A stretch of 58,237 bases of DNA from NCBI GenBank assembly GCA_026705445.1, contig JAPPAR010000041.1, positions 1-58,237 on the forward strand, read 5' to 3'. Under the pieces are notes generated by a model. The model was not told the DNA's origin and did not search any database. It worked only from the letters and a program-made list of their open reading frames with translations. The translations under genes and the position numbers were made by a program. The stretch is from Candidatus Dadabacteria bacterium. Its GTDB lineage: Bacteria; Desulfobacterota_D; UBA1144; Nemesobacterales; Nemesobacteraceae. Shown here one piece after another: positions 1-58,237 of the stretch. Within the stretch, counting starts at the first letter, position 1. Each line of letters begins with the position of its first letter.

Positions 1-168
1 AAAAAAGAAATTCGCTATATACATAAAATTTAAGCTTGTAAAAGACAGGAAGTCCAAACGGCCTTTTTTTCCAAAACGGCGGAAAGAAGCACGAGCTTTC
101 CAGATTGATTTATAAGTTTCAAAGCTTAATCTTTATACCAGAGTGCTAACTGAAAACAGGAGACGGAC

Positions 169-1479
169 TTGAACCCTGATGACCCAGGTCTTTTCAGACC
201 TAAAAAAGAATCTCTTCCTCTCCCCGAGAGAATGAGACCCGAGAGCATGCAAGAGATGGTAGGCCAAGAGCATCTGATAGGACCGCAGGGGCTTGTTACG
301 AAAACGCTTGAGGCTGGGGGAGTGCATTCCATGATATTCTGGGGTCCCCCTGGGACGGGCAAAACGACTCTTTCAAGGCTTATCGCGGGCAGGGCTGGTG
401 CCAGGTTCATACAGATAAATGCGATTTCTTCCGGAGTCAGGGAACTTAGGGATATTGTCGCGGACGCAAGAGACGCTCTTTACTCCGGGCGGAAAACCGT
501 GCTTTTCATTGACGAGATACACAGATTCAACAAGGCACAGCAGGCGGCGCTTCTCAAGAGCGTCGAAGAAGGGGTCTTAGTGCTTATAGGTGCTACCACT
601 GAAAATCCTTCGTTTGAAGTCATAAGCCCTCTTCTTTCCCGCTGTCAGGTTTATGTTCTTGATCCGCTTTCGGCACAGGATCTTGAACTCATACTCGAAA
701 AAGCCTTCTCCGAGGAAAAACTTCTTGAGGATGCCGATATCTCGACTGAGGCTCGTGGCGAACTCATCGCTCTTTGCGGTGGAGACGCCAGGGTGATGCT
801 GAACGCGCTTGAAATCGCCTCTTCCCTTGTTCGTTCAAAGAAACTCTCTCGGATTGACACTGATCTCGTGAGAGAGATTTTCCAGAAAACAGGCCTTCTC
901 TATGACAGGGCGGGGGAGGAACATTACAATACGATTTCCGCTTTTATAAAAAGTGTGAGGGGAAGTGATCCCGACGCGGCGGTTTACTACTTGGCGAGAA
1001 TGCTTGAAGCTGGGGAGGACCCGAAGTTCATCGCAAGACGTCTTGTGATACTTGCTTCAGAGGATATTGGAAACGCCGAACCTTACGCGCTTACCCTCGC
1101 GACCGACTGCTTCACGGCGGTTAATTACGTGGGGATGCCTGAGAGCAGAATAATCCTTTCTCAGGTTACGACCTATCTTGCCAGTTGTCCCAAGAGCAAC
1201 GCTGCTTACAGGGCGATAAAGAAGGCTGAAAGCGATGTGAGAAAAAATCCGGGCCTCCAGATTCCGCTTCACCTGAGAAACGCCCCCACGAAACTTATGA
1301 AAGATCTCGGTTACAAAAAAGGCTACAAGTACGCCCACGACTACGAAGATCATTTTGTCGAAGACGATTTTCTTCCCGAGGAGATAAAAGACAGCGTTTA
1401 CTACGAACCCACCGACAAGGGGAGAGAGGCAAATCTCAAGAAGTATCTGGAAGCGAGGTGGAAGAAGAGAAAAAAGTGA
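169..1479 (+). CDS. rarA: Replication-associated recombination protein A (RarA/MgsA), AAA+ ATPase
   Basis: RarA is an AAA+ ATPase of the clamp-loader clade that acts at stalled replication forks, usually with SSB. Visible motifs are Walker A GPPGTGKTT (about residues 59-67), Walker B LFIDEIHRF (about 112-120) and sensor 1 GATTENPSF. The C-terminal helical tetramerisation region includes the family stretch ASEDIGNAEP. At 436 aa it has the usual family length. The start is a TTG, supported by AGGAG about six bases upstream; no nearby ATG fits the conserved N-terminus. It ends 8 bases from the convergent glyoxalase gene. Family assignment is secure; the role is taken from E. coli and yeast (Mgs1) homologues. 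Confidence 0.95.
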   Translation: MNPDDPGLFRPKKESLPLPERMRPESMQEMVGQEHLIGPQGLVTKTLEAGGVHSMIFWGPPGTGKTTLSRLIAGRAGARFIQINAISSGVRELRDIVADARDALYSGRKTVLFIDEIHRFNKAQQAALLKSVEEGVLVLIGATTENPSFEVISPLLSRCQVYVLDPLSAQDLELILEKAFSEEKLLEDADISTEARGELIALCGGDARVMLNALEIASSLVRSKKLSRIDTDLVREIFQKTGLLYDRAGEEHYNTISAFIKSVRGSDPDAAVYYLARMLEAGEDPKFIARRLVILASEDIGNAEPYALTLATDCFTAVNYVGMPESRIILSQVTTYLASCPKSNAAYRAIKKAESDVRKNPGLQIPLHLRNAPTKLMKDLGYKKGYKYAHDYEDHFVEDDFLPEEIKDSVYYEPTDKGREANLKKYLEARWKKRKK

Positions 1480-1487
1480 TCGGGGGA

Positions 1488-1871
1488 TCAGTCTTTTCTT
1501 TCTATGAGTTCGATTTTGTACGAATCGGGGTCCTCAACGAAAGCTATCACGGTGGTTCCGTGTTTCATGGGCCCCGGAGCTCTGGTTACCCGTCCGCCGG
1601 CCTGTTCTATCTTTTCGCATGTCGCATAAATGTCCTCTACTCCAAACGCCATGTGTCCGTAACCCCCTCCATGGTCGTATTGCGAAGTATCCCAGTTATG
1701 TGTGAGTTCTAGGAAAGGTTCCGTGTCGCCACCGTAACCCAGAAAAGCTAGCGTGAAGCGGCCTTCGGGATAATCGGTTTTCCTATGAAACTTAAGACCA
1801 ATGACATCGGTATAAAACGCGACTGACTTTTCAAGATCGCCGACCCTTATCATTGTGTGAAGATATTTCAT
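1488..1871 (-). CDS. gloA: Lactoylglutathione lyase (glyoxalase I) family protein
   Basis: A 127 aa vicinal-oxygen-chelate protein that resembles glyoxalase I, which isomerises the methylglyoxal-glutathione hemithioacetal to S-lactoylglutathione. The four expected metal ligands are present: His5, Glu55, His73 and Glu121, matching the E. coli GloA pattern. The sequence begins MKYLHTMIRV, the typical family start. A longer reading to 2009 would add 46 residues unlike the family, so the ATG at 1871 was chosen. An AGGCGG-like SD lies upstream. It is transcribed alone, convergent with rarA and divergent from the ccm operon. The thiol cofactor used here is unknown. Confidence 0.9.
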   Translation of the reverse strand: MKYLHTMIRVGDLEKSVAFYTDVIGLKFHRKTDYPEGRFTLAFLGYGGDTEPFLELTHNWDTSQYDHGGGYGHMAFGVEDIYATCEKIEQAGGRVTRAPGPMKHGTTVIAFVEDPDSYKIELIERKD

Positions 1872-1911
1872 GCGTCTGCCCGCCTGGTTTGTCCGATTTT
1901 GCTTATCAATT

Positions 1912-1940
1912 ATTATACTCTGTGATCTCCTGAGCGGTAA
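1912..1940 (-). promoter_or_regulatory. Candidate sigma70-type promoter for gloA
   Basis: On the minus strand there is a perfect TATAAT (1917-1912), and 17 bases upstream of it a poor -35, TTACCG (1940-1935). Transcription would start near 1905, giving a leader of about 34 bases before the ATG at 1871. Only the -10 is strong. Confidence 0.4.
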
Positions 1941-1960
1941 AGAGACTGCAGGGGTGTGAT

Positions 1961-2101
1961 ATGACCAAAAAGAAGCTAGAAAAACCGAAAACCAGAAAGC
2001 CTGTTTCAACGCGACCCGGCAAAGCCATACCTTCGAAAAAAGACGTCGAGGAGAAGAAAAGATTCAGGAAAGCGGACTGGGAAAAGGAAATCAAAAAATA
2101 A
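1961..2101 (+). CDS. Small lysine-rich protein, function unknown (46 aa)
   Basis: The ORF starts at an ATG preceded by a GGGG-rich SD-like stretch about five bases upstream and encodes 46 residues, beginning MTKKKLEKPK and ending WEKEIKK. Roughly one third of residues are Lys or Arg, with several Glu and no hydrophobic segment. It is therefore likely a soluble, disordered, basic peptide that could bind nucleic acid or an acidic partner. It ends 4 bases before the epimerase start and is probably first in the ccm operon. I do not recognise a family. It could be a chance ORF in a leader, but the tight spacing and the SD argue for a real gene. Confidence 0.45.
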   Translation: MTKKKLEKPKTRKPVSTRPGKAIPSKKDVEEKKRFRKADWEKEIKK

Positions 2102-2105
2102 ACTT

Positions 2106-3161
2106 ATGGGAACCTCCGAAAACGTAAAAGCGGGGATAACCGGGGCGACGGGTTTTATCGGTGGCAAGCTTGCTGAAAAACTTGCAGACGAGGGTTTTTC
2201 GATAAAATGCCTGGTAAGAGAAACAAGCGATACCGAAAAGTTGCGTTCTCTGCGTGCGGAACTTATCCACGGGGACCTTTGCGACTCCAGTTCGCTTCAA
2301 GCTTTTCCGCAAGAGTGCGATTACGTTTTTCATCTTGCTTCCAAGGTTTCTGACTGGGGACCAAGGGATGATTTTTTCAGGCAGAACGTAGAGGCGACGA
2401 GAATCCTTCTTGACTCTTCACGCGAGGCGGGGGTTAAAAGGTTTGTTTATATGAGCTCCTCTACCGTAATCTGGAATGCCTCTTTTCTTGGGACTGTAGA
2501 CCTCAAGGATATAGATGAAACCTATCCCTACCCAAAAAGCCACCATAATTTCTATAATGAAACCAAGGCCTTATCCGAAAAACTTGTGAGAGAATATAAC
2601 GGACGGGGAGGCATGGAAACAGTTATATTAAGACCGTCAAACGTCTGGGGAGCCGGCGACACGGTCATACTTCCGAGAATAGCCGACGCCTGTCTCAAGG
2701 GGCTTCTGGTTAACATGGGTTTTAACAAAAAAATCGTCTCTCCATGCCATGTGCTTAATCTTGTTCACGCCGCGGTGCTCTCGGTCCTCTCTCCTGCCGG
2801 GGCGGGCAACATATACTTTGTAAACGACGGGGCGCGTATCGATAACCGCCGTTTTGTCTCCGATCAGCTCGCGTCAATAGGAATTGAGTGGAAGCCGGGG
2901 GTCACGGTACCGTACACTCTGGGGTATGCGGTTGCGTTCGTTCTTGAGAAAATCTTTGAACTCAGAAGATCGGAGACCCCGCCTGTCCTTACCCGCTTTG
3001 GCGTTTCCGCTCTATCGAAGAGCAGAACCTACAGCATAGAGAAGGCAAGAAGGGATCTGGGTTATGAGCCGGTGTGCGGTTACGAGACGGGAATGCAGGG
3101 GCTTGCGGAGTGGATTTCAGAGATCGGCGGTTATGAAAAAATCCTTGGAAAAGGAAAATGA
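2106..3161 (+). CDS. NAD-dependent epimerase/dehydratase (extended SDR)
   Basis: A 351 aa extended short-chain dehydrogenase/reductase. The Rossmann motif GATGFIG lies near residues 13-19. A Ser-rich MSSSTV catalytic strand follows around 118-123, and the YxxxK pair is in FYNETKALSEK. The C-terminal substrate region resembles the 3-beta-HSD/HpnA-like group more than UDP-sugar epimerases, but the substrate cannot be read from sequence. The stop lies one base before the ccmA start, so it is almost certainly cotranscribed with the haem-export genes. The neighbourhood could suggest a link to envelope or isoprenoid-type lipid metabolism; this is inference only. Confidence 0.85.
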   Translation: MGTSENVKAGITGATGFIGGKLAEKLADEGFSIKCLVRETSDTEKLRSLRAELIHGDLCDSSSLQAFPQECDYVFHLASKVSDWGPRDDFFRQNVEATRILLDSSREAGVKRFVYMSSSTVIWNASFLGTVDLKDIDETYPYPKSHHNFYNETKALSEKLVREYNGRGGMETVILRPSNVWGAGDTVILPRIADACLKGLLVNMGFNKKIVSPCHVLNLVHAAVLSVLSPAGAGNIYFVNDGARIDNRRFVSDQLASIGIEWKPGVTVPYTLGYAVAFVLEKIFELRRSETPPVLTRFGVSALSKSRTYSIEKARRDLGYEPVCGYETGMQGLAEWISEIGGYEKILGKGK

Positions 3162-3162
3162 T

Positions 3163-3885
3163 ATGCAACCCGCTGTATACGCGATAGAAACCAAGAGACT
3201 TGAAAAGCAGTTCGGGTTTTTCCCTGTGCTGATGGGAATTGATCTTACCGTTGAACAGGGCGGATTCCTCACCATTTTCGGTCCCAATGGCGCCGGTAAG
3301 TCCACCTTGCTTTCCATTCTTTCGACATTCATCAAACCCGGCGGGGGAGAGGCCTTTGTAGCCGGTTTTGACGTTTCCAAGGAAAAACAGCAGATAAGAA
3401 AACTTATAGGGTTCATCTCCCATAACACGATGCTTTATGAAAACCTTACCGCCTGGGAAAACCTCGAGTTTATAGGCGCGTTCTACGACGTGCCGGATCT
3501 TAAGAGCAGGTGCTCTGATATTCTCGAGAGGGTTGAGCTCTACGCTAAGAAAGACGCGCTCGTAAGCACCCTTTCTTTCGGAACGCGCCAGCGCCTCGCT
3601 ATCGCCAGAACGCTTCTTCACGACCCGCAGATACTTTTTCTGGATGAGCCGTACAGCGGCCTTGATTACGGCGGAGCTGCCATCCTTACCTCGATTCTAG
3701 GTTCAATGAAAGCGGATAAAACCGTAGTTATGACAACCCATAATGTCTACGAGGGGCTTTTGCTGTGCGACAAGGTGGCAATTCTCGATCAGGGAGAGGT
3801 GGTCTATGTATCCGCGCAGAAACCCGCTCGCGAGGAATTTCAGGATATCTACATGTCTTGCGTCAGAAGTGGTGACGGGCAATGA
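3163..3885 (+). CDS. ccmA: Cytochrome c maturation ABC ATPase CcmA
   Basis: CcmA is the cytoplasmic ATPase of the CcmABCD complex that releases holo-CcmE. From the chosen start the protein has 240 aa. Walker A GPNGAGKST is at 40-48, the signature LSFGTRQR at 137-144, and Walker B ILFLDEP with D-loop SGLD at about 157-168. The switch His is in VVMTTHN. The ATG at 3163 is preceded by AAGGAAA at good spacing and follows the epimerase stop by one base; upstream in-frame starts overlap that gene and lack a good SD. The signature glycine-rich segment is altered (SFG instead of SGG), as in other divergent CcmA proteins. It overlaps ccmB by 4 bases. Confidence 0.9.
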   Translation: MQPAVYAIETKRLEKQFGFFPVLMGIDLTVEQGGFLTIFGPNGAGKSTLLSILSTFIKPGGGEAFVAGFDVSKEKQQIRKLIGFISHNTMLYENLTAWENLEFIGAFYDVPDLKSRCSDILERVELYAKKDALVSTLSFGTRQRLAIARTLLHDPQILFLDEPYSGLDYGGAAILTSILGSMKADKTVVMTTHNVYEGLLLCDKVAILDQGEVVYVSAQKPAREEFQDIYMSCVRSGDGQ

Positions 3886-4580
3886 GAAATATATTGCTTA
3901 TATTCAGAAAGGATTTTCTGGTGGAGTGGCGTTCGAAGCAGATATTTCCGACGATGTTCGTATTTTCGCTTCTGCTTCTCCTGGTTTTTAACGTTGCTTT
4001 TGAATTCCGCTCGGATGTTGATTCCCGGGCAGTCTCGGCCGTTATATGGATAACTTTTATTTTTTCTGGACTCTTGGCCCTTGGAAGATCCTTTTCGCTT
4101 GAAAAGGAAAATAATGCCTTCGCGTTTCTTCTTCTGACTCCTGTAAGCAGAAGCTACATCTATCTCGGAAAACTGCTTTCAAACACGGTTATGGTTCTGC
4201 TCTCCGAGCTCTTCATACTTCCGCTTTTTCTTCTGTTTTTTCTTTTTGATGCAGGCGGGGTTTCGCTTTCATTTACAGACACCATACTCCCATTTCTCGG
4301 GGTTATGGTTCTTGGAACGATAGGGTTTGTGTCGCTTGGCACTTTTTTTTCTTCGATGGCCCTTAATACAAAGCTTCGCGACATGATGCTTCCCCTGCTG
4401 GTTTTTCCCCTCATCATACCTGTCGTGATAACCTCGGTCGGAATATGCTCTTCAATACTGGAGGGAAGGCCTCCGGATTACTACGCTTTTTCTTTGCAGG
4501 TACTGGTTTCCTTCGATATAATCTTCATCCTTTTATGCTCTATTCTGTTTGAGTATCTTATTGAGGATAGCGGGGACTGA
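3882..4580 (+). CDS. ccmB: Haem exporter permease subunit CcmB
   Basis: A 232 aa integral membrane protein with about six hydrophobic segments, consistent with CcmB, the permease partner of CcmA. The start overlaps the ccmA stop (ATGA), a translational-coupling arrangement. The early MRNILLIFRKDFLVEWRSK region and the PLLVFPLIIPVVI segment fit the family. Size is close to the usual 220 aa. In System I, CcmAB work with CcmC and CcmD to release haem-loaded CcmE; direct haem transport by CcmAB is not established. Confidence 0.9.
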   Translation: MRNILLIFRKDFLVEWRSKQIFPTMFVFSLLLLLVFNVAFEFRSDVDSRAVSAVIWITFIFSGLLALGRSFSLEKENNAFAFLLLTPVSRSYIYLGKLLSNTVMVLLSELFILPLFLLFFLFDAGGVSLSFTDTILPFLGVMVLGTIGFVSLGTFFSSMALNTKLRDMMLPLLVFPLIIPVVITSVGICSSILEGRPPDYYAFSLQVLVSFDIIFILLCSILFEYLIEDSGD

Positions 4581-4598
4581 CCCGCTTTCTTTTTAAAA

Positions 4599-5258
4599 AT
4601 GCGAAAAATACTGTTTTTCCTGACGTTTGCGCTGATGGCTCTCGCTACCTGGATGACGCTTTTTTACGCGCCTACGGAAGTGGTTATGGGCCATGTGCAG
4701 AGAATTTTCTATTTCCACATGGGGACGGTCTGGGCCGCCACGGTGGCTTTTACGGTGGTTTTCGTGGCGAGCATATATTATCTGGTAAAGGAGACAGCGA
4801 AATGGGATACGCTTGCCTACTGCTCGGCCGAGATAGGCATGCTGCTTCTTACTCTAACGATTATCACTGGGAGCATATGGGCAAAGCCGGTCTGGGGAAC
4901 CTGGTGGACATGGGACCCGCAGTTAACGACCACGTTTATTCTCTGGGTTCTTTACGCCGTTTATCTGGTTCTGCGCTCCGGTGCCGGAGGGCGCGGAAAA
5001 AAGGCTAGATACTCGGCCATATTCGCCATAATTGCCTACGTGGACCTTCCAGTGGTTTATGTCTCGGCCCGTATAAAAAGAGGCATATCGCCCGTGGTCT
5101 TCGGACCTGGGGGAGGTGGCATAGATCCCGCCATGATGCACACTCTTTTGGTCACCCTGTTGGGATTTACGCTTCTTTTCGTTTTACTCCTAGGTGAGAG
5201 AACGAGGATAATGAACATGGAAAATCAGCTTTACGCCCGGGGCGGGCGAGTGGGGTAG
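4599..5258 (+). CDS. ccmC: Haem-handling protein CcmC
   Basis: CcmC attaches haem to CcmE in the periplasm. This 219 aa protein has about six membrane segments. The tryptophan-rich WWD motif (GTWWTWDPQLT) is near residues 101-110. Two conserved His are present, His40 (YFHMGT) and His181 (AMMHTLL), matching the flanking haem ligands of the family. It begins 18 bases after ccmB with no clear SD (the upstream bases are TTTTTAAAA), so translation may rely on coupling. Length and motifs indicate an intact protein. Confidence 0.93.
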   Translation: MRKILFFLTFALMALATWMTLFYAPTEVVMGHVQRIFYFHMGTVWAATVAFTVVFVASIYYLVKETAKWDTLAYCSAEIGMLLLTLTIITGSIWAKPVWGTWWTWDPQLTTTFILWVLYAVYLVLRSGAGGRGKKARYSAIFAIIAYVDLPVVYVSARIKRGISPVVFGPGGGGIDPAMMHTLLVTLLGFTLLFVLLLGERTRIMNMENQLYARGGRVG

Positions 5259-5264
5259 TCTGCG

Positions 5265-5399
5265 ATGGAATATTTCCTCTGGTCAAGCGTAGTGGTCTGG
5301 GGCTCTCTTATCGCCTATGTGCTCTACCTGCGCGCAAAGTCGGCTTCGGTAAGGAAAAAGCTGCTCTCGGGCGGTGACGGCCCTGAAGGTGAAGGTTGA
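5265..5399 (+). CDS. ccmD: Small membrane protein CcmD
   Basis: A 44 aa peptide: one hydrophobic segment (residues 4-22, with TyrPhe and Trp near the start), then a basic stretch RAKSASVRKK and a short acidic tail. This is the layout of CcmD, which holds CcmE in the CcmABC complex. It sits between ccmC and ccmE, exactly where ccmD is expected, starting 6 bases after ccmC. Its stop overlaps the ccmE TTG start by 3 bases. Sequence conservation in CcmD is low, so the call rests on topology and position. Confidence 0.8.
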   Translation: MEYFLWSSVVVWGSLIAYVLYLRAKSASVRKKLLSGGDGPEGEG

Positions 5400-5806
5400 A
5401 GGGTAAACTCAAATTCATTTTGCCTCTTTTGGTGATAGTTTCCTTGATTTCCTGGCTTGTCTTCGCGGGAGTCAAGGATTCCATGGTCTACTACATAACG
5501 GTTGACGAACTGTTAGAGGACGTCCCGGACATCTACGGGCAGAAGGTAAGGGTTTCTGGAACCGTGGTTCACGGTTCAATAAAGAACGAGCTAGATGATT
5601 CGCTTCGGTTTACCATAGCGGACGGCAAGGGTGAAATCGACGTCGAGTACGACGGCATAATTCCCGATATATTCACAGACGGGGTTGAGGCGGTCGTTGA
5701 GGGTAAGTTCTCCGCCGATAACGTCTTTGAGGCGGACCTGTTGCTTGCAAAGTGCCCCACCAAGTATGAATCCGAAGAAGCCCCCTACCAGAGAAAAGAA
5801 GGTTAA
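5396..5806 (+). CDS. ccmE: Haem chaperone CcmE, CxxxY (System I*-like) variant
   Basis: CcmE carries haem covalently from CcmC to CcmF. The 136 aa protein has an N-terminal membrane anchor (about 6-25) and an OB-fold domain with GQKVRVSGTVV. The haem-binding motif, normally HxxxY, is here CPTKY: Cys120 and Tyr124, so the ligating His is replaced by Cys. CxxxY CcmE is known from archaea and Desulfovibrio-type bacteria (System I*). The start is TTG, overlapping the ccmD stop; it gives the right N-terminus MKGKLKFILP. The tail after the motif is short. See findings for the combination with CcmH and CcmG. Confidence 0.92.
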   Translation: MKGKLKFILPLLVIVSLISWLVFAGVKDSMVYYITVDELLEDVPDIYGQKVRVSGTVVHGSIKNELDDSLRFTIADGKGEIDVEYDGIIPDIFTDGVEAVVEGKFSADNVFEADLLLAKCPTKYESEEAPYQRKEG

Positions 5807-5808
5807 CA

Positions 5809-7767
5809 ATGTCTGATCTCGGAAGTATAGCCATACTTCTTTCCTTCTTTATCACTATCTACAGTCTTGCTGCCTGCGCTGTTGCCGCGAAAACGGGGAG
5901 CTGCGCATTCGCTCAAAGCGGCGGAAACGGTCTTGTCTCGGCAGCTTTTCTTCTTCTGGTAGCGGTGGGCTGTCTTGTTTATGAGCTTGTAACGCTTGAT
6001 TTTTCGCTCAGATACGTAGCGCTTAACACGAGCACCGACCTTCCGGTGATATACAGGGTGACGGCCCTTTGGGCCGGTCAGGCGGGATCCTTGCTTCTGT
6101 GGAGTTTTGTTCTTTCACTGTATGCGGCTTTCGTGGTTCTTAGAAGCAGAGAAAAGGGTGGCGACCCTTATGTAAACGTCGTTTTATGCGCCGTTTCTCT
6201 TTTCTTTCTTTTCCTCATAGCCTACGTGGAAGACCCATTTGAGAAACTGGGTGTGGCAGTTGGGGAAGGAAGGGGACTTAATCCGATTCTTCAGAACGGA
6301 TACATGGCCATCCACCCGGTCACTTTGTATGTGGGATACGTGGGTATTACGGTGCCTTTTGCCTTCGGCATAGCAGCCCTGCTCAGCGGTCGCCTAGGGG
6401 ATGAGTGGATAAGGAACTGTAGAAAATACGCCCTTTTCTCCTGGATGTTTCTCTCCGCGGGGCTCCTTCTCGGGGCCAGATGGGCGTATCTTGAACTCGG
6501 CTGGGGAGGATACTGGGCATGGGATCCGGTTGAGAACGCCGCATTTATGCCATGGCTGGCAGGGACCGCGTTTCTTCACTCCGTCATGATTCAGGAGAGG
6601 AAGGCGATGCTTAAGAAATGGAACATGGTTCTGCTTATAATCACCTTTTTTCTCTCCATATTCGGCACCTTCATAACCAGAAGCGGCATAGTGTCCTCGG
6701 TTCACTCCTTTGCCCGCTCGGACATAGGTCCGCTTTTTCTTGGCTTCATGGTTTTCATACTGCTTTTTTCCTTTGCTCTTCTCATCTACAGGTCAAAAGA
6801 ACTCAAAAGCGAGGAGAGGTTTGATTCCCCTCTTTCAAGGGAAAGCGCCTTTCTGTTTAACAATCTTCTTTTTCTGGCGGCGGCCTTCTCCGTTTTTCTG
6901 GGAACGATTTTCCCTGTACTCTCGGAGGCTTTCATTGGGAAGAAAATCCTTGTCGGCCCTCCTTACTTCAACGCCGTAGGGGTGCCTATCGGGCTTGTTC
7001 TTATCCTGCTGATGGGAATAGGTCCGCTTATATCCTGGAAAAAGGCTTCGACGGCAAACCTCAAGAGAAATTTCGTTTTCCCCGCGGTGGTTTTTCTGGT
7101 GGTTCTCCTGGCGCTTCTTGTCTTCGGTCTCAGGGAACCTGTGGCGCTTTTAAGTTTTGCACTCTGCGGGTTTGTTGCTGCGACGGTGTTTTTGGAATAT
7201 TTCAGGGGTATCAGGGTGCGAAGCGGCAGGGGGGAGAACCCGGTTTCGGCCTTTTTTAATCTCATCTCAAGGAACCGCAGACGCTACGGCGGATATATCG
7301 TTCATCTGGGAGTTGTACTGCTGGTAGCGGGAATCACGGCTTCTTCGCTTTTCGTTACTCAGAAGGAGGTTGTCTTGGAAAAGGGAGATTCCTTTTCCCT
7401 AGGAAGGTACGATCTGGTTTTCCATGGGGTGCGCTTTATTTCAAATGACGCCAAGGATGGATTTTCAGCGGAACTTTCAATCCGCAACAACGGTAAAAGC
7501 GTCGCGACCATGTATCCAGAAAAAAACATCTACAAGTACGAGGGAAACAGGGAGATAAATCAGGAAACCGAGGTCGCGCTTCGCTCCACTTTCAGAGACG
7601 ATCTTTATCTCATACTCTCAGAGGTCGATGGGAGCGGAAAGGCGAACATAAGGGCTTTGCTTAACCCGATGGTTAACTGGATATGGGCTGGAGGTTTTGT
7701 TATCGTCCTTGGAGCGATTGTCACCATGTGGCCTGAGAGGCAAAGAAAGAAGGAGTTCGGCGCGTGA
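5809..7767 (+). CDS. ccmF: Cytochrome c haem lyase subunit CcmF
   Basis: CcmF, with CcmH and CcmI, ligates haem to the CxxCH motif of apocytochromes. At 652 aa it matches E. coli CcmF (647 aa). The WWD motif GGYWAWDPVENAAFMPWL is near residues 233-250. Four His that match the conserved ligand positions are visible in MAIHPVT, AFLHSVM, SSVHSFA and YIVHLGV. Many transmembrane segments are present, plus a periplasmic C-terminal domain before the last helix. The ATG has AAGG seven bases upstream. It starts 2 bases after the ccmE stop and overlaps the next gene by 4 bases. Confidence 0.95.
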   Translation: MSDLGSIAILLSFFITIYSLAACAVAAKTGSCAFAQSGGNGLVSAAFLLLVAVGCLVYELVTLDFSLRYVALNTSTDLPVIYRVTALWAGQAGSLLLWSFVLSLYAAFVVLRSREKGGDPYVNVVLCAVSLFFLFLIAYVEDPFEKLGVAVGEGRGLNPILQNGYMAIHPVTLYVGYVGITVPFAFGIAALLSGRLGDEWIRNCRKYALFSWMFLSAGLLLGARWAYLELGWGGYWAWDPVENAAFMPWLAGTAFLHSVMIQERKAMLKKWNMVLLIITFFLSIFGTFITRSGIVSSVHSFARSDIGPLFLGFMVFILLFSFALLIYRSKELKSEERFDSPLSRESAFLFNNLLFLAAAFSVFLGTIFPVLSEAFIGKKILVGPPYFNAVGVPIGLVLILLMGIGPLISWKKASTANLKRNFVFPAVVFLVVLLALLVFGLREPVALLSFALCGFVAATVFLEYFRGIRVRSGRGENPVSAFFNLISRNRRRYGGYIVHLGVVLLVAGITASSLFVTQKEVVLEKGDSFSLGRYDLVFHGVRFISNDAKDGFSAELSIRNNGKSVATMYPEKNIYKYEGNREINQETEVALRSTFRDDLYLILSEVDGSGKANIRALLNPMVNWIWAGGFVIVLGAIVTMWPERQRKKEFGA

Positions 7768-8057
7768 GTGAATACATAATTTCTCTTCTGCTCGTGGTGC
7801 TGGTCTCGGTTTTTACCGTTTACCCTCTTTTTCTGGGTCGCAGGAAGCCGGGCGTAGCAGATAGTCCCGAGGTTAACCGACTTGAACAGCTTTACGAGAA
7901 AAGAGACCTTTATTACTCTTCTATAAAAGACATAGAGCTTGACCGTGATATGGGCAAGCTCAGCGAGCAGGACTACGCCGAGCTTACCTCAAGGTACAAG
8001 GAAAAAGCGGCGGCTGTTACAAAACAGATATCGGAACTCCAATCGAGAGTATTTTGA
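7764..8057 (+). CDS. CcmI-like cytochrome c biogenesis protein, N-terminal domain only
   Basis: A 97 aa protein with one N-terminal membrane helix (residues 3-25), then a coiled-coil-prone segment with the CcmI-like pattern LYEKRDLYYSSIKDIELD, followed by GKLSEQDYAEL. Full CcmI has a long C-terminal TPR domain that binds apocytochrome; that domain is absent here. The GTG start overlaps the ccmF stop. It closes the ccm operon. Short CcmI-type proteins of this kind accompany Ccm systems in several non-gammaproteobacterial lineages. A different small anchored coiled-coil protein cannot be excluded. Confidence 0.75.
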   Translation: MSEYIISLLLVVLVSVFTVYPLFLGRRKPGVADSPEVNRLEQLYEKRDLYYSSIKDIELDRDMGKLSEQDYAELTSRYKEKAAAVTKQISELQSRVF

Positions 8058-8125
8058 GAATATCGAAAATTACATACCTCGAGAGTGGGTTAGAGACTGG
8101 CGTCAGTTGGAAATAAGTGTAAGAA

Positions 8126-8419
8126 ATGCCTGATTCGATAAGCAAGAGTCTGAGAGGAAACGCTAGTCAATTTTTTGTTGCTGGGGAACTGTGTCGAAGG
8201 GGTTTGGGGTCCAGAGTCTTGGAGGTTGTCTCACGACACGACGGTGATACCTATCGGGCGGTGTATACAGTACGGTTTAAGGTGGCGGTCTATGTCCTGC
8301 ATGTCTTCCAAAAGAAGGCCAAGCGGGGTGCCGAGACGCCAAAACATGATATTGATTTGATCAAGAGCAGACTGAAGGTAGCGGAGCAGCATTACAAGGA
8401 AACATATGAAGGAGGCTAG
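8126..8419 (+). CDS. RelE/HigB-type toxin, Gp49-like family, probably N-terminally truncated
   Basis: The C-terminal two thirds match the phage-derived Gp49-like (PF05973) toxin family: VLEVVSRHDGDTYRAVYTVRF, then AVYVLHVFQKKAKRG, then DIDLIKSRLK. Such proteins act as mRNA interferases paired with a downstream XRE antitoxin, and that is the gene order here. Typical members are 110-125 aa and have a helical segment between an N-terminal W/LRxxAS stretch and GxGSRVLEV. In this 97 aa copy that segment (about 30 residues) seems to be missing or scrambled, so activity is doubtful. A recognisable SD is lacking. The antitoxin follows 4 bases later. Confidence 0.75.
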   Translation: MPDSISKSLRGNASQFFVAGELCRRGLGSRVLEVVSRHDGDTYRAVYTVRFKVAVYVLHVFQKKAKRGAETPKHDIDLIKSRLKVAEQHYKETYEGG

Positions 8420-8423
8420 ACCG

Positions 8424-8750
8424 ATGGAGACAGAAGAGAAGGTTGAACGTGGAAGCGGTAATGTATTTGCGGATCTGGGCCATCCAGAAGCCGAGGTTCA
8501 TCTTCTAAAGGCAGAACTCGTTACCCGAATTGACGAGATTATTCGCCGTCGCAAACTGAAGCAGGTCGATGCAGCGAAATTGCTGGGGCTGTCTCAACCT
8601 GATGTCTCCCGGCTCCTGCGAGGGAACTTTCGCGATTACTCAGTGGAGCGGCTCTTACGCCTCTTGACAGTGCTGGGACGGGATGTGGAAATTGTCATTC
8701 GAGAACCCCGTTCAAAACGACAAGGCAGACTTAGCATTGGAGCATTCTAG
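8424..8750 (+). CDS. XRE-family antitoxin (HTH_37 type)
   Basis: A 108 aa helix-turn-helix protein. The HTH lies at about residues 42-70 (KQVDAAKLLGLSQPDVSRLLRG), followed by the ALGRDVEIVI-like strand (VLGRDVEIVIRE) typical of antitoxins paired with Gp49/HigB toxins. The ATG at 8424 is preceded by GGAGG with an 8-base spacer; the upstream in-frame ATG at 8406 lies before that SD and is rejected. In known systems the antitoxin binds the toxin and represses the operon. It appears intact while the toxin looks damaged. Confidence 0.85.
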   Translation: METEEKVERGSGNVFADLGHPEAEVHLLKAELVTRIDEIIRRRKLKQVDAAKLLGLSQPDVSRLLRGNFRDYSVERLLRLLTVLGRDVEIVIREPRSKRQGRLSIGAF

Positions 8751-8824
8751 ATCCAATACTGTTTTGTGAGCGGAACTTTATTTATTCCCATTAAGTCCCA
8801 GAAACCAGAGTGAATAAAGCGACA

Positions 8825-10111
8825 ATGAAAAAAGTGTTTACATTTTCCCTTTCCGTTTCCATATTTTTTCTTTTTTTCCTTGTTCTTCAGCAGATTTCCG
8901 TTTCCGCACAGGTGTTATCTTCCGGTGAGGAAATTTTCATCCAAGGGAAATGCGTAAGATGCCATACGATTGGAAAAGGAAGGTTCGTGGGTCCCGATCT
9001 TCTGGGTGTAGGGGAGAGGTACTCAAGAGATGATTTGATCAGATGGGCCAAGGATCCGGAGAGCCTTTACTCTGAAAAAAAGAAAAAACCGATAAACGAG
9101 GGCTACCCTCCGATGCCACCCATGAATCTCTCAGAAAGCGACGCACAGAGAGTTGCCGATTACCTGCTGGAGTACACGCCTCCCCCGGGCCTCTCTGAAA
9201 GTGGAACGATAATGGGTCAGGTAAGGAACATCACTACACAGAAGCCGCAAGAGGGCCAGGATGTCGTTTTGATCTCGTACATGGGAGACAGGAAGGAAGA
9301 GCGGCATTTCGCCAAATCGGATTCGCTGGGCAGATTTTCTTTTCCCTCGCTGCGGTGGGACAGAAGCTATGAGATCGCGCTTTTTCACCAGGGAGTTCAG
9401 TATGTTTCGGGGAAAATGGTTTTTCTTCCGGGGAAGGATGAAATCACACTCGATCTCCCTGTCTACGATACCACGAGTTCTGACGAGAACATCTCCCTAC
9501 TGTCGTTAAACGTGATTATCTACCCGAATGACGAGGGCTCCAAGGTGAATGTAACTTCCCTTCACGCCTTTGAGAACTCGGGCGACACCGTTTTTACGGG
9601 GGAGCAGACGGATTCGGATACTACGACGCTTGTCTTTCCGATTCCCGAAAATGCGGTGGACGTTACTTTTTCAGACGGTGTCAATCCGGAGGCCGTTGTA
9701 AGGAAAGAAGAAAAGCTTTACAGCAGACTTCCTTTTCTTCCGGGGATGAAGAGGGTTGCCCTTGGTTATTCTCTCCCTCTTTCGCAAATCGGGGAGAATT
9801 TCTCGATAGGCTTTGACTATGAGGTCGGCGACCTTGCGGTGTTTGCAAGAAAAACGGAGCTTGGAATCCGACTTGAGCGGCCCCAAGCGGTTGCGGAAGA
9901 GGTCATGATTCATGACGAGGCGTTTTTGAAATACGTCCTGTCTGGCGTAAAACCTGGCGGCATAGTTTTAGTCGTTTCCAATACTTCCTTTCTTATGAGC
10001 AACCTGAGCAGATATCTGCCCGTGGCACTCTTCTTTGTTTTTGCCGCAGTGGGAATCATGTATTTTCTCTACGGCAAGAACAGGTTTTCAAGTATGAATT
10101 CAGAAAAATAA
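8825..10111 (+). CDS. Membrane-anchored monohaem cytochrome c with carboxypeptidase-regulatory-like domain
   Basis: A 428 aa secreted protein with several regions. A signal peptide spans about 1-29 (ending VSAQ). A class-I cytochrome c domain follows (30-120) with one CVRCH haem site (Cys43, Cys46, His47) and candidate axial Met97 or Met100. Next come a beta-sandwich resembling carboxypeptidase regulatory-like domains (about 127-205) and a further beta-rich region. A C-terminal membrane helix (about 404-421) ends in a basic tail. It would be a substrate of the adjacent Ccm system. The ATG at 8825 was preferred because the peptide then starts MKKVFTF; an upstream GTG at 8810 is possible. The electron partner is unknown. 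Confidence 0.8.
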   Translation: MKKVFTFSLSVSIFFLFFLVLQQISVSAQVLSSGEEIFIQGKCVRCHTIGKGRFVGPDLLGVGERYSRDDLIRWAKDPESLYSEKKKKPINEGYPPMPPMNLSESDAQRVADYLLEYTPPPGLSESGTIMGQVRNITTQKPQEGQDVVLISYMGDRKEERHFAKSDSLGRFSFPSLRWDRSYEIALFHQGVQYVSGKMVFLPGKDEITLDLPVYDTTSSDENISLLSLNVIIYPNDEGSKVNVTSLHAFENSGDTVFTGEQTDSDTTTLVFPIPENAVDVTFSDGVNPEAVVRKEEKLYSRLPFLPGMKRVALGYSLPLSQIGENFSIGFDYEVGDLAVFARKTELGIRLERPQAVAEEVMIHDEAFLKYVLSGVKPGGIVLVVSNTSFLMSNLSRYLPVALFFVFAAVGIMYFLYGKNRFSSMNSEK

Positions 10112-10149
10112 AGACGGTTTCAGACTGGAGGATTTCTTTCTTTTAAAAA

Positions 10150-11325
10150 ATGAGCGACCCGCAGAAAAATCCACCGCCCTTGCTTAACAGAAGCTTTGTG
10201 CTTGTAACTTTTCTCGGGTGCCTGTATTTCTTTAACTTCCATTCGTTTCTCCTTCTTCCCATTAGAATTTCCGAGCTTGGAGGAACCGAGAAGATCGTGG
10301 GGTTCGTGATGGGCATCGCGGGGCTAAGCACCCTTTTTCTTACACCTTACGCCGGTCACATAACAGACAGGTATGGAAAAAAGCTGTTTGTGCTGCTGGG
10401 GTTCGCGCTGCTCGCCGCTTCGACGTTTCCGCTGGCCTTCCTAGACAGGGTCGATTACCTCTACTACGTTATTAGGATAGTTCACGGTTGCTCCTTCTCC
10501 CTTTTCTTTGTAGCGGCGGGGGCGCTTACGGTTGATGTCTCAAGCGAGCAGAGAAGGGCTCAGGCGCTCGGCATATACGGTGTCTTCACGATAATAAACT
10601 ATGCTATTGCCCCTTACGTAGGCTCCATCCTGATAAAGAATTTCGGTTTTGATTTCTTTGTTTTTTTCCTTACAGTTACCGCGCTTTTGGGTTTTTTAGT
10701 CTCCTTTATGATCCGGGAGGGAAAGAAAGCGCCGACGCCAAAAGACGGGGGACGAAGCTATGCGGACTGTCTTCGGGACAGAGCTACCTTTGTGTCCTCC
10801 GCAACGCTCTTTATATGCGGGGCGGCGTTTATAACGACGTTTAACTTCGTCTCCATCTTCTCTCTTTCGATAAACATAGAGAACTTTCACGTTTATTTTC
10901 TTTCCTACACCCTCTCGGTGCTTGCGATCAGGGTGTTCCTCGGCTGGGTTCCCGACAGGTACGGGAAGTGGAGAGTAGCTTCTCCCTTTGTTTTCTTTCT
11001 GGGGCTGAGTGTCTTCATGCTGAGTTTTGCGCACGAGGTAAAGCTTCTTGCTCTCTGCGGAATCATATTCGGCTGCGCGCACGGATTTGTGTATCCTTCA
11101 ATATATTCGATCATAATAGAATCGAATCCCAAGGAGGCCAGGGCAAAAGCTTTTGCCATAAGCAGTGTCTCGTTCACGGGCGGCGGAATGTTGGGGTCTT
11201 TTGTTTTCGGAGTCGTGGCGGAGCTTTTCGGATTCAGGACGATGTTTGTTTCAATAGCTCTTATGGTATTTCTAGGTTTCTTATTTTTCACCCGAAGCTC
11301 AGTCTTGAGGGAGCGCAAAATATGA
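10150..11325 (+). CDS. Major facilitator superfamily transporter
   Basis: A 391 aa membrane protein with about 12 hydrophobic segments and the MFS motif A in the first half (GHITDRYGKK, about residues 64-73). A weaker repeat in the second half is WVPDRYGKWR. Substrate cannot be told from the sequence; single-component proton-driven export of a small molecule is typical. A GGAGG lies about 15 bases upstream of the start, further than ideal. The stop overlaps the next gene by 4 bases, so the transporter and the thioesterase are cotranscribed. Confidence 0.85.
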   Translation: MSDPQKNPPPLLNRSFVLVTFLGCLYFFNFHSFLLLPIRISELGGTEKIVGFVMGIAGLSTLFLTPYAGHITDRYGKKLFVLLGFALLAASTFPLAFLDRVDYLYYVIRIVHGCSFSLFFVAAGALTVDVSSEQRRAQALGIYGVFTIINYAIAPYVGSILIKNFGFDFFVFFLTVTALLGFLVSFMIREGKKAPTPKDGGRSYADCLRDRATFVSSATLFICGAAFITTFNFVSIFSLSINIENFHVYFLSYTLSVLAIRVFLGWVPDRYGKWRVASPFVFFLGLSVFMLSFAHEVKLLALCGIIFGCAHGFVYPSIYSIIIESNPKEARAKAFAISSVSFTGGGMLGSFVFGVVAELFGFRTMFVSIALMVFLGFLFFTRSSVLRERKI

Positions 11326-11714
11326 GCAGACAACCAATCAGACTTCCTTCCGGTCACCCGGAGATCTTCGACACGATGAAAATAGATATCCTGCGCATGG
11401 AAAACGGGGAGTCAGAGCTTTCCATGCCGTTTCTTGAGGAATATACGCAGCACTACGGAATGCTTCATGGCGGTGTCATTTTCACCTTGGCGGACGCGGC
11501 CTGCGGAGTCGCGGTTGCCAGTGTTGCAAAAGAGGGGAAAAAGTTCCTCACGTCCGGAATGAACATAAACTACATCGAGCCCATCAGGGAGGGTGTTACG
11601 ATTTGTCGCGCCAAGGTGCTCAGGCAAGGGAGAATAATGCCCGTTGAGAGCGAGGTCTGGAATTCGGGTGTTTGCGCGGCAAAGGCCACTGCCATTTATA
11701 CCTTAGTTGATTGA
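11322..11714 (+). CDS. PaaI-like hotdog-fold thioesterase
   Basis: A 130 aa hotdog protein of the PaaI/YdiI thioesterase group, which hydrolyses acyl- or aryl-CoA. The signature HGGVIFTLADAACGVA is at residues 49-64, with the expected Asp at 58 and the conserved HGG. The central SGMNINYIEPIREG strand is also typical. The ATG overlaps the MFS stop (ATGA) and has GAGGGAG upstream; longer readings into the transporter gene were rejected. It ends 6 bases from the convergent rsmE. The natural acyl substrate is unknown. Confidence 0.88.
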   Translation: MSRQPIRLPSGHPEIFDTMKIDILRMENGESELSMPFLEEYTQHYGMLHGGVIFTLADAACGVAVASVAKEGKKFLTSGMNINYIEPIREGVTICRAKVLRQGRIMPVESEVWNSGVCAAKATAIYTLVD

Positions 11715-11720
11715 TCCCGG

Positions 11721-12455
11721 TTAGATATCTCCGTAGCGGGACTGCAAAAGTGCCAAGCTTACCACCGAAGCTGTTTCCGCCCTCAGTATTCTTTCTCCAA
11801 GCCCGAGCACCGTATAACCTTTTTCCTTTGCCAGGGCGATTTCCTGTTCCGAAAAACCTCCCTCGGGGCCTATGAAGAGATTTATCGTTCTTACGGATTT
11901 CCCGCGAGAACTCATGTGATCTCTGAGCAGTTCGCCTTGGTTTTCGTAAAGTATTATTTTCATCTCGCTTTCGTTTCTTATTTCAAGGGACCCCCGAAGA
12001 TCAACCGGTTCTGAAACCGCAGGCGGTACAGTTCTTCCACATTGCTTTGTTGATTCCAGCGCTATCTTGTTCCATCTGTCCACCTTGGCGGTCGATCTCA
12101 CTTGGGTTCTCTCGGAAATTACCGGGAAAATCCCCGATACCCCCAGCTGGGTCGCCTGACTGATTACCGTGTCCATCCTGTTCCCCTTGAGAATTGCCTG
12201 AAAGAGATTCAGTTCCAGCTTCGATTCCGTTTGCAGCCGGAGGGTGCTGTCAACTTTAACCGCGATGGTTCCAGAAGAGATATCCATTATCACTCCTTCA
12301 TACTCAATGGATTCGGTGTCAAAGACCGTTATGCGGTCCCCGGCCGCCAGCCTCAGCACTTTCGTTATATGCGTGTAGTCGCTCTCGGATATTTTTCCGC
12401 GAAGGGTTCCGTCATCTTCTATGGATGGCTCTTTTCTGATCGGAAATCTCGGCAT
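11721..12455 (-). CDS. rsmE: 16S rRNA (uracil-1498-N3)-methyltransferase RsmE
   Basis: RsmE methylates N3 of U1498 in 16S rRNA of the 30S subunit. The 244 aa protein has an N-terminal PUA-like domain (about 1-75) and a C-terminal SPOUT methyltransferase domain. The SPOUT knot is marked by LFIGPEGGFSEQEI (about 192-206) and GLGERILRAETA near the C-terminus, which form the SAM site. Length is normal. It is downstream of cobA-hemD with an 18-base gap, suggesting a two-gene operon. Confidence 0.95.
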   Translation of the reverse strand: MPRFPIRKEPSIEDDGTLRGKISESDYTHITKVLRLAAGDRITVFDTESIEYEGVIMDISSGTIAVKVDSTLRLQTESKLELNLFQAILKGNRMDTVISQATQLGVSGIFPVISERTQVRSTAKVDRWNKIALESTKQCGRTVPPAVSEPVDLRGSLEIRNESEMKIILYENQGELLRDHMSSRGKSVRTINLFIGPEGGFSEQEIALAKEKGYTVLGLGERILRAETASVVSLALLQSRYGDI

Positions 12456-12473
12456 TTCAAGGTGCCTGCCTTC

Positions 12474-13985
12474 TTATGAGAGATAAAAGTCCAGGATTTT
12501 TTCTTTAAGGCCTAGGGTCGTATGGATGTCAGCGGTTACCACCGGGGTAAAACCGTGGCCGAGTAGCGTCGCGGCCGTTACGGGTCCTATGCAGGCAAAC
12601 CCGGTTTTGGCGAAAAGTTCCGGGTTTTCTCCAAGAAGCGAGAAGAAATTCGTTACGGTCGAGGAGCTTGTGAACGTTACGAGGTCTATCTCCGCGCCGG
12701 AGAGTCTCATTTTCATCAGGTCAAGTTCTTCCTTTGTATAGTCTGGAACAAGAGTTTCATAAACGCAGAGCACCTCCACCGTGGCTCCCATCGCCCGTAG
12801 CGTTTCAGGGAGAAGCTCCCTTGCCACAAGTGCCCTTGGGATAAGTATTTTCTTGCCGTCGAGGTTTAGCTTCTCCGCAAGCGAAATTATTCCCTCGGCC
12901 TTATAGACCGCGGGCATGTAATCCGTCGTAAGGTTGTATTTTAGCAGTTCTTCCGACGTTTTCTCTCCTATGGCTATTGTCTTCTTGCCTTTTAGATCTC
13001 GCGAGTCCTTTCCATGAGAGGCAAGCACCTCAAAATAGTTGCTGACTCCGTTTACGCTTGTGAACACCAGAAAGTCGTAGTCTTCAAGGCTCCGTACCGA
13101 AAGTAGTTGCTCTCCGGTATCCCTTATGGGCTTTATTTCGATCGTGGGGAATTCAATGGTCTTTGCTCCGCAGGAGCCAAGAAGCTCTGCGAACTCGGAT
13201 GAAGCTTCTTTTTCTCTTGTTACCATTACGGTTTTTCCGAAAAGAGGTTTCTTTTCATACCACCCTATTGCTTCTGCCAGCCCAGCTACTTCTCCGACCA
13301 CTATGGTGGCCGGGGTCTGCACGTCAAGGACTCTGGTTTTTTCCGCTATGTCGGAAATGGTTCCCACGACGGATTTCTGTTCGGGCAGCGTGCCGCAGGA
13401 TATGACTGCGACGGGAGTAGACGGTTCCTTTCCGAGCTCAAGCAGTTTTTTCATTATGCTCTCGATGTTGTTTAGTCCCATGAGAAATACCAGTGTTTCT
13501 ATCTGAGCCGGATCGTAGTCAAAACCCTCTCCCTGATGATGTCCGGTGAAGACTGCGAAAGAAGAATTGAATTGCCTGTGAGTAATGGGAATTCCTCCGT
13601 AAGCCGGCACCGCGGTAACGGAGCTTACTCCCGGGACGATCTCGATATCGATGCCGTTCTGAACTATCGCCTCGGCTTCCTCTCCACCCCTTCCGAAAAC
13701 AAAAGGGTCGCCCCCTTTTAGTCTGGCCACCGTCTTTCCCTCTTTTGCCTTGCTTACGAGAAGCTCATTTATCTCTTCTTGGGATATATGGGCCCGTCCC
13801 ATTGTCTTGCCTGCAAAAAGAAGTTCCGCGTCGGGACGGCAGAATTTAAGAATCTGGGGATTTACCAGAGAGTCATAGATTACCACCTGTGCTTCCCCGA
13901 GCAGTTTCTTTCCCTTTAGGGTAAGAAGTCCCGCATCGCCGGGACCTGCACCGATCAGATAAACCCTGCCTTTTTTTTCGCTCAT
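12474..13985 (-). CDS. cobA-hemD: Uroporphyrinogen-III C-methyltransferase / uroporphyrinogen-III synthase fusion (CobA-HemD)
   Basis: A 503 aa bifunctional tetrapyrrole enzyme. The N-terminal SUMT domain (about 1-240) carries LIGAGPGDAGLLTLKG and GDPFVFGRGGEE. It makes precorrin-2 from uroporphyrinogen III, leading to sirohaem, cobalamin or haem d1/alternative haem routes. The C-terminal HemD domain (about 250-503) has the MVTREKEASSEF entry strand and the VFTSVNGVSNYF and TFTSSSTVTNFF motifs; it cyclises hydroxymethylbilane. Such fusions are common in Firmicutes, Deltaproteobacteria and related groups. It supplies the haem/sirohaem branch close to the ccm genes. It is divergent from uvrB. 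Confidence 0.95.
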   Translation of the reverse strand: MSEKKGRVYLIGAGPGDAGLLTLKGKKLLGEAQVVIYDSLVNPQILKFCRPDAELLFAGKTMGRAHISQEEINELLVSKAKEGKTVARLKGGDPFVFGRGGEEAEAIVQNGIDIEIVPGVSSVTAVPAYGGIPITHRQFNSSFAVFTGHHQGEGFDYDPAQIETLVFLMGLNNIESIMKKLLELGKEPSTPVAVISCGTLPEQKSVVGTISDIAEKTRVLDVQTPATIVVGEVAGLAEAIGWYEKKPLFGKTVMVTREKEASSEFAELLGSCGAKTIEFPTIEIKPIRDTGEQLLSVRSLEDYDFLVFTSVNGVSNYFEVLASHGKDSRDLKGKKTIAIGEKTSEELLKYNLTTDYMPAVYKAEGIISLAEKLNLDGKKILIPRALVARELLPETLRAMGATVEVLCVYETLVPDYTKEELDLMKMRLSGAEIDLVTFTSSSTVTNFFSLLGENPELFAKTGFACIGPVTAATLLGHGFTPVVTADIHTTLGLKEKILDFYLS

Positions 13986-14223
13986 GGAACCGTGGATTGC
14001 TGGGTAGAGACCCCGGAGAAATTCACCTGTCCGTTTCTTTGTACATTACACCTGAGGTGAAAAACGGTGTCGCAACGCCGCTTTTCGCCTGTTCTCTGCT
14101 CCAAAATTATATTATTTCTCATGGGTTGGCTCCTGTAAAATCACCGAAAGACTGTTTCTGCGACTATGGTTGAGCCTTTGCGTGTTTATGATGGCCGTAC
14201 GGGTGGTTAAAATAGTCTCCGAA

Positions 14224-16242
14224 ATGGATTCCGGGAAATCTCTGTTTAACCTCAAAAGCCCCTTTGAACCCAAGGGAGATCAGCCCCGGGCCATCTCCGC
14301 ATTGGGTAAAGGGCTGAAGCTAGGATGCAAGGATCAGGTTCTCCTTGGAGTTACCGGAAGCGGCAAGACCTTTACCGTAGCCCAGGTTATCCGTGACGCC
14401 GGACGTCCCACGCTGATACTTGTTCACAACAAGACACTGGCTGCGCAGATATACGCCGAACTGCGCGATTTTTTCCCCGAAAACGAAGTTCACTATTTCG
14501 TGAGCTACTACGACTACTATCAGCCCGAAGCCTATATCCCCGAGACCGATACGTACATAGAGAAAGACGCATCGATAAACGAATACATAGACCGCATGCG
14601 CCACGCCGCCACCAAGGCCCTTTTCAGACGAAGGGATGTGATAATCGTTTCAAGCGTTTCGGCTATCTACGGAATCGGGGCTCCCAAGGTTTATTACGGC
14701 ATGCTTACCGAGATCGAAGTGGGGATGGAGCTTTCAAGAAATGGTTTTGCCCTCAGGCTTGAGGAGGTGCGTTACGAAAGAAAGATCGACGAGCTTGACA
14801 GGGGCACCTACAGGGTTAGGGGGGACGTAGTGGACGTGTTTCCCTCGCATGAGGAATCGACCGCGCTCAGAGTCGAGTTTTTCGGAGACTCAATAGAGAC
14901 GATACGCGCTATAGACCCTCTAAGCGGCAAGGCCGCCGGGGAGGTCCGGGAAGTCTCCATTTTCCCGGGTTCTCATTACGTGGCCCCCAAGAGTGTTGTT
15001 GAGCAGGCGGTCGAGAACATAGACAGGGAGCTTGAGGCCAGGCTTGCTGAACTCAAGGAGAGGGGAATGGAACTTGAGGCCGGCCGGCTTGAGGAAAGGA
15101 CCAGGTTTGATCTTGAGTTGCTGGATACGATGGGTTTTTGTCCCGGCATCGAGAATTATTCAAGATACATTTCCGGACGGCGCCCCGGAGAGCCTCCCTA
15201 CACGCTTCTTGATTATTTCCCCGAAGATTTTCTATGCGTGATTGATGAAAGTCACCAGATGATTCCGCAGCTTCGGGGCATGTACCTCGGTGACAGAAGC
15301 AGGAAGCTCTCTCTGGTTGAAAATGGTTTCCGGCTTCCTTCGGCGTTTGATAATCGCCCGCTTAATTTTGAGGAGTTCGAAGCCAAGATTGGACAGGTGA
15401 TATACGTTTCGGCTACCCCAGGGCCTTACGAACTCGCAGCGGCCCGCAGTAACGTCGTTGAGCAGATCATACGGCCGACGGGCCTTGCCGATCCCTTAAT
15501 TGAAACCCGCACCGCCCAGAACCAGGTGGACGATCTGTTTGATGAACTAAGAAAAGTGGCTGCCGGAGGGCAGAGGGCCCTCGTTACGACGCTTACAAAG
15601 AAGATGGCAGAAGACCTTACGGACTATTATCGGGAGCTCGGCCTGCGGATTGAATACCTGCATTCGGAGATTGACACGCTCGAGAGAATAAAGATCGTAA
15701 GGGACTTAAGAGCCGCAAGATTTGACGTTCTGATCGGAATAAATCTTCTTCGGGAAGGACTCGACATACCCGAGGTTTCCCTTGTTGCAGTGCTTGATGC
15801 CGACAAAGAAGGATACCTTCGCTCGGAAACGTCGCTTGTTCAGGTTTTCGGCCGGGCAGCGAGAAATGTTTCTGGCAGGGTGATTCTCTACGCAGACACC
15901 ATGACGGGGTCTATGCGCGCCGCCATGGCGGAAACCCGCAGAAGAAGAAATATCCAGATGGAGTACAACGCTGAAAACAATATAGTTCCGAGAAGCATCG
16001 AAAAAAACATAACCGACGTACTGGGTTCCATATACGAGTCTGACTACCTCGAGATTTCCGGTACGGAGGAGGAAGATCTCCTCGATATCCCCCCGAACAA
16101 GATCCCGGGAACTATAGCCAAGCTCTCGAGGGAGATGAAGTCCGCCGCGAAGAAGCTTGAATTCGAGAAGGCGGCCGAATTCAGAAACAGGATAAGAAAA
16201 CTCCAGGAGCTTGAGCTCAAATACGCCGAAGGGGTCGCGTGA
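14224..16242 (+). CDS. uvrB: UvrABC excinuclease subunit B
   Basis: UvrB is the damage-verifying helicase-like subunit of nucleotide excision repair. From the chosen ATG it has 672 aa. Walker A GVTGSGKT is at 42-49, the DNA-clamping beta-hairpin YYDYYQPEAYIPETDTY at about 97-113, helicase motifs include DESHQMIPQ and GLDIPEV, and a C-terminal UVR domain binds UvrC (about 635-670). In-frame starts further up (TTG 14170, ATG 14191) would add residues before the conserved MDSGKSLFNLKSPF. No SD precedes 14224, but TAAAAT lies 10 bases upstream, so the mRNA may be leaderless. An intrinsic terminator follows at once. Confidence 0.95.
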   Translation: MDSGKSLFNLKSPFEPKGDQPRAISALGKGLKLGCKDQVLLGVTGSGKTFTVAQVIRDAGRPTLILVHNKTLAAQIYAELRDFFPENEVHYFVSYYDYYQPEAYIPETDTYIEKDASINEYIDRMRHAATKALFRRRDVIIVSSVSAIYGIGAPKVYYGMLTEIEVGMELSRNGFALRLEEVRYERKIDELDRGTYRVRGDVVDVFPSHEESTALRVEFFGDSIETIRAIDPLSGKAAGEVREVSIFPGSHYVAPKSVVEQAVENIDRELEARLAELKERGMELEAGRLEERTRFDLELLDTMGFCPGIENYSRYISGRRPGEPPYTLLDYFPEDFLCVIDESHQMIPQLRGMYLGDRSRKLSLVENGFRLPSAFDNRPLNFEEFEAKIGQVIYVSATPGPYELAAARSNVVEQIIRPTGLADPLIETRTAQNQVDDLFDELRKVAAGGQRALVTTLTKKMAEDLTDYYRELGLRIEYLHSEIDTLERIKIVRDLRAARFDVLIGINLLREGLDIPEVSLVAVLDADKEGYLRSETSLVQVFGRAARNVSGRVILYADTMTGSMRAAMAETRRRRNIQMEYNAENNIVPRSIEKNITDVLGSIYESDYLEISGTEEEDLLDIPPNKIPGTIAKLSREMKSAAKKLEFEKAAEFRNRIRKLQELELKYAEGVA

Positions 16243-16272
16243 CAATCGGGTATTTTCTTGCCGATTTTTTTG
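16243..16272 (+). terminator. Intrinsic terminator of uvrB
   Basis: AATCGG (16244-16249) pairs with CCGATT (16261-16266) across an 11-base loop and is followed by a T run to 16271. It starts one base after the uvrB stop codon. Confidence 0.7.
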
Positions 16273-16285
16273 TTTTATGTAGAAT
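16258..16285 (+). promoter_or_regulatory. Candidate promoter of the rimP-nusA-infB operon
   Basis: TTGCCG (16258-16263), a 16-base spacer, then TAGAAT (16280-16285; five of six matches to TATAAT). It overlaps the 3' arm of the uvrB terminator. Transcription would begin near 16292, upstream of the leader hairpin at 16302-16328. Confidence 0.5.
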
Positions 16286-16301
16286 TTAAACCGCTTTGGA
16301 A

Positions 16302-16328
16302 AGAGTGGGTCTTTACCCGCTCTTTTTT
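16302..16328 (+). terminator. Leader terminator/attenuator ahead of rimP-nusA
   Basis: AGAGTGGGT (16302-16310) pairs with ACCCGCTCT (16315-16323), nine base pairs including one G-T, with a CTTT loop and a T run through 16328. It lies between the candidate promoter and the rimP start at 16361, so it could reduce readthrough into the nus operon. A NusA-responsive leader terminator is known for the equivalent operon in Bacillus subtilis. Confidence 0.65.
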
Positions 16329-16360
16329 GTTGAAGGGTATGAAAGACACGGAGAAATTTT

Positions 16361-16849
16361 GTGGAAAAGGCTAACGGTAAGCTTGAAAAAGCGGTTCTGG
16401 AGGTTCTTCACCCGATTGTCGAGGAAAACTCCTGCGAGCTTGTGGATATAAAGTATCTGAGGGAAAGAGGTGGCAGGGTCTTGAGGGTATTTCTTGACAA
16501 GGAGGGCGGGGTCACCGTTGATGACTGCGCTAACGTGAGCAGAGAGCTCGGTGTGGTTCTGGATGCCTACGACATAATGCCGCAGCATTCTTACACGCTT
16601 GAGGTATCTTCTCCCGGTCTCAGGAGGCCTCTTAACAGGCAAAGCGACTACGAGAGGTTCAAGGGAAGGAAAGTGAAGATAAAGACCACGGATCCGGTCG
16701 ATGACAGAAAGATTTTTTCTGGAACGCTTCTCGGAATGGAAGGGGAAATGATTCTGGTGGAAGTTGATGGCCGTTCCTACAGCGTGCCTTTCGGCTCCGT
16801 CAGCAGGGCGAACTTGGAAATTGATTTTGGGAAAGGAGCGAGAAAATGA
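16361..16849 (+). CDS. rimP: Ribosome maturation factor RimP
   Basis: RimP assists 30S subunit assembly, around S12 and the 5' domain of 16S rRNA. The 162 aa protein has the N-terminal domain with ENSCELVDIKYLRE and LRVFLDKEGGVTVDDC, the LEVSSPGLRRPL motif (about 85-97), and a C-terminal SH3-like barrel. The start is GTG with CGGAG about seven bases upstream. It overlaps nusA by 4 bases, the usual operon arrangement. This is the first gene of a long translation operon. Confidence 0.95.
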   Translation: MEKANGKLEKAVLEVLHPIVEENSCELVDIKYLRERGGRVLRVFLDKEGGVTVDDCANVSRELGVVLDAYDIMPQHSYTLEVSSPGLRRPLNRQSDYERFKGRKVKIKTTDPVDDRKIFSGTLLGMEGEMILVEVDGRSYSVPFGSVSRANLEIDFGKGARK

Positions 16850-18201
16850 TTACGGAACTGACGAGAGTTATAGATTCCGTAGGGAAAGACAAGGGCATTG
16901 ACAGGGAACGCATAATAAGTGCGGTTGAGGAAGCGGTTCTGTCCGCTGCCGAGAAGCTTCTCAAGTCAAAGAATCAGGACAAGGAACTCGACGTTTACTA
17001 TAACCCCGATGAGGGAGAGGTAGAGCTTTTCGAGTACAAGGAGGTTGTGGAAACCGTAACCGACCCCGAAATTGAGATTTCCCTCGCGGAAGCGTCCGAA
17101 CTCGATCCCGAAACTGAACTTGGAGACATGATAGGCGTTAAGATAAGCCCCGAATACACTAGAATTGCCATTCACAACGCCAAGCAGAAGGTCCTTCAGA
17201 AACTCAAGGAGGCCGAAGGCAAGGTTATATACGAGGAATTTATCGGCAGGAAAGGAACCATAATCGGCGGCATAGTGAGAAGGGTTGACAGAAGGCACAT
17301 AATAGTTGATCTCGGAAGGGTTGAGGCTGTTCTGCCCCCGGAACAGCAGGTACCGAGAGAATACTACAAGATGAAGGAGAGAATACGAGCGGTGCTTCTG
17401 GATATAAAGGAGTCGCCTAGGGGCGAACCTAGACTTATCCTTTCAAGAGCTCATGTGAGTTTCGTAATGAGGCTTTTTGAGTCGGAAGTCCCTGAAATCG
17501 CCGAGAATATAGTGGAGATAAAAGCTATCTCGAGAGACCCCGGGGGAAGAACGAAAATAGCCGTGACGTCAAACGATTCGGATGTGGACGCGGTTGGTGC
17601 CTGCGTGGGAATGAGGGGTTCTAGGGTTCAGAGCATCATCCAGGAACTCAGGGGCGAGAAGGTAGATATAGTTCCCTGGTCAGAAGATCCCGCCCGCTAC
17701 GTCTGCAACGCTCTCTCTCCGGCTGTTGTCAACAAGGTTGTAATTGACGAGAACAGCCGCTCTATGGAGGTCATAGTTGATGATGACCAGCTTTCTCTCG
17801 CTATCGGGAGGAAGGGACAGAACGTAAGGCTGGCGTCGCAGCTTACCGAGTGGAAGATAGATATAAAAACTGAGTCCAGAGTCAAGCAGGAACAGCAGGA
17901 AGTGCTCTCCCTTCTTACAAGCTTACCGTCTGTAAGCGAGGTTACAGCAAGTCTGCTTTATAATGACGGATTTTACTCCCTTGAACACATAGCTTTTTGC
18001 GAACCGGATGTGCTCATGAAGGTTGGAAGTCTCAACGAGGACGAGGTTTCCACGCTTCAGAAAGCGGCCCGCGTGGCGCTTATGGAAAAACTTGAGGAGA
18101 TGCCTGTTGAGAGCGGAACCGAAGAGGCTTCAGACGCGGAAGAGGTTAATATATCATCGCCGACCGGCACAGAGGTACAGGATTCGCGAACAGACAAGTA
18201 G
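16846..18201 (+). CDS. nusA: Transcription termination/antitermination factor NusA
   Basis: NusA binds RNA polymerase and nascent RNA and tunes pausing, termination and antitermination. In 451 aa the N-terminal RNAP-binding domain (1-125), S1 domain (about 133-200), KH1 and KH2 (about 200-345, with AIGRKGQNVRLA) are seen. After these comes one helix-hairpin-helix-like segment (LLYNDGFYSLEHIA) and an acidic tail. It is shorter than E. coli NusA (495 aa), which has two acidic repeats. The start overlaps the rimP stop. A terminator-like hairpin begins 2 bases after its stop. Confidence 0.95.
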   Translation: MITELTRVIDSVGKDKGIDRERIISAVEEAVLSAAEKLLKSKNQDKELDVYYNPDEGEVELFEYKEVVETVTDPEIEISLAEASELDPETELGDMIGVKISPEYTRIAIHNAKQKVLQKLKEAEGKVIYEEFIGRKGTIIGGIVRRVDRRHIIVDLGRVEAVLPPEQQVPREYYKMKERIRAVLLDIKESPRGEPRLILSRAHVSFVMRLFESEVPEIAENIVEIKAISRDPGGRTKIAVTSNDSDVDAVGACVGMRGSRVQSIIQELRGEKVDIVPWSEDPARYVCNALSPAVVNKVVIDENSRSMEVIVDDDQLSLAIGRKGQNVRLASQLTEWKIDIKTESRVKQEQQEVLSLLTSLPSVSEVTASLLYNDGFYSLEHIAFCEPDVLMKVGSLNEDEVSTLQKAARVALMEKLEEMPVESGTEEASDAEEVNISSPTGTEVQDSRTDK

Positions 18202-18202
18202 C

Positions 18203-18242
18203 AAAAACCGCCAACCCGCATCTATGGGAGGGCGGGTTTTTT
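18203..18242 (+). terminator. Terminator-like hairpin between nusA and infB
   Basis: AAAAACC-GCC (18203-18212) pairs with GGCGGGTTTTTT (18231-18242) with one bulge, and an inner CCC/GGG (18215-18217 with 18226-18228) extends it; an alternative stem is AACCCGC with GCGGGTT. A T6 run ends 7 bases before the infB ATG. It could partly terminate after nusA and also mask the infB ribosome-binding region. Confidence 0.6.
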
Positions 18243-18249
18243 GGGAAAT

Positions 18250-20796
18250 ATGCCTAAAGTCAGGATACATCAGATAGCCAAAGAGCTGGGAATAACCAGC
18301 AAAGAGGTAGTGGAGCAGAGCGTAAAGCTTGGAATGAAAGTTACAAGTCACCAAAACGTAGTCTCGGAAACAGATGCCGAGAGAATAAAAAAGGCGCTTA
18401 TTAGCGTCCCGGAGGAGAATTCTTCAGAAACGGCGGAAAAGCAGAAGGAAACCGTAAAGGTTTTCAAGTCTGAGACGGGCGACTTTGTCGAAAGAAGAAG
18501 CGGCTCGAGAGTTATCAGGAGAAGAAAGAAGGTTGTAAAACCGGAGCCAGAGCCCGTGGAAGCAGAAGCCGTTCCGGCTGCCGGGGAACCTGCGGAAATC
18601 AAGCCGGAGCCCGAAATTCCTGTCCCGTCCGAGCCCGCAGAAGCGGAAGCAGTCCAGGTTCCAAGCGCCGAGAGCGAAGCGATACCCGAGGAGGCGCCCG
18701 AAGCCGAGGTCGAGGTTCCACAGGTAGATGATCTTGAACTTAAGCCGGAACCATCTTCCGAACCTGGAAAGGTCATTAAGGGAGTGGAAGATGAGGAAAA
18801 ACCAAAGCAGAAGAAAAAAGCTAAAAAGAGCAAGCCCCTAAAAGAGGAAATACATGATGAAGAGACCTTGGAGCAGCTCAAAAGAGCGTTTCGGACCAAG
18901 GTTCCCAGCAGAAAGGAATATGTAATACAGAACAAAAAGCCCAAACTGAGGCAGAATTTTGACGGACCCGGGAAAAACAGGGGAGCCTACCCGGCAGATG
19001 GACAGGACGGAAGAGTTGTTCCGATTTCCCCCGCCCACACATCGAAAAGAAACATCAAGGTCGGCGAAACGATAGTGGTTTCCGAACTTGCGAAGATGAT
19101 GAGCGTAAAAGCGGCGGAAGTCGTTAAAAAACTTATGACCATGGGTACGGGCGCTACGATCAACCAGTCAATTGACAGCGATACCGCCGAACTTCTTGCC
19201 GATGAGTTCGGTTTTAACCTAACCGTTGAGAGATTTGTCGAAGAGGACCTGCTTTTTGATCAGGATGAGTCGCAAGATGCGGAGAAAATGCCGCGCCCGC
19301 CGGTCGTTACGGTCATGGGACATGTTGATCACGGAAAGACCACACTCCTTGACTCTATAAGGGAAACCAATGTTGTCGCGGGAGAGGCCGGTGGAATAAC
19401 GCAGCACATAGGCGCCTACGCAGTGAACATAAAGGATTCAACCATAGTTTTCGTGGATACGCCCGGGCACGAGGCGTTTACTTCAATGAGGGCTCGCGGC
19501 GCGAGTATAACGGACATAGTGATCCTGGTAGTGGCGGCGGATGACGGAGTAATGCCCCAGACGGTTGAAGCGGTTAACCATGCGAAAGCGGCCGGAGTTC
19601 CGATTATAGTAGCCATAAATAAAGTCGACAAGGAAGGTGCCGATGTCGAAAAAATCAGGAGAGAGCTCTCCGAGATAGATCTCATATCGGAACAGTGGGG
19701 AGGAGACACTCTTTTTGCCGAGGTTTCAGCGAAAAAGAAAAAGGGTCTAAGTGAACTCCTCGAGCTTGTCCTGCTCCAGGCCGATATACTTGAACTCAAG
19801 GCGTCGCCCGATAAAAAAGCAAATGGTGTGGTGGTAGAAGCGGAGCTTGACAAGGGCAGGGGAGCGGTCTCCACTGTCATAGTCAAGGAGGGGACTCTTC
19901 GGGTCGGAGATTGCGTTGTATCAGGCGTTCACAGCGGAAAAATAAGGGCCCTTACCGATGACAGGGGCAAAGCGGTAAAAAGCGTCGGTCCTTCAATGCC
20001 CGTTAAGATCATGGGTCTCTCGGGAGTTGCCGAAGCCGGGGAAAAATTCCATGCAGTGAAGGATGAGAAGACGGCCAAGGAGATAACTTCTCACCGTCTG
20101 GAAAAGATCAGGTCCCGCAAGGTGATCACCACTCCGAAACTTTCGCTCGAAGACCTTTTCAGCTCTATTGAAAACGAGGAAGCGAAGGAACTTTCGCTCA
20201 TCATAAAGGCAGATACCCAGGGATCGGTTGAGGCTCTCAGGGAATCTTTGGAAAAACTCTCTACGGAGAAGTGCAGGGTAAAGATCGTTCACTCCGGAGC
20301 CGGAGGCATAAACGAAACGGATGTGGTTCTTGCAAGCGCCTCAAACGCGGTGGTGATAGGGTTTAACGTCCGCCCGGATGCGAACGCGCTTAGGATTTCT
20401 GAGAAGGAAGGTGTCTCTCTTGAACTTCATTCAATAATTTACGATGTGGTAAGCCGCGTAAAAAGTGCGATGGAGGGACTTCTGGAGCCCATTCGCAAGG
20501 AAGTCGTGGTGGCCCACATGGACGTAAAGGAGCTTTTCCACGTGTCAAGGGTGGGGACTATCGCGGGATGCATGGTTTCTGACGGCAGGGTAAGCAGGGA
20601 CAACAGCATCAGAGTGGTTCGGGACGGCACGGTTGTCTTTGACGGCAAAGTAAGTTCTCTTAGACGCTTTAAAGAGGACGTCAAGGAGGTCCAATCGGGC
20701 TACGAATGCGGTATAACGATAGAGAATTTCAACGACGTGAAACAGGGAGATGTCTTCGAACTCTACAAGCTTGAGGAGATAAAGCAGGAGCTTTGA
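18250..20796 (+). CDS. infB: Translation initiation factor IF-2
   Basis: IF-2 is the GTPase that places initiator tRNA on the 30S subunit. The ATG at 18250 gives 848 aa, starting MPKVRIHQIAKELG, the standard IF2_N start; the in-frame TTG at 18241 is in the hairpin's T run and is not favoured. After IF2_N comes an acidic Pro/Glu/Ala-rich linker (about 60-180). A second IF2_N-like segment precedes the G domain. G1 GHVDHGKT (about 356-363), G3 DTPGHE (about 403-408) and G4 NKVD (about 457-460) are intact. Domains II-IV follow. DUF503 starts 14 bases downstream. Confidence 0.96.
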   Translation: MPKVRIHQIAKELGITSKEVVEQSVKLGMKVTSHQNVVSETDAERIKKALISVPEENSSETAEKQKETVKVFKSETGDFVERRSGSRVIRRRKKVVKPEPEPVEAEAVPAAGEPAEIKPEPEIPVPSEPAEAEAVQVPSAESEAIPEEAPEAEVEVPQVDDLELKPEPSSEPGKVIKGVEDEEKPKQKKKAKKSKPLKEEIHDEETLEQLKRAFRTKVPSRKEYVIQNKKPKLRQNFDGPGKNRGAYPADGQDGRVVPISPAHTSKRNIKVGETIVVSELAKMMSVKAAEVVKKLMTMGTGATINQSIDSDTAELLADEFGFNLTVERFVEEDLLFDQDESQDAEKMPRPPVVTVMGHVDHGKTTLLDSIRETNVVAGEAGGITQHIGAYAVNIKDSTIVFVDTPGHEAFTSMRARGASITDIVILVVAADDGVMPQTVEAVNHAKAAGVPIIVAINKVDKEGADVEKIRRELSEIDLISEQWGGDTLFAEVSAKKKKGLSELLELVLLQADILELKASPDKKANGVVVEAELDKGRGAVSTVIVKEGTLRVGDCVVSGVHSGKIRALTDDRGKAVKSVGPSMPVKIMGLSGVAEAGEKFHAVKDEKTAKEITSHRLEKIRSRKVITTPKLSLEDLFSSIENEEAKELSLIIKADTQGSVEALRESLEKLSTEKCRVKIVHSGAGGINETDVVLASASNAVVIGFNVRPDANALRISEKEGVSLELHSIIYDVVSRVKSAMEGLLEPIRKEVVVAHMDVKELFHVSRVGTIAGCMVSDGRVSRDNSIRVVRDGTVVFDGKVSSLRRFKEDVKEVQSGYECGITIENFNDVKQGDVFELYKLEEIKQEL

Positions 20797-20810
20797 TATC
20801 TGGATTTTAA

Positions 20811-21101
20811 ATGGTAGTGGGCATAGCCAGGTTTGAACTCTACATGTCGGGCAACAGGTCTTTGAAAGATAAAAGACGCCTGGTAAAAAGCCTTGTGGAA
20901 AGGACGAGGTCGAAGTTCCCGAGCCTCTCGCTGACTGAAGTTGATTCGCTGGACCTAAAGGACAAGGCCACCATAGGGCTTGGTTATGTTTCCAACGATG
21001 CTTCCTTGGTAAATTCCGTTCTGGACAAGGTGACTTCTTATATAGAGAGCACGGGGAATTTCCGCATGGGTGAAAAAGAAATGGAGATCATCCATTTCTA
21101 A
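20811..21101 (+). CDS. DUF503 (YlxP-like) family protein
   Basis: A 96 aa protein of the DUF503/YlxP family, which has a ferredoxin-like fold. The conserved opening MVVGIARFELYMSGNRSLKDKRRLVKS is seen, with the SLKDKR box typical of the family. YlxP genes are regularly found between infB and rbfA in Firmicutes and other phyla, and a role in ribosome assembly or translation has been proposed, but the biochemical function is not settled. It sits 14 bases after infB and 10 bases before rbfA. Confidence 0.88.
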   Translation: MVVGIARFELYMSGNRSLKDKRRLVKSLVERTRSKFPSLSLTEVDSLDLKDKATIGLGYVSNDASLVNSVLDKVTSYIESTGNFRMGEKEMEIIHF

Positions 21102-21111
21102 ATTAACGAAG

Positions 21112-21465
21112 ATGTCTCACAGCTACAAAAGATCCGCGAGGATATCCGATCTTCTCATAAAGGAAATATCTGAGATGCTGGTACGCGGCAAGATCAAGGA
21201 CCCCAGGGTATCGTCGGCAAGCATAACTGCCGTGAGAGTCACAGACGACATGGGCTACGCGAAGGTCTTTTTTACCTCTTTTGATGAACGCTCCGACACC
21301 CAGGAGATGCTTGAGGGATTAAGGAACGCTACAGGCTACATAAGAAGCACCCTTTCCAGGAGATTGAGAATAAAGAAGATTCCCAACATAGAATTCGAGT
21401 ACGACACTTTGGTGGAAAAGCGGGCGAGAATTGACGAACTCATAAAGGACCTCTCGGATGGATGA
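21112..21465 (+). CDS. rbfA: Ribosome-binding factor A (RbfA)
   Basis: RbfA is a cold-shock 30S maturation factor with a KH-like fold that binds near the 5' end of 16S rRNA. The ATG at 21112 gives 117 aa starting MSHSYKRSARISDLLIKEIS, the normal family start; the longer reading overlaps the DUF503 gene. KDPRVSSASITAVRVTDDMGYAKVFF is the diagnostic segment (about 33-58). It overlaps nrnA by 8 bases. Only a weak SD is seen. Confidence 0.94.
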   Translation: MSHSYKRSARISDLLIKEISEMLVRGKIKDPRVSSASITAVRVTDDMGYAKVFFTSFDERSDTQEMLEGLRNATGYIRSTLSRRLRIKKIPNIEFEYDTLVEKRARIDELIKDLSDG

Positions 21466-22420
21466 GCTCGATAACATCCTTAACCTAATAAGGGAAAACC
21501 AAAGCTTTCTTGTCGTTTCCCACGAGAATCCGGATTGCGACGCTCTGGGTTCAACCATAGCCATGGCGCTGGTTCTTCACGAGCTTGAAAAGGATGTGAT
21601 CATGTACAACGCAGACGGGGTTCCTGAATACCTGCGATTTCTTCCCGAATGCTCCGGCATTATCGATTCTCTTGAAGGCGTCACCAGCCCAGTGGATGTA
21701 GTTATGCTCCTTGACTGTGCTGATGTTTCGCGCCCCGGAAAAGAATTTGAAAATTTTATCCTGGAAAACGGTTTCACGTTTGCGTTTGTGGACCACCACG
21801 CAACCAACAGCACGGGTTCCGAGTACTGCTTTGTGGATGAAACCGCATCTTCTACTGGGGTTATTCTCTACAGGATGATAAAGCGGCTCGGGATTCCCAT
21901 CAGCCCGAACGTTGCGGAATGCCTTTTTTCCACCATAGTCGGGGACACCGGTTCGTTCCGGTATTCAAACACCTGTTCTGAGACGTTCACGATCGCCGCT
22001 GATCTGGTCAACTGCGGAGCCGATCCCGAAAAGATCTCAAGATTCATTTATGATAACGAACCTCTTAGAAAGGTCATGCTTAGAACCTTGGCAATGAACA
22101 CCCTTGAGGTAACCGGGAAAATCGCTTTTCTTCACGTATCGAGCGAGATGTTCCAGCAGACCGGCACCGAAAAGGAGCATACAGAGGGCCTTGTAAGCAT
22201 GGCGAGGGCAATTGAAGGGATTGAGGTCGCGGTTTTTCTGAGGCAGGAATCCGCCATCGGCTGGAAAGTGAGCCTCAGGTCCAAGGAGTATGTGGACGTG
22301 GCGCAGATCGCCAGACGTTACGGCGGGGGAGGGCACCGCAAGGCGGCCGGATGCGTGGTTTCCGCGCCCCTCGCTACCGTTAAACGCAGACTTCGAAGTT
22401 CAATCCAGGAAGCGATGTGA
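21458..22420 (+). CDS. nrnA: DHH-family phosphoesterase, NrnA-like (oligoribonuclease / pAp phosphatase)
   Basis: A 320 aa DHH/DHHA1 protein of the NrnA group, which degrades short RNA oligomers and can hydrolyse 3'-phosphoadenosine 5'-phosphate. Motif I VSHENPDCDALGS (about 19-31), motif II LLDCAD (about 86-91), the DHH motif FVDHHATN (about 110-117), and the C-terminal DHHA1 motif RYGGGGHRKAAG (about 287-298) are all present. It lies between rbfA and truB, as in many bacteria, overlapping both. It would clear short RNAs left by PNPase encoded downstream. Confidence 0.92.
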   Translation: MDELDNILNLIRENQSFLVVSHENPDCDALGSTIAMALVLHELEKDVIMYNADGVPEYLRFLPECSGIIDSLEGVTSPVDVVMLLDCADVSRPGKEFENFILENGFTFAFVDHHATNSTGSEYCFVDETASSTGVILYRMIKRLGIPISPNVAECLFSTIVGDTGSFRYSNTCSETFTIAADLVNCGADPEKISRFIYDNEPLRKVMLRTLAMNTLEVTGKIAFLHVSSEMFQQTGTEKEHTEGLVSMARAIEGIEVAVFLRQESAIGWKVSLRSKEYVDVAQIARRYGGGGHRKAAGCVVSAPLATVKRRLRSSIQEAM

Positions 22421-23331
22421 TGAATGGAGTTATGATTCTCGATAAGCCCAAGGGTTATACCTCCGCTCAGGTTCTTAACAGGGTGAAAAAAGTTCTGGGG
22501 GCAAAAAAGGCGGGTCATACGGGTACCCTGGATCCGTTCGCGACGGGGGTATTGCCCGTGTGTTTTAATCAGGCGACAAAAGCCATTCCTTACCTCGGAG
22601 ATGATATAAAGGAATACGAGGCCGAGATGATCCTGGGCGTGTCAACCGATACCATGGACGAGACCGGTGCTGTTACCGGCCGGGCGGATGCGGAACATCT
22701 GGACAGGGATGATATTGAAGAGGTCATTGAAGGATTTGCGGGGGAGATAATGCAGGTCCCCCCAATGTATTCCGCCGCCAAGGTCTCAGGTACGAAGCTC
22801 TACGCCCTTGCAAGAGCCGGGAAGGAAGTTGAAAGGAAACCGAAAAGAGTCACCATAGAGGAAATAAGGCTTCTTAATTTTTCTTACCCTAAAGCGACTT
22901 TTTACGTGAAGTGTTCTCGAGGAACCTACGTAAGGGTGATTGCTTCCGATGCCGGGAGGAAACTGGGCTGCGGAGCTCATCTTTCCGAACTGAGAAGACT
23001 CAGAAGCGGTCCATTCACGCTCGGCGAGGCCAGCAGTATTGAAGATGTGGAATCCGGAAATTACAGCATTCTTCCCTTGGAGGATGTTCTCGGTGGCTAT
23101 CCGAGAGTTCATTTGGAAGAGGATCTGTGCGAGAGCGTGCGCAACGGAATTCCTCTTTGCCGGGGAGTTCTTTCGGGCGTGGAATTGCCCGAATTCAAAA
23201 ATGGGGATATAATCACCGTATTTTGCCGGAGAAAGATTCTTTCCATCTGCGAGGCGAGAACTGACTCGGATGAATTTGAGTATATGGGAGATAAGGATAT
23301 AGTGTTCCGGCATTTAAGAGTGTTTAACTGA
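22420..23331 (+). CDS. truB: tRNA pseudouridine-55 synthase TruB
   Basis: TruB makes pseudouridine 55 in the T loop of tRNAs. The 303 aa protein has MNGVMILDKPKGYTS at the start and GHTGTLDPFATGVLPV with catalytic Asp38. A C-terminal PUA-like part follows the typical VRNGIPL segment. AGGA lies nine bases before the ATG at 22420; a GTG three bases earlier is also possible. The start overlaps the nrnA stop by one base (TGATG). Confidence 0.95.
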   Translation: MNGVMILDKPKGYTSAQVLNRVKKVLGAKKAGHTGTLDPFATGVLPVCFNQATKAIPYLGDDIKEYEAEMILGVSTDTMDETGAVTGRADAEHLDRDDIEEVIEGFAGEIMQVPPMYSAAKVSGTKLYALARAGKEVERKPKRVTIEEIRLLNFSYPKATFYVKCSRGTYVRVIASDAGRKLGCGAHLSELRRLRSGPFTLGEASSIEDVESGNYSILPLEDVLGGYPRVHLEEDLCESVRNGIPLCRGVLSGVELPEFKNGDIITVFCRRKILSICEARTDSDEFEYMGDKDIVFRHLRVFN

Positions 23332-23360
23332 TCAGGCAAGGGTCTAGGAGGAAGTAATTT

Positions 23361-23630
23361 ATGTCTTTGCAGAAAGAAGAAAAGGCGCGGATCATAAAGG
23401 AGTTTCAAACGCATGAGAACGACGTTGGTTCGGCCGAGGTTCAGATAGGGATTCTGAACGGAAAGATACAGGAACTGTCCGAACACGTGAAAAGGGCGCC
23501 CAAGGATAACCATTCAAGAAAAGGACTGGTTTCAATGGTTGCCAAGAGAAGGAAGCTGCTCAACTACGTAAAGAGGGTGAGACCGGAGGAGTACGGTAAG
23601 CTGATTGAGACCCTTGGACTAAGAAGATAA
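23361..23630 (+). CDS. rpsO: 30S ribosomal protein S15
   Basis: S15 binds the central domain of 16S rRNA early in 30S assembly. The 89 aa length is exact for the family, and the conserved segments HENDVGSAEVQI, HVKRAPKDNHSRKGL and RRKLLNYVKR are all visible. A strong SD, TAGGAGGAAG, precedes the ATG. It is followed by pnp after 25 bases, the classical rpsO-pnp pair; no terminator is seen between the two genes. Confidence 0.97.
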   Translation: MSLQKEEKARIIKEFQTHENDVGSAEVQIGILNGKIQELSEHVKRAPKDNHSRKGLVSMVAKRRKLLNYVKRVRPEEYGKLIETLGLRR

Positions 23631-23655
23631 GGAAGTAATATTTGGAGGAAATGAA

Positions 23656-25764
23656 TTGACTGAACAATTAAGAGAGATGGAAGCGGAGCTGTTCGGAGCT
23701 AAGCTGCGCCTTGAAACAGGAAGGCTTGCCAAGCAGGCAAGCGGGGCGGTGCTCGCTTCCTGCGGAGGAACTACGGTGCTTGCCACGGTTGTTGCTTCGG
23801 AAGAAAAAATAGAAGATGATTTTTTGCCGCTTACGGTTAACTATCAGGAAAAATCATTCGCAGCCGGGAAAATTCCCGGAGGTTATTTTAAGAGGGAAGG
23901 GCGTCCCAGTGAAAAGGAAATCCTTACGTCAAGGCTTATTGACAGGCCTGTAAGGCCGCTTATACCCAAGGGCTTTTCTTATTCCACCCAAGTTATAGTT
24001 ACGGTTATTTCCGCTGACGGTAAAAACGCTACGGACGTTCTGTCGGTAATAGCGTCTTCAGCGGCGCTCATGGTCTCAGATATTCCGTTTGCGGGGCCCA
24101 TAGCGGCTCTCACAGTCGGGAAAGTAGACGGCGAGCTTGTTATAAACCCCTCTCCCGAGCAGCTTGAGACCAGCACTATGGAGATAACTGTCGCGGGCAC
24201 AGAAGATGCTATTGTGATGGTAGAGGGTGGCGCGAAGGAAGTAAGCGAGGCCGAGGTGGTCGAAGCTCTTATGGTTGCCCATGACGGGATTAAGGAAATC
24301 GCTTCTTTCCAGAACCGTTTCGTTGAAGGAATCGGGAAGGAAAAAAGAGAGGTTCCCGCTGTCGAAACGGATAATGCGCTTGAAAGCGAGGTTCGTTCAT
24401 CTGCGCTCCCTTCTATTGAGCAGGGGATAGTGGCTGATTCAAAGGACGGTAGAAAGAAACTTATAAACCAATCTTATGAAGAAACGGTAAAAAAACTGAT
24501 TGAGGAACGCCCGGAAGACAAATCCAAGATTGACAAGGCGTTTGATGAGTTGATCAAAGACTCAGTGAGAAGCAAGATAGTAGATGGCACGAGACCTGAC
24601 GGAAGGGACTACACGACGGTAAGGCCCATATGGGGTGAAGTGGGTCTTCTTGAAAGAACCCATGGTTCGGCGCTCTTTACCCGCGGGGAAACCCAGGCCA
24701 TAGTCGTCACGACCTTGGGAAGTTCATACGACGAGCAGAGAATAGACGCGCTTGAAGGCGACCAGACAAGAAGTTTCATGCTGCATTACAACTTTCCTCC
24801 CTACTCCGTCGGAGAGACGAGCTTCCGGCTGGGTCCCGGCAGAAGAGAAATAGGGCACGGTGCACTTGCCGCAAGGGCGATAAAACCCGTTTTGCCGGAT
24901 AAAGAGGATTTTCCCTACACTATCAGGATCGTCTCCGAAATACTTGAATCAAACGGTTCTTCGTCGATGGCGACCGTGTGCGGTTCCTCGATGTCTCTTA
25001 TGGACGCGGGCGTGCCTATAAGTGCCCCCGTGGCCGGCATAGCCATGGGACTTATAAAGGAAGGGGACAATTTCGTCGTTCTCTCTGATATTCTTGGTGA
25101 TGAGGACCACCTTGGGGACATGGATTTTAAGGTGGCTGGCACCCAAGGCGGTATTACCGCCTTGCAGATGGATATTAAGATAACTGGCATAAACGAAGAT
25201 GTTCTCACAACTGCACTTGCTCAGGCAAAAGATGGCAGAATGCATATTCTCGGGAAGATGGAAGAGGTAATTAGCGGACCCAAAGAAGAGCTTTCCGAAT
25301 ACGCTCCGAGAATCCTTACGATCCAGGTAAAGCCGGATAAGGTCAAGGTTGTTATAGGCTCTGGAGGCAAGACTATAAAGCAGATAGTTGAGGACACGGG
25401 AGCGCAGATAGATATACAGGATGATGGTCTGGTCAAGATTTTCTCCCCGGACTACGAAGCCTGCAAGAAGGCCGAGGGCATCATAAAAAGAATCGTTGAG
25501 GATATAGTCGCCGGCAAGTTATACGTCGGAGTGGTTAAGCGCATTCTGGATTTCGGAGCGATAGTCGAGCTTGGTCCGGGAAAAGACGGGCTTTTGCATA
25601 TCTCCGAACTTGAAAACCGCAGGGTCGAAAAAGTAACCGATATCCTGAACGAAAAGGACGAGGTTCTTGTAAAATGCCTCGCGGTTGAGCGTGACGGCAG
25701 GGTGAGGCTCAGCAGAAAGGCCGTGCTTGACCAGAACATAGAAGACTACAGAGTTTCCGACTAA
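23656..25764 (+). CDS. pnp: Polyribonucleotide nucleotidyltransferase (PNPase)
   Basis: PNPase is the 3'-5' phosphorolytic exoribonuclease of the RNA degradosome. In 702 aa it has two RNase PH cores (about 12-215 and 310-540), the helical domain between them, then KH (about 555-610, VVIGSGGKTIKQI) and S1 (about 620-690). The segment FMLHYNFPPYSVGE and the GRREIGHGALA box mark the second, catalytic core. The start is TTG, preceded by TTGGAGGAA at good spacing, giving the expected N-terminus. Confidence 0.96.
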   Translation: MTEQLREMEAELFGAKLRLETGRLAKQASGAVLASCGGTTVLATVVASEEKIEDDFLPLTVNYQEKSFAAGKIPGGYFKREGRPSEKEILTSRLIDRPVRPLIPKGFSYSTQVIVTVISADGKNATDVLSVIASSAALMVSDIPFAGPIAALTVGKVDGELVINPSPEQLETSTMEITVAGTEDAIVMVEGGAKEVSEAEVVEALMVAHDGIKEIASFQNRFVEGIGKEKREVPAVETDNALESEVRSSALPSIEQGIVADSKDGRKKLINQSYEETVKKLIEERPEDKSKIDKAFDELIKDSVRSKIVDGTRPDGRDYTTVRPIWGEVGLLERTHGSALFTRGETQAIVVTTLGSSYDEQRIDALEGDQTRSFMLHYNFPPYSVGETSFRLGPGRREIGHGALAARAIKPVLPDKEDFPYTIRIVSEILESNGSSSMATVCGSSMSLMDAGVPISAPVAGIAMGLIKEGDNFVVLSDILGDEDHLGDMDFKVAGTQGGITALQMDIKITGINEDVLTTALAQAKDGRMHILGKMEEVISGPKEELSEYAPRILTIQVKPDKVKVVIGSGGKTIKQIVEDTGAQIDIQDDGLVKIFSPDYEACKKAEGIIKRIVEDIVAGKLYVGVVKRILDFGAIVELGPGKDGLLHISELENRRVEKVTDILNEKDEVLVKCLAVERDGRVRLSRKAVLDQNIEDYRVSD

Positions 25765-25773
25765 CCCGCACAG

Positions 25774-26706
25774 TTGAGTCTTTCCCGGGAAAAACCGAAG
25801 CTGGTCGTTGTTTTGGGGCCGACTGCTTCGGGCAAGACTGAAATGGCGCTTGAAATAGCCGCCAGAACAGGCGCTTGCATACTAAGCGCCGATTCCGTTC
25901 AGGTCTACAGGCATTTCGATATAGGAAGCGCCAAACCCACCGAGGAGCAAAGGCGGGGGATTCCCCATTTCTTAATAGATGTCGCAGAGCCCGATGAGGA
26001 TTTTAACGCCGGCACGTACATGAGACTTGCTCTTGACCAGATCAGGAGGCTTGTCGGGGACGGCAGGAAAATAGTTGTCGTCGGAGGAACTTTTCTTTAC
26101 GTAAAGGCTCTTCTTTACGGGCTTCTCGAAGGTGTTAAGGTTGACCGGGAGTTCAGAGAGCACCTCGCGCGCGAGAGGGACGCGAAGGGAGTAGCGTCGC
26201 TTCACAAAAAACTTGAGGCGGTAGACCCGGTATCCGCCGGACGGATAAATCCGAACGATTACGTGAGAATTGAGCGGGCGCTTGAGGTTTACCACACAAC
26301 AGGAGAGTGCATGTCGGATCATCACCGTCGGCACGGCTTTTCAGAACAAAGGTTCAACGCCCTTAAAATAGGCCTCCTTGGAGATCGCGAGCGACTGCGC
26401 AGCGCCATAGACGAAAGGGTTGACGCAATGATTGACCGCGGCTGGGTCGAAGAAGTAAAAGCTATAAGGGCCATGGGATACGGATCGCACTTAAAGCCTA
26501 TGAAGTCCATAGGTTACAAGCGGATAAACGAATTCCTGGACGGTCGGCTTGATTTAAAGACGGCGGTTGAAAAAATAAAGACGGATACGAAAAGGTTTTC
26601 CAAAAGGCAGTCCACTTGGCTTCGCACGGATGAAGACATAAAGTGGCTTGACTCCGAAAGAGGAAATGGACCGATACTTGAGGCATGTAGAGGGTTTTTC
26701 GACTGA
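25774..26706 (+). CDS. miaA: tRNA dimethylallyltransferase MiaA
   Basis: MiaA prenylates A37 of tRNAs that read UNN codons. The 310 aa protein has the P-loop GPTASGKT (about 15-22), DSVQVYRHFDIGSAKPT (about 39-55), and GGTFLYVKALLYG. The C-terminal RQSTWLR motif is also present. The start is a TTG 9 bases after pnp, with no clear SD; a downstream start would cut the P-loop strand. It is the last gene of the operon and converges on hipA with a 3-base gap. Confidence 0.95.
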   Translation: MSLSREKPKLVVVLGPTASGKTEMALEIAARTGACILSADSVQVYRHFDIGSAKPTEEQRRGIPHFLIDVAEPDEDFNAGTYMRLALDQIRRLVGDGRKIVVVGGTFLYVKALLYGLLEGVKVDREFREHLARERDAKGVASLHKKLEAVDPVSAGRINPNDYVRIERALEVYHTTGECMSDHHRRHGFSEQRFNALKIGLLGDRERLRSAIDERVDAMIDRGWVEEVKAIRAMGYGSHLKPMKSIGYKRINEFLDGRLDLKTAVEKIKTDTKRFSKRQSTWLRTDEDIKWLDSERGNGPILEACRGFFD

Positions 26707-26709
26707 TTT

Positions 26710-28011
26710 TCAGAAACTCAGCCGGTGCGTTTTCTCAATCTGCTTGGCGAAATCCGGAAAAACTCCCGCCTCTTTCGCGTACTTTGGCCATTGCGATACG
26801 ATCTCTCTGACTTCATCAATAATCTCCTCCGCTTTTTTTCTGAATTTTTCGGCGGGGGCGAGCAGATCCTCGCGCGTAAAATCGTCTCGCTTTCCGTTTA
26901 GCGACATCTGGTGCGAGTTAAGCCATTTTGAGCCCGGTTTATAGCTGTAGGCAATATCAAATGCCGGGGATATCTCCCATCTGTACTTTTCGTTCAGGAT
27001 AAAACCGAAATTTTTTGTATGGTCATCGTGATTCCGGGCGACGATGTTAAACACCATTCTTCTGTACATTTCCAGCGCCTGTGTCCTGTTCAGTCTCAGC
27101 GAGCGCATCAGCGAGAACAGCTCTTCGTAACTGTAATGCCCCGGCAAGTTGTAGTCAGCGTGGTCCATGGCGCACAGTGACTGATAATGAACTTTTCTGT
27201 TTCCGACCCTGTCAAACCGTTTGGTAATAAAATGAGCTCTGGGGCCGTCCATAAGCAACTCGCAGTGAGAGATTCTGATTCCGGCATCTTTTGCCATCAG
27301 GTAGTAAGCGTACTCCATGCGGCCGAACCCCTGGGGGTCGCCGAATGTTTCCCTCTTCTCTGAATGTTCGGGCACACCGTCAAATTTCAGGATGTAATGT
27401 TCAAATCCCTCAGGAAGGTCTACCTGCCCGCTCCGGATCTCCGTGCGCGCCTTATTGATTCCTATGATGGCCTTGGGCTTTGCTCCTCCAGCGGACGTGC
27501 ATATTCGAAAAAGCGTGTAAAGCGCTTTGTCTGCTGCATCGTCGTTCAGCTTCCCTGATAATCCCGCTCTGCGGTCAAGTAAGTACTGGGCTGTATCAAA
27601 CAGGCTGTCGAGTTCGATAACTTCAGGTGACTCCAGCCCCGTGTCTATGGACGGGAAATACTCAAACGCTCCCATGCCTCTTCTGCCCGTATAGAGCAGA
27701 CGCTCCAATCCGGAGAAAGAATCTTTGTCACGACCCGCTCGGGCGAGCCACGCATCCACCAACGCATTACCGAAATCATCCGGGAGTGAATCGGCAAATG
27801 CGCCCGGCAGTCCCCTGTATGTCTCTCCGGACAAGGTGGGGAATTGATAGATTCGATCGGATAACGGCAGCTTTACGGGACTTAACTCTATTGCGGTTCT
27901 GATCCATGACGGATCATATTGAAAAGCGCACAGACCCGTATCTTTATCGTATGAAAGAGCCCCTACAGCTTGTCCCCATATTTCCACTCGTGCTACGTTG
28001 TGAGTCACCAA
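26710..28011 (-). CDS. hipA: HipA-family serine/threonine kinase toxin
   Basis: A 433 aa HipA-type kinase. E. coli HipA phosphorylates glutamyl-tRNA synthetase and so triggers the stringent response. The N-terminal Couple_hipA domain (about 1-110) is followed by the kinase core. Seen there are AGGAKPKAIIG (about 174-184), the nucleotide-binding Lys in YILKFDG (209), the catalytic loop HDDHTKN (328-334) and metal-binding Asp in FDIAYS (352). All key residues seem intact. The start overlaps the upstream HTH gene by 7 bases. The target substrate in this organism is unknown. Confidence 0.92.
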   Translation of the reverse strand: MVTHNVARVEIWGQAVGALSYDKDTGLCAFQYDPSWIRTAIELSPVKLPLSDRIYQFPTLSGETYRGLPGAFADSLPDDFGNALVDAWLARAGRDKDSFSGLERLLYTGRRGMGAFEYFPSIDTGLESPEVIELDSLFDTAQYLLDRRAGLSGKLNDDAADKALYTLFRICTSAGGAKPKAIIGINKARTEIRSGQVDLPEGFEHYILKFDGVPEHSEKRETFGDPQGFGRMEYAYYLMAKDAGIRISHCELLMDGPRAHFITKRFDRVGNRKVHYQSLCAMDHADYNLPGHYSYEELFSLMRSLRLNRTQALEMYRRMVFNIVARNHDDHTKNFGFILNEKYRWEISPAFDIAYSYKPGSKWLNSHQMSLNGKRDDFTREDLLAPAEKFRKKAEEIIDEVREIVSQWPKYAKEAGVFPDFAKQIEKTHRLSF

Positions 28012-28352
28012 TTCCTATCCCCTTTGAAAGTCCGGGTATTGCCAGATCTTTTCGATGCCGCTCTCTGCCTTTTTTTTCCTTGAAGTTTTAGCATCTCAAT
28101 TGGACTGAAAGGCCTGTCGGGCAGCAAGTTCTCCAGGTTCTCAAGCTGTTCCAGTATCCTCATGATGCCTATAATAACCTCGAATCTGGCCTTGCCCGTA
28201 ACCGCCTTGCGATAAGTTCCTTCGGAGATACCAAGTTCATAGGCGATTTCTTTTTGCGGCCTGTTAGCCTCAAGACGAATCTGCTCCAGCCTGCGTCCGA
28301 GTTCTTCGGCTATGGCGGAGTCGGTCATGGCGTAGAAATTCTTTTTGCTCAT
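28005..28352 (-). CDS. hipB: XRE-family HTH antitoxin of the HipBA-type module
   Basis: A 115 aa helix-turn-helix protein with the HTH around residues 30-60 (RPQKEIAYELGISEGTYRKA) and a basic C-terminal tail (KKRQRAASKR). It occupies the antitoxin position just before hipA, overlapping it by 7 bases. HipB-like proteins repress the operon and neutralise HipA. A GGAG-type SD lies upstream of the ATG. An internal ATG at residue 8 is an alternative start. Confidence 0.85.
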   Translation of the reverse strand: MSKKNFYAMTDSAIAEELGRRLEQIRLEANRPQKEIAYELGISEGTYRKAVTGKARFEVIIGIMRILEQLENLENLLPDRPFSPIEMLKLQGKKRQRAASKRSGNTRTFKGDRNW

Positions 28353-28367
28353 AATTCCCTGCTTCTC

Positions 28368-28417
28368 CTATAAACAGCAATAATATGATGTTAAAATCTA
28401 TATAAAAGCTATAAACC
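28368..28417. promoter_or_regulatory. Triple CTATAAA-type repeats, candidate HipB operator
   Basis: Three direct copies occur on the plus strand: CTATAAACAGC (28368-28378), CTATATAAAAGC (28398-28409) and CTATAAACC (28409-28417). They lie between the candidate hipBA promoter and the hipB start, where a repressor would block transcription. The second and third share one base. Confidence 0.35.
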
Positions 28418-28419
28418 TT

Positions 28420-28447
28420 ATTTTACTGATGGTTAGAATTAAAGCAA
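28420..28447 (-). promoter_or_regulatory. Candidate promoter of the hipBA-type operon
   Basis: On the minus strand: TTGCTT (28447-28442), a 16-base spacer, and TAAAAT (28425-28420). The start point would fall inside the CTATAAA repeats just downstream. Confidence 0.4.
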
Positions 28448-28452
28448 GGGAG

Positions 28453-28474
28453 GTATCAAAAGGCAATTTGATAC
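28453..28474. repeat. Perfect inverted repeat GTATCAAA-N6-TTTGATAC
   Basis: Eight-base arms at 28453-28460 and 28467-28474 flank AGGCAA. It lies 9 bases past the ccmH stop and just upstream of the hipBA promoter. No T run follows on either strand, so it may be an operator or an RNA-processing hairpin rather than an intrinsic terminator. Confidence 0.4.
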
Positions 28475-28483
28475 TGACTTTGG

Positions 28484-28882
28484 CTATTTCTTCTCCTCAA
28501 CCCTGTATGCGCGAATGGTTCTCAGGATTATTGCCGCGCCGATAAGTACGGAAAGTACGGGCAGGAGCCATAATATGACGCTGAATCCTCTGGGCGGGGG
28601 GGACGCGAGGATGGTTTCTCCGTAGCTTGAGACGAAGTAGTCTATTATCTCTTCCTTTGAGTGGCCTTCAAGCAGCTTTGTTTTTATGACGGCCCTCATG
28701 TCTCTGGCAAGCTGTGCGTTTGATTCCGCAACGCTCTGTCCCTCGCATACTGGGCACATGAGTTCTCCCGATATTTCCGCTATTTGGTCTTCAAGCGTGT
28801 CCGCATCCGCCTGGAAGGCGATAAGAAGGGCCAGGAACAAAAAAAGCCCCGCGCTCAGGATCTTGCGAAAAAAACTGTTCAC
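28484..28882 (-). CDS. ccmH: Cytochrome c maturation thiol protein CcmH
   Basis: CcmH keeps apocytochrome Cys residues reduced for haem ligation with CcmF. The 132 aa protein has a signal peptide or anchor (about 5-24), the LMCPVCEGQS motif with Cys43 and Cys46, and the family segment MRAVIKTKLLEGHSKEEIIDYFVSSYGE. A C-terminal membrane helix follows (about 103-122). It is full length for a CcmH without a fused CcmI domain. It overlaps ccmG by 4 bases and is about 20 kb from the main ccm operon. Confidence 0.93.
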   Translation of the reverse strand: MNSFFRKILSAGLFLFLALLIAFQADADTLEDQIAEISGELMCPVCEGQSVAESNAQLARDMRAVIKTKLLEGHSKEEIIDYFVSSYGETILASPPPRGFSVILWLLPVLSVLIGAAIILRTIRAYRVEEKK

Positions 28883-29442
28883 GGTTTTTCACTCCCCCGG
28901 CTCTGCCCGTTGTAAATAGTCGCGTTCTCCATATAGCTCATGATCATCTTTTCAGTAAGCGGTCCTCTGTGCTTGCCGGTTATGATTCCCTCGGGGCTTA
29001 CGAAGAAAGTCTCCGGGACCCCTCCCACTCCGTAATCCAGGTGTACCCTGTTTTCCGGGTCATAAACGTTGACGAAGCTTCCCCCGAACGATTTTACGTA
29101 TTCCTCGGCGCTTTTCCTGTCGTCCATTACGTTTATTCCTATGAACTCAACCTGATTGCCCGAGAGAGACATGTAAGCCCTCTCAAGTGCGGGAGCCTCC
29201 TCTCTGCATGGATGACACCAGGACGCCCAGAAATTAACAAGCAGGGTCTTTCCCCGGAAATCAGAGAGTCTTACCTTCTCGCCGCTAAACGATTTCAGCG
29301 CGAACTCGGGCGCGGGTCTTCCCACAAGCTGTGAGGGCGTTTCAATACCTCCCTTCCCCGAAAGCCCGCTCCAAAGGGTGTACGCAAGCAGGGCTATAAT
29401 AAGGACGGTAAGAATCTTCGGTACCGCATTTGATATTTTCAT
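28879..29442 (-). CDS. ccmG: Thiol-disulfide oxidoreductase CcmG/DsbE (thioredoxin fold)
   Basis: CcmG is a membrane-anchored periplasmic thioredoxin that reduces CcmH or apocytochrome. The 187 aa protein has an N-terminal helix (about 8-25) and a thioredoxin fold with FWASWCHPCREEAPAL: active-site Cys76 and Cys79 separated by His-Pro. The cis-Pro region GVGGVPETFFVSPEG is also typical. It is translationally coupled to ccmH. Its electrons would come from a DsbD/CcdA protein; a ccdA gene lies at 36815-37570. Confidence 0.93.
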   Translation of the reverse strand: MKISNAVPKILTVLIIALLAYTLWSGLSGKGGIETPSQLVGRPAPEFALKSFSGEKVRLSDFRGKTLLVNFWASWCHPCREEAPALERAYMSLSGNQVEFIGINVMDDRKSAEEYVKSFGGSFVNVYDPENRVHLDYGVGGVPETFFVSPEGIITGKHRGPLTEKMIMSYMENATIYNGQSRGSEKP

Positions 29443-29508
29443 AGAGAGAGCCTGTTCTTTCTAGCCTTAAGTTTTCTTTTGGTTATTATTCCTGCGACTG
29501 ACCCGTTT

Positions 29509-29516
29509 ATTATAAT
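29509..29516 (+). promoter_or_regulatory. TATAAT box 8 bases before the otsAB start
   Basis: TATAAT (29511-29516) ends 8 bases before the ATG. Transcription would begin at about 29523, which leaves almost no leader. The -35 region is poor. The sequence is palindromic (ATTATAAT), so it could also serve ccmG on the other strand. Confidence 0.4.
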
Positions 29517-29524
29517 AAGTTTTC

Positions 29525-31759
29525 ATGAAAAAACTCATAATTGTATCCAACAGATTGCCGACGACCGTTCGGGAGGAAAACGGAATGCTTTTTTTTGATC
29601 CGAGCGTGGGAGGTGTGGCTACGGGCCTCAGTTCCCTTGATACCGATTACGAAAAATGCTGGATAGGATGGCCGGGGATAGATTACGGGAGTCTGTCCGG
29701 GGAGCAGGTTTCGGAAATGGAGCGGCGGCTCGCGGAGGAAAATTTCTATCCCGTGGGTCTAAGCGCGGAAGAGGTAAAAGACTATTATCAAGGGTTTTGC
29801 AACGAAGTAATATGGCCTATCTTCCATTATTTCGTTCAATACGGAACCTATAAAAAAGAGTTCTGGGAATCATACATCAACGTGAACACCAAGTTCGCCG
29901 CTGCCATTCTCGACGTGGCCCGCGAAGGGGACTACATATGGGTCCATGATTACCATCTGATGCTTGTCCCAGACCTTGTAAAAAAGCAGCTGCCCAAATC
30001 AAGCATCGGTTTTTTTCTGCACATACCTTTTCCGTCTTCTGAGATTTTCAGGCTTATCCCGTGGTGCAGGGAAATCATACAGGGACTTACAGGGGCTGAT
30101 CTCATAGGTTTTCACACTTTTGACTACGTAAGGCATTTTGCCGAAAGCGTAAGAAGGATACTTGGACACGAGCATTCTCTCGGAAGGTTTATAATCGGGG
30201 AAAGAGAGATAAGAACCGATACTTTTCCTATGGGGATCGACTACGAGAAATTCTCCTCCGCGCCGAAAAAACGAAGCATTCAGAAAAAAAAGGACGAGTT
30301 CATAGATCTTCTGGGAATCGATCAGAAGGTCATTCTCTCAATAGACCGTCTTGATTACTCAAAGGGAATTCCGGAGAGACTCAGGGCATTTGATCTTTTC
30401 CTTGAGAGAAACCCGAAGATGAGGGGCAAGGTGGTTCTTTTGCTTGTCGCGGTGCCTTCGAGAACAGAAGTTGTTCACTACAAGATACTGAAAAACGAAG
30501 TCGATAATCTGGTCGGCGCGATAAACGGTAGCTACGGAACAATCGGCTGGAACCCGATTCACTACATGTACAGATCTTTCGGTTTTGAGGATTTGATTTC
30601 CCTTTATCTGGCGGCGGACATCCTTTTCATTACTCCCCTTCGCGATGGCATGAACCTGATTGCTAAAGAGTATGTCGCGGCAAGGCAGAATAAAGCCGGT
30701 GTGCTCATACTCGGTGAGATGGCAGGAACCGCGCAGGAGTTGAGCGAAGCTATAATCATAAACCCCAATGACTTGGAGTACACTTCACGGGCACTCGAAA
30801 CCGCCCTTGCCATGACTAAAACAGAGCAGAAAAGACGGATGAAGGCGATGCAGAACCGTCTCAGCAGATACGATATCAGGACATGGACGGCGGACTTCAT
30901 GGAGAGACTTGATGAAACAAAGGAAAGGCAACTTAAGATGTTTGCCCGAAGATTCAGTCGGGAAATGACAGGCGAACTGATTGAAAAATACAGGGCGAGC
31001 AAAAAGTGTCTTTTCCTGCTTGATTACGACGGTTCTCTCGTTTCCTTCAAGAATAATCCGCAGGATGCGAAACCTGACCCGGAAATCTACTCCGCGCTTA
31101 AGGAACTTTCCTCGATGGAGAAAAACGAGCTTGTCATCATAAGCGGCAGAGACAGAAGGACTCTTGCCAACTGGCTCGGGGGTGTGACAGACGGTCTTGC
31201 GGCCGAACACGGTCTTTGGATAAGACGCGGAAAGTGGAAGATGTCCGATATTGCTCCGGAGGGATGGAAGGAAGAAATAAGACCCATACTGGAAATCTTC
31301 GTCGACAGGACTCCGGGGTCGCTTATCGAGGAGAAAAATTTTTCCTTGGCTTGGCACTACAGGAAGGTTGACCCGGCACTCTCAATCGTGAGAGTGGGGG
31401 AGCTTAAGGATATGCTCTCGCACATAACGGCGAATCTTGAGATCGGCGTGTTGGAAGGAAATAAGGTCGTGGAGATCAAAGGTTCTTTTATAAACAAAGG
31501 TAAGGCGGCTACTCAGTGGATAAAAGCGAAAAAATGGGACCTTATAATATCTATAGGAGACGACTGGACGGATGAGGACATTTTTGAGCAGCTTCCCGAA
31601 GATGCCTATTCCATAAAGGTTGGTTTCGGACCGTCAAAAGCCAAGTACAGGGTCCGCTCGACCACCGAGGCGAGAAACCTTCTGTTTTCGTTGATAGAGG
31701 CTACCCGAGAGATGGAGGGTTTACCTTCTGAAACCATAAAGAGCAGGAGGCGGAAATAA
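29525..31759 (+). CDS. otsAB: Bifunctional trehalose-6-phosphate synthase/phosphatase (OtsA-OtsB fusion)
   Basis: A 744 aa fusion that would make trehalose from UDP-glucose and glucose-6-phosphate. The N-terminal GT20 synthase domain (about 1-470) has IIVSNRLPTTV, the HDYHLMLVPD motif and the TPLRDGMNLIAKEY donor-binding box. The C-terminal HAD-type phosphatase (about 495-735) has LLDYDGSL with the nucleophile Asp, IISGRDRRTL and GDDWTDEDIF. Bacterial fusions of this order are less common than separate otsA and otsB. No SD is seen; the TATAAT box lies 8 bases upstream. Trehalose would protect against osmotic or desiccation stress. The stop overlaps the next start by one base. Confidence 0.94.
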   Translation: MKKLIIVSNRLPTTVREENGMLFFDPSVGGVATGLSSLDTDYEKCWIGWPGIDYGSLSGEQVSEMERRLAEENFYPVGLSAEEVKDYYQGFCNEVIWPIFHYFVQYGTYKKEFWESYINVNTKFAAAILDVAREGDYIWVHDYHLMLVPDLVKKQLPKSSIGFFLHIPFPSSEIFRLIPWCREIIQGLTGADLIGFHTFDYVRHFAESVRRILGHEHSLGRFIIGEREIRTDTFPMGIDYEKFSSAPKKRSIQKKKDEFIDLLGIDQKVILSIDRLDYSKGIPERLRAFDLFLERNPKMRGKVVLLLVAVPSRTEVVHYKILKNEVDNLVGAINGSYGTIGWNPIHYMYRSFGFEDLISLYLAADILFITPLRDGMNLIAKEYVAARQNKAGVLILGEMAGTAQELSEAIIINPNDLEYTSRALETALAMTKTEQKRRMKAMQNRLSRYDIRTWTADFMERLDETKERQLKMFARRFSREMTGELIEKYRASKKCLFLLDYDGSLVSFKNNPQDAKPDPEIYSALKELSSMEKNELVIISGRDRRTLANWLGGVTDGLAAEHGLWIRRGKWKMSDIAPEGWKEEIRPILEIFVDRTPGSLIEEKNFSLAWHYRKVDPALSIVRVGELKDMLSHITANLEIGVLEGNKVVEIKGSFINKGKAATQWIKAKKWDLIISIGDDWTDEDIFEQLPEDAYSIKVGFGPSKAKYRVRSTTEARNLLFSLIEATREMEGLPSETIKSRRRK

Positions 31760-32751
31760 TGGAGTTTATAGAGATTGCCGGCACGGAAATCAATTCGTCG
31801 AGAATAGGTCTTGGTACTTGGGCGATGGGAGGGTGGCTCTGGGGAGGAAGCGACAGGAAAGAATGCGTGAGAACGATATACAAGGCGTTTGACAACGGGG
31901 TGAATCTGATTGACACAGCTCCTATCTATGGCTTCGGTCTTTCAGAAGAAATTGTGGGGGAAGCGGTTTCTCAAAGCGGAATGAGAGATGAACTGATAAT
32001 CGCGACGAAAGTAGGGCTTGAGTGGGATAGGGGAGGAATATTCAGAAATTCCCTCCCGGAGAGGATACGCAAGGAGATTGACGATTCCCTTAGAAGACTG
32101 CGCACCGACCGGATAGATCTTTACCAGATTCACTGGCCCGATCCCCTTGTCCCTGTTGAGGAAACCGCGCAAGCCATAGCGGAACTCATTGAAAGTGGAA
32201 AGGTAAGAGCTGTCGGAGTAAGCAACTATTCGGTTGAGCAGATGGAGATTTTCCGTTCCGTCTGCCCGCTTAACTCGAGTCAGCCTCCTTACAATCTTTT
32301 CGAAAGAGGGATCGAGGAAGACGTACTTCCCTGGTGTGAGGAGCACGGAGTTACCATGCTTCTCTACGGGGCTTTGTGCAGAGGACTTCTGGGTGGAAAG
32401 CTAAAAAGTGACTCGGAGTTTCCGGGAGACGACATAAGAAATTTTGACCCCAAGTTTCGAAAGCCGGTCTATGATAATTATCTTGGCGCTGTTGAAAAGC
32501 TGGGAGAGCTTGCCTCCGAGCGTTTCGGAAAGAACGTGCTTGAACTTTCAGTAAGGTGGGTTCTCGATAAATGCGAAAACGACATCACTCTCTGGGGAGC
32601 TAGACGCCCAAGGCAGCTCGATGATCTCGCGGGCACCGTAGGGTGGATCATAGACGATAATTCTATGAATGAAATAGACGCAATACTTGATACTTTCGTC
32701 CCGAATCCCATAGGTCCGGAATTCATGGCTCCCGGTCCAAGACCTTTTTAA
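31759..32751 (+). CDS. Aldo/keto reductase
   Basis: A 330 aa AKR-fold NAD(P)H oxidoreductase. The catalytic tetrad can be read as Asp and Tyr in NLIDTAPIYGFG, Lys in IIATKVGLEW and His in YQIHWPD. Around GVSNYSVEQME is the barrel strand typical of the AKR11/YghZ-like group. The substrate is not predictable. The ATG shares a base with the otsAB stop (TAATG), so the two are coupled. Its stop overlaps the stop of the convergent HAD gene. Confidence 0.9.
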   Translation: MEFIEIAGTEINSSRIGLGTWAMGGWLWGGSDRKECVRTIYKAFDNGVNLIDTAPIYGFGLSEEIVGEAVSQSGMRDELIIATKVGLEWDRGGIFRNSLPERIRKEIDDSLRRLRTDRIDLYQIHWPDPLVPVEETAQAIAELIESGKVRAVGVSNYSVEQMEIFRSVCPLNSSQPPYNLFERGIEEDVLPWCEEHGVTMLLYGALCRGLLGGKLKSDSEFPGDDIRNFDPKFRKPVYDNYLGAVEKLGELASERFGKNVLELSVRWVLDKCENDITLWGARRPRQLDDLAGTVGWIIDDNSMNEIDAILDTFVPNPIGPEFMAPGPRPF

Positions 32752-33413
32752 GCAAAGCTCTTTATGTCTTCAAGGCGGATTTCTGAGACACTTTTTCTAA
32801 ATATGTCGGCCTGAGGGTAGTCTTCTGGGACTATTCTCGGGTCGGGCACTGCGATACAGCGCATGCCGGCCTCTTTTGCTGACACAATGCCGTTTATGGA
32901 ATCTTCAATCGCAACGCATTCTTCGGGACTGACCCCGAGACATCTTGCGGTTTCAAGGTATATGTCGGGGTGAGGTTTTCCTCTTTCCACGCAGTCTCCC
33001 GAAACTTTTATTCTGAAAGTGTCCGAAAGAGAGAATTTTTTAAGAACAAACTCTATTACTTTCATCGGGGAGCCCGAAGCGAGAGCCATTTTTACGTGTC
33101 TCTCCGCGCTTAGAGTTTCAAGGATTTCGGGAATTCCCTCGACGAGTTTGAGTTCCTTTTCGTAAAGTTCGAGAAGGATATTAAGACGGGTGCGGAGAAT
33201 TTCCTCTGGGGATTCATCAAGGCCAAAAGTTTCTTTTAGAAGTTTTACGGAGTCTTTCTGATTAAGACCCATTATCTTCTTTCTGTATTCTTTTCTGTAA
33301 TCTTTATTGCCCGCAAACCCCTTTTGCTTGAGCATAATAGACTCGCTTTTCTCCCAGAGGGGTTCGCTGTCTATTATGACTCCATCCATATCAAATATGA
33401 CTGCTTTTATCAA
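32748..33413 (-). CDS. HAD-superfamily phosphatase (beta-phosphoglucomutase-like)
   Basis: A 221 aa HAD hydrolase of the PGM-beta/CbbY type. Motif I is FDMDGVIIDSEP (nucleophile Asp about 7-9), motif II ALASGSP, and motif III-IV RGKPHPDIYL with AIEDSINGI. Members dephosphorylate or isomerise small phosphosugars. The TTG at 33413 gives the standard start MIKAVIFDMDG. An ATG at 33449 would add 12 residues, but it lies in the loop of a perfect hairpin and is disfavoured. It is downstream of the malic enzyme gene. Confidence 0.85.
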   Translation of the reverse strand: MIKAVIFDMDGVIIDSEPLWEKSESIMLKQKGFAGNKDYRKEYRKKIMGLNQKDSVKLLKETFGLDESPEEILRTRLNILLELYEKELKLVEGIPEILETLSAERHVKMALASGSPMKVIEFVLKKFSLSDTFRIKVSGDCVERGKPHPDIYLETARCLGVSPEECVAIEDSINGIVSAKEAGMRCIAVPDPRIVPEDYPQADIFRKSVSEIRLEDIKSFA

Positions 33414-33434
33414 TGGACCGGATAGGTGTTGGAG

Positions 33435-33463
33435 AACTGCCTTCCTCATTGCGGAAGGCAGTT
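33435..33463. repeat. Perfect 11-bp hairpin between malic enzyme and HAD genes
   Basis: AACTGCCTTCC (33435-33445) and GGAAGGCAGTT (33453-33463) pair fully with a 7-base loop. No T run follows on the minus strand. It lies in the maeB-HAD intergenic region and could be a processing or partial termination signal. Confidence 0.55.
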
Positions 33464-33505
33464 AACCGGAGGATTGAGGCAATCTCACAAAATGCTGGTT
33501 TTTTC

Positions 33506-34795
33506 CTAGAGCAGATCTTTTATCTTCTCTTCCAGAGACTTCTTGTAAGCATCAAGATCGATCTGGATTCTGGAAACGCCGGTTTCCATCGCGGCCTGCG
33601 CGACCGCGGCTGACTCCCATACCAAAACCCTGGGATCAAATGGCTTCGGGACTATGTAGTCCGGACCGAACTCAAATTTCTGGTCTCCGTAGGCCCTGGC
33701 TACTTTATCCGGTACGGGTTCTTTTGCGAGTGCCGCGAGAGAATATGCTGCTGCAACCTTCATTTCGTCGTTTATTTTTGTTGCTCTTACGTCAAGCGCT
33801 CCTCTGAAAATAAAAGGAAATCCCAAAACATTATTCACCTGGTTTGCAAAGTCGGAACGTCCGGTGGCCGTTATTACGTCGCTTCTGGCTTCCTTCGCTT
33901 CTACGGGGAGTATCTCGGGATCGGGATTAGCCATGGCGAATATTATAGGATTTTTCGCCATGTTCTTGACGTCTTGCTGATTTATGGCTCCGCCATTTGA
34001 AAGTCCGACAAACACATCGGCCCCGACCAGCGCGTCCCCTATGGTCCTTTTGTCCGTATCGACAAGAAATCTTTCTTTCTGGGGATTAAGCCCAGCGTTT
34101 CTTCCCTCGTAAATTACGCCCCTGCTGTCGCACATTATTATGTTTTCCCTTTTTGCTCCGAGGGCTATGAAGAACTCTGCGCATGCGATTGCGGACGCTC
34201 CGGCGCCGTTAAAGGCCATTTTGAGCTCGCTCATCTTTTTCCCGGTAATCTCACAGGCGTTAAGAAGTCCAGCACCCGATATTATAGCGGTTCCGTGCTG
34301 ATCGTCGTGAAAGACGGGTATGTCCATCTCTTCTTTCAGCTTATCTTCTATGTAGAAGCATTCGGGGGCTTTTATATCCTCAAGGTTAATACCGCCGAAA
34401 GTGGGCTCAAGGTATTTTACGGTCTTTATGAATTCGTCGGGGTCATCGGTATCTATTTCAATGTCGTAGGCATCAACATCCGCGAACTTCTTGAAAAGCA
34501 CCCCTTTTCCTTCCATTACGGGTTTTCCCGCCAGGGCGCCCAGGTTTCCGAGTCCCAGTATCGCAGTGCCGTTTGAAGCTACCGCGACCAGATTTCCCCT
34601 GTTGGTGTATTCATAAGAGAGATCTTTGTCCTTGTCTATTTCCCTGCAGGGTTCGGCGACTCCTGGAGAGTACGCGAGGGAAAGCTCCCATGCCGTGTCA
34701 CAGGGCTTTGTTGGTACGACTTCAAGTTTTCCTTTTCTGCCGCTTCTATGATATTCAAGAGCGGCTTCCTTCATATTCTTATCGCCTTCGCACAT
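33506..34795 (-). CDS. NAD(P)-dependent malic enzyme
   Basis: A 429 aa short-form malic enzyme without the C-terminal phosphotransacetylase domain of MaeB. It decarboxylates malate to pyruvate. Visible are [14 protein letters not shown], the [18 protein letters not shown] box, [11 protein letters not shown] and the second nucleotide-site [15 protein letters not shown]. The cofactor preference is not certain. The ATG at 34795 has GGAGG 12 bases upstream; a downstream ATG at 34774 (MKEAALEYH) is equally possible. Confidence 0.92.
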
Positions 34796-34879
34796 TTCTT
34801 GACCGATCCTCCGTCGGGTGTTTTAAAATGAAGAGTTAATTATATACAGAGATAAGTTTTGTGCAATTATGTTTCCAAA

Positions 34880-35092
34880 TCAGCAGCAAGAGCAGGACGG
34901 TTGCAAACAGTATCCTGAATCCCCGCTCTCGGAAACCTCGGAACTCCCGTTGCTGGTTACTCCGAAAGTCGAGAACTGTTTTCCGATATTCTCCGAGTCG
35001 CAACTCACGCACTTTATGATTTCACCAGAATCAAGTACCAGGACTTCAAATTCATCTCCGCAGTCGTAACATTCGTACTCATATAAAGGCAT
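34880..35092 (-). CDS. FmdB-family zinc-ribbon protein with Cys-rich tail
   Basis: A 70 aa protein starting MPLYEYECYDCG, the FmdB/CxxC_CXXC_SSSS zinc-ribbon signature. Two CxxC knuckles are seen, Cys8/Cys11 and Cys28/Cys31, followed by a Ser/Gly-rich segment and a C-terminus ending SCSCC, a common but unexplained feature of FmdB proteins. The name comes from a proposed regulator of formamidase; the real function is unknown. A GGAGG SD and a plausible promoter precede it. Confidence 0.9.
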   Translation of the reverse strand: MPLYEYECYDCGDEFEVLVLDSGEIIKCVSCDSENIGKQFSTFGVTSNGSSEVSESGDSGYCLQPSCSCC

Positions 35093-35114
35093 TCGTACCT
35101 CCAGTTAACCGTAA

Positions 35115-35143
35115 AGAATATGAGACTTCCTGATTTTCATCAA
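35115..35143 (-). promoter_or_regulatory. Candidate promoter of the FmdB-like gene
   Basis: On the minus strand: TTGATG (35143-35138), a 17-base spacer and TATTCT (35120-35115). The leader to the ATG at 35092 would be about 16 bases and includes the GGAGG. The rest of the gap up to 35383 is AT-rich and shows no gene. Confidence 0.45.
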
Positions 35144-35383
35144 ACATAAACTTATATGACAATTTTATTTTTGAAAAATTTTTCTGAAGTTTCTGCATAC
35201 AGTTTTTTCTGTTATCAGCTTGCAATCGCTCACAGTTTTCTACAAGCAGCTTTTCCAGCAAAGTTCACAAAAATTTTTTTACTTGCCAACGCTGTAATAG
35301 GGCATATTTTAATAGCGGGAACTCCGCGTCCCTCATGCCGTTTCCGCTGAGTGCGCATCTGCGTAATTTTATATGGATCTGCC

Positions 35384-36214
35384 ATGTCAGACATAAATGA
35401 AGTTGGAACAACCGCATTTGCCGTAGCCTGCTACAGGGAAATGGAACAAAACCGTGAACACCGCGTGTTCAACGACCCGTACGCCCACTGGTTTGTCACG
35501 GACGAGATAAGAGAGAAGGTTGACAGGGTAACGAAGATTCTTCCGGAATCGGTTGAAATTCTCCGTTACCGCTTCTGCATACTGGATGAGATCACGAGAC
35601 GGGAGATTCAAGCCGGCATGAAACAGATTGTCATACTCGGCTGCGGGTTTGACATGCGCTCCCTGGTCTTTGAGACCGAGGGAGTGCGTTTCTGCGATGT
35701 TGACCAGCCGTCCCTTCTGGAATTCAAGCGCAAGGTGCTTGAAAGCCGCGGCGTTAAGCCATGCGCAAGCATACCATGCAACTATCTTGAAGCTGACCTG
35801 CCGGAAGAACTCATCAAGGCGGGCTTTGACATCAACTCCCCGATATTTTTTCTCTGGGAAGGAAACAGCATGTATCTTCCCCTTGAACTGATCCACAGTT
35901 TCTTTGACAGCCTGTGCGCCAGAATTCCTTCGTTCAAAATCGCTTTTGACTACTATCCGTTGAGTGTCATTAACAGGACCCACGAAAACCCTGATGTTGT
36001 CAGGGCGACTGACATGTTCCAGAAAACTTTCAACGTGACCTGGGTGACCGGGTTTGATGACCTAAGCGTCTTTGAAAAGCGCCACGGCATGAAGGTAGAG
36101 GAGTCAACGGAACTGCTTGAGGTCGGGAAACAGGTCGCTCCGGAAGCCGTAGATTCGGTCGCCCCCCTTGTCGGCGCGTACAGCTACGGAATCCTGAGCT
36201 ACGGAGGCGCGTAA
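35384..36214 (+). CDS. SAM-dependent methyltransferase (leucine carboxyl methyltransferase / COG3315 family)
   Basis: A 276 aa class I methyltransferase of the LCM/PPM1 family (PF04072). The SAM motif is IVILGCGFDMRSL (about 82-94), with the family's FCDVDQPSLLEFKR acidic turn and FLWEGNSMYLP further on. The N-terminal TTAFAVACYREMEQ segment is typical. Relatives methylate polyketides or unknown O-acceptors. The ATG at 35384 is followed by the conserved start; an in-frame start at 35351 is less likely. It is a stand-alone gene among small accessory genes. Confidence 0.88.
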   Translation: MSDINEVGTTAFAVACYREMEQNREHRVFNDPYAHWFVTDEIREKVDRVTKILPESVEILRYRFCILDEITRREIQAGMKQIVILGCGFDMRSLVFETEGVRFCDVDQPSLLEFKRKVLESRGVKPCASIPCNYLEADLPEELIKAGFDINSPIFFLWEGNSMYLPLELIHSFFDSLCARIPSFKIAFDYYPLSVINRTHENPDVVRATDMFQKTFNVTWVTGFDDLSVFEKRHGMKVEESTELLEVGKQVAPEAVDSVAPLVGAYSYGILSYGGA

Positions 36215-36434
36215 TCCGAGATGTATACGATTCTGGGAGTTCACGTTGTTTTTCCTCTGACTGCGCAACGCGGGTCCGAAACATGCTGCGCCTCGGGTTC
36301 TTCCACCATTTTTTCGTCAATTGTATTGGAAAATGTAATGCTTCTAGAATAAAAGTACTACAAAACAGCTAAAGCACTTTCATTTCTGACTATAGCAAGG
36401 TTAAACTGCATACTGCAATGTAACGGGAGGCGAT

Positions 36435-36704
36435 ATGATGACAGAATCTTCCATAGCGAAAAAGGGACAGACGACTTTGCCGAAACCTGTTCGTGAATTT
36501 CTTGGTCTGCGGGCCGGAGACAAGATCCGTTATTTCATTGCTGACGGTGGAGTGCGTATTATGCCCGTGCGGAGCGTTAAACGACTGTGCGGAGCACTGC
36601 AATACGATGGTCCTGCGGTTACCCTTGAGGAGATGGAGCAGGCTATCGCGGATGGAGCGTGTGAGGGAAATGGCGCGGATGCTCCTGGAATCGCTCACGA
36701 CTGA
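36435..36704 (+). CDS. AbrB/SpoVT-type antitoxin-like DNA-binding protein, apparently orphan
   Basis: An 89 aa protein with a swapped-hairpin AbrB domain at about 5-48: KKGQTTLPKPVREFLGLRAGDKIRYF. This is typical of type II antitoxins of the VapB/MazE sort. A GGGAGG lies 4 bases before the first ATG and 7 before the second (36438), so the latter may be the true start. No VapC- or MazF-like toxin follows; the next 110 bases contain no gene. It may be a remnant of a lost toxin-antitoxin pair or a solo regulator. Confidence 0.82.
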   Translation: MMTESSIAKKGQTTLPKPVREFLGLRAGDKIRYFIADGGVRIMPVRSVKRLCGALQYDGPAVTLEEMEQAIADGACEGNGADAPGIAHD

Positions 36705-36814
36705 GAGCCCCGGTTATATTTCGGAAATTGTCACGGCTTGAGGGTGTTTCCCTGTTAGACGACTGTGTAGCCTGAGCGGCCCCACAGAGTTTTCTCAGGA
36801 GAATTTATCGTCGG

Positions 36815-37570
36815 CTAAAACCTTTTCCAGAAATCTATCCCCACCGCGTCAAGTATTTTCTGACCATAGATATTTAAGTAGTGAATCTCGTTTGAAAACA
36901 TCATTATTCCTATGATTACAAGTCCCGAGCCTATTGCGTACTTATAATACGGGTAATACCTTCTGACGCCGCTAAAAGATATCATGGCGCTGTTAAACGC
37001 AAGACCGACCAGCATGAACGGTATGCCGATCCCGAGTGAATAAACCGCGAGCAGCCCAACCGCGTTTAGCGTTCCTTCCACTGTGCTTGCGTAGAGGAGT
37101 ATGGATCCGAGAATAGGTCCTACGCAAGGCGTCCAGCCAAAACCGAACGCCAAACCGAGAATATAAGTTCCGAGAAGATTTCCCCTTTCCCGCGGAAGGG
37201 AGATTTTATGTTCTCTCTCAAGAAATGGGACCTTTACGATCTCCATTACGAATATTCCGAAAAGGATTATGAATATTCCGGCTATTCTGAGCAAAAAAGT
37301 CTTGTTGCCGGAGATCATCCCCCCAAGCTGGGAAGAGAATGCGCCCAGGGAGATAAAGACAGTTGAGAATCCCAGGATGAAGACAAGACTTGGTACGATC
37401 ACCCTTGAGAATTTGGGCAGGTTTCGAGTGTCTGAGAGATCTTCGTATGAAAGATGCGTTACTACCGATAGGTAACCCGGCATAAGCGGAAGAATGCAAG
37501 GAGAAAGAAACGCGATCACCCCGGCGAAAAAAGAAGCAACTATTCCCACATCCAGAATTTCGGGATTCAT
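36815..37570 (-). CDS. ccdA: Cytochrome c biogenesis thiol transporter CcdA
   Basis: CcdA moves electrons from cytoplasmic thioredoxin across the membrane to periplasmic thioredoxins such as CcmG. The 251 aa protein has about six to seven membrane segments and the two conserved Cys: Cys25 in FLSPCILPLMPGY and a second one in GWTPCVGPILGS (around 145). It overlaps the glycosyltransferase gene by 4 bases and is the last gene of the arsenosugar-type operon. It probably serves CcmG/CcmH, though its linkage with ArsS suggests other clients too. Confidence 0.92.
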   Translation of the reverse strand: MNPEILDVGIVASFFAGVIAFLSPCILPLMPGYLSVVTHLSYEDLSDTRNLPKFSRVIVPSLVFILGFSTVFISLGAFSSQLGGMISGNKTFLLRIAGIFIILFGIFVMEIVKVPFLEREHKISLPRERGNLLGTYILGLAFGFGWTPCVGPILGSILLYASTVEGTLNAVGLLAVYSLGIGIPFMLVGLAFNSAMISFSGVRRYYPYYKYAIGSGLVIIGIMMFSNEIHYLNIYGQKILDAVGIDFWKRF

Positions 37571-38280
37571 ACCGGTTTTCTCTCCTCGTTTTTCTCAGTA
37601 CGGTTTTTTTGGCCTTTCAAAAGAATTTGCTCCAGTCTGCGCGCGAGTTTCATATCCCTTGTCATTATATCCTTTATGCTTATATCTTTTTCCTCGTCAA
37701 TATCCGAAAGTTCTCTCATGACGGCGTGGCGCAGACCGCTTCCCCTAATCCGTCTTTCGGTCTCCTTAAATACGCGGGAAGTGCTCCATTGGATATCCTG
37801 AAAAACCGCGTCCGTTTTCCTGCATAGCCCGAGGAGATAGTATCCCCCGTCGGTTGCCGGACCCAGGACCGCCTCAAATTTCTCTCCCGAAAGCAACGAG
37901 AACGCTCTTTGCAGGTCTTCTTCGGTCATCATCACGCAGTCTGTGCCTATGATGACGACATTTCTGAATCCCAGTGAAAAACATTTTTCAAACGCACGGG
38001 ACATTCTCTGTCCGAGAGAACCTGTCCCCTGCGCGAAAAAAAAACCTTCTTTGTCTCCCAGCCACTCAAAAACCTCTTTTTTTCTTTCTCTTGGAGTATA
38101 GAAGAAGAAAGCCGTCCAGTTCTTTGAACCCGAGAAGGAGTCGGCGACGAAACTTGCCGTTTCACGATAGAGTTCCATGGCCCTCTGCTTCCCTATGTCT
38201 TTTCCCAGGCGCGTCTTTACTTTTTCTGTTTCCGGATACTTAAGAAAAACGATCAGGGCGTTATCGTTTTTTTGCGACAT
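37567..38280 (-). CDS. TIGR04282-type glycosyltransferase, arsenosugar-associated (DUF2064)
   Basis: A 237 aa protein of the group annotated as TIGR04282, probably a GT-A glycosyltransferase linked to arsenosugar biosynthesis. Visible features are ALIVFLKYPETEKVKTRLGKDIG at the start, VVIIGTDCVMMTEEDL (about 111-126) and VLGPATDGGYYLLGL. The ATG at 38280 gives the family start; a longer reading overlaps arsS out of frame and was rejected. It is 17 bases downstream of arsS and overlaps ccdA. Confidence 0.88.
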   Translation of the reverse strand: MSQKNDNALIVFLKYPETEKVKTRLGKDIGKQRAMELYRETASFVADSFSGSKNWTAFFFYTPRERKKEVFEWLGDKEGFFFAQGTGSLGQRMSRAFEKCFSLGFRNVVIIGTDCVMMTEEDLQRAFSLLSGEKFEAVLGPATDGGYYLLGLCRKTDAVFQDIQWSTSRVFKETERRIRGSGLRHAVMRELSDIDEEKDISIKDIMTRDMKLARRLEQILLKGQKNRTEKNEERKPV

Positions 38281-38297
38281 TCCGCAAAGCCTCGGAA

Positions 38298-39299
38298 TCA
38301 GGATGCCGTCTGGCCGCCGCAGCTGCTTCCGGCCCCCGCGGTGCATCCGAAACAGTGAACGCCGAACCTTATCTTTCTGTTGATCACCTGGCGAAGGTCG
38401 AAGTTGAATATGGTCAGCTCCCCGTTCCCGTTTCGGCACTGCATCTCAAGCATCTGGTTAAAGTCGCAGTCGTAGATTTTTCCGTCGTGGCTTACGCTGA
38501 TCAGGTTCCGGCACATTATGCCGTTTACGGTTTCGGGATTGAAAGCGTTTACAAGCTTTTCGATGTATTCCTCGTAGGCGTTCTGTTTTCTCAGTTCCTT
38601 CTCAAACCTGTTAATCGGCATATTGGTCAGTGTGTATAGGTTATCGAACCGTATCCCGTAGTTCTTTTTGAGTTTTGCCTTAAAGTCTGCTTCAAGGCTC
38701 ACCTGGTCCGGGGGAAGAAAAGTCCCGACGGGGTTATATACCAGATTAAGTTTCAGTTCTCCGCCCCCGTAGCCTTCGCTGTTAAGCATTCTTAGGGATT
38801 CTATGCTTTTTTCAAAAACCCCTTTCCCCCTCTGCTTGTCCGTGAAGTAGCTGCTGTAATATGGAAGCGAGGATATCACTTCAACGCGGTTTTCGGCGAA
38901 AAACCTTGGTATGTACGTTTTTTCCTCTCCCGTCCGGGGGTTCCCGTCGAGAGTAACCGTCAGGTTGTGTCTTACCATTACGTGTTTGCCAAGACTTCCG
39001 GCCTCCCTTACGAAGTAGTCAAAATGGGAGTTTAACTCTGGAGCTCCTCCAGTCAGGTCAAGGTTTTTGATGCAGTCGTTTTCACTAAGTATTTCAAGAC
39101 ATCTTTCTACGCCCTCAATGCTCATCTGCTCACTTCTCCAGGGCGAGGCATCCACGTGACAGTGAGTGCAGGCCTGGTTGCAAAGTTTTGTTATGTTCAC
39201 CTGCAGGGTTTCAACCGTAATAGGGTTGATATCGAGACCTTGGTCGATCAGTTTGCGGGAAAAATTATGATTCTCTGTCTTCGTTTTTTCTTGGATCAT
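38298..39299 (-). CDS. arsS: Arsenosugar biosynthesis radical SAM protein ArsS
   Basis: A 333 aa radical SAM enzyme. In known systems ArsS joins a 5'-deoxyadenosyl group to dimethylarsenite made by ArsM. The 4Fe-4S motif is CNQACTHC (Cys40, Cys44, Cys47) and TGGAPELN follows. The C-terminus has the family's CFGCTAGAGSSCGG box. Many homologues carry selenocysteine in this box; here the codons are TGT and TGC, so it is a Cys form. No arsM gene is in the window. It sits between the AhpD-like gene (63-base gap) and the glycosyltransferase. Confidence 0.9.
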   Translation of the reverse strand: MIQEKTKTENHNFSRKLIDQGLDINPITVETLQVNITKLCNQACTHCHVDASPWRSEQMSIEGVERCLEILSENDCIKNLDLTGGAPELNSHFDYFVREAGSLGKHVMVRHNLTVTLDGNPRTGEEKTYIPRFFAENRVEVISSLPYYSSYFTDKQRGKGVFEKSIESLRMLNSEGYGGGELKLNLVYNPVGTFLPPDQVSLEADFKAKLKKNYGIRFDNLYTLTNMPINRFEKELRKQNAYEEYIEKLVNAFNPETVNGIMCRNLISVSHDGKIYDCDFNQMLEMQCRNGNGELTIFNFDLRQVINRKIRFGVHCFGCTAGAGSSCGGQTAS

Positions 39300-39362
39300 G
39301 ACGTATCCTTCGAGAGCTTCCGTTAACTTGTTCCGTGGCAGGTTTTCTTCCTGTTTTTGTTT

Positions 39363-39698
39363 CTAGAGGGCACGGTTTTTTTTCAGCGTGTTATGCATCT
39401 GGATTGCATGGATGAGCTTTATGCCCGCCGACATTGATGCGGCGACATGTACGGCTTCAGTCATCTGCTCCGGGTCCGCTCCAGTCTCAAGGCACTGCGT
39501 AGTGTATGCGTCTATGCAGTAGGGACATTTTTCGGTATGAGCCACGGCCAGGGCTATGAGCGCTTTTTCCCTTTTCGTAAGTGCCCCTTCCTCGGCGGTT
39601 GCGGAGTTGTAGTACTCGAAAAACTTGTCCATGAGGTCTTCACTGAACTCTCCGATCTCGGGAAATCTCTTGAGATCCTCGGGGTTGTAGTAATCCAT
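39363..39698 (-). CDS. Arsenosugar-associated AhpD-like protein
   Basis: A 111 aa carboxymuconolactone decarboxylase/AhpD-like protein that resembles the peroxidase-like family regularly found next to arsS. The active-site pair is EKCPYCIDAY (Cys58, Cys61) and the following His-containing helix AVHVAASMSAGIKLIHA is typical. GGGAG lies upstream of the ATG. It is the first gene of the four-gene minus-strand cluster. Its enzymatic role in arsenosugar synthesis is not known; thiol peroxidase or disulfide chemistry is likely. Confidence 0.88.
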   Translation of the reverse strand: MDYYNPEDLKRFPEIGEFSEDLMDKFFEYYNSATAEEGALTKREKALIALAVAHTEKCPYCIDAYTTQCLETGADPEQMTEAVHVAASMSAGIKLIHAIQMHNTLKKNRAL

Positions 39699-39793
39699 TT
39701 TTCTTTTTCTCCCGTCTGTGTGTTATTCGCAGACTCTTTGTATAGGCTTCTCCCGGCAGTAAAATACCATATCTCACAAATCGGGGAAACGGA

Positions 39794-40465
39794 ATGATAA
39801 AGGCGGTCATATTCGATTTTGACGGCGTGATAGTCGACAGCGAGCCTCTGCACCTCAGAGCTTTTCAGAGAATTGTAGAAACTCTGGGACTAAAGCTCTC
39901 GCCCACCGACTATTACTTACGGTACCTTGCCTGCGACGACAAGAGCTTTTTCAAGAGGTTCCTTGAGGATAACGGACAACAGTACACGGAACGGGAGATT
40001 GCACGGCTTGTCAAAGAAAAAGGCATCTGTTTTGAAGAAATGATAGGGGAGGACATAAGAATTTTTCCGGGGATCGTTGAGTTTCTTGAGACCATTCGGG
40101 GCAGATTTCATGTGGCGATAGGTTCCGGCGCGTTAACCGGAGAGATTAACCTCATACTGAGGCACAAAGGGCTTTCCGAGTTCTTCGGCTTTGTAATAGG
40201 GGCTGATGATACGGAAAACCCGAAACCATCCCCCGAGGTCTACCTTAAATGCCTTGAGAGGTTCAGAAGAGATTACGACGGCACCATAACGGCCGCCCAG
40301 TGTGTTGTGTTTGAAGATTCCCCCCACGGTGTTTTGGCGGCCAAAAGGGCAGGGATGAGATGCGTCGGTATTTCTAACTCGTGTTCCGGTGACGAGCTTG
40401 GGCTTGCCGACCGGGTTACGGAAAGCTTTTCCGAGATCATTGACGATTTCCCCGAGATGTTCTAA
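39794..40465 (+). CDS. HAD-superfamily phosphatase (phosphoglycolate phosphatase/PGM-beta-like)
   Basis: A 223 aa HAD hydrolase: motif I FDFDGVIVDSEP (about 7-18), motif II AIGSGA, motif III-IV NPKPSPEVYL and FEDSPHGVLAAK. It resembles phosphoglycolate phosphatase and beta-phosphoglucomutase. The substrate cannot be assigned. GGGGAAACGG lies before the ATG. It is transcribed divergently from the arsenosugar-type cluster. It is a paralogue of the HAD gene at 32748-33413, sharing the IKAVIFD-DGVI-DSEP start. Confidence 0.85.
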   Translation: MIKAVIFDFDGVIVDSEPLHLRAFQRIVETLGLKLSPTDYYLRYLACDDKSFFKRFLEDNGQQYTEREIARLVKEKGICFEEMIGEDIRIFPGIVEFLETIRGRFHVAIGSGALTGEINLILRHKGLSEFFGFVIGADDTENPKPSPEVYLKCLERFRRDYDGTITAAQCVVFEDSPHGVLAAKRAGMRCVGISNSCSGDELGLADRVTESFSEIIDDFPEMF

Positions 40466-40480
40466 ACAGGAATCTGTTTT
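40464..40480 (+). terminator. Weak hairpin-T terminator after the HAD gene
   Basis: AAACAG (40464-40469) pairs with CTGTTT (40474-40479) around GAAT, followed by T at 40480 only. It overlaps the stop codon of the HAD gene. The stem is short and AT-rich, so termination is uncertain. Confidence 0.3.
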
Positions 40481-40497
40481 AATATCGATACACCAAC

Positions 40498-40526
40498 TTG
40501 AGCCTGTATGACGGTAGTGGTATATT
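40498..40526 (+). promoter_or_regulatory. Candidate promoter of katG
   Basis: TTGAGC (40498-40503), a 17-base spacer and TATATT (40521-40526). The leader would be about 88 bases, ending in the SD TTTGGAGAG. No obvious OxyR or Fur/PerR site was identified by eye. Confidence 0.5.
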
Positions 40527-40605
40527 TTCTGCCCGAGTGCGTGGGGCACACCCGGTATTGAGTTCACTGCGTCTCCATGCGTTCATATACATCCCGACGT
40601 GTTAA

Positions 40606-42825
<2,220 letters not shown>

Positions 42826-42894
42826 TTCTGGATCAGCGAAGAATCACAAATTGCGGGGGAACAGGTGCCGTTTTAATATCGGGGTTTTTCCATT

Positions 42895-42900
42895 TATAAT
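42895..42900 (+). promoter_or_regulatory. TATAAT box 8 bases before the gmk start
   Basis: A perfect TATAAT at 42895-42900 is followed by 8 bases and then the ATG at 42909. A weak -35 (TTTAAT, 42872-42877) lies 17 bases upstream. There is no SD. The same geometry is seen at otsAB. Confidence 0.45.
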
Positions 42901-42908
42901 CTGATATC

Positions 42909-43568
42909 ATGAGTGGGAAGTTGTTTGTGATATCCGGTCCGTCGGGAAGCGGAAAAACAACGATCGTCACCCGTGTTCTGTCAAACTTGGAGAACCTCCG
43001 TTTCTCTATTTCCTACACAACAAGATCAATGCGCGCGGGAGAAGTCCGCGGAGAGCACTACGAGTTTGTTTCCGGAGAAGAATTCCAGAGCATGATCAAG
43101 CAGGGTTTCTTTGCCGAGTGGGCTGAGGTGCACGGAAATTTCTACGGCACGCCGAAGGCTGAAATAGAAAAATGGATAAAAACGGGTGTTGACGTCATTC
43201 TGGATATAGATGTTCAGGGGGCAAAAAGGCTGAGGGGCGTGTTTGACGATACAGTCTTCATATTTATTGTCCCGCCGTCTCTAGAGGTTCTCGAGCAAAG
43301 ACTAAGAGACAGAAAATCAGAGGAAGAGGGGGACATCTCCACTCGTCTCGGAATTGTCAAGGAGGAGGTGGCCTGCTCGAAGTGCTATGATTATATTATA
43401 ATTAATGATGAGGCGGATATTGCGGCTAGGAGAATTGAGGCCGTCATTCTTTCGCAAAGACGAGGGGATAGCGAAGATTCCCGCCGGCGGATGCTCGCCG
43501 CTACTCGGGACTCGAAGACGGAAAATGTGTACGGCCCCGTTTTTCTTAGGAGATTCGGTCTTAAGTGA
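42909..43568 (+). CDS. gmk: Guanylate kinase
   Basis: Gmk phosphorylates GMP to GDP. In 219 aa the P-loop SGPSGSGKTT (about 9-18), the GMP-binding SYTTRSMRAGEVRGEHYEFV stretch and VDVILDIDVQGAKRLR are present. It is slightly longer than E. coli Gmk (207 aa) through a basic C-terminal tail. It precedes the Rel/SpoT gene by 15 bases, as in many bacteria, but rpoZ, which often lies between the two, is absent. No SD is seen; the mRNA may be leaderless. Confidence 0.95.
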   Translation: MSGKLFVISGPSGSGKTTIVTRVLSNLENLRFSISYTTRSMRAGEVRGEHYEFVSGEEFQSMIKQGFFAEWAEVHGNFYGTPKAEIEKWIKTGVDVILDIDVQGAKRLRGVFDDTVFIFIVPPSLEVLEQRLRDRKSEEEGDISTRLGIVKEEVACSKCYDYIIINDEADIAARRIEAVILSQRRGDSEDSRRRMLAATRDSKTENVYGPVFLRRFGLK

Positions 43569-43583
43569 GGTGTTCGCACTGCT

Positions 43584-45764
43584 GTGATCAGGCTAAACGA
43601 CATCATTGACAAGGTTGCTTCCTACTCGGATATCGAGAACGAAGATCTTGACTGCATAAAAAAAGCCTATGTGTATTCGGCCAAGGTTCACTCCGGTCAG
43701 AAAAGAGTTTCCGGGGAACCGTACCTGAGTCATCCCCTTGAGGTTTCTTCCATACTCGCGAACTTAAAACTTGACGTCCCCTCCATAGTTACCGGGCTTC
43801 TTCACGACACGATAGAGGACACTCTTGCGACCCGCGAGGAAATCGAACGGAATTTCGGAAGCGAGATAGCTTTTCTCGTCGACGCTACCACGAAAATAAG
43901 CCGTCTTCCCCATGTTTCCGATGTGGAAAAACAGGCCGAAAGCTTCCGCAAGCTGATACTCGCCACGGCTGAGGACATAAGGGTTGTGCTGATAAAACTC
44001 GCCGACAGGCTGCACAACATGAGAACGCTCCAGTATCTGCCTGAGGACAGACGGAAAAGGATTGCTGTTGAAACCATGGAAATTTACGCGCCGCTTGCTC
44101 ACCGCCTCGGAATGAACTGGATATCGGTTGAGCTGGAGGACTTGGCGTTTAAGTTCTCCGAGCCTGGTGAATACGAGCGTATCAGCCAAACCGTGTCTGC
44201 AAAGAAAAAAGATTGGGAGAAGTACACGACTGAAATCGTCTCGCTCATAAACGCCAAGATGGAAGAATTTAAAATTCGCGGAGATGTCTCGTGGAGATTC
44301 AAGCATTTATACGGTATCTACAGCAAGATGAAGAAGGGCAATATAAGCCTGCGCAATATTTATGACATACTGGGTTTCCGGATCGTTACTGCGAGTGAAA
44401 ATGAATGCTATCAGGTCCTGGGAGCGGTGCATTCCTTGTGGAAACCGATTCCGGGGAGAATAAAAGACTACATAGCCCTTCCGAAGGCCAACAACTACCA
44501 GTCCATTCATACTGCCGTGATAGGGCCCTTTGGAGAACAGATGGAAATCCAGATACGAACTGAGCGGATGCACCGAATTGCGGAATACGGTGTTGCCGCT
44601 CACTGGAGGTACAAGGAGGGAAATTCTATTGAGAACGGGAACGACAAGATCTACTCGAATCTCCGTCATCTCGTCGAGTTAAAAGACATAAAGGACTCGA
44701 CGGAGTACATAGAAGCCATAAAAGGAGAGCTCATACTGGATGTCGTGTATGTCTACACTCCCAACGCGGACCTCCTTGAGTTTCCCGTGGGTGCAACTCC
44801 GGTTGACTTTGCATATTCAATTCACACCGACATAGGCAATCACTGCTCCCAGGCTTTTGTTAACCATAAACTTGTTCCTCTTAACTACAAGCTTCAAACT
44901 GGAGACATGGTGGAAGTTGTGACTTCCAGGAACAGGGCTCCTAACAGGCAGTGGCTTGATTTTGTTGTTACCTCAAAGGCTAAAAACAGAATAAGGAGCT
45001 GGCTGAGGCAGGAGGAAAACCGCAATGCCGAGCAGATTGGAGAGGCAATAACTCACAGGAAACTTGCGGCTAAAGGATTTAACCTGCGCCACTTGCGAGA
45101 GAAGAAAAAGTTTGAGGAATCTCTGGCGAAGCTTCAATTCTCGGAAGTAAAGGATTTTTACAGGGCGGTCGGATTCGGCAATGCCGCGGTAAACGATCTT
45201 CTCAAGGCGATGCATCCCAGGAAATTCGCCGAAGGCACCGAGAAAAGCGAAAGAATAAAAAACATAGTGAACAGGATATCCAAGGACGAGTACAAAGACG
45301 CCGTGCTCGTCAGGAGATATGACAACATACTCATAAAGTTCGGCAAGTGCTGCAACCCGGTTCCCGGGGAGCAGATAATAGGCTTCATAACCAGAGGCAG
45401 AGGGATAACCGTGCATGTCTACAATTGCCCCAAGTTGCTTGAGGTGGACCCTGAAAGAAGAATAGAGGTTGCTTGGAACGACGAGTATTCGGGGCGGATA
45501 CCAATTGGTCTTTCGATTAGGTGCGAGAACAGAAAAGGCATTCTCTCTGAACTGACAAGCACGGTTTCGGGACTCAATGTCGACATTGTCAGTGCCGATG
45601 TGAGCGAAGATGAAACCGGACAGGGAGATGCGAGGTTTGAGGTAGCGGTGGAGAACATCAAGCAACTTGAAAAACTCATTGAATCGCTTAAGAATCTTGG
45701 GGGAGTGATCTCGGTTGAGAGATTAACGGAAACCTCACACTACCAGCCGAATGACCTGAACTAA
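43584..45764 (+). CDS. spoT: Bifunctional (p)ppGpp synthetase/hydrolase (Rel/SpoT)
   Basis: A 726 aa long RSH protein. The N-terminal HD hydrolase domain is intact (His50 in YLSHPLEV, His74-Asp75 in LLHDTIEDT). The synthetase domain has RIKDYIALPKANNYQSIHT with the RxKD charge motif that marks bifunctional enzymes, and MEIQIRT. TGS (about 385-445), a conserved zinc-finger-like Cys region (KCCNPVPG) and ACT (about 650-720) follow. It starts at GTG 15 bases after gmk. It would be the main stringent-response enzyme and a possible link to the HipA kinase. Confidence 0.95.
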   Translation: MIRLNDIIDKVASYSDIENEDLDCIKKAYVYSAKVHSGQKRVSGEPYLSHPLEVSSILANLKLDVPSIVTGLLHDTIEDTLATREEIERNFGSEIAFLVDATTKISRLPHVSDVEKQAESFRKLILATAEDIRVVLIKLADRLHNMRTLQYLPEDRRKRIAVETMEIYAPLAHRLGMNWISVELEDLAFKFSEPGEYERISQTVSAKKKDWEKYTTEIVSLINAKMEEFKIRGDVSWRFKHLYGIYSKMKKGNISLRNIYDILGFRIVTASENECYQVLGAVHSLWKPIPGRIKDYIALPKANNYQSIHTAVIGPFGEQMEIQIRTERMHRIAEYGVAAHWRYKEGNSIENGNDKIYSNLRHLVELKDIKDSTEYIEAIKGELILDVVYVYTPNADLLEFPVGATPVDFAYSIHTDIGNHCSQAFVNHKLVPLNYKLQTGDMVEVVTSRNRAPNRQWLDFVVTSKAKNRIRSWLRQEENRNAEQIGEAITHRKLAAKGFNLRHLREKKKFEESLAKLQFSEVKDFYRAVGFGNAAVNDLLKAMHPRKFAEGTEKSERIKNIVNRISKDEYKDAVLVRRYDNILIKFGKCCNPVPGEQIIGFITRGRGITVHVYNCPKLLEVDPERRIEVAWNDEYSGRIPIGLSIRCENRKGILSELTSTVSGLNVDIVSADVSEDETGQGDARFEVAVENIKQLEKLIESLKNLGGVISVERLTETSHYQPNDLN

Positions 45765-45776
45765 AACGGCATTCGC

Positions 45777-46748
45777 GTGCATTCGGACATTTTTGCCATG
45801 ATCATAACCTGGATCAGAAAAAAGCTTGCCATAATAAGTTCAAGGAAGCTTGTGCGCACGGTAAGAGGCATCATCCGGAAAAAAGGGAGATTCATGGCTC
45901 CCAGGGAAGCCGATCACGCCGAAGCAAGGATACTTGCCTGTGAAGAGGCAATAGAAAGGGGTTCCCTTCACGAGATAAGGGCGTCAAGGAAAGCCCTTCG
46001 GATTTTCTTTGAAGACAACCTCAGGTCCTACGGCAAATCCGCTCTGCGACAGAACGTAGAAGCTATAGTGATAGCGGTGGCTCTCGCTCTGGCGATAAGA
46101 GCCTTCGTGTTTCAGCCTTTCAAGATTCCTTCGGGTTCAATGCTTCCGACGCTTCTTGTGGGTGATCATATACTGATAAACAAGTTTGTCTACGGAACAA
46201 GAATTCCTTTTACCAACAAGATGTTTTTTCCTTTCTCCGAAATTGACCGTGGCGACATCATAGTCTTCAAACTCAGCGGGGATAATACGACAGATTTCCC
46301 CATGCCCGGTAAAGGGGCTTTCTACGTAAAAAGAGCCGTGGGCATTGCCGGGGATGAAATAGACATAAGCGGAAGGGACGTCCTTATAAACGGCAGAGCT
46401 GTGGAGCAGACCTACACCGGGAACTACGAGTATCCGGACCAGAAATTCTTTTCTGTTGCCGACAGGTACGAGCAGTCGCTCTCCGGGGGAAATTTCAGCG
46501 TTATATATAAAAAGGGGAACAGTTCCACGACGAGCGGAAAAATGAGCTTTCCCCTTGTTGTTCCCAAGGGCAGGATTTTCGTCATGGGCGATAACAGGGA
46601 CAACAGTTACGACAGCAGGTTCTGGGGATTCGTGCCGGTGGAAAATGTTTACGGCAAGGCATTTATGATTCACTGGTCGTGGAATCTCTCTAACCCGGGT
46701 TTTGCGGATAAGGTAAGGTGGAATAGAATTTTTTCGGGAATAGAATGA
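45777..46748 (+). CDS. lepB: Signal peptidase I with N-terminal cytoplasmic extension
   Basis: LepB cleaves signal peptides of exported proteins. The 323 aa protein has the membrane helix around 95-112, followed by IPSGSMLPTL with catalytic Ser121 and YVKRAVGIAGD with Lys185. The box GDNRDNSYDSRFWG follows. Ahead of the helix is an unusual basic region of about 90 residues with no clear family. The GTG at 45777 and an ATG at 45798 are both possible starts and neither has an SD. Twelve bases separate it from the spoT stop. Confidence 0.92.
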   Translation: MHSDIFAMIITWIRKKLAIISSRKLVRTVRGIIRKKGRFMAPREADHAEARILACEEAIERGSLHEIRASRKALRIFFEDNLRSYGKSALRQNVEAIVIAVALALAIRAFVFQPFKIPSGSMLPTLLVGDHILINKFVYGTRIPFTNKMFFPFSEIDRGDIIVFKLSGDNTTDFPMPGKGAFYVKRAVGIAGDEIDISGRDVLINGRAVEQTYTGNYEYPDQKFFSVADRYEQSLSGGNFSVIYKKGNSSTTSGKMSFPLVVPKGRIFVMGDNRDNSYDSRFWGFVPVENVYGKAFMIHWSWNLSNPGFADKVRWNRIFSGIE

Positions 46749-46771
46749 TCTTGCCGATTGTTTTCTGGAAA

Positions 46772-46804
46772 AACGGTGTTGAGGCATTTTCAGCGGTCAC
46801 CGTT
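46772..46804 (+). other. Possible leader hairpin ahead of pyrR
   Basis: AACGGTG (46772-46778) pairs with CACCGTT (46798-46804) with a 19-base loop, in the lepB-pyrR gap. There is no T run and no match to the known PyrR-binding loop was recognised. It may be a fold in the pyr leader; function is uncertain. Confidence 0.2.
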
Positions 46805-46874
46805 ACGGGCAATTCCCTCTGCGCGAAAAACCTGTTTTCAATAACCGCTCTACGGTGTATCCTCTTTGCGGATT

Positions 46875-47417
46875 ATGGAGACTAAGAAAAAAATACAACC
46901 GATTGAGGACAGGGCCGAAATTTTTTTCTCCGGGATCATAGACGACATACCGCCCGAGAGACTAAGCAGCCTTATTGTCATAGGGATAAAGACAAGAGGG
47001 GAATATCTGGGCAAGAGGCTCGTTGAGCGTATAAGCGAGCGGACTGGAAAGGATGTTACCTTTGGAACGATCGATATTACTCTCTACAGGGATGATTTCG
47101 AGAATAGAAAAAACTGGCCGCGACTGCGCAAAACCAGTATCCCCAACGATGTACAGGGGAAAAACATAATACTTGTTGACGATGTCCTCTACACTGGCCG
47201 TACTGTGCGGGCCGCAATAAATTCAATCATGGATTATGGAAGGCCGGCCTCGGTCAAGCTGGCGGTGCTCGTGGACAGGGGAGGAAGGGAACTCCCCGTG
47301 CAGCCCGACTATGCGGGAATCAGCATCGAAACCTTAGACGACGAGATGGTCAACGTTTACCTGGAAGAAGTGGACGGCAGGGAGGAAATCGAGATAATCA
47401 GAAAAAATGGCGTTTAA
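46875..47417 (+). CDS. pyrR: Bifunctional pyr operon regulator / uracil phosphoribosyltransferase PyrR
   Basis: PyrR binds pyr mRNA in response to UMP/UTP and can act as a uracil phosphoribosyltransferase. The 180 aa PRTase has the PRPP loop IILVDDVLYTGRTVRAA (about 98-114) and TFGTIDITLYRDD typical of PyrR. The ATG at 46875 was preferred to the TTG at 46866. The pyr genes follow: it overlaps pyrB by 11 bases. In several bacteria PyrR is encoded with the genes it controls; here the regulatory RNA target was not identified. Confidence 0.93.
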   Translation: METKKKIQPIEDRAEIFFSGIIDDIPPERLSSLIVIGIKTRGEYLGKRLVERISERTGKDVTFGTIDITLYRDDFENRKNWPRLRKTSIPNDVQGKNIILVDDVLYTGRTVRAAINSIMDYGRPASVKLAVLVDRGGRELPVQPDYAGISIETLDDEMVNVYLEEVDGREEIEIIRKNGV

Positions 47418-48333
47418 CAAAAAGCACATACTGGGTCTTGGAGAACTCTCGGCCGAGGAAATTAAGATTATTCTCGACACCGCGGAGTCCATGAAGGAGA
47501 TTTCCACCAGGGACGTAAAGAAGGTTCCGACTCTTAAGGGAAGAACCGTAGTGAATCTCTTTTTCGAACCCAGTACCAGGACCCGATCGTCATTTGAAAT
47601 CGCTGAGAAAAGACTCAGTGCTGATGTTCTCAATTTTTCCGCTTCGCAAAGCAGCGTTGTAAAAGGGGAGAGCCTTTTGGACACTGCCAGAAATTTCGAG
47701 GCCATGGGCGCGAGCATAATGGTTATAAGGCATGGAATGTCCGGTGCGCCCTTTGTCCTGGCCCGCGAGATAAACGCCTCGGTAATAAACGCCGGAGACG
47801 GCTCCCACGAGCATCCAAGCCAGGCTCTTATTGATATTTTCACCATAAGGGAGAAAAAAGGAAGAATCGAAGACCTTGATGTGCTTATCGTTGGGGATAT
47901 TCTCAACAGCAGGGTGGCCAGATCCAATATATTCGGCCTCCGCAAACTCGGAGCGAGAGTGAGGATAGTCGGGCCGGCAACTATAGTTCCCGAATATTTC
48001 AGAGATATGGGGGTGGAGATCTTTTATTCGCTTGAACATGCTCTTGAGAATGTGGATGTGGTGATAATGCTGAGGGTTCAGAGCGAGCGGAAGACCCTTG
48101 AGTATTTCCCCTCGCTTCGGGAATACTCGGGGCTTTACGGACTTACGAGGGAGAAACTCAGCCTCGCGAAAAAAGACGTGATAGTGATGCATCCGGGTCC
48201 GATTAATCGGGGGGTTGAGCTTACTTCGGAGATAGCTGATGACCCGGGGGCCGTTATACTTGAGCAGGTGGCAAACGGAATTGCCGTGAGAATGGCCATG
48301 ATATATCTTGTTGCCTTGGGAGAGAGCTTATAG
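47407..48333 (+). CDS. pyrB: Aspartate carbamoyltransferase catalytic subunit
   Basis: PyrB makes N-carbamoyl-L-aspartate, the first committed step of pyrimidine synthesis. The 308 aa protein has FEPSTRTRSSFEIAE (about 54-68, carbamoyl-phosphate site) and GDGSHEHPSQALIDI, with the MHPGPINRG segment near the C-terminus. No pyrI gene for a regulatory subunit is in the window, so this is likely the PyrR-controlled, unregulated catalytic type. It overlaps pyrR by 11 bases and abuts pyrC. Confidence 0.96.
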   Translation: MAFNKKHILGLGELSAEEIKIILDTAESMKEISTRDVKKVPTLKGRTVVNLFFEPSTRTRSSFEIAEKRLSADVLNFSASQSSVVKGESLLDTARNFEAMGASIMVIRHGMSGAPFVLAREINASVINAGDGSHEHPSQALIDIFTIREKKGRIEDLDVLIVGDILNSRVARSNIFGLRKLGARVRIVGPATIVPEYFRDMGVEIFYSLEHALENVDVVIMLRVQSERKTLEYFPSLREYSGLYGLTREKLSLAKKDVIVMHPGPINRGVELTSEIADDPGAVILEQVANGIAVRMAMIYLVALGESL

Positions 48334-49614
48334 ATGGGAGTGCTCATTAAAAACGGCCGCGTTATTGACCCTTCACAGTCTCTCGACATGGTCTCGGACA
48401 TATATGTCCAGGGAGACAGAGTGAGGGAAATATCGGAGCGTATAGACACCCCGCGCAAGTCAGACACAGTAATAGACGCCAGCGGGCAGATCGTGGCCCC
48501 CGGATTCGTGGATATTCACGTACATCTAAGAGAACCGGGCTACGAACATAAGGAGACGATAAAGACGGGTTGTCTTGCCGCCGCCGCGGGTGGCTTTACC
48601 TCCATAGTGTGTATGCCCAACACAAATCCCATAAACGACAATGCCTCGGTGACAGAGTACATACTCTTGAAAGCCAGAACTGAAGGCATAGTCAATGTGT
48701 TTCCCATAGGAGCGATAACCAAGGGGGAGAAAGGAAAGGAACTTGCCGACATAGGCGAGATGTGCGAAGCCGGGTGCGTGGGCATTTCCGATGACGGGAT
48801 GCCGGTTGCGGACTCGGGACTTATGCGAAAGGCCATGGAGTATGTAAAACCCTTTGGGATTCCGGTTATCACGCATGCCGAAGACACCGGGCTTTCCGCG
48901 GGTGGCGTTATGAACGAGGGTTTCGTTTCAACCGAACTTGGCCTTCGGGGAATTCCCGCCGCTTCTGAGGAGGTTGGGGTAGTCAGGGACATAATTCTCT
49001 GCGAACTCACTGGCACTCCTCTTCACATCTGCCATGTTTCTACCAAGGGTTCGGTAAGGCTTGTGCGGGAAGCGAAAAAAAGAGGCGCGAAGGTTACGGC
49101 GGAGGCGACTCCTCACCATTTCACTCTTACGGACAAGTTGGTATATGGTTACAACACCGATGCCAAGATGAATCCGCCGCTCAGGACCCAGGAAGACGTG
49201 GATGCTATACTGGAAGGCATTGCCGATGGAACAATTGAGGTGATAGCCACGGATCATGCCCCTCACAGTCAGGATGAGAAAAACGTCGAATTTGACTTGG
49301 CACCTTTCGGCATAGTTGGTCTTGAGACTGCTCTTTCACTTTCGCTTGAGCTGGTGGAAAAAGGAATTATCAGCCTTGATGATATGATAAGGAAACTTAC
49401 GGTTGCTCCCTCCGAGATAGTGGGCATAGAAAGAGGGACGCTCACTCCCGGTTCAATTGCCGATCTTGTGGTGTTCGATCCTGGTAAGAGCCGTACGATA
49501 AACCCTGAGGAGTTTTCCTCAAAGAGCAGAAACACTCCGTTTTCCGGGTGGGAACTAAAAGGTGTGGTGAGCAGTACGATAGTTTCGGGAAAGGTTGTTT
49601 TCAGCTATGTTTGA
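48334..49614 (+). CDS. pyrC: Dihydroorotase
   Basis: PyrC closes carbamoyl-aspartate to dihydroorotate. The 426 aa protein is of the type I, amidohydrolase group: the zinc motif DIHVHLREPGYEHKET (about 59-74), the CMPNTNP box, and ATDHAPH near residues 303-309. It starts directly after the pyrB stop, with no intergenic base, and is the last gene of the pyr operon here. Other pyrimidine genes are elsewhere. Confidence 0.95.
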   Translation: MGVLIKNGRVIDPSQSLDMVSDIYVQGDRVREISERIDTPRKSDTVIDASGQIVAPGFVDIHVHLREPGYEHKETIKTGCLAAAAGGFTSIVCMPNTNPINDNASVTEYILLKARTEGIVNVFPIGAITKGEKGKELADIGEMCEAGCVGISDDGMPVADSGLMRKAMEYVKPFGIPVITHAEDTGLSAGGVMNEGFVSTELGLRGIPAASEEVGVVRDIILCELTGTPLHICHVSTKGSVRLVREAKKRGAKVTAEATPHHFTLTDKLVYGYNTDAKMNPPLRTQEDVDAILEGIADGTIEVIATDHAPHSQDEKNVEFDLAPFGIVGLETALSLSLELVEKGIISLDDMIRKLTVAPSEIVGIERGTLTPGSIADLVVFDPGKSRTINPEEFSSKSRNTPFSGWELKGVVSSTIVSGKVVFSYV

Positions 49615-49767
49615 GCTTCGGTGTTCTCTCAAGCTGTTGAAACATGAGTAGAGATATATCAGATATTGCAAAAGCTATTACCTTAAAGTGTAGTTTAGTC
49701 GATGATCAGAAGTCATACTCCTAGCTTAGAGAGTGGAAACCCTGTTGCTCAACCTTCGGTGGGCAGA

Positions 49768-50760
49768 ATGTACTCCCTGTGTTTTGTTGTAATAATCGCG
49801 TCCTTATTTTGTCATAGGTATGTGTTTAGTGAGATTTTACCAGAAAAACTGCAACAAGCCGCTGAACAGGGTAGTGACGTTGCTCAATTAAAATTGGGGG
49901 CTATGTACTACTATGGTGAGGGTGTGCCGAAGGACTATTTGCTTTCCTATGCTTGGAGCAGTCTTGCGGCTGCGCAAGGCTGGAAATATGCAAAAGATAT
50001 TCGAGATTCATTGGAAAGAATCATGACTCCAAATCAGATTGCGGAGGCGCAAAGAATCAGCAGAAAAATCGACGCACAAATTGCCAGTGGTGAAAAACCC
50101 GAGATGTTTTTTCATCTGAGTAGAGTCAAACAACAACCTGTTAGCAGTGGCAGCGGGTTCTTGGTTGGTACCAGAGGAGAAATACTGACGAATTATCACG
50201 TAATTGATAAATGTAATCGTCTGACCGTAAATCATCGCGGAACCGAGCACGGTGCGACTGTAAAAGCGGGAGACGAAACCAATGACTTGGCTTTACTTAT
50301 TGCGCAGAGCGTGAAAGGCTTTGTGTCAACCTTGAGCGTTTCTCCTCAAACCAGACTCGGTGAGATAGTACAGGTAGCGGGCTATCCGCTTAGCGGTATT
50401 CTTTCAAATAATCTTAACATAACAAGTGGTAACGTGAGCGCACTTGCTGGCCTTGCTAACAATGTCACACATCTTCAGATAACAGCACCTGTCCAACCAG
50501 GAAACAGCGGAGGTCCGCTTTTGGATGAAACCGGGAATGTTGTCGGTATCGTAGTATCGCAGCTGAATGCGATTGAAACGGCCAGATATACAGGGTCACT
50601 TCCACAGAACGTCAATTTTGCTATCAAGGTTTCTGTGGTTCGTATGTTTCTCGAAAATCATGGTGTAACTTATCGTCGCGGAACATCGGGCAGTAAGATG
50701 TCCCCAGAAAAAATTGCGGACTTAGCTCGAGGTTTCACAGTAGCAGTACAGTGTTGGTAG
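49768..50760 (+). CDS. Secreted trypsin-like serine protease with Sel1-like repeat
   Basis: A 330 aa protein: signal peptide or anchor (about 1-22), a Sel1-like repeat (about 30-75, LKLGAMYYYGEGVPKDY), then an S1/HtrA-type protease domain. The catalytic triad is His144 (TNYHVID), Asp173 (NDLALL) and Ser247 (GNSGGPL), so it should be active. There is no C-terminal PDZ. The start at 49768 has GGTGGG upstream; an ATG at 49702 would add 22 residues. Codons are more AT-rich, with many TTA/TTG/CAA, unlike the flanking operons, which suggests transfer. It is a lone gene between the pyr operon and lysS. Confidence 0.87.
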   Translation: MYSLCFVVIIASLFCHRYVFSEILPEKLQQAAEQGSDVAQLKLGAMYYYGEGVPKDYLLSYAWSSLAAAQGWKYAKDIRDSLERIMTPNQIAEAQRISRKIDAQIASGEKPEMFFHLSRVKQQPVSSGSGFLVGTRGEILTNYHVIDKCNRLTVNHRGTEHGATVKAGDETNDLALLIAQSVKGFVSTLSVSPQTRLGEIVQVAGYPLSGILSNNLNITSGNVSALAGLANNVTHLQITAPVQPGNSGGPLLDETGNVVGIVVSQLNAIETARYTGSLPQNVNFAIKVSVVRMFLENHGVTYRRGTSGSKMSPEKIADLARGFTVAVQCW

Positions 50761-50890
50761 CGAAGGGGCTAACAGACGGTTTCGCTGTTTCACAAAAGTA
50801 CAAGACTTGATTTTCGGAATAAGAACTTGCATATGTCAAAGGTTGTCAAGGTGATAATTTCCTTTATTGTGTTTGCGATGTGTAGAAGAG

Positions 50891-52351
50891 ATGGAAGACA
50901 AACAGTTTGAACTAAGAAAATCAAAGCTAGAAGAACTAAGGGCAATGGGCATTGACCCTTATGCAAACGGTTTTACACCGGAGCATACAGCCGGAGAACT
51001 GGTTTCTCTGCACGCTTCGAAGTCTCCTGAAGAACTTGAACAGATGGAAGGGATCTTCAGCTTGGCCGGAAGAATTGTTTCAAAGAGGGACTTTGGAAAA
51101 AGCGCTTTCTTTCATCTGTCGGACCGCACGGGAAGGATTCAGGGGTTTGTACAGAAAAATTCCATTGACGAGAAAACCTTTACGCTGTTTCGCAAGCTGC
51201 TTGACGTAGGGGATTTCGCCGGCGTCCGCGGAGAGCTTTTTAAAACCAGAACAGGGGAGGTTACATTAAGGGTCCGGGAACTTTTTCTCCTCACAAAGGC
51301 CCTCAGGCCGCTTCCTGAAAAATGGCATGGTCTCCAGGATGTGGAGACAAGATACCGCCAGCGTTATCTGGACCTGATTGCAAACGAGAAGACCAGAGAG
51401 ATTTTCAAGACAAGGTCAAAGGTGATAAACCTCATCAGAAGGTTTCTTGACGAAAGAGATTTCCTTGAAGTGGAGACCCCGGTGCTACATCCCATTGCCG
51501 GAGGCGCGACCGCAAAACCTTTCGTTACCCACCACAACGCCCTCGACATGGACCTTTACCTGAGAATAGCGCCTGAGCTTTACCTGAAGCGACTTGTAGT
51601 CGGAGGACTTGAAAGGGTCTACGAACTCGGAAGAACGTTCAGAAATGAGGGAGTGTCCACCAAGCACAACCCGGAATTCACCATGATTGAGTTCTATCAG
51701 GCTTACGCGACTTACGAGGACCTTATGAATCTCATAGAGGAGCTTGTTTGCTGGGTGGTGGAAAATACGGCAGGAGACATGCAGGTTGAGTACGAAGATA
51801 AGAAGATAGACTGCAAGAGACCTTGGAAAAGAATTAACATTTATGAGGCCCTACGGGAGAAATTCGGTTCCGAAATAACTGAAGATGACCAGTTTCTTTT
51901 TGCAAAAGCGGATTCCATGGGAATAAACCATAACGGGATTAAAGGGAAAGCTCTCACGGAGATTTTCGAGGCGCTTTTCGAGGATACTCTTCTTAACCCG
52001 ACTTTTGTTTACGGTTTCCCGCTTGATGTCTCCCCGCTTGCCAGAAAAAACGATGATGATCCTGAAGTGGTTGACAGATTCGAGCTTTACGTCTACGGAA
52101 GGGAGATAGCCAACGCTTTTTCTGAGCTTAACGACCCGATTGATCAGAAAAAACGGTTCACGGATCAGGTCGAGATGAAGAAAAAGGGCGAGGATGAATA
52201 TCACGAAATGGATAATGATTACGTGTCGGCCCTTGAGTACGGAATGCCCCCGACGGCCGGAGCCGGTATAGGGATCGACCGTCTTGTGATGCTGCTTACC
52301 AATTCCTCTTCCATAAGAGAAGTTATTTTCTTCCCTCACCTCAGACCTTAG
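50891..52351 (+). CDS. lysS: Lysyl-tRNA synthetase (class II)
   Basis: LysS charges tRNA-Lys. The ATG at 50891 gives 486 aa, starting [10 protein letters not shown]; an earlier in-frame ATG at 50867 is less likely. The anticodon-binding OB fold is at about 55-145. Class II motif 1 includes [15 protein letters not shown], motif 2 is [16 protein letters not shown], and motif 3 is [11 protein letters not shown] near the C-terminus. It is one base ahead of lolC/E. It is the first gene of the envelope-assembly run that follows. Confidence 0.96.
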
Positions 52352-52352
52352 C

Positions 52353-53648
52353 ATGAGTTACGAATCGTTAATCTCCCTTAGGTACCTGAAATCGGGAACT
52401 GGGCGTGGTTTCCTCTCTCTGATCGGTCTTATCTCCATTCTGGGTGTTTTTCTGGGAGTAGCCTCGCTTGACGTGGTGCTTTCGGTCATGAAGGGGTTTG
52501 AGGATGAACTCAGGGACAAGATAATAGGCGCGAGTTCCCACGTAGTCGTAATGAGCTACGAAGGAGAATTCGAGGATTTTGCGGAGGTGGAGAAGAAGCT
52601 TGAGGACTTTCCCGGTGTAACCTCGACAAGCCCCTTTATTTACAATCACGGCATGCTTGTCACTGAGTACGCTGTCTCAGGTTCCGTGATAAGGGGGATA
52701 GACCCGAACAATTCAGCCTCGGTCGCTGCCGTGGCTGAAGCGGTGGGGAAGGGCAGCTTGCCGGGGACGGGCAAGGACCGTGAGCTCCTCTTTGAAGAAG
52801 GCGCCCGGATTGTTTCGGGGCTTTTACATAAGACTGCTTCCGGGCACCCTCCGATCATAATAGGCAGGGAGCTTTCCAACCTGATTGGCGCGACAACCGG
52901 GGATACCGTCAATCTTGTCTCTCCTTACGGAAAGATCGGTCCTTTCGGCCCGACTGCCAAGATAAGAAAATTCGGTGTAATAGGAGTTTTTGATTACGGC
53001 ATGATTGAATACGATTCGTCTACCGCCTACGTGTCGCTTGGGGATGCCATGAATTTCTTTGAAACCCGAAGCAAGATAACAGGCATAGAAGTCAGGGTGG
53101 ATGACATATACCAGGCGCGCGAAACGGGGAATAAGATAGCTGAAACTCTCGGCTTTCCTTTCTACGCGAAGAACTGGGAGGACTCGAACAGAAGCCTTTT
53201 CAGGGCGCTTCGGCTTGAGAGAATGGCGATAGGAATATTCCTTGGGTTTATAGTTCTTGTTGCCGCCTTGAATATAGTCAGCACGCTTACGATGCTCGTT
53301 ATGGAGAAAAAAAGGGACATAGCCGTGCTCATATCCATGGGAGCTCGCAAAAACGGCATCAGAAGGATATTTGTCTACGACGGAATGATAATAGGGACCG
53401 TCGGAACACTTCTCGGCACGCTCTTTGGATACCTGATCTGCCGCTTCCTTGAGACCAGCAATTTTATAAAGGAAGCGATTCCGTTTGATGACAACGTCTA
53501 CCCTATTTCCGAATTCCCTGTTAGGATAGAGCCGGTTTATTTTCTCGTTGTAGCGGCATCAAGCCTGCTTATATGTTTTCTTGCGACTCTGTACCCGTCT
53601 TACAGGGCTTCGAGAGAAAACCCCGTGGAGTCATTGAGATATGAGTGA
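52353..53648 (+). CDS. lolC: Lipoprotein-releasing ABC permease LolC/LolE
   Basis: Inner-membrane permease that frees lipoproteins to the carrier LolA. The 431 aa protein has an N-terminal membrane segment (about 20-42), a large periplasmic MacB-type domain (about 45-270) and three C-terminal membrane helices with the FtsX-like core. Only one such permease is encoded before lolD, so the complex is probably a LolF-like homodimer instead of LolC-LolE. It overlaps lolD by 8 bases. Confidence 0.92.
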   Translation: MSYESLISLRYLKSGTGRGFLSLIGLISILGVFLGVASLDVVLSVMKGFEDELRDKIIGASSHVVVMSYEGEFEDFAEVEKKLEDFPGVTSTSPFIYNHGMLVTEYAVSGSVIRGIDPNNSASVAAVAEAVGKGSLPGTGKDRELLFEEGARIVSGLLHKTASGHPPIIIGRELSNLIGATTGDTVNLVSPYGKIGPFGPTAKIRKFGVIGVFDYGMIEYDSSTAYVSLGDAMNFFETRSKITGIEVRVDDIYQARETGNKIAETLGFPFYAKNWEDSNRSLFRALRLERMAIGIFLGFIVLVAALNIVSTLTMLVMEKKRDIAVLISMGARKNGIRRIFVYDGMIIGTVGTLLGTLFGYLICRFLETSNFIKEAIPFDDNVYPISEFPVRIEPVYFLVVAASSLLICFLATLYPSYRASRENPVESLRYE

Positions 53649-54324
53649 AATGCTGTACAAGGTCAGGGGGCTTGGAAAGGTTTTCAATAAATTGGGCAGC
53701 AGCGTGTGCGCTCTCGGCGGAGTGAATATGGATATTTCTGCCGGAGAAACCCTCGGAGTCGTGGGAGTGTCGGGTTCGGGGAAAAGCACCCTTCTTCACA
53801 TACTTGGCACTCTTGAGCCCCCGACAGAAGGTTCGGTTTTCTACAGGGGGAAGGATCTTTTCAGCCAAGATGAAGAAGAGCTCTCGGTTTTCAGAAACTC
53901 GGAAATTGGATTTATTTTTCAATTTCATTACCTTCTTATGGAATTCACGGCGCTTGAAAACGTCATGATGCCGTGTCTTATAGCAAGACAGAGCCTTGCT
54001 GTGGCGAGACAAAAGGCTTGCGATGTGCTTGAGAAGGTGGGACTTTCCGAGCGTCTCAACCATCTTCCGGGAGAGCTTTCCGGGGGAGAGCAGCAGAGAG
54101 TGGCGATCGCCAGATCGATTGTCAGAGGGCCGAAGGTGATACTTGCCGACGAGCCCACGGGGAATCTTGACAAAAAAACGGGATTCTCGGTTCTTGATCT
54201 GTTCTGCAGGCTTAACGAGGATTACGGGGTTACGGTTGTAATGGTTACGCATAACGACGAATTTGCGAAGAGAATGAAAAAAACTGTTAAAATATCGGAC
54301 GGGATGGTTGCCGATGCGAACTAA
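53641..54324 (+). CDS. lolD: Lipoprotein-releasing ABC ATPase LolD
   Basis: LolD powers lipoprotein release with the permease. The 227 aa protein has Walker A GVSGSGKST (about 38-46), the family's QFHYLLMEFTALENVMMP box, signature LSGGEQQRVAIAR and Walker B VILADEPTGNLD. It overlaps the permease gene and bamA (11 bases), so lysS-lol-bamA-skp-fabZ probably form one transcript. The layout is standard for Gram-negative bacteria. Confidence 0.95.
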   Translation: MSEMLYKVRGLGKVFNKLGSSVCALGGVNMDISAGETLGVVGVSGSGKSTLLHILGTLEPPTEGSVFYRGKDLFSQDEEELSVFRNSEIGFIFQFHYLLMEFTALENVMMPCLIARQSLAVARQKACDVLEKVGLSERLNHLPGELSGGEQQRVAIARSIVRGPKVILADEPTGNLDKKTGFSVLDLFCRLNEDYGVTVVMVTHNDEFAKRMKKTVKISDGMVADAN

Positions 54325-56638
54325 AAGTCTTGTATTTTTCTTGGCTGTCTTTCTTTTCATGGCGACGTTTCCAACCGCGGGTTCCATGGCGCAGAACCTC
54401 CCTGCCGAAGAAGAACTTGAAAAGCATCAGTCCTTCAAGGGCACAGTTGCCGAGGTGGTAATTTCAGGCAACCGCAGAACCGAAACCTCCCTTATAGATC
54501 TCAATATAGAGACCAAGCAGGGCGATGAATATTCCCCGCAGATCGTAAAAGAGGATCTGAAGAGAATATTCAAGCTTGATTTCTTCCAGCAGGTCCTTGT
54601 TGACGTTAAGCCAGTTGAAGATGGTCTCAGGGTTGAGTTTGTCGTTGAGGAGAACCCGGTACTCGCGGACCTTAAGCTTTCCGGAAACGACAAGCTAAAG
54701 GAAGATGACATAAAGGAAGCTGTGGCATTTAGAGAAGGACGCATCGTAAGCCTGAGGAAGATAACGGAAGGCAGGGAAATAATACTTGCCCTTGCTTCCG
54801 AGAAGGGTTTGGTTGGAACTGAGGTCGAATATGAGATCGAACCGAGGGGAGATGGAGTCGTTGATGTCGTTTACCGGATTGACGAGGGAGAAAGAAAGTA
54901 CATAAAGGAAGTCGAGCTTATCGGAAACAGCGAAATCGAGACGAAGAAGATCAGAAAAAACATGTATTCAAAGCCCAAATATATTCTCTCTTTTATAACG
55001 AAGAGGGGGCTTTTCAAAATTGAAGAGATAAAGAGGGATTCCGACAGAATAAAAGCGGTTTACATTGATAACGGATATCTTGACGTAAAGGTTTCTGAAC
55101 CTGGAATTCGCTACGATGAGGAAAAAGACGGCTATGTGGTGAGTTTCTCAATAGAAGAAGGGGTTCAGTACAGGGTATCCACGATAACTTTCTCCGGGGA
55201 ACTGGCGGGAGATCAGGAAGAAATCCGCCCGAATCTCGAACTCTTGCCGGACTCTGTTTTCAGCAGTTTCGTTCTTCAGTCCGACATCGGGAAAATAACC
55301 GATTTCTACGGGGACAAGGGATATGCTTTTGCTAACGTAACACCTGATGTGCGGCTTGATAAGGGAAACAACCTAGTAAGCGTCGATTACTCGATTGAAA
55401 AAGGCAAGGAAGTATACGTAAGAAACATAAATATTCTGGACAACACCAGGACTAGAGATCATGTTGTAAGAAGGGAACTTTCACTTCAGGAACAAAGCCT
55501 GTACAGCGTTTCCAAACTGAGGGCCGCCCGCTACGAGGCCGCTCGCCTTGGTTATTTCGAGGAGAACATTGAAGTTCTAACCCATAGGGTTGAAGGAACG
55601 GATGATCTTCTGGATGTCGACGTGAAGGTTGAAGAACGTCCTACCGGATTTTTCAGCTTCGGCGGGGGGGTGAGTTCCGTTGAGAATTTTCTTTTCTCCG
55701 GACAGATACAGGAATCCAACCTTTTCGGATACGGCAAGACACTTTCTCTGGATGCCCAGGTCGGAGGCGTAACCAAGGCATTGAGTCTTAACTACCGGGA
55801 TCCGTATTTCTTTGGTACCAACTGGCTCCTGGATATCAGTTTGTATGCTCATGACAGGGATTACAGGGATTTTGAGAGAGCGGCCAAGGGTATTTCTCTG
55901 GGGGTGGGAAGAAGGATAAAGAGAAATTTCCAAGTCCGGGTCTTCCAGGAATTCTCGCAACAGGACGTGCACAATGTCCGGGGAGATGCACTGTTCGTCC
56001 TGTCCGAAACGGAGAGAACTATAGTTTCGACCGGGGTAGGGCTATCTTGGGATACAAGAAACAATTATCTCGATCCCACGAAGGGTTTTCTTCTGAGTAC
56101 GGCGGTTGAGTATGCCGGACTTTTTGCGGGCAACACCGATTTTATAAAGTACAATGCCACGGCCAAATCTTGGATTCCGTTCTGGAAAGGTACATATTTC
56201 GCCGCAAAGGCGAATTATGGGCTCCTGCATCTCATAGATGCCGGCGATGATCTCGTCGTGGAGGAGAGGTTCTTTCTAGGCGGTCCGAACACACTCAGAG
56301 GCTTCCGTTACAGAAGGGTGGGTCCCAGGAGGTCTACGGACACGGGGGGCTATGTAATAATTGGTGGCGTTCAGCAGGTTCTGGCATCACTTGACTTTGT
56401 TGTTCCGTTAAGCAAAACTGTCGGGCTTAAGGCCGTAGCTTTCTTTGATATAGGTAATGCTTTTGACCAAGATGAGTTCAGCCTTAATCCTTCGAATCTT
56501 AGAAAGGATGCCGGTTTTGGTATCAGGTGGATATCTCCCCTGGGACCAATGAAGCTTGATATCGGGTTCCCGATAGGCGAAAGGCTTCGAGATGAAGAAA
56601 AGTATGAAGTACAGTTTACCATTGGAAATTTGTTCTGA
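54314..56638 (+). CDS. bamA: Outer membrane protein assembly factor BamA
   Basis: BamA inserts beta-barrel proteins into the outer membrane. The ATG at 54314 gives 774 aa with a signal peptide (about 1-25). Five POTRA-type repeats follow (about 35-410), each with an antiparallel strand-helix pattern, then the 16-stranded barrel. The barrel has GGPNTLRGFRY (the LRGF lid-lock box) and ends in a C-terminal Phe, the outer-membrane signal. A TTG two codons earlier is possible. It is followed by skp after 36 bases. Confidence 0.95.
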   Translation: MRTKSLVFFLAVFLFMATFPTAGSMAQNLPAEEELEKHQSFKGTVAEVVISGNRRTETSLIDLNIETKQGDEYSPQIVKEDLKRIFKLDFFQQVLVDVKPVEDGLRVEFVVEENPVLADLKLSGNDKLKEDDIKEAVAFREGRIVSLRKITEGREIILALASEKGLVGTEVEYEIEPRGDGVVDVVYRIDEGERKYIKEVELIGNSEIETKKIRKNMYSKPKYILSFITKRGLFKIEEIKRDSDRIKAVYIDNGYLDVKVSEPGIRYDEEKDGYVVSFSIEEGVQYRVSTITFSGELAGDQEEIRPNLELLPDSVFSSFVLQSDIGKITDFYGDKGYAFANVTPDVRLDKGNNLVSVDYSIEKGKEVYVRNINILDNTRTRDHVVRRELSLQEQSLYSVSKLRAARYEAARLGYFEENIEVLTHRVEGTDDLLDVDVKVEERPTGFFSFGGGVSSVENFLFSGQIQESNLFGYGKTLSLDAQVGGVTKALSLNYRDPYFFGTNWLLDISLYAHDRDYRDFERAAKGISLGVGRRIKRNFQVRVFQEFSQQDVHNVRGDALFVLSETERTIVSTGVGLSWDTRNNYLDPTKGFLLSTAVEYAGLFAGNTDFIKYNATAKSWIPFWKGTYFAAKANYGLLHLIDAGDDLVVEERFFLGGPNTLRGFRYRRVGPRRSTDTGGYVIIGGVQQVLASLDFVVPLSKTVGLKAVAFFDIGNAFDQDEFSLNPSNLRKDAGFGIRWISPLGPMKLDIGFPIGERLRDEEKYEVQFTIGNLF

Positions 56639-56674
56639 TCAGGCAATTTATTTCTTAAGGAGGCATTAGGTTAA

Positions 56675-57184
56675 ATGAGAAAATGTTTGTTGCTTGCCGC
56701 TGGGTTTTTCATGTTATTCACGTTTTCTGCTTATGCTCAGCAGAAAATAGCTTACATAGACATCAAGCAGGTTATCAGGGATTCAAAAGCCGGAAAGGCC
56801 GCCACTACTTCTTTCCAGAAAGAGGTTGAAGCCAAGAGGGCCGTAATAGAGCAGAAAAGGAAAGCTCTTGAAGACATGAGACAGGACGTCATACAAAACG
56901 GAGCGGTGATGAGCGAAAGTAAAAGAAGAAACCTTGCCGAGACCATAGAGAAAAAGCAGAAGGATTTGGATAGGACAAGAGAGGACATAAGGATTGAACT
57001 TCAGAGGAAGGATCTCGAGTTGACCCAGAATGTCCTTAAGGATATAGAAGCCATAGTTAACAAAATAGGCCAGCAGGAAAAATTCGACCTTATCGTCGAA
57101 AAAACCGAGGCGGGCATTCTCTACGGCAGCTCAGCTACAGATATAACCAACAAAGTCATATCGGTTTACGACGCTTCCAGATAA
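56675..57184 (+). CDS. skp: Periplasmic chaperone Skp/OmpH
   Basis: Skp holds unfolded outer-membrane proteins in the periplasm. The 169 aa protein has a signal peptide ending AYA-QQ and begins mature KIAYIDIKQVI, the family strand. A long charged coiled-coil (about 45-135) gives the tentacle arms. A strong SD (AAGGAGG) precedes it. It is between bamA and fabZ; the lpxD gene usually found at this point is missing. Its stop overlaps the fabZ start by one base. Confidence 0.93.
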   Translation: MRKCLLLAAGFFMLFTFSAYAQQKIAYIDIKQVIRDSKAGKAATTSFQKEVEAKRAVIEQKRKALEDMRQDVIQNGAVMSESKRRNLAETIEKKQKDLDRTREDIRIELQRKDLELTQNVLKDIEAIVNKIGQQEKFDLIVEKTEAGILYGSSATDITNKVISVYDASR

Positions 57185-57624
57185 TGAAGTTGGGTGTAGA
57201 TGAAATAAAGGAGCTTATTCCTCACAGAGAGCCTTTTCTGTTCGTTGACTCTGTGCTGGAAATTGAAAAGGGCAGAAAGATTGCCGCCGAGAAGCTCTTT
57301 TCTCCCGAAGAATTCTTCTTCAGAGGACACTTCCCCGGCAACCCTATAGTTCCAGGAGTGATAGTTACCGAAGCGCTGGCCCAGGCCGGAGGAGTGCTCT
57401 TCAACTATTCTTTTAGGGATGAACTGAAAAAAGAAGGTTTCGAAAACGCCTATCTTATGAGCCTTGATCGTTGCCGGTTCAGAGCGCCGGTGGTTCCGGG
57501 TGACAAGGTGGTTCTCGAGGTGGAACTCGTTAGAAGAAGATCTAGAATAATATTCTTTTCCGCAAAAGCTTCCGTGGACGGGAAAAAAGTGGCGGAGGCG
57601 GAAATTTCCGCTTACCTGGTATGA
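57184..57624 (+). CDS. fabZ: 3-hydroxyacyl-ACP dehydratase FabZ
   Basis: FabZ dehydrates 3-hydroxyacyl-ACP in fatty-acid synthesis. The 146 aa hotdog protein has the catalytic His49 (FRGHFPGNPIVPG) and Glu63 (VTEALAQ). The start forms TAATG with the skp stop. Commonly lpxA and lpxB follow fabZ; here the tRNA-tuf operon follows instead. The reading beyond fabZ holds a possible terminator and a strong promoter. Confidence 0.95.
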   Translation: MKLGVDEIKELIPHREPFLFVDSVLEIEKGRKIAAEKLFSPEEFFFRGHFPGNPIVPGVIVTEALAQAGGVLFNYSFRDELKKEGFENAYLMSLDRCRFRAPVVPGDKVVLEVELVRRRSRIIFFSAKASVDGKKVAEAEISAYLV

Positions 57625-57646
57625 TTTCCGGTCGGGTTTTTCAGCC

Positions 57647-57669
57647 CGGGGATTCCCGTTACTTTTTAA
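57647..57669 (+). terminator. Possible terminator after fabZ
   Basis: CGGG (57647-57650) pairs with CCCG (57655-57658) around GATT, then TTAC and a T5 run. The stem is only 4 bp, so it is weak. It is placed where the fabZ operon should end before the tRNA promoter. Confidence 0.3.
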
Positions 57670-57691
57670 TTATCTTTTCACTTGTTGATTA

Positions 57692-57719
57692 TTGACATTT
57701 CCGTTTATAGCAATATTAT
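57692..57719 (+). promoter_or_regulatory. Strong sigma70-type promoter of the tRNA-tuf operon
   Basis: A perfect TTGACA (57692-57697) and TATTAT (57714-57719) with a 16-base spacer; a nearby TATACA gives an alternative -10. Transcription would start near 57726, ahead of the first tRNA at 57802. Confidence 0.7.
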
Positions 57720-57801
57720 ACATTGTTTACTGTAAAAAGGGTTGTTTTACCCAATTCCAAGTTGGTCAGGCAAGTGAATCCAGAATTCATAAAAATAAAA
57801 A

Positions 57802-57873
57802 GCTGGCGTAGCTCAGGGGTAGAGCAGCTGATTTGTAATCAGCCGGTCGGGGGTTCGAATCCCTTCGCCAGCT
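57802..57873 (+). tRNA. tRNA-Thr (anticodon TGT)
   Basis: Cloverleaf: acceptor GCTGGCG/CGCCAGC, D arm, anticodon stem GCTGA/TCAGC with anticodon TGT at 57834-57836, T arm with GTTCGAATC. It reads ACA and related codons. CCA is not encoded. Confidence 0.95.
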
Positions 57874-57893
57874 CTCTGTTCGATGAATATACC

Positions 57894-57976
57894 GGGGAGG
57901 TGGCTGAGTGGACAAAAGCAGCAGACTGTAAATCTGCCGGCGAAAGCCTACGTAGGTTCGAATCCTGCCCTCCCCA
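57894..57976 (+). tRNA. tRNA-Tyr (anticodon GTA)
   Basis: Acceptor GGGGAGG/CCTCCCC, anticodon stem GCAGA/TCTGC with GTA at 57928-57930, and a long variable arm typical of bacterial tRNA-Tyr. The discriminator is A. CCA is not encoded. Confidence 0.95.
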
Positions 57977-57986
57977 GAAATTTCGT

Positions 57987-58060
57987 GCGGGAGTAGCTCA
58001 GTTGGCTAGAGCATCAGCCTTCCAAGCTGAGGGTCGCGGGTTCGAGCCCCGTCTCCCGCT
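57987..58060 (+). tRNA. tRNA-Gly (anticodon TCC)
   Basis: Acceptor GCGGGAG/CTCCCGC, anticodon stem TCAGC/GCTGA with TCC at 58021-58023, T arm with GGTTCGAGCC. The discriminator base is T. CCA is not encoded. Confidence 0.95.
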
Positions 58061-58073
58061 CGTTTTTAGGGAC

Positions 58074-58146
58074 GCCCACGTAGCTCAGTCGGTAGAGCAC
58101 GTCCTTGGTAAGGACGAGGTCGGCGGTTCAAGTCCGCTCGTGGGCT
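58074..58146 (+). tRNA. tRNA-Thr (anticodon GGT)
   Basis: Acceptor GCCCACG/CGTGGGC, anticodon stem CGTCC/GGACG with GGT at 58107-58109, T arm with GGTTCAAGTC. Together with the first tRNA it covers most Thr codons. CCA is not encoded. Confidence 0.95.
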
Positions 58147-58197
58147 TGATGCTTAGAGGTTTGAAAAATATTAGAGAAAATCGGAGGTCAACGAGAG

Positions 58198-58237
58198 ATG
58201 TCTAAGGCGAAGTTTGAGAGGGGGAAGCCGCATTTAA
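58198..58237 (+). CDS. tuf: Elongation factor Tu, 5' end only
   Basis: The ATG is followed by codons for MSKAKFERGKPHL, the conserved EF-Tu start, and the gene runs off the window. A GGAGG lies 11 bases upstream. Its position after Thr-Tyr-Gly-Thr tRNA genes matches the E. coli tufB locus. EF-Tu delivers aminoacyl-tRNA to the ribosome. Confidence 0.9.
   Translation, partial: MSKAKFERGKPHL

Follow-up and report, generated by a model that had tools for sequence, protein, structure and literature searches.

Loss of ArsM from a Dadabacteria arsenosugar-type gene cluster that ends in CcdA

Known arsenosugar loci combine ArsM and ArsS with an AhpD-like protein (TIGR04169) and a glycosyltransferase (GT; TIGR04282), and the substrate of ArsS is DMA(III). 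In the 58,237-nucleotide stretch of Dadabacteria DNA analysed here (the window), which belongs to a genome of 1.78 Mb that is 97.6% complete, ArsS, the AhpD-like protein and the GT are likewise encoded in one operon-like run, but ArsM is missing from both the locus and the genome, and the run ends in CcdA. The locus raises two questions: where the substrate of ArsS comes from, and whether CcdA takes part in the arsenic route. Judged by titles and the starts of abstracts, the open-licence literature yielded no publication that deals with ArsS of Dadabacteria or links ArsS with CcdA.

Gene order at the arsenosugar locus

The cluster and its flanks comprise the following features.

33506-34795, (-): malic enzyme, downstream flank of CcdA (profile matches; adjoins CcdA in ArsS-less genomes too)
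35351-36214, (+): TIGR00027 (leucine-carboxyl-type) methyltransferase, convergent with ccdA (115 bits, cut-off 94)
36815-37570, (-): CcdA, membrane thiol-disulfide electron carrier (Pfam DsbD_TM, PF02683, 55 bits, cut-off 27)
37567-38280, (-): GT, DUF2064 (TIGR04282, 185 bits, cut-off 134)
38298-39299, (-): ArsS radical SAM enzyme, Radical_SAM plus DUF3641 (TIGR04167, 409 bits, cut-off 300)
39363-39698, (-): AhpD-like protein, peroxidase family of arsenosugar loci (TIGR04169, 161 bits, cut-off 120; PF02627)
39699-39793: gap of 95 bases between AhpD and HAD, the site of ArsM in relatives
39794-40465, (+): HAD hydrolase, upstream flank, divergent from AhpD (same flank in the G014, f4, f5 and f7 loci)

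A sequence-only reading of this DNA had proposed the order AhpD-like, ArsS, TIGR04282 GT, CcdA with a 4-base overlap at the last junction, and this order holds, the three TIGR families scoring above their curated cut-offs and DsbD_TM above that of Pfam. The AhpD-like and arsS genes are 63 bases apart, and the GT and CcdA genes share the bases ATGA. The open reading frame list starts the GT at 38439, within arsS; translation more likely begins at an ATG at 38280, 17 bases beyond the stop codon of arsS. The AhpD-like protein contains a CPYC motif, and the closest named ArsS is that of Candidatus Dadabacteria APA_bin_8 (91% identity). Every ArsS-bearing genome of the window's genus (12 of 12) has the AhpD–ArsS–GT–CcdA arrangement, which is therefore not a product of chance. 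Between ccdA and the TIGR00027 methyltransferase gene lies an AbrB/PrlF-like antitoxin gene (window 36435-36704).

Absence of ArsM from the genome and the genus

ArsM, noted as missing by the sequence-only reading, is not detected in the rest of the genome either, nor in any of the 12 ArsS-bearing genomes of the genus. Over the whole window genome, the best match to the curated arsenite-methyltransferase model scored 60 bits, short of the cut-off of 263, and a broad 14-row ArsM profile, covering the long and the short forms, returned nothing at E 1e-15. The same profile scored no more than 62 bits in any of the genus's 13 genomes, compared with 383–498 bits for ArsM in the intact or near-intact clusters of relatives. 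The gap between HAD and AhpD measures about 95 bases in the window's genus versus 1045–1792 bases in ArsM-carrying loci, and tblastn with three ArsM queries found no ArsM remnant in it. That the AhpD-like gene might itself be the remnant of an ArsM–AhpD fusion was rejected, since relatives encode the two proteins separately and the search for an ArsM remnant came up empty.

ArsS exceeded its cut-off in 32 of 57 genomes of the phylum, most of the compared genomes being fragmented assemblies. Of these 32, 15 have ArsM inside the cluster (a count that includes G031, where it is on a second contig ending in AhpD, and G032, where it is cut) and two have it elsewhere in the genome (G006 and G008); one locus (G041, 82% complete) sits at a contig end in a genome with no strong ArsM match, and 14 genomes lack ArsM altogether. 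These 14 comprise the 12 members of the window's genus with ArsS and the two genomes of family f5; in the 13th genome of the genus (G023), neither ArsS nor CcdA was detected. In G006 (L144) and G008 (L145), AhpD and ArsS form isolated pairs with ArsM elsewhere in the genome, and G008 carries GT–TlpA–CcdA–malic enzyme on a contig separate from its AhpD–ArsS pair.

Ancestral cluster and independent losses

The sister genus in the same family (G014) carries HAD followed by ArsM–AhpD–ArsS–GT–TlpA–CcdA–malic enzyme–HAD–AKR, with the flanks of the window, and G010 (family f4) and family f7 have HAD, ArsM–AhpD–ArsS–GT–TlpA–CcdA and malic enzyme, mostly followed by HAD and AKR. This full cluster agrees with the window in order, strand and flanks but includes ArsM and a ResA/TlpA-like thioredoxin, both of which the window lacks. 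Where the stretch from GT to CcdA is covered in G014, G010 and f7 (12 loci), TlpA always lies within it; none of the 14 ArsM-less loci has it there. ArsM and TlpA are thus both missing from the window's genus (12/12 ArsS-bearing genomes) and from another small-genome family, f5 (2/2).

A tree of six locus proteins from 30 genomes (1739 columns, quick method) branches in the order f7, f5, G010, then G014 with the window's genus, the key branches having SH-aLRT values of 99–100; it represents the genes of one locus rather than a full species tree, agrees with the family labels, and has G010, G014 and G011 among the rows marked as long-branched or of unusual composition. The ArsM-bearing G010 and G014 fall between the ArsM-less f5 and the window's genus, a nesting that argues for independence: on this tree, ArsM was lost independently in the two lineages. 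The locus is a variant of the known arsenosugar cluster, in which the loss of ArsM is real, derived and repeated.

In G005, G038 and G039, the order is HAD–TlpA–CcdA–malic enzyme with no arsenic genes between, which is the empty form of the arsenosugar site. A joint loss of ArsM and TlpA as working partners was considered and is not supported, TlpA adjoining CcdA without neighbouring arsenic genes in these three genomes and in G013 and G002; it is also missing beside CcdA in four of the six ArsS-less f8 loci examined. The loss of TlpA thus follows genome reduction instead.

The cluster region is split by insertions in two genomes of the genus, between HAD and AhpD in G021 (L138:4025-5248) and between ArsS and GT in G022 (L139:5276-6505; 1.3 kb); both encode TnpB-like proteins.

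A different arrangement occurs in family f2, where five genomes (L167:5534-8062 in G007; L163, L164, L165 and L166) encode a protein of about 840 aa in which a radical SAM/SPASM half is fused with a complete ArsM half. The fusion occupies the place of ArsM–AhpD–ArsS in relatives, with a TIGR04282 GT after it in four of the five loci and TlpA and CcdA downstream on the same contig in three. Its SAM half is closest to mycofactocin and NirJ-type maturases, not to ArsS, and the fusion possibly represents another organoarsenical route. A PiT-like phosphate transporter gene, assigned by eye, lies between GT and TlpA in the f2 arsenic cluster (L167:8738-9871 and L165:6457-7596).

Selection on the retained genes

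Median dN/dS in the window's genus is 0.046 for AhpD, 0.084 for ArsS, 0.22 for the GT, 0.08 for CcdA and 0.03 for malic enzyme. In two ArsM-bearing genera ArsS has values of 0.10 and 0.04 and the GT values of 0.20 and 0.15, from few usable pairs with high dS, and the comparison gives no clear sign of relaxed selection on ArsS or the GT after the loss of ArsM. Eight cysteines are present in all 111 aligned ArsS sequences, namely the CxxxCxxC motif at residues 40/44/47 and C263, C278, C316, C319 and C327. Departures among the 14 ArsM-less sequences are limited to two of 85 near-invariant columns, with one sequence at each; near-invariant here means at least 95% conserved in 97 reference rows, some of them from foreign genomes that may also be without ArsM. 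Since purifying selection and essentially all of the near-invariant residues have been kept, loss of ArsS function or new chemistry in the genus is unlikely, and a different product, which the sequence-only reading had offered as an alternative, becomes less likely given the intact ArsS residues.

A passage in PMC12159101 cites Cheng et al. 2021 (Angew Chem) for arsenic adenosylation by ArsS in arsenosugar biosynthesis. The window ArsS resembles that characterised enzyme in matching the NCBIfam ArsS equivalog and in conserving the radical SAM and C-terminal cysteines, and differs in belonging to a genome without ArsM as substrate supplier.

ArsS loci in other phyla

We also compared 79 foreign ArsS loci (L009–L087), which are best matches rather than a random sample and have flanks of varying length, some cut by contig ends. 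A CcdA profile built from Dadabacteria and a motif scan of the flanks, the latter tuned to CcdA and liable to miss DsbD-type proteins, found CcdA at none of them. Whole genomes were checked for 48, covering 49 of the 79 loci: 15 of their 61 PF02683 matches could by coordinates fall in the flanks, and none of these translates to CcdA there. ArsM scored above 200 bits (own profile) in 18 of the 79 loci; over the 48 whole genomes, whose completeness is not given, a wider profile (A1) at 1e-30 found it in 33 and not in 15. NF008823 at 1e-30 found ArsM in 31 of the 48, missing some long ArsM proteins that adjoin ArsS. With 15 of 48 foreign ArsS genomes in the same position, ArsS without detected ArsM is not unique to the window's genus, and ArsS may have another substrate or another route of supply, and such routes may be common.

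CcdA and cytochrome c maturation

CcdA is the only PF02683 match in the window genome, and its sequence contains SPCILPL and TPCVGP, the two proline-flanked cysteines that mark the DsbD_TM family. The window also holds a cytochrome c gene and two groups of cytochrome c maturation (Ccm) genes.

3064-7767, (+): System I genes for a CcmA-like ABC ATPase, CcmB, CcmC, CcmE and CcmF (NCBIfam and Pfam matches)
28484-29442, (-): CcmG-like protein (DsbE/ResA family; TIGR00385, 101 bits, below the cut-off of 123), then CcmH (PF03918, 114 bits)

CcmA and CcmG score under their NCBIfam cut-offs, and the Pfam models CcmB, CcmE, CcmF_C and CcmH are above theirs. Of the 57 genomes of the phylum, 56 encode cytochrome c assembly proteins. 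According to a passage in PMC8782879, CcmG of Ccm bacteria is supplied by DsbD, whose family includes the CcdA-like proteins. The window resembles that System I arrangement in that its sole DsbD_TM protein is CcdA and genes for CcmA-like, B, C, E, F, G and H proteins lie in the same 58 kb, and differs from it in that ccdA ends an arsenic operon, apart from the ccm genes. The CcmG-like protein is the likely recipient of electrons from CcdA.

CcdA is more widespread than ArsS, occurring in 53 of the 57 genomes of the phylum versus 32 for ArsS, and 21 genomes have CcdA without ArsS. In all six ArsS-less f8 loci CcdA adjoins malic enzyme, with a thioredoxin-like gene beyond, and a CcmH-like gene, recognised by eye, comes next in the two loci that were read completely. 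Where ArsS is present, CcdA is inside the cluster in 26 of the 32 genomes; four of the other loci lie at a contig end, and two genomes have CcdA elsewhere. Of the 12 loci of the genus, 11 keep the 4-base overlap between GT and CcdA, as does one f5 locus; in f7 an overlap of the same size joins TlpA to CcdA, a difference to be expected if TlpA was excised. The GT/CcdA overlap suggests co-expression and room for a second role of CcdA.

The link between ccdA and ArsS that the sequence-only reading had pointed out is therefore real within the phylum, and the survey of ArsS loci that it proposed showed that ccdA is not confined to the window genome. The electron or thiol coupling to ArsS that it drew from this link is not supported: CcdA is the sole DsbD_TM protein of a cell with a Ccm set, it adjoins malic enzyme where ArsS is absent, and it was found at none of the 79 foreign ArsS loci. 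Two outcomes had been named as telling against that proposal, a ccdA neighbour restricted to this genome or arsM adjacent in close relatives with ccdA elsewhere; in relatives both genes lie inside the cluster, and neither outcome was found as worded. ArsM and CcdA stood together in the ancestral cluster and ArsM was lost later, a combination absent from the options considered there. CcdA is most likely an ordinary housekeeping neighbour.

Discussion

The reading we favour, with a probability of about 0.6, is that a retained ArsS module receives its methylated arsenic from an extracellular source, in a shortened operon whose CcdA is a housekeeping protein. The ancestor would have had ArsM–AhpD–ArsS–GT–TlpA–CcdA, the arsenic genes lying beside, and probably inserted next to, an older TlpA–CcdA–malic enzyme block; the window's genus would then have lost ArsM and TlpA and kept AhpD, ArsS and the GT functional. 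The reaction of ArsS is most likely still the transfer of the 5'-deoxyadenosyl group of SAM to dimethylarsenite, with the GT presumably acting in a later glycosylation step. Given an unchanged ArsS and no ArsM, the most economical explanation is an influx of methylated arsenic into the cell; the dimethylated arsenic, not made by an ArsM of the cell's own, most likely comes from neighbouring organisms. CcdA most likely carries electrons from cytoplasmic thioredoxin to CcmG for cytochrome c maturation, and would be on the shared transcript owing to the position of the operon.

We consider two other accounts of the substrate unlikely, and about equally so. Another cellular methyltransferase, such as the TIGR00027-family enzyme beyond ccdA, might have replaced ArsM and now supply dimethylarsenite: its gene, 0.6 kb away from ccdA, evolves under purifying selection (dN/dS 0.13) and occurs in 11 of the 13 genomes of the genus, an ArsM-losing lineage, and in none of the other 44 of the phylum. 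The gene is, however, on the strand opposite to the arsenic cluster, and it is not present wherever ArsS occurs without ArsM, being absent from G016, an ArsS-bearing member of the same genus, and from both f5 genomes (G011 and G012); the other weak ArsM-profile matches, read in frame, include none with the invariant cysteine motifs of ArsM (by eye, the L001 match excluded). Alternatively, ArsS might use a different arsenical (arsenite or monomethylarsenite) or yield a different product, making ArsM unnecessary, with which the retention of ArsS after both losses of ArsM and the 15 foreign genomes of ungiven completeness that likewise lack a detectable ArsM agree; against it, the departures at two of the 85 near-invariant columns involve one sequence each, with no shift common to both lineages, and the GT and AhpD have been kept.

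A functional role of CcdA in the arsenosugar route, as a source of electrons or reduced thiols, fits its shared strand, the overlap in 11 of 12 genus loci and one f5 locus, and its place in most clusters of the phylum, but we regard it as improbable: the 21 genomes with CcdA and no ArsS keep the malic enzyme neighbour in those examined, the protein is the only CcdA of a Ccm-bearing cell and is missing from ArsS loci of other phyla, and the overlapping junction is the TlpA/CcdA junction of relatives. Less probable still is decay of the genes that remain, or their co-option for a non-arsenic use, after ArsM was lost. The route does lack its first gene, and gene loss is under way in small-genome lineages, yet dN/dS for AhpD, ArsS and the GT is not clearly above that in ArsM-bearing genera, and the genes persist in 12/12 ArsS-bearing genomes of the genus, one of which carries the 1.3-kb insertion between arsS and GT.

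On the favoured reading of outside supply, we tentatively suggest, at somewhat less than even odds, that two Dadabacteria lineages independently became arsenic finishers, so that the making of arsenosugars is split between species and relies on dimethylarsenite from a neighbour or host; an association of the window's genus with sponges is a guess. The locus also carries a warning for annotation, in that a conserved neighbour joined by a translational overlap, as CcdA is, can be a housekeeping gene. Two lineages that maintain ArsS without ArsM offer a clean natural test of the ArsS substrate. If arsenic methylation and adenosylation are divided between organisms, natural arsenosugars would partly be a community product, and a search for arsM and arsS within one genome would miss producers.
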